Source of the DNA: Cymbomonas tetramitiformis
Taxonomy: Eukaryota > Chlorophyta > Pyramimonadophyceae > Pyramimonadales > Pyramimonadaceae
NCBI GenBank assembly: GCA_001247695.2
Contig: LGRX02035477.1
Coordinates: forward strand, 1-64,000
Reading direction: 5' to 3'
DNA length: 64,000 nt
Both the position numbers and the translations under genes were made by a program. The first letter of the stretch is position 1; every line of letters begins with the position of its first letter. The notes under the pieces are model-generated. The model was not told the DNA's origin. It was given only the letters and a program-made list of their open reading frames with translations, and ran no database searches. Of the stretch, positions 1 through 64,000 are shown one piece after another.

Positions 1-900
1 ATTGGCCCGAACCTGATACCATTAGATGAGAGCCCATTCAATCCGTCGGTCATGACCGCGACTACCCCCCCCGAACCTGCTTATAATAGTAATTCCGAGC
101 AATATGCCACAGTCATCCAGAGCACTCAGGATGTTTCGTTTTTAGGAGGTCCTGCGATTATATAAAGTATCTTGCTATCAAATTTAGAGAACTGTACCAT
201 CAAAAGATTGCTTTCCAAGACATTTATTTGCCCATGCCACGCCACGTGACCCGACCTGATCTCATGCACTTTTCGGGTCCCGAAAACGACGACTGCATCA
301 CCGTATCATGACTCAAGCCCAACGCCATTAGATGAGAGCCTCTTCAATCCGTCGGTCGTAGAAAAATTTCCCAATAAAATGAATTAATGCAACGTCATCT
401 CGGATATTTGTCGCTGACAGGTTTCTCGCGTTTTTAGTGGTGATACAGATTCCGGTGTCCAACAGTGCATACAGGTCAGATCCCGAAGGTATTTTAGATG
501 GAATCATTGGCGGTCGACCAATGGTTTCCGCGAACGATGATATTTAGCATCCTTTCTCATGCAACTCACGCCATCAACATCGCTGCTGTTGTTTGCTTTC
601 ACAGGTTTGTCTTAAACTTGTCTGTTTCCAGCCAACGCCCGTTACATTTTTGTGAGGCTGCTCCTGTGAAAGTTTTAGCAGCCTTCGTATTGACGTTGCT
701 TATTGTGTTCTGTCGCGCGAGAGTTGTGCGGGGAGTCGAGCATCCGTAACAAGCGTACACAGTATCACTGGGCTATTTGCCGGGTTTGTGTAGGGATGTC
801 TGCGAAGCGCTTATTTTTCTCAGCTGCAGTCCACAACGAGGTACCCCAATCAGGATTTTCTCACAAACGCACGGCACGCCCGTCTTGCTGTGCACCATTT
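1..900. other. Leading stretch without a recognisable gene
   Basis: No open frame here has a recognisable domain or splice context. A short near-duplicate starting with ATTAGATGAGAGCC occurs near 22 and again near 328, each followed by CAATCCGTCGGTC, so the left edge is probably also repeat-derived. Nothing else is visible. Confidence 0.4.
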
Positions 901-922
901 CCAGGGAGAACGGCTCATTGTT

Positions 923-1403
923 GTGACATTAGCTCAAGAAAGAGCGCTGGAAACCTTTTCCAGAGGTCTCAGTTCGATTCTGAGTTGTCACCCACTTCCA
1001 CGGCTAGGCCGTTCAGGAAATATCGCTGGCAGGTACGTTCGCGGAGCCGTAAGCACTTTCTGCAGTACCTTTGAGCGTCAGTGACTGCTTTCGAGTCCGC
1101 TGCAGGTCCTTCTTCGGAAGCCATCTTTTCGGTGATACTAGCTCAAAAGAGCGCCGGTTTTTACATTCGGAGGTCTTAGTGTGACTCTGAGATATTACTT
1201 CCACGCTTTACGAGTACGCCTATCTTCTAGCTTAGGGCTTTCTCTCGCCTGTCTTGCAAGGGTGCTCTGCTGCATCCCAGCTGGGTTCGTGAGCGCAGGC
1301 GTTTATGTTGCGGATCATAGACGCATCCTTCTTTGTGATATTAGCTTAATTCAGAGCGCTGGACACTCAGTCCGGAGGTCTCAGTTCGAGGCTGAGATAT
1401 CAC
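923..1403 (+). repeat. Three tandem tRNA-like sequences (family 1)
   Basis: Three tRNA-like units lie at about 923-991, 1132-1198 and 1335-1403, so they repeat every 203-209 bp. The third is the best preserved. It has a 7-bp acceptor stem GTGATAT/ATATCAC, a D-arm-like TAGCTTAATTCAGAGC, a 5-bp anticodon-like stem around loop CACTCAG, the spacer AGGT, and a perfect T arm CTCAG-TTCGAGG-CTGAG. The first has a perfect T arm CTCAG-TTCGATT-CTGAG. The second is decayed in its T arm. The base before the putative anticodon is not U in the first and third, so these may be tRNA-derived SINE heads or pseudo-tRNAs rather than working tRNAs. Confidence 0.45.
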
Positions 1404-1427
1404 TTGCACCTTTGGTTGTGTAGTGTA

Positions 1428-2110
1428 TAGGCTGTAGTGGCTGCAGTGTCCCAGGTACAAATCCCGACAGCCCCAAGTTCTCGGTTTGCAAACTGAGAAC
1501 ATGTACTCGAATCTCGATAGCATTCAATATTCCCCGGGCACGAATAACGCTGCCTGGTGTTCCACTCGAGCAACCTTTTATGGGATCCCTCCTAACGCGG
1601 CACGGCACAGCATCTGTGCACCTGTAACAAGAACATATAAGGTGTGCTTGCAATCATAAGAGGGGCTGCAGTCCGACCGATGAGAACACGGTCAGTTCAG
1701 GTTAAAAACCTGACAGCCCCGGCGCTCGGGTACACGCTCTCGGGCACGAAGTCATGTACCCGAGCCTCGCCTTAAAAGTATTAAGGCCAAGCACTTGCCC
1801 CACATATAGCATTGCATGATGTGCCGTTTATTCCTTTATATGAACGGTGTTTCGCAAAGAGAGGGCACTGCACCGCGCGACCCGTGCCTGCAGCACAAGC
1901 TGCCGGGCTTGAGATCCCGTTTGAGTCCCGTGTGACACAGCACACCACGATCGGAGCTTGCACGACTTGTGCCTCAGCGCTGGAACGCCGAGATTTTAAG
2001 AGCGGTTGAAATCTGGTTGGCAATACCCAGTCAGCTCAGGTTCAAAAACTGACAGCCCCATACGCCCAAGCACGTGTTCTCACCTGATAGGCAGGTGAGA
2101 ACATATGCTC
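1428..2110 (+). repeat. tRNA-like sequences with trailing hairpins (family 2)
   Basis: A second tRNA-like family ends in GACAGCCCC three times, at about 1474, 1720 and 2059. The middle copy (1662-1720) has a perfect 7-bp acceptor stem GGGGCTG/CAGCCCC and a T-arm-like hairpin with loop TTAAAAA. It is only 59 nt long, so the D arm is missing. Each copy is followed by an inverted repeat such as GTTCTCACCTGATAG then GCAGGTGAGAAC at about 2074-2102. This head-plus-hairpin order suggests a SINE family. No internal promoter boxes are intact enough to claim transcription. Confidence 0.35.
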
Positions 2111-2249
2111 GGGCCGCACCCTAACCATTTAAGTGATATGGTCGGCCGACCCACCTTCCCCTCGGTGTATGATGAGTCAAAACAAATGAAATCTGTTTTC
2201 ATGCACATGATAATATCGCAATATTGTTATCATAGATATTACGTCAAAT

Positions 2250-5140
2250 GTATATATAGTTCTGAACCCTCAGCATCAGCATATCCTGAACTGATGCGTA
2301 GTGTATTTCATATTACGAGAAAACTGCGGAAGGCAGTTTGGGTTTCACTATAAAATCGATATCTCGGGATGCACGACCATCCATCAGGCATATGATGGCT
2401 CCCTGAGCTCATAACAAATATATCTATCATTTAAAATGCTCAGCATCAGCCCATCTCGACCGGAACCGAAAATATGTAGGGTATTTCATATCACGCGGAA
2501 GCCATTGTGAGCTTCATTATAAAATCGCTATCAATGGAGGCACCGCGATGCATCATGCATATGATGGCTTCCTGAGCTCATAGCACATATATCTATCATT
2601 CCGTATGCTCAGCATCAGCTCATCTCGTCCGAACCCGAAATTATGTAGGGTATCTCTTATTACGCGAAACTGCGGAAGGCATTTTGGGTTTCACTATAAA
2701 ATCGATATCTCGAGTTGCACCGCGATGCATCAGGCGTGTGATGGCTTCCTGAGCTCATAACACATATATCTATCATTCCGTATGCTCAGCATCAGCTCAT
2801 CTCGACCGAACCCGAAATTATGTAGGGTATCTCTTATTACGCGAAACTGCGGAAGGCATTTTGGGTTTCACTATAAAATCGATATCTCGGGATGCACGAC
2901 CATCCATCAGGCATATGATGGCTCCCTGAGCTCATAACAAATATATCTATCATTTAAAATGCTCAGCATCAGCCCATCTCGACATGAACCGAAAATATGT
3001 AGGGTATTTCATATCACGCGGAAGCCATTGTGATCTTCATTATAAAATCGCTATCAATGGATGCACCGCGATGCATCATGCATATGATGGCTTCCTGAGC
3101 GCATAACACATAAATCTATCATTTGGAATGCTCAACATCAGCCCATCTCGACCGAACCCGAAAATATGTAGGGTATCTCTTATTACGCGAAACTGCGGAA
3201 GGCATTTTGGGTTTCACTATAAAATCGATATCTCGGGATGCACCGCGATGCATCATGCATATGATGGCTTCCTGAGCTCACAACACATAAATCTATCATT
3301 TGGAATGCTCAGCATCAGCCCATCTCGACCGGAACCGAAAATATGTAGGGTATTTCATATCACGCGAAATTGCGGAAGCCATTGTGAGCTACACTATAAA
3401 ATCGATATCTCGGGATGCACCGCGATGCATCATGCATATGATGGCTTCCTGAGCTCACAACACATAAATCTATCATTTGGAATGCTCAGCATCAGCCCAT
3501 CTCGACCGGAACCGAAAATATGTAGGGTATTTCATATCACGCGAAACTGCGGAAGCCATTGTGAGCTACACTATAAAATCGATATCTCGGGATGCACCGC
3601 GATGTATCATGCATATGATGGCTTCCTGAGCTCATAGCACATAACTCTATCATTTGGAATGCTCAGCATCAGCCCATCTCGACCGGAACCGAAAATATGT
3701 AGGGTATTTCATATCACGCGAAACTGCGGAAGCCATTGTGAGCTACACCATAAAATCGATATCTCGGGATGCACCGCGATGCATCATGCATATCATGGCT
3801 TCCTGAGCTCATAGCACATAAATGTATCATTTGGAATGCTCAGCATCAGCCCATCTCGACCGGAACCGAAAATATGTAGGGTATTTCATATCACGCGAAA
3901 CTGTGGAAGCCATTGTGAGCTACACTATAAAATCGATATCTCGGGATGCACCGCGATGCATCATGCATATGATGGCTTCCTATGCTCATAGCACATAAAT
4001 GTATCATTTGGAATGCTCAACATCAGCCCATCTCGACCGGAACCGAAAATATGTAGGGTATTTCATATCACGCGAAACTGCGGAAGCCATTGTGAGCTAC
4101 ACTATAAAATCGATATCTCGGGATGCACCGCGATTCATCGTGCATATGATGGCTTCCTGAGCTCATAACACATAACTCTATCATTTGGAATGCTCAGCAT
4201 CAGCCCATCTCGACCGGAACCGAAAATATGTAGGGTATTTCATATCACGCGAAACTGCGGAAGGCATTGTGAGCTACACTATAAAATCGATATCTCGGGA
4301 TGCGCCGCGATGCATCATGCATATGATGGCTTCCTGAGCTCATAGCACATAACTCTATCATTTGGAATGCTCAGCATCAGCCCATCTCGACCGGAACCGA
4401 AAATATGTAGGGTATTTCATATCACGCGAAACTGCGGAAGCCATTGTGAGCTACACTATAAAATCGATATCTCGGGATGCACCGCGATGCATCGTGCATA
4501 TGATGGCTTTCTGAGCTCATAACACGTAACTCTATCATTTGGAATGCTCAGCATCAGCCCATCTCGACCGGAACCGAAAATATGTAGGGTATTTCATATC
4601 ACGCGAAACTGCGGAAGCCATTGTGAGCTACACTATAAAATCGATATCTCGGGATGCACGGCGATGCATCATGCATATGATGGCTTCCTGAGCTCACAAC
4701 ACATAAATCTATCATTTGGAATGCTCAGCATCAGCCCATCTCGACCGGAACCGAAAATATGTAAGGTATTTCATATCACGTGAAACTGCGGAAGCCATTA
4801 TGAGCTACACCATAAAATCGATATCTCGGGATGCACCGCGATGCATCATGCATATCATGGCTTCCTGAGCTCATAGCACATAACTCTATCATTTGGAATG
4901 CTCAGCATCAGCCCATCTCGACCGGAACCGAAAATATGTAGGGTATTTCATTTCACGCGAAACTGCGGAAGCCATTGTGAGCGGTTCACTGTAACATCGA
5001 TATCTATTGATGCACCGCGATCCATCGGGCATGTGATGGCTTTCTAAGCTCATAACACAGGTATTTATCATTTAGAATGCTCGGCATTAGCTTATCTCGG
5101 CCGGAAGCGAAAATCCGTAGGGTATTTCATGATGTGCAAA
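2250..5140. repeat. 177-bp satellite array, about 16 monomers
   Basis: Successive starts of GCTCAGCATCAGCCCATCTC at 3307, 3484, 3661, 3838 and 4015 are exactly 177 bp apart. Earlier and later monomers are more divergent, and the array decays at both edges (about 2250 and 5140). Each monomer contains the palindromic ATGCATCATGCATATGATGG block and a GATATC core. Because 177 is 59 codons, an open frame runs through several monomers; I treat it as an artefact of the period. Nucleosome-sized satellites like this are typical of centromeric or heterochromatic arrays. Centromere function is inference only. Confidence 0.9.
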
Positions 5141-5497
5141 ACTGCGGAAGGAATTAAGGGTGACGTTGTTACTTACTTTGTATATCACGCCACATATGTG
5201 TGTGTGGGTATGTACTTAGACACATTTACAAGCCCACACAAGAACTATGTTACCAAATAAAGTGTAGGATAGTCATCATGTAGCAAACTGATTAAATAGT
5301 AAAATATGCTGCATATGCCAAATGTTAACATGTTTTAAGAGTTATCTCTCAGCTCAACTGGGTAACCCAGTGAGGTCAATAGAGGAGATATTATGCAACA
5401 TATGAATGATGCTTGGCTACACAAGTGATACGAATTCTAACACAACAAGATGGTACAATGAACACTATAATACTATTTACATATTTTGTTCCTACAA
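5141..5497. other. AT-rich spacer
   Basis: AT-rich sequence between the satellite and the next ORF. It contains a TGTG-rich patch near 5199-5211 and no coding signal that I can support. Confidence 0.4.
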
Positions 5498-6241
5498 CTA
5501 GGCATCGTACAACCTACGTGATGCTTTAGAGGAAGGGGGTGGCGGTGTTGCTTGAACTGTGGTGCGGTCATCGCAGGATGGATCTCGCGATGACCGCATG
5601 GACAGGAACTTCGCTACAGCAACTAAATGCACCCCCCTCTCCTTCTCCAACCGTTGCAACTCCTTGTTCCCTAACACCTTATGAAAGGCAGTTTGGGGAG
5701 TTGCAACGGTCTGTGGTCGACGGCGATTCTTCACCGGTTGGTTTTCACCGACTCTAATTTTCAAACCAAAGCTAGGCCGGTTTCCGAAACAAGATTTGTC
5801 ACTCTTCAAAAACCCATATCTGTGGGTTCCCTGCCGAGTTTGCGCGACAAGTGCGGGAATCTTGCGGGGAAAATGTGTTGGGCTGTCAGCAGCAGGAGTG
5901 CTCGTGCAGCAGCTCTCCTCAACGTCCGAGCAAAAGGCCGAAATATCGCCGTCTACATCTTGTTCACCCCCCTCTCCAGCAATAGGGACATCACGAGAGG
6001 AGGGAGTGTGTGCGTCAACCCGGTCCGATTGAAGCTGCACCTGGGTGCTCCAATTTCCGTTTCCCGAGATCGATGGGCTCTGAGCGCTGTCGTCAAAAGT
6101 GTTTGGTGTCGGACTGTCCAGCCCTTCCGCCGGCAGTACCACCGGCTTCTTCTGCGTCGGAAATTTATTTTTCCTTTTCTCAGCTCTTTTCAGCAGCGCT
6201 GCCCGTGATCTTATCCTTCGTTTTCCCATGCCTACGTGCAC
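5498..6241 (-). CDS. Hypothetical 247-residue protein
   Basis: This is a single open frame, longer than expected by chance in this AT-rich neighbourhood, and I recognise no family. The N-terminus is very basic (MGKRRIRSRAALLKRAEKRK from about residue 5), like a nuclear-localisation or nucleic-acid-binding tail. The middle (about 45-110) is Ser/Asp/Glu-rich and probably disordered. A more ordered segment follows (about 125-215, with RPSFGLKIRVGE and a basic QPVKNRRRPQT). It lies alone between the satellite and a minisatellite, without visible introns. It could be a TE accessory protein or a chance ORF. Confidence 0.35.
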   Translation of the reverse strand: MHVGMGKRRIRSRAALLKRAEKRKNKFPTQKKPVVLPAEGLDSPTPNTFDDSAQSPSISGNGNWSTQVQLQSDRVDAHTPSSRDVPIAGEGGEQDVDGDISAFCSDVEESCCTSTPAADSPTHFPRKIPALVAQTRQGTHRYGFLKSDKSCFGNRPSFGLKIRVGENQPVKNRRRPQTVATPQTAFHKVLGNKELQRLEKERGVHLVAVAKFLSMRSSRDPSCDDRTTVQATPPPPSSKASRRLYDA

Positions 6242-6349
6242 AACACACCGACACCCAAAACAACCGCAATCTCGTCAGCGTTGCTCCACGGTTGCGCACT
6301 CCACTCGCAGGTCAGGCGGACATCCAACCCCTCGCTAAAAAGTACCAAT

Positions 6350-6795
6350 ATGACCCCCGCCTAAGACTCCACTACCTCGCACGGAGCCCGCAGGCGATCC
6401 CGCCTCGAGGGGACCCCTAAGACTTCTCTACCTCGCACGGAGCCCGCAGCAATCCCGCCTCGAGGGACCCCTAAGACTTCTACCTCGCACGGAGGCAATC
6501 CCGCCTCGAGGGGACCCCTAAGACTTCTCTACCTCGCACGGAGCCCCGCAATCCCGCCTCGAGGGGACCCCTAAGACTTCTCTACCTCGCACGGAGCCCG
6601 CGCGATCCCGCCTCGAGGGGACCCTTACGTAAGACTTCTACCTCGCACGGAGCCCGCAAGCAATCCCGCCTCGAGGGGACCCCTAAGACTTCTCTACCTC
6701 GCACGGAGCCCGCAGGCGATCCCGCCTCGAGGGGACCCCTAAGACACCATCACTGCCTCGCATGGAGCCCGCGTACCTAAGACTTCTACGTACGT
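6350..6795. repeat. Minisatellite, ~60-66-bp unit, 7-8 copies
   Basis: The unit is CCTAAGACTTCTCTACCTCG, then CACGGAGCCCGCAGGCGATC, then CCGCCTCGAGGGGACCC, repeated with small length changes. The last copy is degenerate and joins a TACGTACG patch. It is GC-rich compared with its surroundings and follows the start of the 247-residue ORF directly. Confidence 0.85.
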
Positions 6796-7870
6796 AGCAA
6801 GCGGATAGCCCTGTTCACCTGACTTACGCACGCCCAATACCGCCGTGCGTGAGGGGTGCCTTCGTTGTGTACGCACCTGTATGCTCCGTCCCCCCTCTTG
6901 AAGAACGGCTGTCCTCACGTGAGCTTGTCGTACAGCGAGTACCCGTCAATGAACTGCTGCTAGAATTTCACGCAAGATCAAATTTCGTTTCACTCTCAGC
7001 GAGGAAGTTCAAATGCAAATTCAAGTTCACATTTCAAATCGATCACCACACCCGAAGGAAAGTCCATGCTTCGATTTTCATCTATTTGATCTCAGGGCTC
7101 ACGATTTATTGCTTTTGTCTGATTTATCATCATTATTTCCTTCCATGCGAACGCCATCTCCCCGGAACAATGCCACCTCATCGAAAAGCTATCTTCCGTT
7201 ATACCAAAGATCTTTCCATCGAAATTGCATATTCCTCGGCGGGCCAATCGGGTTGGCCGAGACAGTTCGCCTGAGATGATAATTATGTTCCCATTACTGA
7301 CTTGGCGAAACGTTCCAAAAAGTGAAACCAAGTCGGGCCAGCCGACACAGTTTGCCTGAGATAATATAAATGATAATACTCGTCTCTCGAGGCCCCCAAG
7401 AGAAAAACCTTATGTATAATAATTCAGTATATGATATTCGCTGCCACGTGCGACTTCGAGAAGCATTATGAAAATTTCGGAGACGAGGAACGGGAGGCCT
7501 GGAGATTTCGTGCAGCTCACTGTACGCTGCCATGTCAAACTCGTGTGGAAGGCGATATGGTGCACGTCACATGGTAAATGCTCCGAATATACCTTAAGGG
7601 CCAATAAATAATTTCAGCGGGGTGCTCTCTTGTGGAATGTACTTATGACCATTATACATATAGTCATGAGGATTTTAAAGAAGACATAGTCTCTCCGATA
7701 TTAACAAACATGGTACATATATATATATATCCATGCTCTCTGATCATATATTGATATCCCACAGCATACGATGATGGTAATAGCAAACCACTTCGCTGCT
7801 GAAGGGTAGTGTTGTATTTTATACAGCACATGCATGGGCACTATATGACCCACGCTGATGACGTGAATTC
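6796..7870. other. Non-coding stretch with a short direct repeat and a TA microsatellite
   Basis: A 40-45-bp segment occurs twice in direct orientation (about 7238-7283 and 7339-7375). Both copies contain GGCCRRYCG followed by ACAGTTYGCCTGAGAT. A (TA)n run lies at about 7714-7729. I see no exon or domain. Confidence 0.4.
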
Positions 7871-7931
7871 GGGCTGCATCCCAAAAACTGCGATGCACCT
7901 TTGGTGCAATGGGCTGCAACCCGAGAACTGC
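7871..7931 (+). repeat. Dispersed GGGCTGCA repeat, copy 1
   Basis: The motif GGGCTGCATCCCAAAAACTG, a GCACC(T)TTGGTGC mini-hairpin and GGGCTGCAACCCGAGAACTG recur almost identically at 11410-11495. Single decayed copies lie near 10027 and 12270. Copies 1 and 2 are direct repeats 3.5 kb apart. I do not know the element they belong to. Confidence 0.6.
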
Positions 7932-10900
7932 TATCCAGCTTCATAGAAAGCTTCCACGTCATCACATAGAGGTCGGACCTCTGTTGTATTTGAACGGCGC
8001 TTGACAACCGCCTAGCAATACACTTCCTTGAGGGGGGAAGATGGTAAGCTAGACATACAACTAAAAACCAAATAATAATAAAGACAAATAATAAAACAAT
8101 TAAGTTGCATCATTGTTTTTGTTTTGGTAAGCTTTACTGTATACAGTCAAACCATGCAGAACTCCATGAAAGTTGACACATACATCAGCCATGACATACA
8201 TATGAGCTTGATTTTGAAGACCTAGACATTGTATACATCTGGTCTAACATGTATCCAGACTAGAATTGTATATTGACACGGTGCAAGCACTATAGCCTCT
8301 GCCACCGATGATCATTGAAAGGGGCAACCATTCTTGATATTTCATACATATCATCTGATTGGATCATTAAAGGTGTCAAGATTACTCAATGCAATATGCA
8401 GGCCACGGCCTGAGTATAACACCTAGAAGGTCGAAGCCACTGAGCTGACCAATGTAGCATAAATGCTAGCTGCCTTGAAGGCTATACAATAAGCCTATTG
8501 CCCTTATGTCTTGATATGTATCCGTGTATTGGCATCTCTTTGAGGTAATTATGCCTACTGAATGAGCCATACCAACCATCTTGTCTTCATTGATCATTAC
8601 ATATCTGATCATATCGCCATTGAGCAAAGCCTATTCTGTGAGATTATATATCACGAGACATTTCATTAGTGCACATTAAACAATTGAAGTGCAACAAAGA
8701 TCATCAGCTCTGCATCATACCAAAAGGTTGAGTTGTTGTCAATTGGTTTTTCAGACACCATTTCTTAGAGGTTTATTCATCATAAAAGACAGAGTCTGTG
8801 CAATCATGGCTATTCAGCCTCCAAAATAGCTGACATAGCTATCCAGCTTATGACCCAACCGTTGTTAAGCAGCCTCCATGCTATATGGCTGAAAAATGGC
8901 AAGCAATCTCTTCGGTCATTCTTGGGCATAGAGCGAGCAAGCACAGCTAATCCAGGATGTTTATCCCAACATTCTGCAAGAGTTACTCATGTTTTCCATG
9001 TGTCAAGAAAACAGCCAATATACCGCCCTATAATGGGAGTCATCTCCTTCAGCGAGGGGAATGGTTATGCTGTAAAGTTGACCAATCTGATCATCATAAA
9101 AGTGACAGACAGATTTGAAAAAATCGATTGAAATTTGTATTGAAAATGACTATTCCTTAAGATAAGGTATTGCACCTAAGGGAATAAAGGTTTCATCCTC
9201 TGAAATAGGAAAGGAGTTTTTCATTGACTCTAGTTCCTGAATCCAAAATCACATAGAAAATATGTTCTATCCTGTGCATATAGAAAGTACATTAAATTCA
9301 GATTCTGAGCAAACAAGTGGATTTGAATGCACTCAGGTATGTACTGAGTTGCAACTGTCCAAAGTTTTCATTCTGACATCACTATCTTATTGTGGAATAG
9401 CATATAATGGTATAAACCATCCACATATAGATTGACATCATACTTGTGGTTCATATCATTCTGGCACATAAGACAAGCATGCTTCATTAAGAAATGAAAA
9501 CTCTTTGAAAGTTCATTCTGGAATGTTTAGAAATTTGTTGCCTCATCCATTAGGCCACGAAGTCTTGGAAAACCCGCAATCTGCATACGATCTCCAAGCA
9601 CAGTTCATCCTCATTCTGGAAAGTGACAGAAATTTTATAGTCATAAAACAAGTCACAATTCTATCGGATTGAAATGACACATTCACCATTCATACTTCTT
9701 TATCATAACAAGTCTCTGAATAGTGTTTGCCCAAAAATAAAATGGGCACCATTGAGATAAGTGATCATGTGCTGAAGAATATACACATATCACTAGGCAA
9801 TGCCATGTTCTATTCATAATGAAATGACATGTCAGCCATCCATCAACTACGAAAATACAACTCGTAGTAAGTTGCTGTCATTACGGACACTTCTTGATTG
9901 ACTCTCCATTAGCTTCGATACCAAAGTTAACTTCGGTACTGATTTCTTTGTTCATCATGACAATCATTATCCAGAACCATTGTCTAAGTTAGGTACACTA
10001 TAGTAACCCTGAACTGACAAAGTATGTGGGCTGCAACCCAACGACTGCATTTGACATCATCTGGCATTTGCCACATTCAAAAACGTCAGGCATATTGTCA
10101 ATATGACGTAGAAAAATCAATGTTCATATTGACATTGTTACCTCTAAAGCATTCGATGAGTAATCTCAGTCTGATTTTCTATCAAACCATTTTTCACATA
10201 ACATAATGATTGAATAACATCCTCCATCACCATCTGATTGGTTTGATACATCTCTCTTGCGAGGGGAGGAAGAGTATAGATTCATTCATTTTCATACAGC
10301 TGCCACAAATTGATTTACATCATTGTGATTTGCTTGGAAAATTTTCAAAAGTTCCAGCATCTGTGTATAGCAGCCATTAAGTTGATGACACGGTACATCA
10401 TGCCGATTGAAACATCAAACGAAGTCTTATTTGACTTACTAACACATGAAGTTCATTATGAAGAAATCATAGATGCATATTTCTCCGACTCTATCATTTA
10501 TATGAAGGGCACTGACATAGGAGAACGATGGTTTTTCAAATGTGAATAAGCTATATTGTAAGCTTATGACCATCACTTTGACGTCAACAGCCTGAGATGC
10601 TGATTGTCGAAAATTCAAGAGTTGAAGGATTTGATGAATCAACCTTGATACATGTGTTTTGATTGATAAATTGTTGATCCATGGTTTCTCCTCAAATCTA
10701 GAGAAGCTGGCACACAAGTTGTTGCCAATGTCTTAAGGAAAGCATCTGAGCAAAGGATTGCTAGTTGTGCCATCAGGCATCGAATTCCATAACAGCAAAG
10801 CCGAGTGAGTACTCGCCACTCTAGCTATTTGCCCGTCATTCCTTCCAGGTTCATGACAAGAGACAATTCATCAAAGTCATATACCAATGCATAAATCACA

Positions 10901-11409
10901 TGCATGGTTACACAGTTTGTATCCGAATGCCATTCCATCAAAATTAAGCATCTTGACAGTAACACTGGCCAACCAAAAGCCTTCCTGTCTTCGGATATCT
11001 TGAGCATTCTCATTTCCAACTCTTTGGACTAGGAAGCATCATGACTGTGTCTCGCCAGGACGCTAATCCTCAAAGCCGCACACTTGAGGCGAGCCTTATG
11101 AGACAGTGACCTTTGGCTTGTGGGGCGTCAACCCCTTATCAAATCCTGAACACTTGTTAACACCTGGATAAATTTATCATGATGCAACTTAAGTGGGATT
11201 ATAAGTTCCATATAATCATATTGTCTACGTATGCTGAAGGCATAATTGCCGCATATGGTTACAATAGGTCGCAGCTTCTATAAATTGTGGCTTCTGAGTC
11301 AAAGGCTGATCGGCGATGACTTTTGCCAATAATTGCCGACCGAATTATAATCAGGCCGTGGAAACATGTACCCAAGAGGTTTTCGTCCATCGGTCACGTA
11401 TATATATCA
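7932..11409. other. AT-rich stretch without a supportable gene
   Basis: About 3.5 kb with no frame longer than about 100 codons and no recognisable domain on either strand. A purine run at about 8023-8041 (TTGAGGGGGGAAGATGG) looks like a retroelement polypurine tract. Together with the candidate LTR at 12484 this hints at decayed LTR-retrotransposon sequence, but no reverse transcriptase or integrase motif survives. Confidence 0.35.
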
Positions 11410-11495
11410 GGGCTGCATCCCAAGAACTGCAGGGCTGCATCCCAAGAACTGCGACGCACCTTCGGTGCAATGGGCTGCAACCCGAGAACTGCAGG
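11410..11495 (+). repeat. Dispersed GGGCTGCA repeat, copy 2 (partly doubled)
   Basis: Same family as 7871-7931. The first 22-bp block is present twice in tandem here. The GCACCTTCGGTGC stem-loop keeps compensating bases relative to copy 1 (TTTGG against TTCGG in the loop). Confidence 0.6.
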
Positions 11496-12483
11496 GTTAT
11501 ATCCCTAACATTTTTTACCCTGCATCAAATTGATATGACAGGAGCAGGAATTGATCCTTCCTTGCTAAAGGTGTAGTGCGCCTTGTTCAAAATCATACCC
11601 TTGCACAGATACGCACACATGCGAGATATCATATCTGTGGATAAATAAAAACTGCTAAATGCTACCTTTGCCAAGACCGTGGTTTGTCATCGGATTCTGT
11701 GGCCAGTAAATCCGCGCTACCGGATAACTGAGGTGGACGGAGTTGTGATCCTGAGTTATGCTTGACACACATAACTAAAACGAATTTCACATTAGTACGT
11801 GGCGAATCCATTCTCACTCATCGCGATAGATGTTCGTCAAAGCGTGCGTACTGGACAAAATATTGAGGAGTTGAGCAGACCGGTAAAGGATTATAAGTCC
11901 AATTCCGTTAAGCAGGGCCGCTCCGTTTGCATTAAAACAAGCCCCTTTGTTCGTTTATTATCGAAATCGGGCTCCCCATCACCGCCTAGGATCCTCCAAA
12001 GTAGCTTAAGGAAGGGAGGAAGAGTTGGGTGCACTATATTAGGCCGAGAATCGTTCGAATATAATTCGTTATAATCGTGGGATCATCGATCGCGCAAAGG
12101 CGACGACGGCTAGCGCAAATAATCCGTAACGTAGACTTCGGATGCTTTGAATCGTCTAGCACATACATGATAACGTGTGGATCAATCAGTAATCCAACGT
12201 AGGATTGTATCGCGAAAACGCTCTTCATTGAACCTTGGAACGTCACTCAACGATACGATTTCCGAAAAGGTGGGCTACATCCTAAGGACTGTATGGCTAA
12301 ATGCCTAAGGTGAGGGACTAAAGTGGACTCAGTTCCCCCCAATAACCTAAAAACACCATGAGGGACGCCTCAAATCGGTGTAAGAAGACTGGTACCAGCA
12401 AGAAGCGACAACAACAAAGACATCAAAGACATATACAAAGGTATGCCCGTTGTGAGGTCACAACTCTCTTAAGAGGGGAGATC

Positions 12484-13062
12484 TGTCAGGGTTATGACCG
12501 ATGACATATGTGTCATACATGTCATACGTGTCATACCTGTCATACATGTCATACCATGTCATGACAGTCGGTCATGTCATATATTATTATGACAGTCGAC
12601 ATTATGGTCGATCATGACTGTACAGGTCGAGTCGCGTCATACATTTATGACAGTCGTCAGTACGGTCGACGATGACTGTACATGTCGCCAGATGATTATG
12701 TCACATCATCAGGCATCCCTGTCATCGAGAGTTCGTACTCCGAACTCGAAGATGACAGAGCAAAGATACATCTTGTCGATTCTTCAAGAACCATCTTTCG
12801 CTTTAGCATGCACGGAACATGCATGCGCAGCACGAACGAACTAGTCGTTTATACAATGTTGGTCGTTCAACCTACGTCTCGGGTTCACAACCCAATGGCG
12901 GTACCATCTAAGATGATGGGAGACGTAGGTACTTAAGTGAGGAAGCGTTGTGCTTCAGCAGCTCTGGATTCAGAAACTGCACTCACAAACCCGCATATAC
13001 GTTCACTTGTGTATGCTGTTCAACTGCACAGTGATTATTGATAATATTGAATATTATAACAG
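12484..13062 (+). repeat. Candidate Copia-like LTR with preceding polypurine tract
   Basis: The purine tract AAGAGGGGAGATC ends at 12483, and a segment starting TGTCAGGGTTATGACC follows and can be closed at ATTATAACA near 13062 (TGT...ACA ends). The tract-plus-TG junction is characteristic of Copia/Ty1 elements on the plus strand, which would make this the 3' LTR. The LTR interior carries five 10-11-bp repeats of GTCATACATGT (12511-12563) and three GACAGTCG-type boxes. No second LTR or coding region is in the window, so this could be a solo or truncated copy. Confidence 0.4.
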
Positions 13063-13199
13063 GGCTCGCATAGCTCAGCCCTTATCAGCACCCTAAAATA
13101 TCAAAATTCAAATTAAGTGTTGAATATTCATTACAATATGAGTTACCATGCGAGGTTGCGAAGGCATCGGGACAGAATCTACGAAACTGTCCTATGCCT

Positions 13200-13940
13200 T
13201 TGCCTTTGGGTTTGGGTTCCAACGTACCCAAACCCAAAGATGGCAAACAGCCGAGGGCTTCCCGTGCGTCCTAGCGCACGAAACTTGGCACAAATACTAC
13301 CAAGATGCATATCTTTAGGTTACCTGAAGCTCAAGGCTTCAAGTTACTTGTGCGCGAAACGCGCATTTTGTTTCTAAGGCAGATGTTTTGGGTTTGGGTT
13401 CGAACCCAAACCCAAAGATGCCAAACAGCCGAGGGCTTCCCGTGCGTCATAGAGCACGAAACTTGGCCCAAATACTGCCAAGATACTTATCTTTAAGTTA
13501 CTTGAAGCTCAAGGCTTCAAGTTACTTGTGCGCGAAACGCGCAATTTATTTCTAAGGCAGATGTTTTGGGTTTGGGTTTGGGTTCGAACCCAAACGCAAA
13601 GATGCCAAACAGCCGAGGGCTTCCCGTGCGTCCTAGAGCACGAAACTTGGCACAAATACTGCCAAGGGATATATCTTTAAGTTACCTGAAGCTCAAGGCT
13701 TCAAGTTACTTGTGCGCCCAACGCGCAATTTATTTCTAAGGCAGATGTTTTGGGTTTGGGTTTGGGTTCGAACACAAACCCAAACCCAAAGATGCCAAAC
13801 AGCCGAGGGTTTCCCCTGCGTGTGCATGTGTGTTAATTCATATGAAATATTCCATGGAATACATGTGAATATCCCGCACAAACGGGAAGCGCTCGGCTGT
13901 TTTGTAATTTTAGGGTGCACCCAAAATACAAAACGCATCT
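13200..13940. repeat. ~180-bp tandem repeat with TTTGGG palindromes, ~4 copies
   Basis: The junction GGCAGATGTTTTGGG recurs at about 13379, 13557 and 13740, so the period is 178-183 bp. Each unit has an inverted repeat of variable arm length (GGGTTTGGGTTCGAACCCAAACCC-like), the shared GATGCCAAACAGCCGAGG, and a second inverted repeat CTTGAAGC/GCTTCAAG. The TTTGGG runs differ in number between units, as in replication slippage. Confidence 0.8.
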
Positions 13941-14125
13941 TTGAAACTCGGAAGTTTCAAAGATGCTTGCCGGTCGCGTGCAGCAGTAAAAGGCAAGGCA
14001 AAGGGTTTAGGATATGGAAGAAGTAGGAATAGTTTTCAGAAGCACTAGAATACTTTTCATATGCTTCTGAAAACTATTCCTACTGCCGCTAAATCTTAAA
14101 CCCTTTGCCTTTCCCTTTCCCTTCA
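13941..14125. repeat. Inverted repeats / hairpins
   Basis: CATCTTTGAAACT and AGTTTCAAAGATG form a hairpin at about 13937-13966. A longer stem pairs GTAGGAATAGTTTTCAGAAG (from about 14023) with CTTCTGAAAACTATTCCTAC (to about 14083), and outside it AAAGGGTTTAG pairs with CTTAAACCCTTT. This may be a MITE or the edge of the tandem array. No target duplication was found. Confidence 0.6.
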
Positions 14126-14310
14126 TTAACAGACGTAAAGTCTCTCTGGACGTAAAGTGTCTCACTGGTAACACGAGTGTGTGTCAAGCGCTATCATACA
14201 GACGTAATGTGTCTCAGTATGACAGATTTTACGGAAAAACGAATGGCGGCCGAATTTACCGCGGCATTAAAAATGCTGGAAATGCCCGATTAAATCGCGG
14301 AGCTCTGTAA

Positions 14311-15970
14311 TTCAGAAAAGGGACAGGGTACGGGCGCTGGGAACTCGTCGAATTGTCCTGATGACACATGATGACTGAATGTCACGGCTGCGTCTATCGC
14401 GCGAGACAATGACCACAATGAACGTCGCCGGCAGCAGACGGTGAACACATGTGATGTCACATCGACATCGCGGACACCATTGCCGCTGCGCTGCCGATGC
14501 CGTTGCGTGACTGCTTACTCGTTACTGTGACACTCGTTCTTCGTTGACCCATCCCAATCCGCAATTGCATCGTAAAATTCTTCAGCTACAGTACGCAATT
14601 TCTTCAACGTTCCGCCGCCTCATGGGGCGAACGGTGCTGTGACTGCTGTGATACACGCAGGGATTTCCAAAGTGCTCGGCTACTTTTATTTTTCAGTTCG
14701 CTCATCATAATGTGTAAACTTATGATACTATGTGTGCGCAGGTCATGTCGCAGATATCCGATGGCGAGGAGGGACGCGCGCTCTTGAGATGTGGAAGTCG
14801 AGGTTGGCGAATGCCAACCTTGCTTGGGATGAAACCCAACCATATCGAACTTATCGTATATATTTCACGTTTGCATCCTTGGCATCTATGCAAAGTATGA
14901 GGAGCATTGATTGGACATAAGTCTTAGGCTGTTTTGGTTTTGGGTTCATGGCGCATTCGTGACCTCTTGGGGTGTGGAAGTCGAGGTTGGTCTAAACCAA
15001 CCTTGCTTGGGATGAAACCCAACCACATCGAACTTATCTCATCGGTACATTTTCTCAATGAACCTGTAAGGTTTGAGCCTCAGACGGCTAGGACAAGTTC
15101 GTAGGCTGATTTTGTTTTCCACGATTTATTACGACCCCAAAAAACAAAATCAGCCATCGCCTTAACGTTCTCGAAAGACCTTCAAACTTGTAATATAAAT
15201 TACTTAACTAAGATAGGTGCGATAAGATAGTCCGATGTGGTTGGGTTTCATCCCAAGCAAGGTTGGTTTAGACCAACCTCGACTTCCACACCCCAAGAGG
15301 TCACGAATGCGCCATGAACCCAAAACCAAAACAGCCTAGGACTTATGCTCACTCAATGCTCCTCATACTTTGCATAGATGCCAAGGATGCAAACGTGAAA
15401 TATGTATATCTTAATACGATACTTTCGATATGGTTGGGTTTCGTCCCAAGCAAGGTTGGCATTCGCCAACCTCGACTTCCACATCTCAAGAGCGCGCGTC
15501 CCTCCTCGCAATCGGATACCTGCGACATGACCTGCGCACACATAGTATCATAAGATTACACATTATGATAAGCGAACTGAAAAATAAAAGTAGCCGAGCA
15601 CTTTGGAAATCCCTGCGTGTATCACAGCAGTCACAGCACCGTTCGCCCCATGAGGCGGCGGAACGTTGAAGAAATTGCGTACTGTAGCTGAAGAATTTTA
15701 CGATGCAATTGCGGATTGGGATGGGTCAACGAAGAACGAGTGTCACAGTAACGAGTAAGCAGTCACGCAACGGCATCGGCAGCGCAGCGGCAATGGTGTC
15801 CGCGATGTCGATGTGACATCACACGTGTTCACCGTCTGCTGCCGGCGCCGCGACGTTCATTGTGGTCATTGTCTCGCGCGATAGACGCAGCCGTGACATT
15901 CAGTCATCATGTGTCATCAGGACAATTCGACGAGTTCCCAGCGCCCGTGTCACCCTGTCCCTTCAGAAAA
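14311..15970. mobile_element. Mutator-like foldback transposon, non-autonomous, with 9-bp TSD
   Basis: Positions 14320-15961 (1642 bp) form one huge inverted repeat with arms of about 800 bp meeting around 15121-15137. The element begins GGGACAGGGT and ends ACCCTGTCCC. The perfect 9-bp direct repeat TTCAGAAAA flanks it at 14311-14319 and 15962-15970. A 9-bp target duplication with long terminal inverted repeats is typical of Mutator-like (MULE) elements. No open frame of transposase size exists, so it depends on a transposase elsewhere. Within each arm a ~65-bp block (TGGAAGTCGAGGTTGG...) is present twice, which shows internal duplication before the arms formed. Confidence 0.9.
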
Positions 15971-16135
15971 CCGACGAGCAGGTCAGATTCAGGATCGCGA
16001 GCTGTCGCGACCGTCGAGCGCTTAGGACGGGATGCTTAGGACGGGAGAACGGGTGCGACATCAGCGGCATCGGCATCGCAGCGCAGGTGCTCCTGCGTCA
16101 CAGCGCCAGCGCTATCGCCCCCCCACGCCAGCGCA

Positions 16136-16260
16136 GGGCAAGCGAAGGGGGTGCACCGAGCGGATGCACCGAGCCAAGGGGTATAAACTAGTTTTAAGTT
16201 TATACCCCTTGCACCGAGCGGGTGCACCGAGCGGGTGCACCGAGCGGGTGCACCTCGCGT
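16136..16260 (+). repeat. 12-13-bp minisatellite with an embedded hairpin
   Basis: GGTGCACCGAGC is repeated at least five times, interrupted by a perfect stem GGGGTATAAACT / AGTTTATACCCC (about 16178-16210). Downstream is a patch of overlapping GTCACAGTG and GTGTCACA motifs to about 16320. Confidence 0.75.
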
Positions 16261-16320
16261 CGCGTGGGCTCGCGTCGGTCACAGTGCTGTGACGGTCACA
16301 GTGTGTCACAAACATCCACA

Positions 16321-17883
16321 ATTCCACATGCCGATGTGTTACAAGCGAACGGAAGGCCTCAACGTGAAGTAAAAGTAAACTCAAAACTGTCGTGTGTACA
16401 CTCGACTGTCGTGTGTCAGGCGAGCGGAGGGTGACGTAAGTGTGACGCACCATATCCTTACTAGGATCGCATCCGATCGCATGATGGTGGCGAATGGCCT
16501 TCTGTTGCTTGAAGATAAACTGAAAGTATCTCTCTCATATCAGGCTGCTTCATGCATACCATGTTTTGAACGAAATTAGCTACGTTTAGTCGGAAGTTAT
16601 CTCGAGTCTCAAAGCTGCAACCATCTTCTCCCAGAAAGAGACAAAGTGTGATGTGATTTCTTCTTCGTCTTATATACATTAGCCGGCTGAGGTGCATATC
16701 AGCTGTCTTTGGAGATCCCCACGCACAATGTTAGCATTTAGGCAGGTGATACATCCGACACTGCTCTGGCCGATGCTTTGCTCGCTATATCAGGTCCATG
16801 GGACCTCATCAGCCTACGAGGCGGCATTTACAACACAGGGATATGTTGCGTTGGAGGGAACTCAAAAACGCACCCTCTTGTGCAATTTGATAACAGCTTA
16901 GGTAAAACAAGCTCAGGACTTTAAGGCAAAACAAGGCCCTAAGTTTCGCATTTCTTCCTTGCAGAGAGGTGAGACACCGTCCCTTGCCAGGTGCGCCTCT
17001 TTTCCGTCGATGTCGTCACTTTCCTGGATCTCGGCAAGCGATACCAAGGGACGCGGAAGCGAATTTCAAGGGCCAGAGACCCTGAGAAGCCTGGAGGCAG
17101 GCAAAAGGGCCACGTTTGCGCAGCAAAGTCAGGAATTGCAACGAACTCGCACCACGTATGACGTGCATACCACCAGCGTCCTTCCGCAGTGTCCACCTAT
17201 CCACGCTTCAAAACGACCGATTTCAACACTTGTCGAGCTACGGCGAGAAGAGCCAGCTGTACAGCGAGGCCTCACCCTGGATATGGTCGTGGCTCCTGCT
17301 CCAAGGAATGAAAAAGCAGAAACCGCTGACGGGAATGGGATTGAAGTGGACTGCTCCGCGCAAGCTTGCTCGTGAGGACCCATACGAGAGGAGAGCGAAA
17401 GTGCACAAAACCGATTTTAGTTAAGGAGATATCACTGCCTGAGATCTGCTTCTTACGTGAAACCTCTCCTCGAGAGGTATCCGGGAATGACTTGTACGTT
17501 GGAAAGCTTTTCGAGTGCGTTGCGCACAGCCTCAAAGTCTGGCGCAGATTTCTTTCTCACCCGCTAGGCCTTCTAGTGACGCAAAGCAAAAACAGATTCG
17601 CGCAGTTCTCAGACCCTTGTTCTCGCTTCAATTCAGGCTGTTCACAAATCAATAGAAAATTGGGAGGCAGGGAAACCGGCGCTATCTCTAGAAGGCTTGA
17701 GAACAGTTTCTTCGAGACCTTGAGAACCTTGTCGCCCTGGAGCATATTCTTCTATGCATGACCATTGTAAATCGTTGTTCTTTGTTTTCCACACGATCAT
17801 CATTCAACGGTGCCGTCTGGTCCGTAGGGGCTTCAACATAAGTGAATTCTTGAACCATACCTATATCTGGGGTCCTCGGCAGT
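16321..17883. other. Upstream flank of the cysteine dioxygenase gene; possible unassigned exons
   Basis: No recognised domain. A plus-strand open segment at about 17150-17424 (containing SVHLSTLQNDRFQHL and YERRAKVHKTDF) and another at 17366-17761 have moderately coding-like composition. They could be exons of an upstream gene or 5' exons of the next gene, but no splice path joins them convincingly. The sequence CCTCGGCAG just before 17883 could be an acceptor. Confidence 0.25.
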
Positions 17884-20677
17884 ATGCGCTGGTGCCACGC
17901 CGTAAGGGCCGCCACATCACCTGATGTGCTGATGTGCCTAACTTCCAGCACATTGTGCGTGGGGCTTGGTTTCAGGAAAAGATTAAAGCTGGATTCTTCG
18001 CAGCTCCAGTCTGCTTCTGCACCCGTGTCGGCCAGCGCGCCGCGGGTCGAGCACTGGAAGCACGGCCACATTCACAGTGATGGAAAGCGAAAGCTGTGCT
18101 CGTTGGGGACGGGAGAGATCGTGCACATCCTCTCCCTGGCGGCAAAGGACGAAACCTCGGTGGAGCCGTTCGAGCGCGCAGTGCAGACGGTAGCACGCGA
18201 CCTGTACCGGCTCGAAGCTGGGATCACTGACGTGCGCGTGTGCCATCCTCAGTGCGGGCGCGTGTGCTTCGTGGTAACTTTCGTCAGCCGAGACGACTTC
18301 GTGAAGTTTAAGGAGGGCCCAGAGCTGAATCTGAAGTATGCGCTGCGCGGTCTCGTCGCCAGCGCAGAGCCCGACAACCAATTGCTTACTGGTCCCTCTG
18401 CCACGATGGGGGACGCATCGATAGCAAGAGCTCCCGACGTGATGTGGAAGCAGCCGCAACCCGTGGAGTTTGAGTGCACTGGATCGCTGATGCCGCAGAC
18501 ACATACACTCACATCCTTGCTGCAATTCTTTAAAAGCAGCATCAAAGGCTATGGGCATAAGGACCACGACGTGAAGGCGGTGGCGATGGAGTGCCAGCGG
18601 TAAGATACTTCACCTGGTTCACGGCTCGTTATACGAGAAATGAGGCAGGCAGGACGAGAGAGAGCGCGAGTGACGGACAGCCGTGCGACGGCATACCTGA
18701 GCATCGAGGGCCTAAGATACTGCAGCAGACTCGCATTAATTTCTCAATCCTAACCATTGCAGCGCCTGCGACTGGCAAAGAGGACGTGTTCCAGTTTGAT
18801 GTGCAACGCGCTCCGCGTGGCGTCTGCAAAAGCACCTTCTCAAAACATCAACAATATCAACAACATCAACAACATCAACCACTTACATCATTGCTTGCGT
18901 CGGAACCGTTTGTCCAACGATGTATGGCGTAGCGCTTTGTGGATATCACGTGGTTATCGCTGCTTGGCCTCGCTGTGCACTCCTGTCGCGATGGCCTCGG
19001 TATGCTGCTCTTAGTTATGCCGCACTTGTGGGCTGGCTTTGTGCCGCAGGTGGTTCCCGCGCGAGGAGGAGTACGCCAAGTACATTCACTGGGACCCGCA
19101 CGACACCACCAAGTATACCAGAAACCTCATTTTCAGAAACGAATATTTTGACTGCTTGCTCATGTGCTGGCCTGCAGGCAAGATCCCCAGCCTCCCGACA
19201 ACGATCGGGGTCCGACATTCATGCTTGTCATGAATTTGTGTGTCATGCATCACACTAAACAGTTGGACCGTGTAGGACCGCCCCAGTGCTCTGCTGCACA
19301 GCTCTTTTTGCTTTGTATGCCCGGCGGTGGTAGTATCGATAGCAGATATATGGCATGTATTCAGCGACACTAGCACGGAACTCATCCTATTCAACGACAC
19401 TATCGAAATGCAAAGCATGCAAGCGCCACGCTCTCGGCTCTGGCGCTTCAGGCGGGACCTATTTGTGTGCTGCCTCATTTGACTCCCTTCGAAGATACAT
19501 GAGACCCCATGGGTACCATCAGGCGGCGCTTGTTATGGGGTGTCGCATCTCATGACTCTGACACTCCGTTATGCGTCCTCTTGGACATCTTATCGGGGTG
19601 TTTCCACTTGAGGACTCCGTCTTTACGTGTTCATTTGATCACTTTGCTACTAGGCGTGCATATGACAACTTCGTCAATTGTCCATTACGGCTCGCCATTA
19701 CCGTGTGTCCACTTTGGAAGTGCGTCACCACAAGTTCACCTGAGCACTTTACTGAGTGATTTTTGTTCAGAAGTTTCCCAATTGAACATGCCATTCCCGC
19801 ATGCTGTGCATCACGCAAGTCGTGCAAATCTGGGTCTGCCTCATCCTCCTGGAAAACAACTTTTTGGGTGCGGATGCTTCCCACAGGCTGTAAATCAGCA
19901 ATCCACTGCCACGATCGCTCTTCATGTTGGGTAGTGCTGGTGGAGGGCGAAGTATACGAGGTGCAGTATAGCATCCCACAACTGGACAAGCAGTTCATGA
20001 AGAAGGAGATGGAGGACCCAATAGACGCCGTTGGGCGGTGCGGCCCGTTGAAGAAGCTTGCAGAAGCCAGGTAAGGCGCCTTGTAGCCTTATCCAAAAGG
20101 CGCTAACGGGCCTTAGCTTGATTCTATGTTTCATAGCTGACCTGGATCTACCGAGTTGTAGTGATGATGCAGATGCCTTTAGTAGCGATGATGTAGAATA
20201 GCCCTGATGGTCCGTCATTGGATGGGGACCAGCCGGGTGTGTAATTACACCTGATAAATCCATCACGTCGGATGCTCCGAAGATTTGCGGAGGGGAAACT
20301 AGTGACGCTCCGACTTCGCTCCGACTCTGAAATCAATGTTTTAGATGTGGCAACACTTGCAAACCACGAAGAAGCCATGCCTGATTGTTGCTGCTGGAGA
20401 CAGGTTGTCAGAGGACGGCTTGACCACAACATACGCAAACAATGACATCGGAGTGCACCGGATTGAGAATCGCTCAAATTGCCCAGCATACACCATGCAC
20501 GTGTACGCCCCAGGGCTGCGCAAGATCAAGATCTTCAAGGATTGCGGCGGGGTGTGCGTCCACACTGTCGGCCACGTACCGTACATGAGTGAAGAGGGAT
20601 GCAAGACGGGTTTGTGGAGTGAGGCCACAGACCCAGATGGGATCTTGAATGTAGATGCATGGAATGATTGTGTTTAA
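17884..20677 (+). CDS. CDO1: Cysteine dioxygenase (four exons, one GC-AG intron)
   Basis: Predicted exons are 17884-18599, 19050-19177, 19887-20070 and 20404-20677. Their phases match at every junction and give 433 residues. The enzyme oxidises cysteine with O2 to cysteine sulfinate, with iron in a cupin fold. The iron ligands are H288 and H290 (IHCHD) and H361 (VHRIEN). C295 and Y377 match the Cys-Tyr cofactor pair of the animal enzyme. Other family landmarks are YTRNL (exon 2) and MHVYAPG (exon 4). Intron 2 starts GCAAGA after CCTGCAG; only this GC donor gives the conserved CWPAG-CKSAIH junction. The other introns start GTAAG. Residues 1 to about 200 are an extension not found in the ~200-residue animal enzyme; about 70-155 look like an alpha-beta barrel (dimeric ABM-like) domain, which is inference. 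The start codon is the weakest part. Confidence 0.88.
18600..19049 (+). other. Intron 1 of cysteine dioxygenase with a CAACAT microsatellite
   Basis: The intron starts GTAAGATAC and ends GTGCCGCAG. A short (CAACAT)n-like run sits at about 18846-18877. Open frames inside it are not coding: exons 1 and 2 join directly to give MECQ-RWFPREEEYAKY, the spacing seen in the family. Confidence 0.8.
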
Positions 20678-21500
20678 TTCAGACGGTATGTGGAATGTAT
20701 CAGACATGGTTTATGCTTTTGTATATAGATTGTATAAGAGTCTTAACGTTATGTACAACAAAAAATGCAATGAATAATGGAATACTCTATAATGTAATGT
20801 ACGGATATAGACCTGTTCAATGCCTACTATGCAAAATCCCTATTTCTGATGCAAATTCTGCCCTCTGGCTATCCCGATGTAACAGAAGTGGCACTTGCGC
20901 TGCTGGGGTAGTCGGAACTTGTGTACCGTAAATGTTAAAAAATGCTGCCTATACCTCAGCATCATCGAAGAATCTTACAATTGTGTAATATAGAAGTCGG
21001 TTGATATACATAAGGACGAAGTATCGGTACGTAAATTATATGCTGATTCGTAGATAAATCATATACGTGCTGATCCCCGAGCTTTGCTTGTCCAGACCGT
21101 AGGGAACTTTTAAAGTCGCAGCTGCGCTTCAAGGAATATTGGCGAGAACCTTTTAATATTTTTGAGTTCTTTCACAGGCCGTGAGTATTCAGTGGGTATT
21201 TATACGACATGTGAGGATTGATCTAATTGCTTCACAGCGTTTTAAAAGTGTTCGGTATCGTTGATTTGAACTCATGCCATAATGAATCGATTATATAATC
21301 GATATATGACTTGTACATGCTTGCATACGGTACTATCCACACTATTAAAATGTCAAGGGCGGTTTTGATGTTTCCCCCCTATTAATTTGCCACAAGCAGC
21401 CATTATTTGTCACATGACCGCACTAGCCTGCTTATGTACAAGAACACAAGTGTTGCTAATTCAATGTTGCAGAATCACAAAATAGTGCAAACTGTCTTGT
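20678..21500. other. Intergenic region
   Basis: AT-rich sequence downstream of the cysteine dioxygenase stop, probably its 3' UTR and then intergenic DNA. No repeats or RNA genes stand out. Confidence 0.4.
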
Positions 21501-24500
21501 CCTAAGTAGAGGGGGCGCTATGCTGTTGCTCCTCACGATTTGATCTGGCGTGCACAGACAAAGGCACCTCTGCTACCCGCATGCTACTTTTTAGCCAAAT
21601 CCGTGTGTCATGAATCCCGATAGCAGAGCGGTGCTCTAACACTGCTTCCTCAAGTGCACACACAGTCGTGGTATATGCCTTCCACGCCATGTCTACATCA
21701 TGAATGTTGCCACCCTGTGTAATGAATCATATCCCAACTCTGTGAGTAACATAATCAATCACTTGGCTCGACCCACCTGTATGATTTGGCAAGCTGTTCA
21801 CGGCGCCTGTCCCAACGTATCTTCTATATGGCCACGACTCAAAAAAAAGCAGAGGTCCCAAGTGCAAAGCACGTCCAGATAGGAAGATAGCTCCTTGCAC
21901 ACTGCGGGTCTAATTGGACCACGTGTCCAGGGAATCCAGAGGACATTCTAAGGCATGTGACCAGTGCAAAGAAACGCACATTTTGCAGCTGTAGGCGAGC
22001 AAAGTCCACAGCATTGCTTGCCTCCTCACCCTGCATCTTCAGCTTCACTACCTGTACCCACAACCTCTCTCACTAACCGCGCACAACCACACTATTCTGC
22101 ACACAGGTTGTATATACACAGCTGTTTCCTGGGAGGCATCTGAGTTCTTCCAATGAAACGGAGGAGAATTTAATGCGGGATATTTGTAAAAATGGCCGAA
22201 ACGAAATGCACTACCCACATACAGCTCAATGGGCATTTGAATGGTTTATTGCATATCTACGGTGTCCGCAGGGTGGTTTGTGCATGTATCACATCGCTAT
22301 GGACGAACGCAGTCATGGCAAGCACTAAACCTTATCCCGAGGGGAAGAGGGCACATACGAGGTCCAGCACACGCTTGCGGGCATCCTCTGTTTGTGGCTG
22401 CATTATCACTGGCATGCCTTGACCTGCGACTCACACATTTCCCAATGTGGCGACTCCAGGGTACATGAAAAAGTATAACTGAATCATAAAAAAGCATCGC
22501 AGGCGCACAGCAGGAACAACGTGGATTGAACACATCGGGATGAACCCGGGGAGTGCATAGCAGTCGTAATGACACATTCAGCTTTACGTCTTCTGAGAAG
22601 AAAGGCGACAATTTCCGGCTGAGACTTTTGGGTATACCTGCTAGACGCCACCGCCCCATCCACTCCTCGAGCCCCCGCTTTGCGGTGTGCCACACGTACT
22701 CCAATACCCTAAAGGAGATCATTGCTTCCACTGTGAGCCTTGGGAGAGTCGTGCAGTAGTTGCCAGAGGGCGAGACCGTGCTCTCGGGCCTCGACGATCC
22801 ATCCTCCTCCTCTTCGATAGGTGGCTCCGTCACGCACAGCACCCCATTCATCGCCTCTTCCGGTGTCTGTGCTTCCTCCCCGCGACACATTTTTGAGCTC
22901 AATAGCGCCACGTCATCTTGAACACAACATCATCCCCTTGAATGAGGCGGATCATAGTGAAACAGTGGACAGAAAAGAAGAGGCAGTCGGGTTCCCAGGT
23001 TGAAGAAATCACCCCCACAACCTACTGCCATATTTCTGGAAGAGGAGCATTCAGATCAATGGGGTACCTCTGCCAAATGAAAGGCACGAATCGCACTGAT
23101 CATGAGCGAGGGACAGTTATCTTAGATTCCGAATGCATCCGATCATGGGGCTGAACCATCCCATATGCATGATCTGGAGAGACTGGGCAAACGACCCACA
23201 CCTTACTACGTGCAACCATACGCCCATATTGACTGCCCGCTATACACGAGCGCTCTGTGATGGTGCTCAAGGCGCATAACTCAAAACATAAACCGAGGGA
23301 GACCGTTCGTCATAGGCATGTCGATTACCTTTGCACTCCAAGCAAGGAGCTCGTACTTGTCCGCGAAATTGATGAACACATCAGCAGTGAGTTTATTGGC
23401 CTGTCCCGCATGGTGTAGGCTCTGCGCAACAAGCGCGCTCTTCGCTCAACACCAAGTACTAACTCTTAACCCGTCCAAAATCATTCCCGTTTGCACATTC
23501 AGGTTCTATTTATCCATGCATCTTATCGCATATTTTTCCAGGTTGCACATTTATCATCTCCCATGCTGCAGCATCCCTCCGGTTTGTTCGCCCCACGTGG
23601 CACAGCGCCGACTTTCACCGGTACTTTGTCTCAATATTCACCGAGCCAATCCCACATGCAGGTTATGAATGCCAGAACCAGCAGATGCCATAGCTAGTAC
23701 TGCTGACAGAATCAGCAGATGCCATGCTAGTATTGCTGACAAAAACCAGCAGATGCCATGCTAGTACTGCTGACAGAACCAGCAGATGCCATGCTAGTAC
23801 TGCTGACAGAACCAGCAGATGCCATGCTAGTACTGCTGACAGAACCAGCAGATGCCATGCTAGTACTGCTGACAGAGCCAGCAGACGCCATGCTAGTACT
23901 GCTGATGAACCAGCAGATGCCATGCTAGCTGCTGACGGAACCAGCAGATGCCATGCTAGTATTGCTGACAGAACCAGCAGATGCCATGCTAGTATTGCTG
24001 ACATATCAGCGGTGAAAGACATCGCCAGGGACTAAGCTGACAGCAACTCACCTTCTTCTCTTTCACGGCATTTGCAGCAGCACACACCGCCTGCACGTCC
24101 ATAATTCTGAGATTAGACTTTTTTGTGCACCTCGGCGCAACGCCAAGCGGGAAAAGCATTTCCTTCTTAAAGCCTTCAAGCGGAGAATGCGCCGTGCCAA
24201 GCGATACATGGGCCACATGTATGGAGCAGACATGCAGGAATGAGGGCGCAAGGGCAGCCAAGGGGCGGGAGTTAGGGACGGGGATCAGATAACCTCCTCT
24301 GTGATCAGGCGGAACATTTTGGAGACCATCACAGGGGGGCACTGCGGAGCTATGTAATGCAGAAGATCTGTGAACTCGCTGTACTGGAGCAGCGCCTCGC
24401 CTCTGCCCAACTCCAACACCTTTCCTTCACTAGCTATCACAGCTGTCAGTATAAGACTCTCATGCCAAAAAGTACTTGGCGTGTACCGCTTTCTAGGGCT

Positions 24501-25330
24501 CCAACGGCAGCTGAGAACGAGTCTGCTCAGAGATCACACCAAGCACACGGAGTAATGTGTCTGCCATGGAGTCGTTCCTGCAGGTTTCTCTCCCTGCTGG
24601 GCCATTCGACGTTCCCGTAGCAGCCCTCTGCATGTCTCTCAGGGCACCCTTGGGGGGGGCACCATCTTCGATGAAGTCACCCCCACTTGACGGAGACCAC
24701 AGCCTTGGCTTCCAGGTACCGACCGCCTCACAGCAACAATGTTGCGGCATTATACCATCATCCCATAGGGCTGAAGGGCTCTACAAACGGAACAGCGCGG
24801 GCAGCAGGAGCGGGCGCAGTACTTGGGATAGCGCGCGTAGAACATGGTCTGCAGATAATCATACGAGCGGACGCGGTGCTTCTTCCACTCTCCCAGCGCC
24901 TCATCCAGCAGCTGCCCGAGCTCCACGTGGGGCCGCTCTGCAACACCACCCACTGCCCCTCATCCAGCAGCTGCCCGAGCTCCACGTGGGGCCGCTCTGC
25001 AACACCACCCACAGCCCCTCTGTCCTCTCCTCCAGCATCACACCTGCCATGAAAGTCTGACGCGCATACTTGTGCACATCCCCGTCAAGCCACCGCGGTC
25101 TCTCTCGGTGTTAGTGCAACTCGCGCAGTAGACCAGGTGTGCGGCCAATGCCAGAGGGAAGCAGGAGAGGATCACCTCCGCTTTCGGTGCAGACATTGAA
25201 CGCGATCGACTTGATGCCCTCCGCGAGCTCGTAGGGCGGGTCGGTGCCCATGTTGCTGAAGGTCCGATTCAGCGCTTTGATGGCTGCAGGCAGCGTCACC
25301 TGGGTGGTATCCAGCGCGCAGCACACAATA
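21500..25330 (-). CDS. Minus-strand multi-exon gene, 3' part, unknown function
   Basis: Several minus-strand segments have exon-like composition and splice sites. The clearest is 23329-23421: acceptor TTGTTGCGCAG, 31 codons in phase 0 containing LTADVFINFADKYELLAW, donor GCAAAG/GTAATC. Others are about 25135-25326 (ALDTTQVTLPAAIKALN), 24750-24890 (RVRSYDYLQTMFYARYPKY), 24495-24660 (MADTLLRVLGVISEQTRSQ), 24050-24330 ending AAGAAG/GTGAGT, 23020-23069 (RYPIDLNAPLPEIW), 22640-22920 (acidic PIEEEEDG, then ISFRVLEYVWHTAKR, donor CAG/GTATAC), 21940-22063 (WVQVVKLKMQGEEASN) and 21590-21690 (MAWKAYTTTVCALEEAVLE). I recognise no family. Exon limits other than the first are approximate, and they may belong to more than one gene. 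Confidence 0.5.
23662..24008. repeat. 33-bp minisatellite in an intron, ~10 copies
   Basis: The unit GAACCAGCAGATGCCATGCT followed by AGTACTGCTGACA repeats about ten times with length changes of a few bases. It lies between predicted minus-strand exons. Confidence 0.9.
24901..25018. repeat. 59-bp tandem duplication inside an exon-like segment
   Basis: Two nearly identical 59-bp copies start at 24901 and 24960 (TCATCCAGCAGCTGCCCGAG...). Since 59 is not a multiple of three, the duplication would break the minus-strand frame (VELGQLLDE) unless part of it is spliced out. It may mark a damaged allele or an alternative splice site. Confidence 0.8.
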
Positions 25331-25479
25331 GGTCACACACCATGCCGGTGCCCCTCAGTCACGACCAGGACTCAGAGAGCTCGTAAGTCTCGAAACTCCC
25401 CTCGCAAGGGGCGCAATGCTGCCTCCAGCTTCCTTCGTGCACAGAGCCCCTCTGTTCACGATCAAAGACCCAACTTCAC

Positions 25480-25800
25480 AAAGTCCGCTTGAGCTAGGGC
25501 AGATTTTTCAGTTACAATGACCCAACTTCACAAAGTCCGCTTGAGCTAGGGCAGATTTTTCTAGTTAATAATGACCTAACTTCACAAAGTCCGCTTGAGC
25601 TAGGGCAGATTTCTGGTTACAATGAATCTAACTTCACAAACCGCTTATGAGCTAGGCAGATTTTTCAGTTACATAATGACCCAACTTCACAAAGTCCCCT
25701 GCTTAGGCAGATTTTTCAGTTACAATGACCCAACTTCACAAAGTCCGCTCGAGCTAGGGCAGATTTTTCAGTTACAATGACCCTCATCGGCTGAGGGATT
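25480..25800. repeat. ~55-60-bp minisatellite, ~6 copies
   Basis: The unit is AATGACCCAACTTCACAAAG, then TCCGCTTGAGCTAGGGCAGA, then TTTTTCAGTTAC. Copies four and five carry deletions. It is non-coding and abuts the GA-rich array. Confidence 0.85.
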
Positions 25801-25859
25801 CCGCTCAAGCTCGGGCAGTTTTGAGCTAAGGGAGGCACATGCATATCCGGTCTGCATTG

Positions 25860-26665
25860 GTTGCTACTGAGGGGAAGGGGGGGCAAACAGGCCAGACGAG
25901 GGAGGGGGAAGGGGGGTGCAACAGGCTGGACGGGGGAGGGGAGGGGGCCAAAACAGGGCGGACGGGGAGAAGAGGGGAGGCAAACAGGCTGGATGGGAGG
26001 GGGAGGCAAACAGGGCGGACGGGGAGGAGGCAACAGGGCGGACCGGGGAGGGAGGCAAACAGGCGGACGAGGGAGGGGGAAGGGGGAGCAAATAGGGCGA
26101 TGGGAGAAGAGGGGGAGGGCAAAACAGGATGGGCGGGGAGGGGAGGCAAACAGGGCGGACTGGGGGAGGGGGAGGCAAACAGGCTGGACGAGGGAGGGGA
26201 GGTAAACAGGGCGGACCGGGGGAGGGGGAAGGGAGGCAAACAGGCCAGACGAGGGAGGGGTTGGGGGCAAACAGGCTGGACGTGGGGAGGGGGAGGGGGA
26301 GGCAAACAGGGCGGACGGGGGAGGGGGAGGCAAACAGGGCGACAGTGAGGGGGAGGCAAACAGGCTGACGGGGAGGGGAGGCAAACAGGGCGACTTGGGA
26401 GGGGAGGGGGAGGCAAACAGGCCGACGAGGGGAAGGGGGCAAACAGGCTGACTGGGAGGGGAGGGTGGAAACAGGGGCGGATGGGGAGGGGGAGGCAAAC
26501 AGGCTGACGGGGAGGGGAGGCAAACAGGCTGACGGGAGGGAGGCAAACAGGCTGGGACGGGGGAAGGGAGGGGGGAGGCAAACAGGCGGACCGGGAGGGG
26601 AAGGGAGGCAAACAGGGGCGGACGGGGAGGAGGAGGCAAACAGTGATCAGAGGGCTGGGAGGCAA
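25860..26665. repeat. GA-rich minisatellite (GGCAAACAGG core), ~28 copies
   Basis: About 800 bp of irregular 20-35-bp units, each GGGGAGGCAAACAGGSYGGAC with a variable G/A spacer. One strand is almost pure purine, so slippage and triplex formation are likely. Long Pro-rich or Gly-rich open frames across it on both strands are by-products of composition. Confidence 0.9.
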
Positions 26666-26709
26666 AATAGGTGTGATGGTAGGAGGGAGCGCACGAGAGG
26701 GCTGTGGTC

Positions 26710-26970
26710 CTCATTAAAAGTCCAATCATTCCAGGAGTCCTGTCCTGTCATCGTATGCGCGAGGACGCTAAACACGAAGCGGCAAGCGGCTGGCAGGAGC
26801 TTGTCGAAAAGGCCACACAGCCGTCCGAAGGTGTGCACCAACGGGCTCTCCACGTGGTGCTGGTGCACCGCCAGGCTCAAATCCGTGAAGTGCTTATCTG
26901 CCAGTGCCCTGCATCCCTCAACAATCCCAAGGAAGGTGTGAACATGTGCCCCCATCGGCGCACTCCCATC
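26710..26970 (-). CDS. Probable exon of the minus-strand gene
   Basis: The acceptor ATCTCGCAG precedes a frame starting at 26970 that runs without stop for more than 80 codons and has ordinary globular composition (GIVEGCRALADKHFTDLSLA, then LVHTFGRLCGLFDKLLPAAC). The donor end is not clear. It is helical and hydrophobic, like an alpha-solenoid segment. Both sides are minisatellite introns. No family recognised. Confidence 0.45.
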
Positions 26971-27259
26971 CTGCGAGATCCCCCCAGAACAACAATGGAA
27001 CAGAGTCCCCGCCAGTGTCTGTAGTCCTCAGCAACCCGCCGCCCCGGCCAATTAGGCTAAATTAGATCGTGTCAAAGTGCTGAATGTAGAATGGTGTCAA
27101 GGGGGTGTGCCCGAGAGAAGCATCTCCAAATTGATATACAAGGAAATACATTTCCGTTTTTGGTGATGCCGGCTATGCTGGTGTGACAAAGGCCCTGGAA
27201 TACAGCAAGTCGGCTACGCTGCGTGCTCGCACCTGGAGCTGTGTTTGAGGTACAACCAC

Positions 27260-28135
27260 TCGCGCAGAAACTGCTCCATTGGAGGAACCTTCCATAAACC
27301 CTGCATCGCACAAGCCCTCCCCCTCTTCCCCCCCATTGGAGGAACCTTCCATAAACCTGCATGGGACAAAGCCCTCCCCCCTCATCCCCCATTGGAAGAA
27401 CCACTTCCATAAACCCTGCATCCCGGACAAGCCCTCCTCTTCCCCCCATTGGAGGAACAACTGTAAACCACCATCGCATACTCCCCCTCTTCCCCCAGTG
27501 GAAGACCTTCCTAAACCCTGCATACCGCTCCACGCCCTCCTCCCCCCCATTGGAGAGACAGCTATAAACCCTGCATGGGACACGCCTCCCCTCTTCCCCG
27601 TTGAACCTTCCATAAACCCTGCCAGGACCAGCCCACACCTCCCCTCTTCCCCCATTGGGAACCAGCCATAAACCCACCCACACTCCCGGACAAGCTGACC
27701 CTCCCCTCTTCCCCCAAACTGGAGGCAACCTTCCATAAACCACCATCGCACCACGCCTCCCCCTCTTCCCCTCCATTGGAGAACCTTCCCTCAACCCTGC
27801 ATCGCGCACCGCCTCCCCTCTTCCCCATTGGAGAAGGGAACCTTCCATCGGCTCCCTGCATCGCACACGCCTCCCCTCTTTTATTGAGGCAACCCATAAA
27901 CTTCCCTGCATCGCTGCACCCTCCCCCTCCTTCCCCCTATTGGAGGCAACCTTCCATAAACCTGCATCGCACAGGCCCCCCTCTTCCCCCGTGGGCAACC
28001 TTCCATAAACCCTGCATCGCCTGGCCCTCCCCTCTTCCCCCATTGGAAGGAACCTTCCCTTAAGCCACCATCTTTGCCCTCCCCTCTTCCCCCCGTGGAG
28101 AGGAACCTTCCATAAACCCTACATCAGACTGACCC
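27260..28135. repeat. ~50-58-bp minisatellite, ~16 copies
   Basis: The unit is CCTTCCATAAACCCTGCATC, then GCACAAGCCCTCCCCCTCTT, then CCCCCATTGGAGGAA, with many small deletions. One strand is pyrimidine-rich (CCCTCCCCCTCTTCCCCC), unlike the flanking exons. It lies in an intron-like gap. Confidence 0.9.
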
Positions 28136-28909
28136 TCCCCCTTTGTCCCCCAACGCACCTAGTGATATGCCACCCTCTTGCTGAGGCTGAGGCCTGCGCT
28201 CACTGCACACTGAGCTTTTTTTATTCTCTGATCCTGTATTGCAACCGCGGCTGACGTGGCCCGAAAATGACCGTTGAGGGCGCACCGAGTGTTTAGCACC
28301 AGGGGAGTGCTCGCCAAGCGTGATGACACTCAGTGATGACTCTGGGCGTGATTCTGGCTCGAAGGTCTTCATGGGCGAGTTTGGCACAGGGCTTGGTGAA
28401 GTCCTCGAAAGCTCTAAGTCTGCTCAGCCCACTTTATTCGCTTTCAATCACCTGCTATTGTCAAGCTATAGCTATAGCCTCCACCACAGTGCAGATCCAT
28501 TATTGTGAGGTACCACTTGCTTATGGCAACAGCGCCTGACCGGCAACTGGGTGGTGCTTGCTTGAGGGTATAGCTTTTGACCGGCATCCGGGAGATGCTT
28601 CGTGAAAATGAATTGCGATGTACTGCGCCGCCGCAGTCTTGGAATGTGAGGGCGTCGCTCTGGCATTAGCACTGCAGGAGACATGGGAGGACGTAGCGGG
28701 CAAATGCGTCGGGACAGAACCCTGAGAGAGTGACAGGGCATGGAGATCGAAGGAAGTCTGGCGGGGGTTTGAATCACACCTTGGTCAACAGCCTTTCCCA
28801 TATAAAGCTCTCCCATATAAATCTGCAGGGGGCAAATTCCCATGGCACAGCTCTACGTCAATTACGGCGAAGCGTCTTCAGACCGGTCTGTGCAAAGCAG
28901 CTCAGCACT

Positions 28910-30600
28910 GAAATGCTTCAGAGTGCACGTCAACCAAGTGCATGCCAAACCACGCTGCGGTGGCGAGATGAAAATTTCAGCCGAATTTGAAGGTTTCTGG
29001 ACAAGCTTCGTTTATGACATTCGGAACAGCTGCAGAGTGAGCACGGGCTCGGGCGCACGTCACCTGAGGCTTGGTGTCCTGCAGGTACAGCAGCAAATAC
29101 ACAATGTGCTCGTGCAGGATGGCGAGGGGCATCTCCGACTGCACAGGCATCGACGGCAGGGGCGTGCTGAGCGAGCCCCGGTCGTCCTCCCCGACCTTGC
29201 CCTGCGCAGCGCTGCGGTCCAAATTGGCCAAGGTGTGCTTGGAATCTGATCCGCCCCATATCTTTGGTGACGAAGGGCTAGAGGCAATCATGGCCTCTTG
29301 CGACTTCTGAACGCAATTCTGCATTGTGGGTGGAGCCTCCGTGATAAGAGCCCCCCATCCCTTCCTGCACTTCCTCGCCCCAGACCCGGAGCTCAGTCTC
29401 CGTCCATCCCTTCCTGCACTTCCTCGCCCCAGACCCGGAGCTCAGTCTCCGTCCATCCCGCACTTCCTCGCCCCAGACCCGGAGCTCAGTCTCCGTCCAT
29501 CCCGCCCCACTCTCAATGTGCCAGATACTAGTGTCCACATGCCCAGCCACCTCGCTTATCAGCTTGCTGAGCACAGTCGCAACAGATCCAACTATACCAG
29601 GACCGCATAAGCGCCCTCCAAGCGGTTCTAGACTAGCGGCACCTGGCAGGTGCACGTGCCAGCTTCCAGCACACACCTGAGCATGAGCTTGCGGTCTCTC
29701 TTCTTGGTCCCCTGCGCAGCGCCATCCGCCAGCAGGTCTGATTCTCCACCGGCACGAGGGCTCCACCATTATGTATCATACATTATCACATTATTACATC
29801 ATATTATCGTGTCAGAATACACTTCAGTAAGGCCTTAAGGCCTGTGTAATATCATATATTATAGGTGACTGCAAACACAGGCTTCTTGGATAGTAGAATC
29901 TTATGACAGTGCAACACGCACCGGGAAATCGTCGGTTCCCTCATCCACCTGGACCTGGATGCCTTTCTCCGTCGAAGTATTCTCCATACTACGTTCATCT
30001 GAAGGGGGCATACCATGGCCTTACCCTCCGATTTCATTACTCATCATGATCAAATCGCCCTCACAATTGAAGTGCATAACAGCAAGTGAAGAAGGCAGAG
30101 ACAAATAAAGGCCGAGAATAAAATGAGAAGGAACAGCCACAAAAAAGGACGCGGGCGTGGAGGGCTCCGAAGGAGGCAGGGAAGGAAGGTCGCACATGGT
30201 GGAATCAGCTGCTTCAGCCTCTCGTCGTCTCGAGGGACAGGTGTCTGATCGTGATGTGCGTTATTCAAATCTGCCAACATGACCTCCCCCAACGGGAACC
30301 CCAGTCGGTGCACACCGATGTATGTGCGCACGGCCATTCCCTTGCGAGTTAAAACTGTGTCTGCCGAGTCACGCCGCGCTGTGCGCCCAGTGTCCTTCAG
30401 TGAACTTGCAACTTGCTTGAGGAAAGATGCTGCGAATTATTGCGCACGGCCATTCCCTTGCGAGTTAAAACTGTGTCTGCCGAGTCACGCCGCGCTGTGC
30501 GCCCAGTGTCCTTCAGTGAACTTGCAACTTGCTTGAGGAAAGATGCTGCGAATAGCACATACATATACGTGGGCAGGCAGATAGCTTTACTGGGGAACAA
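28910..30600 (-). CDS. Minus-strand multi-exon gene, central exons, unknown function
   Basis: Two exons are well defined. 29064-29318 has acceptor CACAATGCAG, 85 codons in phase 0, donor CCTCAG/GTGACG and a hydrophobic helix AILHEHIVYLLLYLQD. 29922-29998 has acceptor CCCCTTCAG, 25 full codons with acidic EKGIQVQVDEGTDDFP, donor CCG/GTGCGT. Further likely exons are 29511-29591 (VATVLSKLISEVAGHVD), about 29677-29760 (GTKKRDRKLMLR, donor CAG/GTGTGT) and 30235-30553 (KGMAVRTYIGVHRLGFPLGE). I recognise no domain. Phases between some neighbours do not match, so exon choice is incomplete. The gene probably continues to 21.5 kb, but this is not proven. Confidence 0.5.
29361..29510. repeat. 56-bp minisatellite, ~3 copies
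   Basis: TTCCTCGCCCCAGACCCGGA followed by GCTCAGTCTCCGTCCATCCC repeats three times between two predicted exons. Confidence 0.8.
30326..30553 (-). repeat. 112-bp tandem duplication of an exon start
   Basis: Copies at 30326-30437 and 30442-30553 are almost identical and both include TTCGCAG (minus-strand acceptor) and the first ~35 codons of an exon (FLKQVASSLKDTGRTARRD). Only the lower copy continues into the rest of the exon. Only the upper copy is preceded by a longer pyrimidine tract. It looks like a recent duplication that created two competing acceptors. Confidence 0.8.
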
Positions 30601-31711
30601 AACAAAACGGCAGACGTGACACCTTCCGAATTCGCTGGGGGAGGCAAAACTGCTCTTGCTTTCTTCTCTGCAGCGAGCCACCATCCCCAAGCATTCAACA
30701 CTTTTCCCATCTGTGGAGCTGCCGTAACGGACCCACAACAACAAATACGAGATATTGGTGAGGCGGATGTCAGACAGGAAACTGAGCACACATATGCTGC
30801 CGACTTGCGACGGTCCCGCAGCGGGACTTTCCATCGACACCTCCTATTCTAAGAGCCTTCGCCGTATCCTCCAGGCAGTGGGTGCGCAAGCGGCACGCCT
30901 GGGACAGCACCTTTGATCGGGACGGTTAGGGGCGTGATTTGAGTGAGAGGTGAGGTGCCCCTGTGTGCCACCAAAACTCTCAGGATGCAGAGCCCGACAA
31001 TACACTTTATGTTTCAGCTCAAGTCTTGAACCCCCCTTGAAAAAGCGTGGAGCACATCCCAGCAGTCCGTCTGGGGATGCGGGCGCCCTGCCTGCTCGAG
31101 CTGTTCGCATAGGAGCCATGTTCGCCCGTTTGGAGATTGTCAGCGCTCTTGTTCGCCTGTGGCTCGGTGTGCGATCCCTGCTGCCACCGCCCCCCGGTAA
31201 GGCTTCAGCCAGTACATCGGATCGACCAAGCTTATTCTACGGCCAACTTGCCGGTAGGAATGTTTCCAACTTCACGGTTGACTGCCGAAACCTGAGCGGT
31301 ACGTTGAATGTCCGAGAGCTGCACTGAACAGCGATAGTTATAGGCGGCACAACGCACCGCGGGCTGTGAGTCGGTCTGGCTCGGTGATATGTCGACATTT
31401 TGAGTCGAGAAGCGCATTCGCATATTTTGGTTGAAGATTTCGGACTGCAGCAGGAGCACAAGAACAAATCAGCGGTTGGGTTAGAATCCCAACGAAAACT
31501 CAGAAAGCTTCCAATACTTTAGCAGCTGAGCCTGGCCACGTGTGCTTGCAGCCTTGCTTTGAAGCCAGGCTATGGTTCAAGCGTTGAAGGCGCACTGAGT
31601 ACGAAGCGTTGATGGCAGGATACCGCAACGCTCTTCAGTGCCTGCGAGTGCTTTGATGCGTCGACCCTCCCAACCACTGCCCCGGGTGCAAGGCTGCGCA
31701 TGGCAAAACAC

Positions 31712-32152
31712 CTTCAAGCGCTTGACTTCATTTGAGAGGTTCTCCTTGTCCCTGGAGGTGGCCTTGTTTTCGCGTCGAACTTGCAGCATCTCCTCCTCCA
31801 CTTTTTTGCGCCTTCGGCGCTCGTCTGATATCACACTCCCGGCCGCCTGCGCACAGGAGCCCCCGTCTTCGTTCACCTAAGGGAAAGCCTGGAAGCCCCT
31901 GGGGGCCCTAAAGTGCCACACAACCTGTGACGTCGCCCCCAAAGTGCCGAACTCCCGACGTCGGCCCCAAAGCCGCGGTTGAGTATACCTGAATGGCGGT
32001 GAGCATAGTCTCCATGGCTTGCGCCCATACATCCGCCAGTTTGCTCGAAGTTGCGTCGTCTTCGCCAGGGGTGAGCTCCCGCAGCAGCTGGCTGAAGGAG
32101 AGAGAGTACCCGTTGAGGTTTGCGAGCGCCTCCCGGATGACTTCGGTTCGCC
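31712..32152 (-). CDS. Coiled-coil protein, two joined exons
   Basis: Exon 31989-32152 (acceptor GTGCAG, donor ATTCAG/GTATAC; contains VIREALANLNGYSLSFSQLL) is followed by exon 31712-31876 (acceptor CCCTTAG, 55 codons, donor TTGAAG/GTGTTT; contains DERRRRKKVEEEMLQVRREN). Both junctions are phase 0, so they join cleanly. The second exon has heptad-like charged residues typical of a coiled coil. This may be the 5' part of the gene that continues to lower coordinates, or a separate cytoskeletal or ciliary-type protein. No family is assigned, and upstream exons were not found. Confidence 0.55.
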
Positions 32153-32159
32153 CTGCACC

Positions 32160-34165
32160 TCGAAAACCTCAAAATGACTAAGGCCCCCCAGGCACACGCA
32201 AGGAAGAAACACGCTGAGTTCGGGGCTCAAAGACAGCAGAGAGTCAACCGCTCCGGGGGTTCACTCAGAGTTTTCCAGCTCGAGGCTTGAAGTTCCGCTT
32301 AGAGACTAACACCAACGGTATGAGGGTGGAAACTCTGCACGAGCAGCTGCAGATGCTTTTCCTTAGAGGAACGGCCAGAAGGAAAGACGCCTCGATAGTA
32401 GCTATGCCCGAAGCCCCTTGTAGCGGCAGCATGGGGAGAAAGAAGGGTCGAAAGTAACTATCGACTTGTACCGAAAATAAATATGTCCGTTGAAGTGAAA
32501 GATATACTTCTTTCGAAGCTCACTCCCAAGTTCTAGCAGTCCAAATGCACAAATGCTGGAGCGAACAAGGGCTTTGTCCAAACTTACCTTTGTCAGGAAC
32601 CGGGGTCCCAGTTACGCACGTGCGCACGGAATGGTACGGCTTTGGCTCGGGCAGAGTACTTCTGACCGGGGCGGCCCCGGTTGAAGGTGTGAAAGTCCAA
32701 TTTTGCCGGATGAATGCCACGGTGGACAGATCAGACGTACTTTTTTGCACGTGACTTGACGTGGTGGCACTTCCGAATTCTTGCGTACATATTCTGTCAA
32801 CCGCCTGAAGCAACGCAGGGGAAACCCAAAAAGCTGAATAAAGCTTTCCAATGAAGTGTTGGAAGGTAACAACACTAAATCCGTACTGACTACTAATATT
32901 TTCAGGCAAGCTGCTATACCCGCTGGGATAAAAATGGCCGCTTTATTATGCAATAGGAAAGACGCGAAGCAAGCCGGAGAGCAAAAAAAGTGCGTTGATA
33001 ACAACAGTGGTGTGGATTTCAGCAAAAAACAGGTGGAAAATCCATTCTCGCGCTTCACCACTGGGGCTCAATGAAAAACCTGCGATGGTCAACTGGACGT
33101 GCTCTGCAGGGCACGCATCTGATTATAGAAATGAGCACGTGTGTGATGGTGTTCAGTGCTATGAAAGCGTTTATGGGAACCCGCACAGTGGAAATATATG
33201 ATTTAAGTATCACATAAAGTGCAAAAACCTTTTTTAGATGAGCTTACAATATCGCGTTCCAGCTTCGAAAGGAGGTTTATACCTCGGAGACGGGTCTGGG
33301 GAGCTTGGGCAACGTAGTTATCGATTTTGCAGGAAGAAGCCTTTTCTGCCTCAGCCTGCTGTCGCCAGCCTGCATTTAACAATATTTCGACGGTTATAGT
33401 AAGTGGCTGTTTGGATTAACACGTGGAAGGTACACACCAAGTTCTGATAGCCATTTATTTGCAAACGTGAGGGATTCCAAAAAATGGAAATGTCTAACAG
33501 AAACGTCGGATGCGCTATGCATGTATATGCCTTGGAGCGTAGTGCACATTCAAGCTCGGATATCAAAATTTCTTGGATACTTTCTTGCACCCAACAGAAC
33601 GTACTTTTTGATTCGGCATCTCTCGAGCACGAACGCACTGCTGGAGGGTAGCGGCAAATGCGTTAATCCATAAAGAATCGGGAGCTTAACGAGAGAAATT
33701 CGACAGGTCAAGTAATCACTTCAATGAATCAATGGAATATATTGAAACCTATCCGATTCTTGCCACATGAATTTTGTGAGGGTGCCATATTTGTATGAGG
33801 ACCATTATGAAACCTAATTTAAACCCCCCGATTTTGTGTTACCAACATAAGTTGAGGTCAAGTTGTTAGTAGCTCAAGTTCTCGACTCTGCACTCGACTG
33901 GACCGCTGCGCTGCGCTGCGCTGCGCTGCTGAACTGCTATTGACAATAGAGACAATCGAATGACTCGTATGACATACACATACCGCGATTGAATCCTATA
34001 TTTAACAAAATCGGGGGATGTACCAATCAGTGTAGAATGTTATTGATAAGGCCGGATTTACCAGAATTTCCCGGCCGATCGGAAGGAATTTCCGGCTGGT
34101 CTGACGTGAGGTCCCAGTGTTAAGCCTCGTTGATACTGTAACATACTCCTCATACGAGGTGTCAC
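32160..34165. other. Region without a supportable gene
   Basis: Two kilobases with scattered short open frames. One at about 32612-33061 on the minus strand has no domain and no splice support. A GCTGC run lies at 33909-33929. The segment just before 34170 is the genomic flank of the TE nest. Confidence 0.35.
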
Positions 34166-34651
34166 TGAATACGGGTGCTCCACGGAAAATAAGGATCCCC
34201 GAAAATAAGAATTTTAATAATAATAATAATAATATAACATTTACGCTGAGAATAATGACAATGTCATGAGTCCGCTGTAATCCTGCAAGCAGGCAACTGT
34301 AGAACAGAGGGAGCTGAAATCATTCTCATAGCGCGCCCCAAAGGGCTCATCTAGGTCGGATCAACCTAGGAAACCGCGGCATGGCAAAACTACGCAGAGC
34401 GCTAAAAAGGTCGTGCCGGCGGAGAAGCAGCAGAGGAGGTGGAAGTGGAGCGAGGCTGCATCTGTGGTGGAAAAAGAGGGCGGAAGCGAGGCGGAGGAAG
34501 GGCGGTGGTGGAGGGTCGGGAAGGCGGGGGCGGAGGAGCGGAGTGTGGGGGTGGAGGGGGCTAAGGTAGGAGGGGGGGACCCCTCCTAAGGGGGGAAGTG
34601 TTAATAAAGTGTTCACCTGAATGAAGAGAAGAGAAAGGGTGGAAATGATAG

Positions 34652-37600
34652 TCATTCAAGGGAGGTCAGGGGAAGAACATGTTTTGCTCTTTCAACAGCT
34701 TCTTCTTCAGTGATACCCGTAATTCGGCTAAGAGTGGTTCTGAAAGGGTCATGGATCTCGACCCTAGCATGACCATTAAGGAAGGCGTCACGTCTAATGC
34801 GGGTGTGGTATCTGCACAGCCTGGAAAGCTTCTTGAGGAGAGGCTTCAGTCTTCTCTGGTGAACCCCTATGGTGCTAAGAATCTGTCCAAAGTGCTTCGG
34901 AAGGTATCCCATCAATGTAAGTTCTTTGGGCCACGTTACAGTCCCTGCAAATGGTTTGTTGTCCTTGTTCGTGTAGGACGTGTCACAGTGTCCTCCGTAG
35001 TATTCTGTTGGGTGGGCACTCTGGCGGCTCTCCTGCGAGAGGGGCCACGGGCAGAGGCTGTCGGGGATGACAAGTTTCCTTTCACCCAGGACTTCCTGCC
35101 AGATCTCGGGGTCAACTCCGGTGCAGTTCAGTCTTCTGTCAGTGATCTTCTTCTCAGGAAGGACATTGATGTACCACCTTGCAATCTTTTTCTGCGTCCC
35201 ACTCCAGTCATGAGCAGGAAAGTCTTGGCTCGGAGGGCTATCAATGGCAATAATGCAGACATCTGAGAAATCATCTTTGTAACATCCTCCACCCGGGAGA
35301 ACATATGGGTCATCCCCCGTCCAGTAGCCGTGTGGAATGAAAGGAATGGTGTTGTGAGGAAATCTAAATACCATCTTAAATCCTTTAGCAATCCACTTTT
35401 CTTGATTTTTTGGAGAGAGTGGGAGGATCCAGATGCCTCGAAATCCTGGCACAGTGTTTGCTGCACGATGGCCGAGTTCTAAGGTAGCCATAACCGCCGA
35501 GTTTGAGAATCTTTCCTTCCCGTCAAACGGGGGGTTCCCATAAACATTCCTACCCATATTGGTGATAGGGTCGACATAGGCATCATATGCAAGTCCATCG
35601 AAGCCAATTCTGCCATTTGCACAAAAGGGCCGAAGGGCTGCTCTCATCTGGTCTGAGGGGATACATCTTCTCGAATGAATCCTAGGGTGTGAGTTAAGTG
35701 GGTTACAAAACAGTTCACATCCATTCTCGTTTAGCCCACGGTCGTCAATGATGATGTCAAGAAGGCTTCTTCGAATGGCGTAGCAGTTTTTGGGGTCACC
35801 CGACTCATCTCTACACGCTTTAAGTGCTGTATGAATGTCATGTGCACGCGTGGCATATCGTGAGAGTGGTGACGGAAACTCTTTCTTTGAGAGATAGTGC
35901 CACGACAGGAGTTTCCAAAACTCTTGTTTCCTAGCATATTGGAGTTCAGGGTACACATTATTGCCGCTCTGAGTGTTAACATCCGGAAGTGCTGTCACAG
36001 CAATGGTCCCCTTCTTGGAAGCAGATGGGCGGTACATTCCCGATTCAGGCAATGCTTGGAGGTAGAGCTCCCGCTTCATTTCGTCGCGGAGGTCAGCAAG
36101 TGGAAAAAGTGTTTCGGAGCAAATGTCTATAAAGGAGGAGCCTTTCCCTGGGTTCAACAGCTTAGGTTCCCCTGTAAGCTCGGCCGCCACATGCTTTCTG
36201 AGTTCATCGTCTTGTTCTCCTCTAAGGTATACAAGCGAGTTACCCGGGCCCGGGCATTCCAGTTGAATGTGAGAGAAGTTGCACTTGGTTCCTGTTTGGC
36301 AGTACGGGCAGTCAGGTGAGGCGGTAACACCCAGCTTATGTGAACGTGCGGGTGAAGCTTGAAGGCCCAAAAGTTCTCTGCTTCTGGCCGCTGTATAAGA
36401 TTTAGCTGTGACTTTTGAGATATCCTTGGTGGGAGTAACGTTGTGGTCCTCTAGCATTCTGATATACTTCCCTTGAGACGACATGGCTTTCCATGTATGA
36501 AGGTGAGTAAGGCGTTGGATTCTCCTGATGTGGTTCCGAATATCTCCTGCAACTGGCACTTCCATGTAAAAGAGAGAATAGGGGAGTTCTTCGTATGGGT
36601 CAAATCGGGGAGCGTTTGCCCCTTTTCTGAAAGAGGCCCTCTTTGCTGCTCTATCTACTCTATCGTGAAGTCTATCATTATTATGCCCCCTTATCCATTT
36701 AAGGATGATTCTGCTGTGGTCTTCTCCACTGTAGAAGCCAAGCTCCTCAAGTATTAATCTGACTGCCTGCAGTTCACGTCGGTTTGGTTCCCGGAGCATC
36801 TCACGAGCACTGACAGTTTTCCTATCCTTATTTACCGCCGTGATCGTTGCCATTGAGTCAATAGCATGTATCATTGGAGTCACAGACTTTAGTATGTGGT
36901 CCTTTTGGTCCTCTAAGAGAAGTCGGAGCCCGATGATTTCAGCAGATGTAGAACTTGGTGTTTGAATATCCGCTTTAATCAATCGATCATCAGCAGTAAA
37001 GACACTGCTGGCAGGGATGTTAGCCTTTCTAACAGAAAAGGTGCCTCCCATTTCTTTAAGCAAATAGGCCGCACCACTGCAAGCCGTTTTCTTCCCCGCA
37101 AATAGTGAACCGTCACTTGCCATGTCGTAGTGGTCCTGAGATATGCTATTTCCATCGCTAGGATTTTCATCCTCGTCCGAGTTACTGGGGCAGCTGTAAG
37201 CGCTCTCTTCGTCCGCAGTTCGGTTCCTGAGCTGGACAGATAGAATCTCTTTTTGGCGGTCCGCAATGTAGTCGTAATGGGCTTCCAGATTTTGAACATC
37301 TGATCTCACATTTATAGGGGGAGTGTCATTGTTGTCACATTCAATGGTCTCTCCAGCGGGAAGAAGAATGCAGCCATCCGATGTCATTTGGTATTCGCGG
37401 TCATACTGGCATTGAAGCACTTGACCATTCATAACAAAATTATCACTATCTAAGTGGCCTGGAGTATACTTTAAATAACGCATGGTGTTTGTTTCCGCGT
37501 CAAGTTTTTGAATGCGTATCAGTGTGATGGAAGATTTGTCACCATTGCCTTTCCAGTGAAACTCACTTACATCAGGAATGTCATGAGCATCCCTGTAGCA

Positions 37601-40600
37601 TTGTTTAACATATCTAGCTTTTGGGTCATGGTTTCCCAGGTTTATTATCATCTCGGACTCCAGACTCTCCAACCATGCTGGTGGCTTATTCCCGTTAACA
37701 CCTAATGAGTGCTTCATATCAGCCCATCTCCTCAGCATCCCACCACAGGGGGTGAGAAAGAAACCAGTGTGCTTGATATTGTATTTTTGAATGGCGCTGC
37801 TAACATTGCTTAAATCATACAGTGATTTAGGAATTGAGGACACAAGGTTGTTATACCCTGTTTCACATTCAGGAAAGAGCTTAGAGTCAATTGCATAGCC
37901 CATAGAGGCCATAATGGTGCTGGTCCTTTTCATCCAGTTAAATTGCTTTCCTTGAAGGTTCCTGTAGGTTGTGTAGTGAGAGAGGGGGAAACCATTAATT
38001 GTGTTTTTGGGGTCTTTCCTTTCCCTTTCCATATTGTGCAACATAATTTTTAGCCACGCGTCACTGTATTTTTTATAGAGGGAAATAAGCATAGGATCAT
38101 TTATACGGTCGGTGTGGTCAGTTTGCCAGTAGACGTGCTCCTTAGCAGAGCAGAGAGTGGACATGGTTTCAGTGATGCACGTGGCAGCAGCCACATCCTG
38201 TATACTGTCAATCCCATAGCCTCCATAACAAACTGGTGTCCACACAATCTGATGATTTGTGTCCGTGGGGCATCCCATGTAGTTGAGGATAAATTTTGCT
38301 ATTTTACAATCAAGGGTACGAGCAATGTTTTCTGAGGAAGTGGCTATGATTGAGGTGACTTTTAGCGGGAAAGCCATCCTCGGGACAATTACTGCATTCA
38401 CGATATACCTGAGTTGGTGTAAGGTCAGATTTTGAAGTTGAATTGCCGCAAGGGAAGACTGCAACTTTTCCGTGAGGAGCTCGGTCTGATGGTTCCATTT
38501 TCCATTTAATGAGTACCAAACCCCCAAGTACCTATTCGCTTCAGTTACATCACTGTATTCTAGGTATTCTGGAGTCTCGGGCGGGGACCATCCCGCGTGG
38601 ATTTCTGGGCCAGCAGCATTTTGGTCCACCAGGAGACGGCCTCCCGACATCAGCAATTTGTCAGAGTCACTATATCTCCTAGTGGTTGCTTTTGTGGTTC
38701 GGGTACATTTCCTGAATGAGTATTTGGATTTTTTCACATTGACCGGGATTCCAATGTATGTCATGAATTCATTGACAACCACCAACATATCTTGAACTTC
38801 CTCCTTTGTTTTGCCTATAAGCATGATGTCGTCACAGAAAAAACGGGCGAAGACATTCGGAGGTGAATTCATGTTAATCAGATTTGGTGCCGGGAGATGT
38901 GGAGCATCAGTACTAGTGACTTCTTTTCTAGTATGCATGGTGTAGCCATAGGTTGCACCACTCGGGTTGGCTCCGTTTGCCCTTTTTGCCAGCCATATCG
39001 CTAAGATGTCCATGATGGCCACAAACCTGAGGGGACTTAGAACTTCCCCTTGCGGCACTCCACACTCAAGTGACCATTCGTCTGTTAAGCCTTCCTCGGT
39101 GAGGACCGTACGGGTGGCTTCATTAGTGATGTTTGAGATAATCTCAGTGATTTCTTTGGGGAAGCCTAGTTTATCAAGTGCGAGGTTGCTCATCCAAAAC
39201 TCAGCTCTGTCAAAGGCTTGCTTAAGGTCTAGATATACCACATGAAGTTCTTTATCGTATCTGTTGGCATCTGAGATGACTTCATTCAAAATTTGAAGTG
39301 AATCATCAATGTTTTTGTTTGGGAGGAAAGCATCTTGAATGGGGAAAAATATGGGGTGGACATTTAAGGCTGCCTTTATTCTGTTTGCAATGATTGTATT
39401 AAAGAGTTTCAAACCAGTTTCAAGCATGGTCAGCGGTCTGGCATTGTCAGGTGTACACGGTTCAAGCGGGTTTTTGGGGATCGGAAGAATGATGCCCGAC
39501 TTTGCACGTTTGGGAAACTTTCCAGTTCTAAGGATGTGGTTGAAGAGTGAGACAGTTTGAGCTTGGAAGTTTTCCGGGCCTTGTATCCACTGTGAGTATC
39601 TCATTCCTGTGGGGCCAGGAGCCGTCGAAATGCCGCATGTAGAATATGCTTGATTTAGTTCCTTTCGGGTGATAAGACATGTTAATTTAGCAGCTATTGG
39701 GCTAGGAAGTTTCGGGCTTATTTTTAGGATTTCAAGAAGCCACGGGGGGAGGGTATCCGGTTTATGTGGAGTGGTGGAGTAAAGTTTCTTGTCCTTGTAT
39801 TCTTTTAAGGTGAGGTCAAGTCTCTCCTGCTTGCTTTCAGGAATGTTACCCTCACTGTCAGGTGTGGCCGCTGCACCTTGTTCATTTGGTTTTATCTTGC
39901 CCATGACCGTGTCTAGGAATCTTGAGAGATTTGTGGAAAAAAGATGTTGGAGGGCCTCCTTCTCATGGAGTTTCCTTTGTTCCAAATCAGCTTCTCTGCT
40001 CTCCTGGAAGGCTTTCCTAAAGAAACCAAGGTTTTCGGACAAGCGGCTGAGCCATGCGGTGGCACTTTCATTATGTTTAGCTCTTATCTTTGTGAAAGGA
40101 ATTTTTAGGATCAGGTTCCTTGCCTCTGTGGGAATACGATTGTCGTGTATGCGGGTTTCCATGCATTTAATGGTTCGTCTGATGATGTTCATCCATTTGT
40201 AGGTGTAATTTGATACCGCTGAGGGTTTGCATATTCCCGCTTTCGGGTTTTGGCCTCTTGTACCAAAGGAATGAGTTGCCGCTTTGTTTGCCAAATCATG
40301 AAGTGTTTCCCATATGGCATCGGGGTCAAGCTCATCCTCAGTTGTTGACTCGTCTTTTGTTGCTTCAGTCGGTAGTGCCTCGGATAGCAACAGATCAAGC
40401 CGTTCAGTGTATGCCCTCCAGCCCGTAGCATATCGAAAGGGAGCACTTGCAATTGTTTTAGAAGCCTCACCAGTCATGACTGTGCCGTACGTGTTCCAAA
40501 ATTTGGCCGAAAGGTGGGGTTGAAGGGTGACACTCCAAGTAGTGAGAGAGTCTTCAGTGGAAGTTTTTTGAATCTTTCCAACTTCTAGCGGTCCGAGGGA

Positions 40601-43600
40601 AAGGTGCCGTTTAAGGTAGGCATTGGCTTCTTTCTTATTTGAGGCATTCAACAAGCCTATCAACCAGGTGTTCTCCTTCCCGCAGTAGCCTAAATTCTGG
40701 GCTTCTTCAGGCATGCCTTTTCCTCTGGACAAGAGGTGGGCCGCATTCCATGGTGAATTAGTGTGCAACCACCATTCTTTAGATTTATTATGCCATTTAA
40801 TGCCCTGCTCAATGTCATCCAAGTCTTCGTTTGATTTTACAAGTTTGTTGATTGTGATAGGACTGCCGTCAAGGTTTGTCCTTTGAATGTCTATGTCAGT
40901 GGTGTCCCCTGTGATTGTGGTAATCTCACCTAATGCCTTGAGTTTATCGGGGCAGGCATGGACAAACTCTTTCTTTGAGTAACCGTTAGCCTTTAGGAAA
41001 TTTGCCATTTCTTTTCTGGACCATTTGTGTTGTGTGGTTGGTGAAAGGGCGGGCATTGGCATGCGAATGGGGTACCCTGTGTAGTTCTCATGTGTGGTGT
41101 CCTTCGCACCTTGGAATCTGGGAATTGCAACCCTGTTTTCTCCCAGCTTTTGTTGTTGTCGCTCCCTGGTGGGAAGTTTTATTTCGGCCCATACAATGCC
41201 ATGATCTGAAATGATATATGGATTTTCTTCAGTCCAGCCCGTTTTGACTGCCATGTCAGCCATTGTTGTGTTTGCAAGAATATGGGTGAGTTTAGCTTTA
41301 GAGCTTTTCTTAATGACGTGGGTGAATACTTCATCGCCTGGGTGGTGCTCCATGATCAGCTCTTTAAGCGAACATTTGTCATTACTGAGGTGTGCTAGGA
41401 GGTGCTTGTTCTTTTCCAGGTGGTCACGGTAGGGCATGATGGTGCCTCCTGTAATGCGTTGTTGTTGGGTAATGGTGCAATTCTTGTCTCCGATTTCAAT
41501 ATAAGCTTTATTCGGGTTGTTTCCAGCTTTGGCCGCCCAATCCGTGAGAGTGTCATAGAAGGTGATTTGTTCATCTTGGAGAGTAGCATTGTTCATGTAA
41601 CCACTGGCTACGAAGAGCTCAAATCCTTTCTTACCCACAAATTTTATCATTACGGCTCTCTTTGCGGTACCATCAGTTCTCGTGACAGATGGAGCCAGAG
41701 GCAGGGTTTTCGGGTTCCACAGAATCATTGATCCGATCGAGGCATTTTCATCAACAAATGACGTGCGAAACTGAATGCCTTTTTGAGTTATGAGTGTTTT
41801 AACTAATGCTAAATTTTCACTGTTTATTTTTGTTTCTGAAACACATACAATGTCCGCTCTGCCATCTATCATTAGATTACAAATGGTTTCAAGTTTTATG
41901 AGACTGCATTTTACTTCCTGTGCGTGTCTTAAACCCCTGAGATTCATTCCCATTATCTTGATGTTATTGGATAATTGGGCTTGCTGCAGGCTTTCCAGTC
42001 GCCCTATTTCAGTTTGTTGCAATTTCCCTCTGTTGTTTCTGACTTGATGTAAGCATCTCCCCATTTTGTCATATTCATTCACAAAGTCGAAGGTAGTGTT
42101 GACACATTTGGTTTTGTAAACCTTCCTCTTGTGTTTGCGGGAAGATTTCCTCCTTTGCCCATATTGAGGGTTTTTATCAGCACATTTGGTGTTTGGGTCG
42201 CCGATCTGTCCAATGGGGGTCCTTAACGCTGTGGCTTTCCGGGGCCGTTTGTCTTGTATACCATTGGTTCTGTCGGCAACCGTCAACAGGTGCCTAAGCT
42301 CGTCTCTGACCAAAGAAATAGCAAAATCATTCTCCCGTTTTGTAGTTCTACAAGTGTTGTCATTTTTCAGAATCATTTTGATGTTAAGTTTGTTCAAGTC
42401 ATGTAACAGATCTCTGGCAAATTGGTCTGTGGAGTGATACCTCCAAGTACGAATAATGTTTGTTGCTTTTTGTGCAATGATGAAATTTAAGATTCCCGAG
42501 TTATTTGGGTGTTCACCAAAGCTTAAGTTAATGAAACATTGTTTTATCTCATTGTCAAGTGTGAGGGGATGCTTGTTTCCCAAATGTTTTGCTTGAATGC
42601 CATTGACACAGTATATGATAGTCTTTTGAGGAACAAGGTGAAGAAAGACATACCAGATCCCATCGACGTTTGATATATAGGTAGTGTTTGTGTGATCTGA
42701 TTGTCTGGGTGTGCAATGATAAGAACCATGAGTTTTCTTGATATTAGTGCTGACTTCCTCCAAGTTTTTTAGTAGTGGCCAGTTCAGTCCGAAGTGAGCG
42801 ACAATGTTGTTCATATGATGAAGGGTAAGTGCCCCTTTTCGGGTGATTCTTCCAGGTTGGGAGGAAGGGTTATTTTGGGGGGGTTCCACTATCACCAATT
42901 CCTCAGGGCAACGAGGTGCCGCATTGTATCTTACATTCAAATCAGCAATGATGATTGGTTTGACTTCCGCCCGCATTTCAAGGCGATATTTTTGAATTTC
43001 GCTAAGCATGATGTCATGTCCTGTGGGTCCTTTTCTGAAATCTCTGTCTAAGTATTCTTCGAAGGGGACGGCTTGAACCTCTCTGTTCCATTGTGCCCAT
43101 CTGAACGCTGTTTTTGCAACCCATACCCCGCAATTGTAACTATCAGTTTGAAATGTTTCCTTAAAGGTACGGATGGTAGAGACTTTTCCTTTGAGGGACA
43201 TTCTTAGGTCTTCCAACCAAACCCTAAGTGGTGTTATAATGGAGCTGATTACGGACTTTTCAGCCTTTTCGCCAAAGGGGTCATAGACATAAGCAAGGAT
43301 GTCATTTTCTCTTGAAATTTTGATCATCAAGAGTCTCCAATGGATTGAATCACAAATCCCAATCTGAGTGTGTCGGTGTTTTCTGAGTTTTTTGATAACA
43401 ATACCGGTGAAATTATCCTCCTTACCGTTAAGTTTATAAATAAGATGCTTTAGTTCAATCGGGGCGATGGTGCTAGGGTCACGTGTAGTCATGGCATCAC
43501 CTACTTGAGTCATGTTGAGCCAGCCTTTGTCAGAGAAAAGGCCTTCTGCGAGGGATACATTTTTAATAACCTCGTCGGTGTAGACTCCAGCGCCACCTCT

Positions 43601-44155
43601 GATCGGCACAGTCTTTGATTTTTTGCCTTTCTTCTTGGACTTGGTTCTATGAGGTGATCTCTTATACAAGTATTTTCTTGACAACAACCTATAGAGTCGC
43701 TTCCGCCTCAGGGTAAAGTAATGACCGTTTGCTCGTTTCTTGTGGGCCCAGCGGTACGTGGTCCTCGGGCCAGGGGCAAATTTATGATAAATTCTCCAAT
43801 TTTGTATGGTGAGGAAAGCCATCATATGATAAGTCATAACCCAAGTACCTAGGTTGTTTTGTTGCATATAGCAGGTGCAACAATGCACCATGTCATCATA
43901 ACTTGAAAGAATGTTTAAAGCAACGGCTCTTGATTTGAGGTCTATGGGAAGATTAGCCAATGACAAGCAATGATTAAGCTTAACGGGATGTCTGTCTTTA
44001 CAACTAAAAGGGTTGGTGGCAATTAAACAGGGCATGTTAGTTTTGATGCTTCGTGATGTGGTTGGTGCCCTTACACTTTCGGATAGCTCGTTGTGCGAAA
44101 TGCATTTTAGGGTAAAGCAGAGCAATTTTGTTCGGCATTTGGGACTTTTTATCAA
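34652..44155 (-). CDS. LINE ORF2: Ulp1 protease + APE endonuclease + RT + RNase H + methyltransferase-like
   Basis: One 3167-residue frame. About 250-360: C48/Ulp1-type cysteine protease with H272 (IHWRLLMI), D292 (VYDPFG), Q336 and C342 (NCGVWV). About 735-990: exonuclease-endonuclease-phosphatase fold, with VSETK, GDKN and the terminal SDH motif, which nicks target DNA. About 1490-1800: reverse transcriptase with YLDLKQAFD, GVPQGEVLSPLRF and active site FFCDD in place of the usual YADD. About 2340-2500: RNase H with acidic residues in MASDGS, TSAEIIGL, AIDSMAT and HDRVDRAAKR. About 2615: CCHC knuckle CPYC...H...C. About 2750-3000: domain with VYGNPPF, resembling N6-adenine methyltransferases of the phage Dam type; cofactor-binding motifs are not confirmed. 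It is longer than usual LINE ORF2s because of the two end domains. Confidence 0.9.
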   Translation of the reverse strand: MIKSPKCRTKLLCFTLKCISHNELSESVRAPTTSRSIKTNMPCLIATNPFSCKDRHPVKLNHCLSLANLPIDLKSRAVALNILSSYDDMVHCCTCYMQQNNLGTWVMTYHMMAFLTIQNWRIYHKFAPGPRTTYRWAHKKRANGHYFTLRRKRLYRLLSRKYLYKRSPHRTKSKKKGKKSKTVPIRGGAGVYTDEVIKNVSLAEGLFSDKGWLNMTQVGDAMTTRDPSTIAPIELKHLIYKLNGKEDNFTGIVIKKLRKHRHTQIGICDSIHWRLLMIKISRENDILAYVYDPFGEKAEKSVISSIITPLRVWLEDLRMSLKGKVSTIRTFKETFQTDSYNCGVWVAKTAFRWAQWNREVQAVPFEEYLDRDFRKGPTGHDIMLSEIQKYRLEMRAEVKPIIIADLNVRYNAAPRCPEELVIVEPPQNNPSSQPGRITRKGALTLHHMNNIVAHFGLNWPLLKNLEEVSTNIKKTHGSYHCTPRQSDHTNTTYISNVDGIWYVFLHLVPQKTIIYCVNGIQAKHLGNKHPLTLDNEIKQCFINLSFGEHPNNSGILNFIIAQKATNIIRTWRYHSTDQFARDLLHDLNKLNIKMILKNDNTCRTTKRENDFAISLVRDELRHLLTVADRTNGIQDKRPRKATALRTPIGQIGDPNTKCADKNPQYGQRRKSSRKHKRKVYKTKCVNTTFDFVNEYDKMGRCLHQVRNNRGKLQQTEIGRLESLQQAQLSNNIKIMGMNLRGLRHAQEVKCSLIKLETICNLMIDGRADIVCVSETKINSENLALVKTLITQKGIQFRTSFVDENASIGSMILWNPKTLPLAPSVTRTDGTAKRAVMIKFVGKKGFELFVASGYMNNATLQDEQITFYDTLTDWAAKAGNNPNKAYIEIGDKNCTITQQQRITGGTIMPYRDHLEKNKHLLAHLSNDKCSLKELIMEHHPGDEVFTHVIKKSSKAKLTHILANTTMADMAVKTGWTEENPYIISDHGIVWAEIKLPTRERQQQKLGENRVAIPRFQGAKDTTHENYTGYPIRMPMPALSPTTQHKWSRKEMANFLKANGYSKKEFVHACPDKLKALGEITTITGDTTDIDIQRTNLDGSPITINKLVKSNEDLDDIEQGIKWHNKSKEWWLHTNSPWNAAHLLSRGKGMPEEAQNLGYCGKENTWLIGLLNASNKKEANAYLKRHLSLGPLEVGKIQKTSTEDSLTTWSVTLQPHLSAKFWNTYGTVMTGEASKTIASAPFRYATGWRAYTERLDLLLSEALPTEATKDESTTEDELDPDAIWETLHDLANKAATHSFGTRGQNPKAGICKPSAVSNYTYKWMNIIRRTIKCMETRIHDNRIPTEARNLILKIPFTKIRAKHNESATAWLSRLSENLGFFRKAFQESREADLEQRKLHEKEALQHLFSTNLSRFLDTVMGKIKPNEQGAAATPDSEGNIPESKQERLDLTLKEYKDKKLYSTTPHKPDTLPPWLLEILKISPKLPSPIAAKLTCLITRKELNQAYSTCGISTAPGPTGMRYSQWIQGPENFQAQTVSLFNHILRTGKFPKRAKSGIILPIPKNPLEPCTPDNARPLTMLETGLKLFNTIIANRIKAALNVHPIFFPIQDAFLPNKNIDDSLQILNEVISDANRYDKELHVVYLDLKQAFDRAEFWMSNLALDKLGFPKEITEIISNITNEATRTVLTEEGLTDEWSLECGVPQGEVLSPLRFVAIMDILAIWLAKRANGANPSGATYGYTMHTRKEVTSTDAPHLPAPNLINMNSPPNVFARFFCDDIMLIGKTKEEVQDMLVVVNEFMTYIGIPVNVKKSKYSFRKCTRTTKATTRRYSDSDKLLMSGGRLLVDQNAAGPEIHAGWSPPETPEYLEYSDVTEANRYLGVWYSLNGKWNHQTELLTEKLQSSLAAIQLQNLTLHQLRYIVNAVIVPRMAFPLKVTSIIATSSENIARTLDCKIAKFILNYMGCPTDTNHQIVWTPVCYGGYGIDSIQDVAAATCITETMSTLCSAKEHVYWQTDHTDRINDPMLISLYKKYSDAWLKIMLHNMERERKDPKNTINGFPLSHYTTYRNLQGKQFNWMKRTSTIMASMGYAIDSKLFPECETGYNNLVSSIPKSLYDLSNVSSAIQKYNIKHTGFFLTPCGGMLRRWADMKHSLGVNGNKPPAWLESLESEMIINLGNHDPKARYVKQCYRDAHDIPDVSEFHWKGNGDKSSITLIRIQKLDAETNTMRYLKYTPGHLDSDNFVMNGQVLQCQYDREYQMTSDGCILLPAGETIECDNNDTPPINVRSDVQNLEAHYDYIADRQKEILSVQLRNRTADEESAYSCPSNSDEDENPSDGNSISQDHYDMASDGSLFAGKKTACSGAAYLLKEMGGTFSVRKANIPASSVFTADDRLIKADIQTPSSTSAEIIGLRLLLEDQKDHILKSVTPMIHAIDSMATITAVNKDRKTVSAREMLREPNRRELQAVRLILEELGFYSGEDHSRIILKWIRGHNNDRLHDRVDRAAKRASFRKGANAPRFDPYEELPYSLFYMEVPVAGDIRNHIRRIQRLTHLHTWKAMSSQGKYIRMLEDHNVTPTKDISKVTAKSYTAARSRELLGLQASPARSHKLGVTASPDCPYCQTGTKCNFSHIQLECPGPGNSLVYLRGEQDDELRKHVAAELTGEPKLLNPGKGSSFIDICSETLFPLADLRDEMKRELYLQALPESGMYRPSASKKGTIAVTALPDVNTQSGNNVYPELQYARKQEFWKLLSWHYLSKKEFPSPLSRYATRAHDIHTALKACRDESGDPKNCYAIRRSLLDIIIDDRGLNENGCELFCNPLNSHPRIHSRRCIPSDQMRAALRPFCANGRIGFDGLAYDAYVDPITNMGRNVYGNPPFDGKERFSNSAVMATLELGHRAANTVPGFRGIWILPLSPKNQEKWIAKGFKMVFRFPHNTIPFIPHGYWTGDDPYVLPGGGCYKDDFSDVCIIAIDSPPSQDFPAHDWSGTQKKIARWYINVLPEKKITDRRLNCTGVDPEIWQEVLGERKLVIPDSLCPWPLSQESRQSAHPTEYYGGHCDTSYTNKDNKPFAGTVTWPKELTLMGYLPKHFGQILSTIGVHQRRLKPLLKKLSRLCRYHTRIRRDAFLNGHARVEIHDPFRTTLSRITGITEEEAVERAKHVLPLTSLE

Positions 44156-44296
44156 TTATGCAAGGAAAGAATGCTCCAATTGCCTTATGGCTCATATAAA
44201 TAGCATAATGACCATGAAGGTAAAGAAAGGCATCTGACACAGGGAAGTGACCAGTGCTCAGCAAAGGGGGTCAGGCTAGGCTCTAGCAATGCTGTC

Positions 44297-45667
44297 CTAA
44301 TATCCCACATCCGTAGGGTGGGACTGAATCTCCGCATCTGCAGCAGGATCAGGCTGGTCTTGGGCAGCAGAGACAGCGGCCATGTGCACATCCTCGTCCC
44401 AGGCAAGTGGGATCTCTCTCGCATGAGTACCCACGTGATCAGCTAGGGGTGCTTCCTGATCTCTGCCCGGTGGGAGTGGGGCCTCACTCTCTCCTCCAGT
44501 CCCCATGCCGTCCTCCGTCTGCCCAGTCTCAAATAACCTCGCCCCCGATGTCTCACCGGCGCCCCCCTGGTCCTCTAGTAGGCTGTATCGAGGTCTGGTG
44601 GCTGCCGGGGGGGGAGTGGTGTCCGCCATCAACTCCGCCCGCTGTCTGGACCTGGCCCCACCTGCTGTCAGCGGGATCCTCGTCCATCCCTGATCATCAG
44701 GCCCCTGCTGGTGGATCTGCTGTCCCACGTGGGGGGCAGGCCCGCCCACGCTGATGGGATCTGGGTGCGAGTGTCTCTGTCCTGAGCTGCGTGGCTGCAG
44801 CGTCCGTGCCGTCGTCCGTGGGCCCTCCTGTGCTCCAGCCTGTGCTCGGGAAAGGTAGTGAGGGGTGTCTGCCCTCCGCTGTGGGGCCAACACGCCATGT
44901 GTAGCCGCCGGGCCGCGCCTAGCGTCTCTCCGCCTGGGTGCTCTGGGGGCTATCTGCTGGCCTCCTCTGCCTCTCCCCGGCTGCAGTCTCTGGTCTGGCC
45001 TGCCCACTGGTCCTCCCCTGCCTCCCATGCTCCCTCCGCCTCCTGAGCCTCCGCCTCCTCCAGCTCCCCCTCCAGGTCCACCTCCATGTCCTCCGCCTCC
45101 TCCTCCCCCACCAGGCCCACCTCCAGGTCCTCCGCCACCTCCTCCCCCACCAGGCCCACCTCCAGGTCCTCCGCCTCCGTAGCCTCCTCCACCCTTACCC
45201 GCTCCTGATCCAGCTCTCATAGCCCCCTCCTGATCTCTCCTCCTCAGCCAGCATGCCCCCGAGTGATGACCCTCCCCTCCCTGGGGGCCCTGTGCATCCT
45301 GAAGGTGACCGTCGTATCCGCAAGTGATGCCGTCAAGGTGTGTGATCTTCACCACCCACTCGCTCGCCCAAGGCGGTGCGTCACCGAGAGGTCCGCTGAC
45401 GGGGATGCTGAGTGGGATGAGGTAGGCTGGGGCAGTCTCGGCCACTAGCTGAAGGATGTCAGGTCTGGTGCTGGCAAGTGCAAATGAGAGTCCTCCGGCA
45501 TCAACTAGAGCCCGGGGCTCTGGAATGTCTACTGATGTCTGACTCCCAGAAAACCAGCAGATGTATCTCAAGCCCCCCGTGGTCGGATGGACCTGCTCCT
45601 GATGTGCTATGATACTGCCCAGCACATTCCTGGCGACCTCAGAGGCCGATAGTAGTAATGTACCCAT
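44297..45667 (-). CDS. LINE ORF1: glycine-rich nucleic-acid-binding-like protein
   Basis: 456 residues, upstream of ORF2 on the same strand with a 141-bp gap. The N-terminal ~120 residues are globular (SASEVARNVLGSIIAHQEQV). A possible Cys/His patch follows (TCGYDGHLQ ... HHSGACW, about 118-145). Residues 155-235 are almost pure Gly with Arg, ending in RGRGG, an RGG-type RNA-binding tract. The C-terminus is Pro/Arg-rich and acidic at the end. Position and composition fit the RNA-binding ORF1 of LINEs. The mirrored Pro-rich frame on the plus strand is a by-product. Confidence 0.7.
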   Translation of the reverse strand: MGTLLLSASEVARNVLGSIIAHQEQVHPTTGGLRYICWFSGSQTSVDIPEPRALVDAGGLSFALASTRPDILQLVAETAPAYLIPLSIPVSGPLGDAPPWASEWVVKITHLDGITCGYDGHLQDAQGPQGGEGHHSGACWLRRRDQEGAMRAGSGAGKGGGGYGGGGPGGGPGGGGGGGGPGGGPGGGGGGGGHGGGPGGGAGGGGGSGGGGSMGGRGGPVGRPDQRLQPGRGRGGQQIAPRAPRRRDARRGPAATHGVLAPQRRADTPHYLSRAQAGAQEGPRTTARTLQPRSSGQRHSHPDPISVGGPAPHVGQQIHQQGPDDQGWTRIPLTAGGARSRQRAELMADTTPPPAATRPRYSLLEDQGGAGETSGARLFETGQTEDGMGTGGESEAPLPPGRDQEAPLADHVGTHAREIPLAWDEDVHMAAVSAAQDQPDPAADAEIQSHPTDVGY

Positions 45668-45865
45668 GTCTAGAGCCGAGAGAGAGAAGGGGGCTCCTGG
45701 GGTGGCCTGGACAAACTGAACTCTGATGTGCTATTTTATAGGATGTTCGGGCCGTCGGATGGTCCCGTAACACGGGCTTAATTACCGAATTTCGAATATA
45801 TGCATCGTCCATTTGCCCGATTTAATTACTCCGTCCAGCACCTTATATTCGGTGGAGCACCCGTA

Positions 45866-45946
45866 CTCAATATTGCGATAAAACATTTACGCTAGCAAAG
45901 GGGACAACGTCATGAGAGTGTAGTATCCCTGCAAAGCAGACTAGTG
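45866..45946 (-). mobile_element. 3' tail of LINE copy B
   Basis: It aligns in the same orientation with 34240-34315, the 3' tail of copy A (AACATTTACGCT, GTCATGAG, CCTGCAAGCAG-like blocks). It is cut from the rest of copy B by the LTR element that starts at 45952. Confidence 0.7.
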
Positions 45947-45951
45947 AAAAC

Positions 45952-46120
45952 TGCTGAATATGTCAGCTGGACTGTATATTCGGTGAGACAGATAATCAGA
46001 ATAGATAACCGGTGAGAATACTCAGTCTTCCCGTTATATGTTCGGGGTCTAGGGTTCCGGGACCGGTGACAGTCATACACCCTAACTATAGGAATGACAG
46101 TCGGGGCGTCACTTCCAGCA
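45952..46120 (-). repeat. 3' LTR (169 bp)
   Basis: Nearly identical to 50729-50897, with only a few substitutions (for example GACAGTC here, GAGAATC there). The closeness suggests modest age. On the element's strand it starts TGCTGGAAGTGAC. Confidence 0.85.
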
Positions 46121-46156
46121 CACCACCTAGGGTGGTGACTGGCAAACTAGGTGGTC

Positions 46157-46553
46157 TTATGGAAACACCGAAATGCTTCCAGTATGAATTATATTGTTGA
46201 TCAGACGACAATATAATTATATCGGGCAACAACCTCCCGACGAGATCCAGACGGGACTCGAACCTGCGCGCTCAAGGCGCAAGTCCAACACATAGCGCCC
46301 TACGCCGTAGCTCTATGTCATCAGATCTGAGGCGGCACTGTGGAGGCGGTCGAGTGCACTCACCGACCATCGCGCTATCGGGGGCGCCAAAATAAATATC
46401 CTGACCGTATCGAGGGCCAGCAGCTGCCGATATGGTGCCGTGCCTCCAAAGAACTAGAGTTATGATGGAAACACCGAAATGCTTCCAGTATAATTATACG
46501 ATTGTCTGATCAACAATATAATTATACTGGAAGCATTTCGGTGTTTCCATCAT
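46157..46553. mobile_element. Palindromic element with ATGGAAACACCGAAATGCTT ends
   Basis: ATGGAAACACCGAAATGCTT, followed by CCAGTAT, occurs at 46157 and 46463 in direct orientation and at the far end (about 46517-46552) inverted. The last ~95 bp form a nearly perfect palindrome. The whole could be a MITE with duplicated ends or two nested MITEs. It lies inside the gag element next to its 3' LTR and encloses a tRNA-like segment. Confidence 0.6.
46238..46319 (-). tRNA. tRNA-like sequence (probable pseudo-tRNA or SINE head)
   Basis: On the minus strand an 82-nt segment ends with GCAGGTTCGAGTCCCG, a good T arm with B-box-like GGTTCGAGTCC, and carries GTGTTGGACTTGCGCC like the anticodon region of a long-variable-arm (Leu/Ser type) tRNA. 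The 3' strand GGATCTCGTC has no matching 5' acceptor strand, and ACATAG/CTATGT forms a competing hairpin. I doubt it is a functional tRNA. Confidence 0.25.
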
Positions 46554-46698
46554 GGTCACGGAACTGAAACAAACACCTACTCAGCTTCGGTGGAAATAAG
46601 CATCCTACAGGAGAACCTGTCCTTTCTGGCAGGGTAACTCCTGAAACTAGCAGTCAGTGAGGCATACTACAGAATATAGATACAGTTAAACCCCTAAA

Positions 46699-47536
46699 TT
46701 AAGCCCATCTTGGGGCAACCTGAACCAACAGCATCACAATCTGGAGGCCGGCTAATCCAATCCCGTCAACTCTAGCCACGTCGAGAGTGCCCGAGAGAGC
46801 CGGTGCCTCTGTTACAGCGCCCAGGAGAGCTGGTACCACTGCTCGGCAAATCATGCGTAGAGCAAAATAAGAAAGTTGAGAAGGTGCCGATGTTCCTGTA
46901 GTCAATTGCACCGGGTGCAACCAGCCGACCGGGTCCTGTGCTCGATTGATGAAGAAGGTGCATCCTCGTCCAACTCGCCCCAGGTGGGCGGCACATAGAT
47001 CGGCGACGGTGGAGCACCACCCGGCGAGGGCGGCACGGTAACGATCGGAGCCGCTTCGGGCGGTTGCGAGGGACCCGGGTACCACCTCCAAAGGGTGCCG
47101 AGATAACCCCCATACCATGGTCGTTGGGGTACCACCCCTCTGGCCGATAATAGAGCGTCGGCGGGACGGCCGTGGGCGACAGCACACCAGCACCACCGAC
47201 CTCGTCGCCGGCGTGCCCCGGTGCCGCTGATGAATCTTGCGCGGAGCGATCTCGTGAAGGCACAACAGTCGCACAAACAACGAACAACATGCAGACTGCG
47301 AGAGATGTGAGGGCGGAGAACCCAATACCCATCGGCGGTCTGCCGCACCCCAAGGCCTGCCGCGGTGGCGTAAGACCCTCGTCATCATCCTCGGAGTCGT
47401 CCGTTGCCACTGAAACCGAGTCCACGGTCGCAACGGGCTCCATGTAGTGCATCGCAAGGGTCGGCTCCGGCCCGGTGAGGTCCAAGTTTACCGCGAACTT
47501 GTCCATGAAGGACACGTGCGGCTCGTGTGCGTGCAA
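46699..47536 (-). pseudogene. Downstream part of the gag element's protein, with a hydrophobic segment
   Basis: Minus-strand frame continuing the gag C-terminus after a frameshift near 47530. It contains acidic TDDSEDDDEGLTPP, then a hydrophobic stretch FSALTSLAVCMLFVVCATVV that could be a membrane helix, then a Pro-rich tail broken by another shift near 47050. A membrane-like segment in this position could be an envelope-like remnant or a chance hydrophobic run. No enzyme motif is present. Confidence 0.35.
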
Positions 47537-48857
47537 CTGACGGGGTACAACTCGTCGTCGGGCACCACCGACTGCGGAGCGGAGGGCGGTGCTGGCGGCG
47601 GTGGTACGACCAAAGCGTCGGCATGGACCTTGTCATGGACCTTGAAGTTGTTGATGTCCACATCACCACCAACCGCGCAAACCCCGAAGCGGGTGTCAGC
47701 GGGCCGGCGGCACTCCAGATACTCGTCGATGGTGTCGGGCACCTGCTCCTCGGCGACGGCGAAGGAGAAGGCGGAGACGGTGTCGTAGAGCTCCGGTTTG
47801 CCGTCTGCAACGTAGCAGACGGCGTCGAAACGAGCGGCGTCGTTGTTGTCCATGGCGTTCTGGAACAGCGTGGCGAAGACGTCATTCTCGTTGTTCACAA
47901 CGCTGAAGCCGTGTGCGCCAACATGTCCGCGTGGCCCGCCGTTCGGGCAGTCCCGATGCCAATGCTCAGGGTAGATATCTTCCTCGGAGGTGACTCGGCC
48001 CGCATTTGGAATTTACTTCGGCCACATTTCGGCCCGTGTCGGCCCGAACCCAAAATTGCCCGCCGCAGGCGCAAAATTTTAATTTTAAGTATGACAATTT
48101 GTCAAAAATCGATAAAATTTTGGAAATTTATCGATTTTCCCCTCAATGCGACTCGGCCCATCCGCAACTTTTCCTTCGGCCCGCCTTCGGCCCGGGCCTC
48201 CGTGACACGGCCCCGGGCCGGCCAATCCCAGGAAGATATCTTCCCTGCCAATGCTTCTCCGCCGTAGCGGAGCATGTCGGGTTCCGGCACAAAGGAACGA
48301 ACGTACCGGTGCTCCGGTGGGTTTGTGGAAAGCCACCTTCCCCGAAGGCTTCCCACGGAAGGTCTGCGGAAAGTTGCCGTGCTCGGGAAGAGGCTTCGCT
48401 GCGACGCGGACTCCGTCACCATGTCCACCTCGTCCGATGGCGTTCTTCTTGTGCTGCGGGTCGTGAAGCCCTTGGTGTCGTCGACACGGTCGTGAAGGGC
48501 CTCGATCTCTTTCTTCATGTCGAAGAGCTGGTCGCGGAGCTCGCTGAAGATGATCTTGAAGTCTTCGTCGTCGCTCTGTCCAGTCAGGGTGAGGGCGGAG
48601 AACGTGCGCGCAGCAGGCGGGACGTGCGAGTCCGTCCCGTTTTGTGCGTAGCACTCACGGGTCCATTGCTGAATGGTGGCAAGGGACTCCGCCGCACGCT
48701 GGTCGTGCAGCAAAAGGCGGTTGACAACCGGGGCATAGAAAACCGGGTCGAGGGACTTGATGTACAGGGACTTGACCTCCATGTCGTCGAGGGTGCTCTT
48801 CCGTCGAGCGGACCGGAGAGCGGCGTTGAAGGCGGCGATAGTCCGCGACGGGTCGAA
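47537..48857 (-). pseudogene. gag C-terminal half with CCHC zinc knuckle, interrupted by a MITE
   Basis: This continues the gag frame of 49763-50335. It runs through DPSRTIAAFNAALRSARR, a coiled-coil-like segment (DQLFDMKKEIEALHDRVDD), then a frameshift, then a CCHC knuckle CRNPTC...KHWHRDC followed by NGGPRGHVG. The knuckle can be read only after removing the 279-bp MITE at 47967-48245 and one copy of its duplication. This is structural nucleocapsid-like protein of an LTR element. The frame is damaged, so it is not functional here. Confidence 0.65.
47957..48255. mobile_element. 279-bp MITE, copy 1, with perfect 10-bp TSD
   Basis: The element is 47967-48245. Ends CAGGGTAGATATCTTCCT and AGGAAGATATCTTCCC are near-perfect inverted repeats. 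TGCCAATGCT flanks it at 47957-47966 and 48246-48255. A 9-10-bp duplication suggests Mutator-like mobilisation. The interior is rich in CGGCCC motifs and is non-coding. Confidence 0.88.
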
Positions 48858-48889
48858 CTGGGTGATCTTGGTGGCCAGAAGGTCTGCGG

Positions 48890-49762
48890 GCTTCGGCAAG
48901 GTGCTCAAAGGGATCGGTGTCCCACACCGTGGGGTAAAGACACTTTTGAAAAAACTGTCCAGGATGTGTAGGCGTCATGCAAGGGAAAGATGCATACTAC
49001 ATGAAACGGGAGTCCTACCTTAGAGTGGCACCATAGATGAAGCACCCAGCATTCAGGAACTCTGCACGAAGAATAGGAAAGAAACCGAGGTTGTAAAGGT
49101 CGCAGGGGAAGTGCTAGGCAGCTATGTGAACCCCCACCCTCAGGGTAGATATCTTCCTCGGAGGTGATTCGGCCCGCATTTGGAATTTACTTCGGCCACA
49201 TTTCGGCCCGTCTCGGCCCGAACCCAAAATTGCCCGCCGCAGGCGCAAAATTTTAATTTTAAGTATGACAATTTGTCAAAAATCGATAAAATTTTGGAAA
49301 TTTATCGATTTTCCCCTCAATGCGACTCGGCCCATCCGCAACTTTTCCTTCGGCCCGCCTTCGGCCCGGGCCTCCGTGACACGGCCCCGGGCCGGCCAAT
49401 CCCAGGAAGATATCTTCCCCCCACCTCCCCCGGCCCCTGGGTGGGCCCGGGCCCGGCCCTGCGGGGCACCACCGGCCCAGGGGCCGGAGCACCCCTGGAC
49501 TTTTTCACTTCATCACCACCACCGCCCACTCCGCCTCCATCTCCATCGTGCATCAGCTCCACGACCTGCTGATGTTTTTTCCGACGTTGGTGGCAGACAC
49601 GTTCACATTAGTGCCTTGTCACCCATGCTTCCATGCTTTGTGGAATGCTTCCTGCCTTTGCAGACTGTCATGTATGAGGGGAACAGACTCGAGTAGATCG
49701 TTCCGAAGGCGTTGCCTTACTCATCGACGTAAATGTTTTATTATTATTATTATTATTATTAT
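48890..49762 (+). mobile_element. 5'-truncated LINE, copy C, inserted in gag with 32-bp TSD
   Basis: The plus-strand frame from about 48892 (FGKVLKGIGVPHRGVKTLLK, then KLSRMCRRHARER) matches the last ~40 residues of LINE ORF2 (LSTIGVHQRRLKPLLKKLSR). The 3' end is GTAAATGTTTTATTATT with a (TTA)n tail ending at 49762. The gag sequence CTGGGTGATCTTG...AAGGTCTGCGG occurs on both sides (48858-48889, 49763-49794; two mismatches in 32 bp), the target duplication. It also carries MITE copy 2. Confidence 0.85.
49141..49419. mobile_element. 279-bp MITE, copy 2
   Basis: Same length and ends as the copy at 47967-48245, and almost identical to it, so both moved recently. It lies inside LINE copy C. Flanks are C-rich (CCCCCACCCT left, CCCACCTCCC right) and give no clean duplication. 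Confidence 0.85.
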
Positions 49763-50335
49763 CTGGGTGATCTTGATGACCAGAAGGTCTGCGGTGCTCT
49801 GAAAGGGTCCGCCGGAATCCAGAAGCATCCCGGCGATCTCCAGTAACACCTGTTTCCCATCAAACGGGTGTGCCTCCGCCGAAGACTCCATCCAGTCTGC
49901 CGCGGGCGACACCGGAGCGACGATGTACTCCAGTGTCGAAAACAACAGCTTGTTCGCATCAGCGCGGACGGGCAGGGTGGCATCCTCCACGTCGAACAGA
50001 GAAGGAAACGCGTCCTCCTCAGTGACGAAAATGTCCCGTAGCGCCAGAACCAGACGGGCGAAAACGGAGCTGACGTGCGACTCCGTACCGTTAAAACGCC
50101 CATGTTTATCGTCGTACACCTTCTTGATGACGAGCTTGGCGGCCCGCTCGTCGAAGGACTCCTTCGCCAGACGTCTGACCTCGTCGAGGAACATCGCTCC
50201 CGCGGACTGGGCGGCCGGGGCAGTCGCAACCGTAGGAGTGGCTGGCGTGGTCGCATGTCTGGTTGCGGCATCGTCGAAAATGGTAACTAGTGAGCGGCGT
50301 GCGCCCGCAGTGTGCGATCTCGTAGAAGTACCCAT
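49763..50335 (-). pseudogene. gag N-terminal half of the LTR element
   Basis: Starts MGTSTRSHTAGARR near the 5' LTR. It is helical and charged (FLDEVRRLAKESFDERAAKL, VFARLVLALRDIFVTEEDAF) as expected for a capsid-type gag, and ends STADLLVIKITQ where LINE copy C is inserted. The other half resumes ADLLATKITQFDPSR at 48857. Together they form one gag of about 450-500 residues before later frameshifts. No named gag family recognised. Confidence 0.65.
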
Positions 50336-50712
50336 GATGAAATGACTATAGAGACAGGGCGAGGTGAATAATGTTAGGTGAGGCTAACGGTGTGGACGAC
50401 GGCTTGCGAGTTGTGGCGGGTCGTCGAGGATATCCGGGGAAACAGCAAATAATACGCGGTCGTGTGGGACGAAAGGACGTGATCGATGCCAAACGGTATA
50501 CTAGTGACCAGAAACAACAAAATCCAGCCCAACGATACTGCACGGAAAAAATTAAGCTGCCATAACGCGCGCCCCAATTGTCCAATCAACCGCGCGTCCG
50601 TAACTGAGCCATACCGCCCATACCGAAAACCTCTCTAACGCGGGTCCCTCACCCCATCTCAAGCGTCGGTGCTTAGCCAATCATGGCCAAAGTCGCAGTG
50701 TAAAATTAAGGG

Positions 50713-50724
50713 TGCGTGGGACCA
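50713..50724 (-). promoter_or_regulatory. Candidate primer-binding site of the LTR element
   Basis: TGGTCCCACGCA on the minus strand begins four bases inside the 5' LTR. A leading TGG complements the universal tRNA 3' CCA. The priming tRNA cannot be named from sequence alone. Confidence 0.45.
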
Positions 50725-50728
50725 AACC

Positions 50729-50897
50729 TGCTGAATATATCAGCTGGACTGTATATTCGGTGAGACAGATAATCAGAATAGATAACCGGCGAGAATACTC
50801 AGTCTTCCCGTTATATGTTCGGGGTCTAGGGTTCCGGGACCGGTGAGAATCATACACCCTAACTATAGGAATGACATTCGGGGCGTCACTTCCAGCA
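50729..50897 (-). repeat. 5' LTR (169 bp)
   Basis: Partner of 45952-46120. Ends TG...CA with inverted TGCTG/CAGCA and outer duplication AAAAC. Confidence 0.85.
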
Positions 50898-50902
50898 AAA
50901 AC

Positions 50903-51478
50903 ACCAGGGGCTACTCCCTCCGCTACAGCGCGCCCACAAATGAAAGGGGCTCAGCCCGCTTGTCAGCGGGGTGACATCTAGAGAAAAAGCAAGGTGCTAA
51001 AAAAACTCTAGAAGATGGAGAAGCAGCCATGGCCGGGTGAGTGGAGGGGTGGCTGAATCTGGGTGGTGGGGAAGGAAGTCGAAGAATTCAGGGGGTTTTT
51101 GGAGACGTTGAAAAAGGTGGCCAGGGTGGGCGGGGACAGGAGAGTGGGGGGAGGAGAGGGGGGGGGGTGGCTCCCTTGGGGTCTCGTTGGGGGCCGGGAG
51201 TTTACACTCCCAGCTCCCAACCCATCCTATATCGCAAGTCTTTGAAAATTATTGCAAGAGGGTTTGAAGGAAATCATTTGACTGTTAAACGGCTTCTGTT
51301 TCTGACATGGTTTCATTGCTTGGGATGTCAACTGTATGTGGGTCAGTGTTTAAGGTGGTGGTTGTGCTTAACTTAAACACGTCTCGCCTGTTTTTGGTGT
51401 GTTGCCTGCAAATTCTTGAAAGTTTTTTGAGAAGTGGTTTAATCTTACCACGGGGTACACCTATCGTGTTGAGAACAG
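50903..51478 (-). mobile_element. LINE copy B, 3' UTR and ORF2 C-terminus (degenerate)
   Basis: The minus-strand frame 51478 to about 51270 reads VLNTIGVPRGKIKPLLKKLS then RICRQHTKNRRDVF, homologous to the ORF2 C-terminus of copy A. Below it is a G-rich UTR like that of copy A. The rest of copy B lies at 51719-51772 and 62270-62740; three later insertions separate the pieces. Confidence 0.8.
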
Positions 51479-51729
51479 GGCTCTATATCGGTTTGGTTTT
51501 TCGGTATCGATACAATCCGATATCCGAAAAACGGTATCGATAATCGGCACAATCGATAAATAATCGATTACTTGGACATTTATATGTAATTTGTTATAAA
51601 TTAAATATGGAACACCAAAACTTGCACAATCGATAGTTAGACGTTGCAATCCGATAATCGGCGATAAATACGATATATCGATAGTATCGGTTATCGGAAA
51701 TATCGATATAGAGCCTTGGTTGAGAACGG
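51468..51729. mobile_element. 240-bp MITE with GGCTCTATATCG ends and 11-bp TSD
   Basis: The element 51479-51718 begins GGCTCTATATCG and has CGATATAGAGCC at its other end. Its interior is a dense series of ATCGATA and TATCGG motifs. GTTGAGAACAG (51468-51478) and GTTGAGAACGG (51719-51729) flank it. It cut LINE copy B. Removing it and one duplication restores the LINE frame. Confidence 0.8.
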
Positions 51730-51772
51730 AACCAAAGAGAGGGGGAGGTATCCCATGAGTGTAAGAGCTTTG

Positions 51773-51800
51773 AACGATGGAATCGCAGAAATGAGACTGG
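51773..51800 (+). repeat. Left terminal inverted repeat
   Basis: 28 bp, perfect inverted match to 62240-62267. It is followed by two direct CCAGTCTCATT copies (51804-51835) that may be transposase-binding subterminal repeats. Confidence 0.9.
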
Positions 51801-52527
51801 CCCCAGTCTCATTCCAGTCTCATTTTTTGGGGGTCATTTTTTTTGTGGAATTTACACACATTTGATGCACTTAAACAAAAAATAACATTCTCGAATGCAA
51901 ATTCTGAGAAATTTGATGTTTTATCGACGATTTAGTGTGTTTTTCTGCCACGCGAACTCAGAAAAATCACCAAAAATACGATTCTCGACGAAAAATCCCC
52001 AAAACTTTTTCAAGTATGTATTTTCAATATACTCTACATATGCTTGATGCATAACAATAAGAACTCCTTGGGGGAAAAAATGGATTTTTTCAATTTCGAC
52101 CACCCTAAGATGGGGAAATATCATTACGGGGCCAGTCGTATGGGAAATAACCCTGGAAATTGGGTGGTAAAATATATTGCAGGAGTTTAAAGCACAGTTG
52201 TTACGTTATTTTGATGGGTTTGAACTTGGTTACAAGTCCACAATCGCAAGTTGCACACAGAAATAGTTGGATGCATAATTTTGGTGACCGTTTTGGTCAT
52301 TTTACCCCTCAAACCCTGAAAACCCTGAGCGCTAGAATTGTCCATGTGAAGTTAAGCAACATACTCAAGAGTTACACGGCGCGTTGTCACCGTTCTGAGT
52401 TGTTTTTCCTTATATCATACAAAGAAACCGCTCTAGCGAGCTGGGATTGAAACAGTATACACATGGTAGGAAGATCTGTAAAAAGAAGGATGCCATGTTC
52501 AGGGTAAACAAACTTGTAAAAAAGATT
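51801..52527. other. Left subterminal non-coding region of the transposon
   Basis: AT-rich, with AAAATC/GATTTT-type short repeats and a loose inverted correspondence with 61880-62240. A 3' UTR and terminator for the minus-strand genes probably lie here. Confidence 0.45.
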
Positions 52528-53697
52528 CTACTCAGAAAACAGGTTGTCGGCAATAGTCTTTAAAAGCTCTTCCTTTTCAGGACCTGTAGGCATACCGCTC
52601 TCGGGCGGACAGATGCGCTCATCCCAGCAAGTCATCAGCATTTCCGCAGGGTTGAAGGGATGCCACGCCCTGTGCCGAACTCCTCCGCGCCTGAAAGCGT
52701 CTGCGATAAACAGCAAGTCCGTGCTCTTGAAAGTGCGCAGCTTGCGCTTGGAGGCCGGCGAAAGGTTCGCAGCGCGTGGAATCCAGAATTGCCAGTGTAC
52801 CAGGCGTTTCTCCACATCCAAGTCCAAGACCTCAACATAGTGCATGGGAAGTGAAACCTTCCCACGTGCCAGTGGAACCGTAAACCAGCACTCGTCGGCG
52901 GGGTTGTTTTCACCTGCAGCGGTGACAGCAAAGGTTTTTGGAACAGCAGTTATCATTTCGAAGGTGTAGTCTGCCGGGAGGAAACGGGCCACAGCACGTT
53001 GCGCCAACGGCATGTCGTCCTCGTCTGATGAGTCCGACTTCACAGAAACTGCTGGAGCAGTTACGGGCCTTGCTGCTCGCTGAAGTAAAGGCATGTCGTC
53101 ATACGAGTCCGACTCACTCTTCTCGGGCGATTCTGAAATAGACAGCGGCCATTGTTGGCAGAACGTGTCCTGGCCTTCCGTTGAGGAGGGGAAAAGGTGG
53201 GAGACGCTGTCGTAGGGGGAGAACCTCGTGGTCGTTTAGGATCACCTGCTTCCGCCTGCCCAACTTTGCGAGTCTTGACATTGTCTTGGACAGGGGAGGA
53301 AGGAGGGGACGATGGGTATACAAGCTTAATGCCAGCGGCAGCATTAGCGCGCATGCCGGCACCTCTCCCAACTGCAGCTTGACTGTCGGGGCCAGTTGAT
53401 CTCCCCCCACGTCCTTTGCCTCGACCTTTCCCTGCACCTGCTTCAGCAACTGCAGCTTGACTGTCGGGGCCAGTTGTTCTCCCCCCACGTCCCTTGCCTC
53501 GACCTTGACCTCCGTTGTCGTCGGAAACCGGTCTCGCGCTTCCTGCATTCGAACGCTGACCGCGACGCCCCTTTTCCTGATGTTCCTTGCGCGCTGCGGC
53601 GGTCGCATTGAACAAACGTGTGGCCAACTCTGCAGCCAGCCCCGCACCGTCGAGCCCCATATGCTGCAACACCGCCTTAAGCTCGCCCTTATTGTAC
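52528..53697 (-). CDS. SAP-like protein of the transposon (two exons)
   Basis: Exon 53246-53697 (acceptor TTATTATTCAG, donor GAAGCAG/GTGATC) joins exon 52528-53132 (acceptor CTATTTCAG) in matching phase 1. It starts with KGELKAVLQHMGLDGAGLAA followed by ELATRLFNA, the helix-extended-helix pattern of a SAP DNA-binding motif. Then come two near-identical GRGKGRGGR...TGPDSQAAV repeats (basic, RGG-like), an acidic stretch SESDSYDD / SDSSDEDDMPL, and a globular C-terminus (about 160 residues, WFTVPLARGKVSLPMHYVEV). The 5' exon is unknown: it could be spliced from the 685-residue gene directly upstream, but no donor there fits the phase. Probable role: DNA binding in transposition (inference). Confidence 0.6.
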
Positions 53698-53789
53698 CTG
53701 AATAATAAGGAACATAAGGAACCCTTTGGTCAGTCAATAAGCAGCGTGCTTGATGGCGGTTCATATCTTGTACTAATTAAAAGAAGTGA

Positions 53790-55847
53790 CTATTGTAGAA
53801 CTCGCCAGAAAGAAATATCTTCAACCCGACGTGCTTCTTGCTCACATCTTTTCATTATTTTGGGAATGTCCACTGGCAGATCCTTGACCATCACATTTCT
53901 GCCGTCGGCAATGGTCTCCAACTCTGGTTGAGGTTCAGTTGTTGCGGGGTCGGACGCCTCGGTCGTGTTCTGGTGCCAAGCGTTGCTCAGCAGCAACTTC
54001 AAGTCCAAGAGTTGCTGCTGATCAAACTTCGGGCCCTTCCAGGTGTCGTAGTCGGAAGCTTTCTGTGGTAAAGGAAAATACCCACATAGATGTTCTTGTT
54101 GCTCATGAGAGATACGGTCGACACCATGATCACATAGCCGCTGAAACGCATTCAGGGTGTCTGCCTCCTCCTTCGCTGGAAGCGGCTGCACTTCCTGCAA
54201 GGGTGGAGAGCTGTCAATGTCGGGATAGCTGTTCATTACTTCCAGACCTTTGGTCAAGTCGTCGTCTACGCCTTTGGGAAGACAAGGCTTAACATGGTCC
54301 CCCCCTTTGTACTTCATGCGAACTACGCCACGCTCGTCCTTTTGGAATTCCACGTAATGCACATCGCGCACCATACCTCCATATCCCGTGAGGTCCCAGT
54401 TCAGATGCGGCTTCAGCCAATTTTTGAAGTCCAGCTGCTGACCCTGAACTTGTACCAGCTTCAAGAACTTATTTACCGGCCACGATATAAGCCAGCTGAT
54501 ATAGTCTTCGAGTAAGATGAGCCATCGACCTGCTTTTGTAGCATCCTTACCGAATATGTACATCTTCATCAAACCGAACCAGCCATCAACATCGTTGTGG
54601 GTGTGTCCAACCATGAGGCGATGCAACACGAGTTTGTGGTAGATGCCATAATAAACCAGCAGGGCGCAAAAGCCGAACGTGTAGCGATTCCAGTTTTCAG
54701 AGCCTCCGTCAACTTGAAGATGCAACGTCTTCCTGAAGAACCGTTTGCCAGTATGACCCAAAGCCAGGAGCATAAGCAGGTTGGTAAATGATGTCAGCAT
54801 CATGTTCGCGCCTTTGGGTTGGCTCCAAGGAAAACTCAGATTGAAGAGCAACATGCAACCATGTAGTATAGTGAGCTGCAGATGCAAGTTGAAGAAATTC
54901 TGTTTCTTCTCGTTGATGTGTTTCACTTGATGAGGGGCGTGAGGCACCACGGTATTCTTGTTTGCCGCCCCGTCAAGAGCGATGGAGTCGATATCCCCAA
55001 GAGGATCAGCGCTTTCTCTCCTGCGTGCGTCGTAGCAGTTGCGTTGATACTTGTGCGTCTCGCTGTGTGATTCCTTCAGCTTAGTTAGCTCCTTCCAAGC
55101 GTCATGGTCTGGGTCGGAAGCCTGCAACTTAGCCCAACGCGCGTCAAGGTTGTCGCAGATCGAACACATGCCTGACACTTCCACCTTCTTCCGAATACGG
55201 ATGTTCAGTTCCTTCTTGACCAAGTGCCTGCAGTATTTCCGGAAGGTCTTATTCACGACAAGGACCGGTTCCGCCACCAGGCGTCGGTAATTAATATACT
55301 CGACGTCGTAATCCAGCGGCTTGATCTGTAGCGACCCATCGGTTGGCATGTCTTGTGGAAGACCTTTTAACATGTGAACCATAGCCCAGTCCTTAAAAGC
55401 GTCGTAACAATGACCGAACGGCTTTTTGGGGATCTTTTTCTCTTGAAAAACAGTCGTCTTCGGAATCATGCCATCCAATGCTAGGGCAGCCTTCTGGTAC
55501 CGAAAGAATGAAGCACGTGGCAAGCCCCACAAGTTGCGGAAAGTGACAGCGCATACCCTCTTGTCACCGAACTTGAACGGGGTGCTGATACAAGGGATGC
55601 AACGCTCTCCTGTTTTAGCGTCCCGCACGACTGCATCAGCAATAGTGGAGGTCAGCATAGAAGTGAGCTCCGGTTGAGATAGAAGATTCTTATGATTATA
55701 GTTTCTTTCGTAGGAAGCGTAGGCAAACTGACGACCGCAGTTCTCAGAGCATCCGCATGAATATTCAGCCGAGCAAAACGTGGCGATATTGTTTCGCTGT
55801 TTTTTGGCAAGCTGCTTTCTGGAGGGTCTTTTTTTGCGGGACTCCAT
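53790..55847 (-). CDS. Putative DDE-type transposase (DUF7869-like), 685 residues
   Basis: The N-terminus is basic with a Cys-rich patch FCSAEYSCGCSENCGRQF (24-41), followed by a CSIC motif at 228-231, so a zinc-binding region is likely. The core has three conserved acidic blocks: D292 in SIALDGAANKN, D380 in LHLQVDGGSENWN, and D419/D421 in VGHTHNDVDGWFG. Order, hydrophobic strands before the first two Asp, and the G-H-T-H-N-D-x-D-G-x-F-G block match the DUF7869 family known from many eukaryotic TE-like proteins. An RNase H-like DDE fold is inference. The gene is intact, single-exon and divergent from the plus-strand genes across the palindrome region. It is the only protein in the element with a catalytic-looking triad, hence the transposase call. 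Confidence 0.7.
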   Translation of the reverse strand: MESRKKRPSRKQLAKKQRNNIATFCSAEYSCGCSENCGRQFAYASYERNYNHKNLLSQPELTSMLTSTIADAVVRDAKTGERCIPCISTPFKFGDKRVCAVTFRNLWGLPRASFFRYQKAALALDGMIPKTTVFQEKKIPKKPFGHCYDAFKDWAMVHMLKGLPQDMPTDGSLQIKPLDYDVEYINYRRLVAEPVLVVNKTFRKYCRHLVKKELNIRIRKKVEVSGMCSICDNLDARWAKLQASDPDHDAWKELTKLKESHSETHKYQRNCYDARRRESADPLGDIDSIALDGAANKNTVVPHAPHQVKHINEKKQNFFNLHLQLTILHGCMLLFNLSFPWSQPKGANMMLTSFTNLLMLLALGHTGKRFFRKTLHLQVDGGSENWNRYTFGFCALLVYYGIYHKLVLHRLMVGHTHNDVDGWFGLMKMYIFGKDATKAGRWLILLEDYISWLISWPVNKFLKLVQVQGQQLDFKNWLKPHLNWDLTGYGGMVRDVHYVEFQKDERGVVRMKYKGGDHVKPCLPKGVDDDLTKGLEVMNSYPDIDSSPPLQEVQPLPAKEEADTLNAFQRLCDHGVDRISHEQQEHLCGYFPLPQKASDYDTWKGPKFDQQQLLDLKLLLSNAWHQNTTEASDPATTEPQPELETIADGRNVMVKDLPVDIPKIMKRCEQEARRVEDISFWRVLQ

Positions 55848-55929
55848 GTTTTGAGCAGAACAAAAAAATACTTACCTGAGTCGGGTAAACCGCTTTAGGT
55901 GTGTCTGTTTCGTGACATTGGTGACGAAT

Positions 55930-56215
55930 TGTTCAGGAATTCTTCGAGGGCCCCATAGCCCTTGACGAATTCTGAGAATTCGTCACGGGCGCTGGGGCCC
56001 TGCTCGACGAATTCTGAGAATTCGTCGCGCCCGTGACGAATTCTGAGAATTCGTCACAATTCGTCACGGGTCCTCGACGAATTCTCAGAATTCGTGACGA
56101 ATTCTGAGAATTCGTCGAGCGCCCGTGACGAATTCTGAGAATTCGTCGAGCAGGGCCCCAGCGCCCCAGCGCCCCTCGACGAATTCTGAGAATTCGTCGA
56201 GAATTTTGGTAGATT
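55930..56215. promoter_or_regulatory. Array of GACGAATTCT-N-AGAATTCGTC palindromes between divergent genes
   Basis: At least six full copies of a palindrome with 10-bp arms GACGAATTCT and AGAATTCGTC around one central base, plus half-sites, occur in under 300 bp. GC-rich spacers CGCCCGTG and GGCCCCAGCGCC lie between them. The array sits upstream of both the 685-residue gene (start 55847) and the plus-strand gene at 56354. It could be a transposase/regulator binding array, an insulator-like stem cluster or an origin. It is not a coding repeat. Confidence 0.75.
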
Positions 56216-56237
56216 GTTCCCACCTTGACACAATCTT

Positions 56238-56317
56238 GCGGTTTTTCGTCACCGGTGCCCAGGTAGTTGTTTAACAATTTATTGTCTGGGTACCGGTGAC
56301 GAAAAACCGCAAGATTT
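56238..56317. repeat. Long inverted repeat (cruciform) before the plus-strand genes
   Basis: Arms of about 28 bp: CTTGCGGTTTTTCGTCACCG... at the left and its inverse ...CGGTGACGAAAAACCGCAAG at the right, with a ~24-bp AT-rich loop. It ends 37 bp before the ATG at 56354. The arms contain CGTCACCGGT, related to the GTCACGGG spacers of the neighbouring array. Confidence 0.8.
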
Positions 56318-56353
56318 TACTCTATATTCTGCACTTCAAATTTCTCCACAATT

Positions 56354-56776
56354 ATGACTTCCGCACAAGAACTGTTTACTAAGGCCCTTCATGACTTGGA
56401 AAAGGTTTTAGAAGCTCAGCTCGAAATCGAGGGCAATTGTATCGTGCCTTTTGACAATGCGGGACAAGTGTGCGAAGTAATTCTAGCTTGGGATAACTAT
56501 TCGTTAAACGGCCCCTTGTGGAAGCACATTCAAGACAATAAGGTTTTCTCAGAAGACTCAGCTTCAAGGATAATACAAAAAATGGAGAAATATTGTACTG
56601 GAGATCATAGTTCTAGTGGTAATTCTTCTCCCAACGACAGCCCCGAAAAAAAAGGACCCAATACTTCGGTTCCAGCAGAAGGATCACCTGCGCCGCTAAA
56701 CCTCGCAGAAGCCATGGAAGCAGCAAAGGAATTGTTGCCGGAAAATTTGGAGCAGGACGGCAACCCCTTGGCCTAG
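56354..56776 (+). CDS. 140-residue accessory protein of the transposon, unknown
   Basis: Small acidic protein. Residues 1-80 look helical and globular (MTSAQELFTKALHDLEKVLE, then NAGQVCEVILAWDNYSLNGP). Residues 85-115 are Ser/Pro/Gly-rich linker. A final helix LAEAMEAAKELLPENLEQDG follows. It is the first plus-strand gene after the palindrome region and the divergent partner of the transposase gene. No family recognised; it could be a regulator or an N-terminal exon of a larger product. Confidence 0.5.
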   Translation: MTSAQELFTKALHDLEKVLEAQLEIEGNCIVPFDNAGQVCEVILAWDNYSLNGPLWKHIQDNKVFSEDSASRIIQKMEKYCTGDHSSSGNSSPNDSPEKKGPNTSVPAEGSPAPLNLAEAMEAAKELLPENLEQDGNPLA

Positions 56777-57090
56777 CTGGAAAAAGTGCTTGTCGGCGGC
56801 TACCTTGCAGCCGCCGAGAAATCAGGGATTTGGCCTAAAAAATAAGGGATTTGGCCCGAAGGGCCTGAAAGGTCCGGCGCAAGGGCGATTTAAGGGCCCG
56901 TAGGGCTGTTGCGGAACGGAGATTTTAAGGGCCCGGAGGGCCTAGTAAGATAATTTCAGGGGTGTAAATTGTAAAGTGATTTCAAGGGCCTGAACTCCCG
57001 AGATTAGGCCCTGTAAGGTGATTTCAGGGGCCCGGAGGGCAAAGTAAGGTATAAATTGCAAGTGACGAAGAGACAGTTAATAGTAACGGG
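56777..57090. other. Spacer with GGGCCCGGAGGGC repeats
   Basis: GATTTAAGGGCCCGTAGGGC, GATTTTAAGGGCCCGGAGGG and GATTTCAGGGGCCCGGAGGG recur about every 60-90 bp. Non-coding; possibly the 3' UTR of the 140-residue gene. Confidence 0.5.
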
Positions 57091-57093
57091 GCA

Positions 57094-57366
57094 GTGGTGG
57101 AGAGCCAAGGATCGTGCATCGATAAGCATGCAGCAAGCGAGAGACACTTGACTCAGGATGGTCTCATAATGGAGAGTGTGGTGCATTGGAATGCACCAGC
57201 TCCCCGTCGCTCAGATAAGTTTGTGCGGGACGCCCTGAATCATCATTTTGGTGGACCGACGAAGTGGCATTTCACAACCTCAGATATCCGCGCTAAGGTT
57301 CACACCGTGTCAGAAGTTATTGACCGACTTTTGAAGGAAGATAGCAAATTCTCATTTATGGAGTGA
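57094..57366 (+). CDS. Possible 90-residue protein
   Basis: Short frame with ordinary composition (RRSDKFVRDALNHHFGGPTK, then VSEVIDRLLKEDSKFSF). The start could also be the internal Met at 57169. Between supported transposon genes and on the same strand, but too short to be sure. It may be an exon. Confidence 0.35.
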   Translation: MVESQGSCIDKHAASERHLTQDGLIMESVVHWNAPAPRRSDKFVRDALNHHFGGPTKWHFTTSDIRAKVHTVSEVIDRLLKEDSKFSFME

Positions 57367-57582
57367 AACAATGTACCTTATGATTTCATGGTATCTTATA
57401 TTTTATTGATGATGATACTAGTATTTGGTATGAAGGAGAATATTGACAATATTCCTCATTTGTAGTGATTGTTAAATTTCCTATTAAGAATTGAGGGATT
57501 TTTTGGAAGGAATATTCTTTTTTTTTCAAGGGTTCAAAAAAAACCCTAAAACCCTAAAAATTTTCAAAGGCATTTTCAGTAA

Positions 57583-58416
57583 ATGGCCACTGCCCGCAGC
57601 GGCCAACATTTGCACTTTTTCCAACTAGGCCCCTTGGATCAGTTACAGTTCCACGCTGAAATAGATGCGTTCAGCGTGGACCTTGTTTCGCTGGGTCTGA
57701 TCACCTGCCAGGATCTGGCAAAGGTCACGGCGGATGGGTGGGAGTACGTGCTTTTGGGGCAGTGCTTGGACCAGGGCGGTCTGAAGGATGGGCACGGGAA
57801 GCCTGTAATCATCTATGCGGACTTCGGACTGGATCATGCATGTGGGAAAGAGCTCCTGCTGAAATGCTTGGAGGACGGGTCCGGATATAATGTTTTCGAA
57901 AGCAAAATATACAAGGCGGACGAAAAAATCATCGTCAGCAATATGCTGACGATGTGCGAGAGGCGGTACGGACCCCAACCCGAGGAGGAGGACACACGCG
58001 TCATCGTGGACGCACCCCATGTAAGTCAGCAACTCGACGAGGATGACGACGTCGCCTTGGAGCAGCCTAGGTGGAAGGCAAGGGCGGGCAGAAAGCTGTT
58101 TCTGCTTGAGTTTGAGGAGGTCAACAGCCTGGGGTTGCCTCTGTTAGTTGGGCTGGCATGGCTCAAACAAATCTGGACGCCTCCTGTGTCGGGGCATGCG
58201 GTTGCGGATCACGTGGTGATCTTCAACCTACGCAAACCAGGCAACCCAGGTGTCTTTCCCACATTTGGGGATGCAATTGCGTACCTGACCTGCCAGCACA
58301 GGGACGTGAAGGACATCACCTTCGTGTTCCGTGAGGATAAAGATGTTCGAGCAGCGGTCCACTTTAAAGTCGTACGGGGTCCAAGTGCCTATTACCCGCA
58401 GCTTACGGTGGCTTAA
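57583..58416 (+). CDS. 277-residue accessory protein of the transposon, unknown
   Basis: Intact single-exon frame starting just after an AT-rich, pyrimidine-ending stretch (GGCATTTTCAGTAAATGG). Composition is globular (QLQFHAEIDAFSVDLVSLGL, KPVIIYADFGLDHACGKELL). Residues about 125-165 are an acidic loop (PEEEDTRVIV, LDEDDDVALE). No catalytic motif or family recognised. The last codons overlap the first GGTGGCTTAAGCCACC palindrome at 58408. Conservation of length without introns suggests a real gene. Confidence 0.6.
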   Translation: MATARSGQHLHFFQLGPLDQLQFHAEIDAFSVDLVSLGLITCQDLAKVTADGWEYVLLGQCLDQGGLKDGHGKPVIIYADFGLDHACGKELLLKCLEDGSGYNVFESKIYKADEKIIVSNMLTMCERRYGPQPEEEDTRVIVDAPHVSQQLDEDDDVALEQPRWKARAGRKLFLLEFEEVNSLGLPLLVGLAWLKQIWTPPVSGHAVADHVVIFNLRKPGNPGVFPTFGDAIAYLTCQHRDVKDITFVFREDKDVRAAVHFKVVRGPSAYYPQLTVA

Positions 58417-59025
58417 GCCACCTTAACTTGAAGGGCTCATTGGGGCTTCCTCGGCGGTGCTTTCAAAATTTGGAGACCTATGTCGTCAAGATCTTGAGCT
58501 GCTCTTTTTGCAGTGTCTTATCAAAAGTTTGATCTGAGTTCATCTTGACCCTCAAAATCACGGTTGAAGTAGGGTGGCTATTTCCCAATTTTTCTTAAGA
58601 TGGCTTAAGCCACCTTAAGCCAATTAGCTCACGGGGGCTTCCTCGAAGGCGCTTTTCAAAATTTGGAGACCCATGATGTCAAGATCTCGAGCTGCTCTTT
58701 CTGCAGTGTGTTGCCAAAAGTTTGATCCGAGGTCATCTTGACCCTCAAAATCTCGGTTGAAGTAGCATGGGTATGCAAAAACCGGAAAAAATCGCTCAAA
58801 ATTCACTAAATGTTGCACCCTCTTGGATACTTCCCAAAATTGCTCACCGGGAACTTGGGCTCGCCGAATAGTGCATATAGTGTCTAAAAGAAGACATTGT
58901 CGCCGTCATTTTGAGCTTAAAAAATCTAGTTTCCGGCACCGATAGCTCCCGCAATAATCGAAAACGTTAAGGTGGCTTAAGCCACCCTAAATCGCTGTTA
59001 GGGTGGCTTAAGCCACCCGAAGGGT
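58405..59025. repeat. GGTGGCTTAAGCCACC palindromes and a ~190-bp tandem duplication
   Basis: The 16-bp palindrome or a one-base variant occurs near 58408, 58600, 58973 and 59002. Between the first two, a ~190-bp unit (from GGGCTTCCTCGG to GGTTGAAGTAG) is present twice, at about 58440-58580 and 58628-58768, diverged. The spacing and exact symmetry suggest a DNA-binding site inside the element. No gene. Confidence 0.7.
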
Positions 59026-59071
59026 AATAGCCACAAGTCCGGATGACCCGGAATATCTTTTATTCGAGGAG

Positions 59072-61546
59072 ATGTCGCAGGAAGAGGGTACAAACGCCAA
59101 ACAGAACGTCAAGAACGCTCGAACGGAGTTGGTGCCGCGTTTGGTGAACGGCAAACAGCCGGTAATAAGCGACCGGCCTGCCTTTGAAAACCACACTGTT
59201 TGCTTTCATTTGGCCTGTAACTTTTCTTTATTCCGAAATGGTGGCTTCTATAGGTGTACGTCTACCTCGAGGCCCAGTTCACCCGGGAGAAGAAACTTAC
59301 GTATCGCATGCCCTTGGTACAGGGCATGCAAGTAGAAACAGTGATGGACTTGGGGAACGAGGCTGGTGTTGATCTAGACGGCGCCACAATCCGGTTCGTT
59401 GGCGCCAACTTGAGCCAAGGCAGCTCGGGTCAGTGGCATGCCACTTTGATGAGCGAGAAGCATTCCGGGAACACGGCCGAATACGTCATGTTTCAAACCC
59501 CTCTCCTTCAAAGCCGACATGTCACGCTCAAGCGGGAGGAGCACTTTTGCGACAGGTACCCGTTTCTTCAGCTGCAGAGCAACAAGGTCTACGCCCACGA
59601 CATCCGCCTGCCCGAGTATGCAGACGGCGACCTCAGCACGTTACCCACCAAGCTGCCATTTTCCGATGGGGAAGTAGCGGAGGAGGCCCAGAGGTATCAA
59701 GGCTTTCAGCAGGTATTGGCTTTTGCCTGGGAAAAGATCGCGGCCGAGGAGCAGAGGCGCTCGGAGCAGCCAGGTGGGGCGAGGACAGCGACAAAGGTTG
59801 GCGACACCAACTACTGGACTCTCGCCTCCTCCAACTTCACAGCGGGGCTCACCTTCCGTTTGGTGGGAAAGGTGACGGCATATGTCATGTCAAGTGGTAA
59901 GGGACCGATGCAAGGCATGATGGACCTAGCGGACAGTACTCCACACGACCACAAGCGGAAAGTACCCGTGCTGGTGCGCAACCATGCTGGTGAAGGTAGC
60001 AAGAACTCGAAGGGGAATCAGAAAGCAGTTTTAAAGGCCAAGGGGAAGGGTGCAAGCGGAGCTGTTGGCGAGGCCAAGGGGAAGGGTGCAAGCGGAGCTG
60101 TTGGCGATGATTTGGGCAGTGGCACAAGGAAACGAAAGCTGTCATCGCCACCAGAGCCAACAGCAGATACCAAAAGGAAACGGACTTCCTCTCGTCGGCC
60201 GCCGGTGACCTTACGGCAAAAACAGGACCTTACGGACAGCGAAAAGACCAACGAGCCTGAGTTGCACCATGAAGAAGTACTGCACGGTTCCTTTGGGGTG
60301 CAAAACGAAGAGCAGGAGCCTTCTCAGAGCATGGTTCAAGAAAGCCAGTCTGAGGAAGAGGATGAGCTCCCAAAGCGGCGAGACAGACCTCTTTCCAAAA
60401 AGGAGAAGGTCCAGGACATGGTACTTATGGCCCCCTTTTCCCTATTTTGTTTTGTTGATCAAGTTTTGACCAGACTGTTGACTGACAAACCTGCACATGC
60501 TCACAGGACGCCAAGATGAAGAAGTACATGGCGGACCTGTTCTTGAGGCTGACGTCCGAAAGCGTGCGGAACGCTAATGCCAGGAACACCGACTCCGACG
60601 CCGACAGACAAAACCTTGAAGAGCTGAAACGTGCTCGTGACCAGTCCGAGATTGAGGTTGCCAACCTTGCCAAGGAAAACGAGCGCCTTCAGAAGGCTCT
60701 GGAGGAGTCGAAGTTGGAGGGTAAGAAGGCCTTGGAGGAGGAGGGGAAGCAAGCAAGGCTTCGGGAGCAGGAATTGCGCAAAGACCAGGACGAGCGCAAC
60801 CAGGAGGCCAAGGAGCTCCAAGCAGCGCTGTTGCAAAGGCAAGATGGCATTGAGAACAAGCACTTGCAGCATCAGGTGCAGCTGACGGACAAACACGTCG
60901 TTGCTCAGCAGCAACTCTCCGAGGCTTCCAACAAGACGATGGACACGTTCAAAAACGCCATCAGCGAACAGTCACAGAAAGCCGTCCAGGATCTGAAGGA
61001 GCAGATGGCCATCGAACGGGAAAACCATAGGAACAGCGAGAAGTACACCCAGGAGATCGCCATGCAGCTCATCTCGGTAAGGTTTCCTTCTTCTTTGGAA
61101 TATAAAGTTTTGTATTGTTTTTTTTTAAATATATATGTCCCTCGCAGTTCCGAAACCTGGCACACTACTGACCATCTCTAATGGGGCTTTCGCAGGCTTT
61201 GATGCCCGGAGGCCAAGCTGGCCCTCTCCGAGGTCTTCAGGGCTCATCGCAGCAGCCGCTGCCCGTGGCGTTGGACGCCCAAGGTACACCAGGAATACCT
61301 GTGGGACAGCCAAGGCTGGTACCTGACAGGCAAAGAGCGGCCGGGGTAGAGGCACAGAAGCTCGTCATTGCTTTGAAGGAGCAGAGCACACCCGCCGCCC
61401 TCGAGGCAAGCATCAGGTTGGAGGAGCTTAAAGACCTTGCTTCCTTCCAGGGGGAGTCGGGCAGCACCGCCGACGCACTGTATGCACAGGCGGTGGTGCG
61501 GATGTACAGCGCTCTTATGGGGGAAGTACCAGCGCCCATCTCTTAG
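59072..61546 (+). CDS. ~725-residue spliced coiled-coil protein of the transposon
   Basis: Four exons with matching phase 0 junctions: 59072-59161 (donor CCG/GTAATA), 59254-60420 (acceptor TTCTATAG, donor ATG/GTACTT), 60507-61076 (acceptor GCTCACAG, donor TCG/GTAAGG), 61196-61546 (acceptor CTTTCGCAG). N-terminal ~210 residues are globular (VYVYLEAQFTREKKLTYRMP). Then come two tandem AKGKGASGAVG repeats and a bipartite nuclear-localisation-like region (TRKRKLSS...DTKRKRTSSRR), an acidic/Gln stretch, a long coiled coil of about 150 residues in exon 3 (LEELKRARDQSEIEVANLAK, KENERLQKALEESKLEGKKA) and a Gly/Pro-rich, then helical C-terminus. A nuclear, oligomerising DNA-associated role is inferred. 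No family recognised. Confidence 0.68.
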
Positions 61547-62239
61547 GCTAGCCTGCACTCAAACCCTGAGTAATGCTCGTGCATGTAAATAGTAATTGTG
61601 AATATGCTTCAATCCCACGTATTGTGGGTGGTGTTTTTTTGGTTCTTGACCATATTTGAAACTTGTGAACAGTAGGGATACTTTGCATTTTCATCATTCA
61701 TCACAGTTCAAGGCATGACTTGCACTCCCGCTTCAAACCCTAAGCCATTTCAGCTGAACTGGCTAAAAATGAGCCATCCCGCAGCTGTGGAGCACTGCCC
61801 TATGAAGTTTTTTTATGTCTTTTGTTTTGAACATTCTTAATTAAGACAAGTTTGAGCCTACAACACCGTTATCCCGTGTTATAGTCAATTTTCACTTATT
61901 TTCAGTGTGTCGCGGCTTCACGTGACACAAAAATACCCCAAAAAACATTCTAAGCTAGGAGTATGCATGGTCTTTTCATAAATTTTCAACTTACCTTGTT
62001 ATTATATCATATTTTCAACTTCAAAATATGTGAGTATCGCAATAATCTTGTCTTTTAAACAAATTTCAGATATCCCAACTTTTCAGCCTTCGTGGAGTGT
62101 TTTTGGCTGTTTTTCGGCTGTAAAATCAAAATTTTTTAACAAAGTTCGTTTTTTATCATGGATACCACATCTATATGGCCCCTGGAACCAAAATTCCGCA
62201 AAAAAATACCCTGTCTCATTTGAGTCTCATTCGCCGGTT
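61547..62239. other. Right subterminal non-coding region of the transposon
   Basis: AT-rich 3' flank of the coiled-coil gene. It contains GTCTCATTTGAGTCTCATT near 62212, the subterminal CAGTCTCATT family also seen at the left end. Confidence 0.5.
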
Positions 62240-62267
62240 CCAGTCTCATTTCTGCGATTCCATCGTT
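62240..62267 (-). repeat. Right terminal inverted repeat
   Basis: Perfect 28-bp inverted copy of 51773-51800, followed by the TTTG duplication at 62268. Confidence 0.9.
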
Positions 62268-62283
62268 TTTGGGCCATTTCACG

Positions 62284-62469
62284 GTGCTTGTTGGATATAC
62301 CCCTAAGACCCGGGATATATTCTCTCAGTGATAGTTTTCTCAGAATGTAATAAAGTTGATAACCCGTTATATGGGCATAAACAGTTAGGGTTCTGGTTCG
62401 GGTGACAGTCATAAACACTACTACGGGAAGAGTCACAAAAGTAAGCGGTGTGACAATTCCAGCAGTGCT
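62284..62469 (-). mobile_element. Solo LTR (176 bp) of a related LTR family, TSD GTGCT
   Basis: 62289-62464 reads TGTTGGATAT...ATTCCAGCA on the plus strand and shares CCCGTTATAT, AGGGTTC and GGTGACAGTCATA blocks with the 169-bp LTRs, but is clearly diverged. GTGCT flanks it at 62284-62288 and 62465-62469. It sits inside LINE copy B. No internal region remains, so recombination between LTRs is likely. Confidence 0.82.
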
Positions 62470-62740
62470 CATGAAAGGTCTTGGAATTTGCAGTGGTGAT
62501 TGTCGTGTCGTAGTGGCCACCATAATAGGACTCATTATCACTCTGACGATAAGGAGGGTCTTGAGTGGGCCATGGACGGAGTGAAAAGGGAAGTACTTCG
62601 TCGCTTTCGTTCACAACTTCTTTCCAAATATCAGTGCTAACTCCTGTGTATTCAAATCTCTTCTTCGTGACCTTAGACTTGGGAAGGACGTTGAGAAACC
62701 ATCTGGCAATCTTTTTCTGCGTAGACCTCCAGTCAAAGGC
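62470..62740 (-). mobile_element. LINE copy B, 5'-truncated ORF2 fragment
   Basis: The minus-strand frame STQKKIARWFLNVLPKSKVT, then EYTGVSTDIWKEVV and YYGGHYDTTIT, matches ORF2 of copy A (TQKKIARWYINVLPEKKIT, DPEIWQEV, YYGGHCDTSYT). Homology stops near 62740, the 5' truncation point. The remainder of the copy is at 51719-51772, 50903-51478 and 45866-45946. Confidence 0.85.
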
Positions 62741-63100
62741 AAGGCTGGCAGTTCGCCTGAATTCAGATCTGAATTCAGATACTCTGGAGAAGTTGTACTT
62801 CACGTCTTTGCTCACGTACCCGGCGTGGAACTCCTTCACGAGATCGGCCACGGGAATCGGGTCCTCCAGGTGTCCGCAAAAAAACCGTTTTCCGCCAGCT
62901 GCTCACGCCAGTCCCGGGGACATGCGAAACCCCACTCCGCATCCGCCTCCCCCTCGGGCTGCGCCGCTGCACCCGCGCCCTCCTCCCCCCCCCCACGGCA
63001 ACAGCACCTCCAGATGCCACACCCTGCGCCTCCTCCGCGTTCTCCATCTCAGGCTGCTCCTCAGTAACAGCTACAAGAACAGCTGCTCCTGCAGCCAAGA
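62741..63100 (-). pseudogene. Unknown minus-strand gene broken by LINE copy B
   Basis: Upstream of the LINE truncation point the minus strand encodes VADLVKEFHAGYVSKDVKYN followed by FSRVSEFRSEF. In another frame it encodes EGEADAEWGFACPRDWREQL followed by AENGFFADTW. A T run (near 62878) and a G run (near 62990) may be frameshift sites. The acceptor GGCTGCAG at about 63089 opens an exon similar to the one at 63203-63328. No family recognised. Confidence 0.4.
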
Positions 63101-63202
63101 CAAACTACACTTTTTCAGTTTTTTTTCCCGTTTCGTGCTGTTACTCTTTCCCTCCTAAAAGAATGCGAGCAGAGTATGTCCGGTGGTCGCAAGTAGCCTC
63201 AC

Positions 63203-63328
63203 CTTGCAGGTCTTCTGAAGGGCAAGGTGCTGATACGGCAGCAGCACCTCCAGCTGCCACACCATGCTGATCCACCGCGATCTCCATCTCCGGCTGCTCC
63301 TCAGCAACAGGAACATGAACAGTTGCTC
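63203..63328 (-). CDS. Phase-1 exon, partly duplicated at 62990-63088
   Basis: Acceptor TTTTGGCTGCAG, donor CCTGCAAG/GTGAGG, 126 bp (42 codons), phase 1 at both ends. It encodes Ala/Val/Glu-rich ATVHVPVAEEQPEMEIAVDQ. The segment ending at 63088 is a second copy (AVLVAVTEEQPEMENAEEAQ). Symmetric-phase exons can be duplicated without breaking the frame, so this looks like a protein with repeated exons that continues beyond the window on the right. Confidence 0.45.
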
Positions 63329-63589
63329 CTGCAGCCAAAATAACTTATGTGTTTTTCAGTATTTTCAACAGTTTCAAGCTCTTCCTAAAAGAATGCGAGC
63401 AGAGACAGTAGGACTGGCGCATGTGCCTGGTCGACTGTATCCTCACCTGGCATGTCTTCTGTTAAGGCATTATTATCAAAAATATATCTGAAATTATGAA
63501 AATTAGCCGAAAAGAGCCCGAAACATACGAGTTATCGGGCAAATGAAGATCATTTCTTCATTCAAACAACTTGTTGTGCCTTAGATAGG

Positions 63590-64000
63590 TTGTGGTGAGG
63601 TAAGGCAACCTTCAAAACGTCGCAAAGGTGACATTAAACCGTAGGCGTAAGGCTATTTGAGCCAAAATAGGCCTAAAATGCAGAAAACAGCCCGAAAACA
63701 ACGGTTTATTTTTCGGGCCATATTTCTCAAAAAATGAAAGAAATTCAAGAACCAACTTGGTGTGACACTTGGATATGTTGTGGTGGGGTAAGGCAACCTT
63801 CAAAACGTCGCAAAGATGACATTAAACCGTAGGCGTAAGGCTATTTGAGCCGAAATAGGCCTAAAATACAGAAAACAGCCCGAAAACAGCGGTTTTCGGG
63901 CCATATTTCTCAAAAAATAAAAGAAATTTCAAGAACCAACTTTTGTGTGACACTTGGATATGTTGTGGTGGGGTAAGGCAACCTTCAAAACTTCGCAAAC
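63590..64000. repeat. 187-bp tandem repeat running to the window edge
   Basis: GGTAAGGCAACCTTCAAAAC recurs at about 63599, 63787 and 63974 (periods 188 and 187). A degenerate relative at about 63495-63590 shares GCCCGAAA and CGGGC...AAATGAA blocks. Each unit contains CGTAGGCGTAAGGCTATTTG. The array is cut by the window end. Confidence 0.8.

Follow-up and report, generated by a model that had tools for sequence, protein, structure and literature searches.

The segment 51773-62267 of the window (the whole stretch of 64,000 nucleotides analysed here) is very probably one copy of a multicopy DNA transposon that has terminal inverted repeats (TIRs) and makes 4-bp target site duplications, with a DUF7869 protein as its predicted DDD-type transposase. 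The element is present once in the window, on contig C25288 of the 852-Mb Cymbomonas tetramitiformis assembly, and contains two divergent genes, gene 1 on the minus strand and gene 2 on the plus strand. The features are listed in Table 1.

Table 1. Features of the window element, and the three sister-family pairs read in the same genome
Feature	Position	Strand	Remarks
Left target site duplication	51769..51772	.	TTTG
Left TIR	51773-51800	+	28 bp
Two subterminal CAGTCTCATT direct repeats	51804..51824	+	opposite in orientation to the motif within the TIR
Gene 1 exon 2, SAP-like part and C-terminal part	52528..53697	-	
Gene 1 intron	53698..53805	-	108 bp; donor GC in the window copy
Gene 1 exon 1, DUF7869 transposase candidate	53806..55847	-	D292, D380, D419/D421
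Intergenic region of the divergent genes	55938..56320	.	7 palindromes around GACGAATTCTGAGAATTCGTC and one 31-bp hairpin
Gene 2 exon 1, first piece	56354..56771	+	139-140-residue frame
Nested insertion 1	56764..57637 including duplication; insert 56772-57629	.	8-bp CCCCTTGG duplication
Gene 2 exon 1, second piece	57638..58385	+	main part of the 277-residue frame
Nested insertion 2	58382..59037 including duplication; insert 58386-59033	.	4-bp CAAG duplication
Gene 2 exon 1, third piece	59038..59161	+	
Gene 2 exon 2	59254..60420	+	junction with exon 1 seen in CYMTET_57078 (P0013)
Gene 2 exon 3	60507..61076	+	from GT-AG sites and open frame only
Gene 2 exon 4 with stop	61196..61546	+	from GT-AG sites and open frame only
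Right subterminal repeats CTGTCTCATT and GAGTCTCATT	62211..62231	+	
Right TIR	62240-62267	-	28 bp
Right target site duplication	62268..62271	.	TTTG
Sister-family pair	C2228		11,236 bp, DUF7869 gene inside; duplication CTCA
Sister-family pair	C386:49376-50741		1,366 bp, too short for the gene; duplication ACCT
Sister-family pair	C2266:8169-12640		4,472 bp; duplication ACAT

The original prediction, made from the letters of the window, had described perfect 28-bp TIRs, and the left and right repeats are indeed 100% complementary. At up to 3 mismatches these two are the only TIR matches in the window, compared with 0 in 100 shuffles. Genome-wide, the TIR pattern at up to 1 mismatch gave 224 forward and 221 reverse matches (445), and the reversed control gave 0+0. 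We searched the genome with the left 700 bp (best 40 of 1,394 candidates scored) and the right 650 bp (best 40 of 296 candidates scored). All 39 other scored copies of the left end start at query positions 66-74, position 74 being the first TIR base, and all 39 other scored copies of the right end stop at 618-627, position 618 being the last TIR base. The scored copies are 97-100% identical, and their edges lie at most 8 bp (left) or 9 bp (right) from the TIR edge. AACGA forms the start of 33 of 34 left-end loci, and the remaining locus, L017, starts with TGAGATGG; this set is counted without L006, L009, L011 and L013, which repeat other loci. The left flanks of the 34 loci are of 33 distinct kinds (L020 and L048 share one), and the 30 right-end loci have 30 distinct right flanks. 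TIRs common to many copies at unrelated sites characterize a TIR DNA transposon, and this is the pattern found here.

The subterminal repeats claimed at the outset are also real. The CAGTCTCATT motif is exact at 51790 (minus strand), 51804, 51815 and 62241, and has one mismatch at 62211 and 62222. Its total of 9 in the window at up to 1 mismatch is not clearly above chance (5 of 100 shuffles reach 9); at the left end, the motifs were nevertheless seen again in 34 of 34 loci read, with a single base change in 3.

Copies read at both flanks (n = 6) range in length from about 9.3 to 11.7 kb. The right ends of two of them, C6931 and C7291, lay elsewhere than at the place first guessed and were located by the right-end search. 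Both ends are also carried by C3206, a contig that begins at the left end, and inward-facing TIR pairs of the window family were noted by position on C2733 (6.0 kb), C3409 (6.2 kb) and C5177 (4.0 kb). On C15906, C19709, C2287 and C2065 the right TIR was not found within 12-13 kb of the left end, and similarity to the window copy ends after 1.6-3.9 kb. Element sequence was absent at the guessed right-end place in C16032, C23273, C9989, C1667, C9929, C19393, C24169, C20369 and C7918. In other left-end copies, the contig ends before the right end. The C4942 copy holds a clear nested insertion. Gene 1 of C4942 (L018 and L019) is interrupted by an insertion whose ends read CACTACATTCTG...AGAATGTAGTG, and a repeat at 13118-13912 of the window shows up to 95% identity to part of it.

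Perfect 4-bp duplications flank 6 of 6 copies read on both sides: TTTG in the window, where it had been predicted, TTAC in C4942, CCAT in C15661, TTTG in C6232, AAAT in C6931 and TAGG in C7291. With the 3 of 3 sister-family pairs described below, the target duplication is of constant length. The further copies with the same ends and 4-bp duplications that the original prediction expected are therefore present. Position -5 is C in 22 of 33 left flanks (p 5.5e-7 against 25%) and position +5 is G in 21 of 30 right flanks, which points to a palindromic preferred target, C-NNNN-G, whose four middle bases are duplicated. A mirror-symmetric target is expected from paired strand transfer.

We rebuilt the empty site by removing the element and one TTTG. 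Across the join, 35 bp match window positions 34899-34933 (86%, E 6.7e-4), and a reading frame, ...TVxWPKxLTLMGYLP, is continuous. The target had been predicted to be a LINE restored by such removal; its restoration is backed by this one short match, whereas the assignment to a LINE is not, the one flank frame tested having no Pfam match.

The 685-residue frame of gene 1 (55847-53793, minus strand) matched Pfam DUF7869 (PF25273) at E 6.8e-21 (75.2 bits vs. a cut-off of 26), and DUF7869, the family named in the original prediction, was the sole Pfam family matching at E ≤ 1. Gene 1 consists of this frame, a SAP-like frame and a C-terminal (235-residue) frame. All of these parts occur in one C. 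tetramitiformis protein, CYMTET_57076 (P0001), to which the DUF7869 protein of the window is 96% identical over 81% of its length. A separate SAP-like protein had been claimed and was rejected: in other copies and in CYMTET_57076 the SAP-like frame continues the 685-residue frame after the intron, and its SAP match is weak (E 0.067, below the cut-off). Among other copies showing the site, 7 of 7 have GT as the intron donor, a count made without a chance match in C2287, which lacks the region. A GC-AG intron was accordingly discarded as a normal feature of gene 1. Near 53130, where the SAP-like frame passes into the 235-residue frame, the window copy is one base different in length vs. 8 of 8 other copies, indicating that its gene 1 frame is broken.

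The DUF7869 protein is the best candidate for the transposase, and a likely one, as judged from its conserved aspartates and the RNase H-like order of its modelled core. D292 is conserved in 11 of 11 proteins, D380 in 12 of 12, and D419 and D421 in 13 of 13 (counts include the window protein); distant DUF7869 proteins keep the aspartates. The model of residues 225-530 follows the order strand-strand-strand-helix-strand-helix-strand-helix, apart from one short extra helix. In the predicted secondary structure, D292 lies on strand 1, D380 closes strand 4 and D421 opens the helix that follows strand 5, in agreement with RNase H-like transposases. For this model, all 50 matches listed by VIA were retroviral integrases, DDE transposases or Argonaute/PIWI proteins, all of which we take to be RNase H-like. 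The top Foldseek match of the whole model was IS21 IstA (E 4.4e-3). The fold scores are moderate, and D292, D380 and D421 (or D419) would be the metal ligands of the predicted core. The transposase role first proposed for the protein is supported to that extent, as a prediction.

Relatives of the DUF7869 protein were sought more widely. Phage records gave no match, PHROGs gave none for the 685-residue frame, the PDB sequence search gave nothing below E 0.2, and the 20 pattern matches from IMG/VR included no relative. A profile search (A1) brought back the same 12 proteins. In one pattern scan with the DUF7869 alignment, 84,980 prokaryote genomes yielded a single relative, on L051, a contig of 4.5 kb labelled as a Bacteroidetes MAG. 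Its DUF7869 gene lies in split, eukaryote-like frames, and the contig is probably a contaminant.

A sister family in the same genome carries a DUF7869 protein (P0007) with 45% identity to the window protein across 81% of the latter. In a genome search (best 49 of 3,878 candidates scored), an open frame of 1,129-1,163 residues was assigned to 27 of 49 places; the other 22 had 708-1,118 or 1,287 residues, a few with stops. The gene 1 pieces checked share one frame (e.g., in C22204, C3220, C5203 and C9558). Comparing two copies past the 3' side of the gene gave the end ...GTGTCTCATTTTTGCGATATGGTCGTT; as both copies continue with ATAT, its edge was placed by similarity to the window TIR, and it was borne out by the 4-bp duplications of the pairs read. 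The sister TIR is identical to the window TIR at 21 of 28 positions, a value reached by 0 of 200,000 shuffles. At up to 2 mismatches, sister ends number 405+401 = 806 in the genome (control 0+0). Three inward-facing pairs among the places listed were read, with perfect duplications in 3 of 3 and C-NNNN-G in 3 of 3; further inward-facing pairs among these places are on C418 and C1024. Related ends, 4-bp duplications and the C-NNNN-G target in the sister family indicate that all three travel with DUF7869 across a deep split. The C386 element, too short for the gene, has a size like that of the non-autonomous derivatives that the original prediction had looked for, though it belongs to the sister family.

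Gene 2 was read in the original prediction as intact accessory proteins of 139-140, 277 and about 725 residues. These frames are instead parts of a single gene interrupted by two nested insertions, which are missing from C4942 and C20369, the two other copies read at that place. In C4942 the 139- and 277-residue frames continue into the next piece without a stop, giving a single frame of 504 codons; further on, gene 2 of this copy is itself damaged, as exon 2 contains a stop and exon 3 changes frame. In C20369 the first piece is joined to the first half of the second piece, after which the frame changes. CYMTET_57078, whose number is two from CYMTET_57076 and whose contig equals that of CYMTET_57076 in length, joins the 139 part, the 277 part and the following exon. 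Summing the exons, the gene 2 protein would have about 1,130 residues, and exon 3 appears coiled-coil-like by eye. Nested insertion 1 has the TIR CCTAG[CT]TGGAAAAAGTGC and carries a 103-residue frame (57055-57366). Nested insertion 2, with the TIR TG[GC]CTATTACCC, is MITE-like, 648 bp long, and contains GTGGCTTAAGCCAC palindromes. Together with the frame break in gene 1, the two nested insertions mean that the window copy is not intact.

Between the two start codons lies a palindrome-rich region that may be a shared promoter or regulatory region. Its array of near-perfect GACGAATTCTGAGAATTCGTC palindromes spans 55938-56202 and looks longer in the C4942 copy.

In the mechanism that we propose, the predicted DDD transposase would pair both ends and then cleave there, and the ends would be joined to both target strands with a 4-bp stagger at palindromic C-NNNN-G. 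The N-terminal cysteine and helix-turn-helix-like parts may bind the TIR and the subterminal GTCTCATT repeats, the SAP-like tail may bind DNA, and the gene 2 protein may be an accessory end-binding or regulatory protein. TIR elements of this kind usually move by cut-and-paste. A copy-out/paste-in or other replicative route is compatible with the large numbers of ends and with the fold resemblance to integrases and IS21 IstA, but we consider it unlikely, as TIRs, a short constant duplication and short elements with the same ends (1,366 bp) make up the usual cut-and-paste picture. Because gene 1 is frame-shifted and gene 2 is split by both nested insertions, the window copy would probably depend on proteins from other copies to move.

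The roles of the two genes could also be reversed, with the gene 2 protein as transposase and the DUF7869 protein as accessory. Gene 2 is found in the copies read there (window, C4942, C20369 and part of C6232) and no Pfam family matches it within the cut-off. It is the DUF7869 protein, however, that has the invariant aspartates and the predicted core, the aspartates are kept in distant DUF7869 proteins, and the relatives of gene 2 are few, three Cymbomonas proteins and one ENA sequence (best 7,998 candidates scored); this exchange of roles is very improbable. Still harder to maintain is an intact element with five separate proteins, as originally predicted. The frames are present in the window as listed, but other copies, CYMTET_57076 and CYMTET_57078 join them into two genes, and the breaks are an intron, a frame shift and the two nested insertions. 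We therefore retain a two-gene transposon with the DUF7869 protein as its predicted transposase.

There is perhaps an even chance that DUF7869 founds an undescribed superfamily of eukaryotic DDD transposons. Its traits, if so, would be GTCTCATT...TCGTT-type ends, a 4-bp duplication, a palindromic C-NNNN-G target, a divergent second gene and a transposase of ~1,100 residues with a cysteine-rich N-terminus, a helix-turn-helix-like part and a SAP-like tail. 'DUF7869' is not mentioned in a full-text library of 5.39 million open-access papers, and the open-access papers that contain both 'Cymbomonas' and 'transpos' are, by their listing, on other subjects than this element. If the superfamily proposal is true, DUF7869 proteins now called 'hypothetical' in other eukaryotes would be transposases or derive from transposase genes. 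With the predicted transposase, a function-less protein family would gain a concrete, testable role in elements with known ends, duplication and target rule, and this would help to decide whether DUF7869 genes in other organisms belong to mobile DNA. Two families in one genome (445 + 806 end matches) offer natural material for a transposition assay. According to the part of its description available to us, the published long-read assembly of Cymbomonas has 914 Mb and 43.6% unclassified repeats, part of which could be classified in this way (PMC10675990).

Several known systems share single traits with the element. Like KDZ, EnSpm and other giant algal DNA transposons, as described in sections of PMC12477816, it exceeds 9 kb and has an accessory gene and nested insertions; it differs in having no match to their Pfam models at E ≤ 1. 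Zisupton makes 8-bp duplications, according to an excerpt of PMC12730594, vs. 4 bp here. The Cymbomonas genome is described, in the part of PMC10675990 at hand, as having many integrated viruses; a giant-virus or Polinton-like origin was rejected, no viral gene being among the Pfam matches of the element's frames. The match of gene 1 to PF25273 is well above the cut-off, and this family is without assigned function in Pfam. The predicted RNase H-like core would be shared with Ginger/IS481EU and with IS21 IstA. Ginger had been named beforehand as one possible home of the 685-residue frame, which differs from these groups in having no integrase-type Pfam match at E ≤ 1; in addition, unlike IS21 IstA, the element has no ATPase partner among the Pfam matches of its frames. 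Pfam transposase models exist for hAT, MULE, PIF/Harbinger, Tc1/mariner, piggyBac, CACTA and KDZ, and the 685-residue frame matched none of them at E ≤ 1.

Sola, reportedly defined in Bao et al. 2009 and Yuan & Wessler 2011, is the closest comparison by description. The element could be a deep, unrecognised Sola branch (Sola1-like), i.e., a new family rather than a new superfamily, with the same mechanism, and 'DUF7869' would then be what Pfam calls a Sola-type transposase; we regard this as a serious possibility, somewhat short of an even chance. In the portions of PMC10741241 available, Sola has a DDD transposase, as predicted here, and a 4-bp duplication, as observed here, with TIRs of 11-1124 bp and elements mostly of 2-9 kb, some over 15 kb, so the TIR and element size are also in the described range. 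Sections of PMC12477816 report giant Sola-1 elements in the brown alga Ectocarpus, including a 21.5-kb Sola1 family with an opposite-strand accessory gene, which fits, and nested insertions in most giant families of that alga. On the other side, Sola is reported from bacteria (PMC10741241, in part), whereas the scan of prokaryote genomes gave its single DUF7869 relative, a point of little weight. The Sola2 duplications of two amoebozoans are AT-rich, AWWT and the like, in an excerpt of PMC3627910, a pattern that may not define all Sola2; AAAT agrees with it, whereas TTTG, TTAC, CCAT, TTTG and TAGG do not, so that most duplications here are unlike it. On the reading of a separate DUF7869 superfamily, a further difference from Sola is the target, which here is C-NNNN-G.
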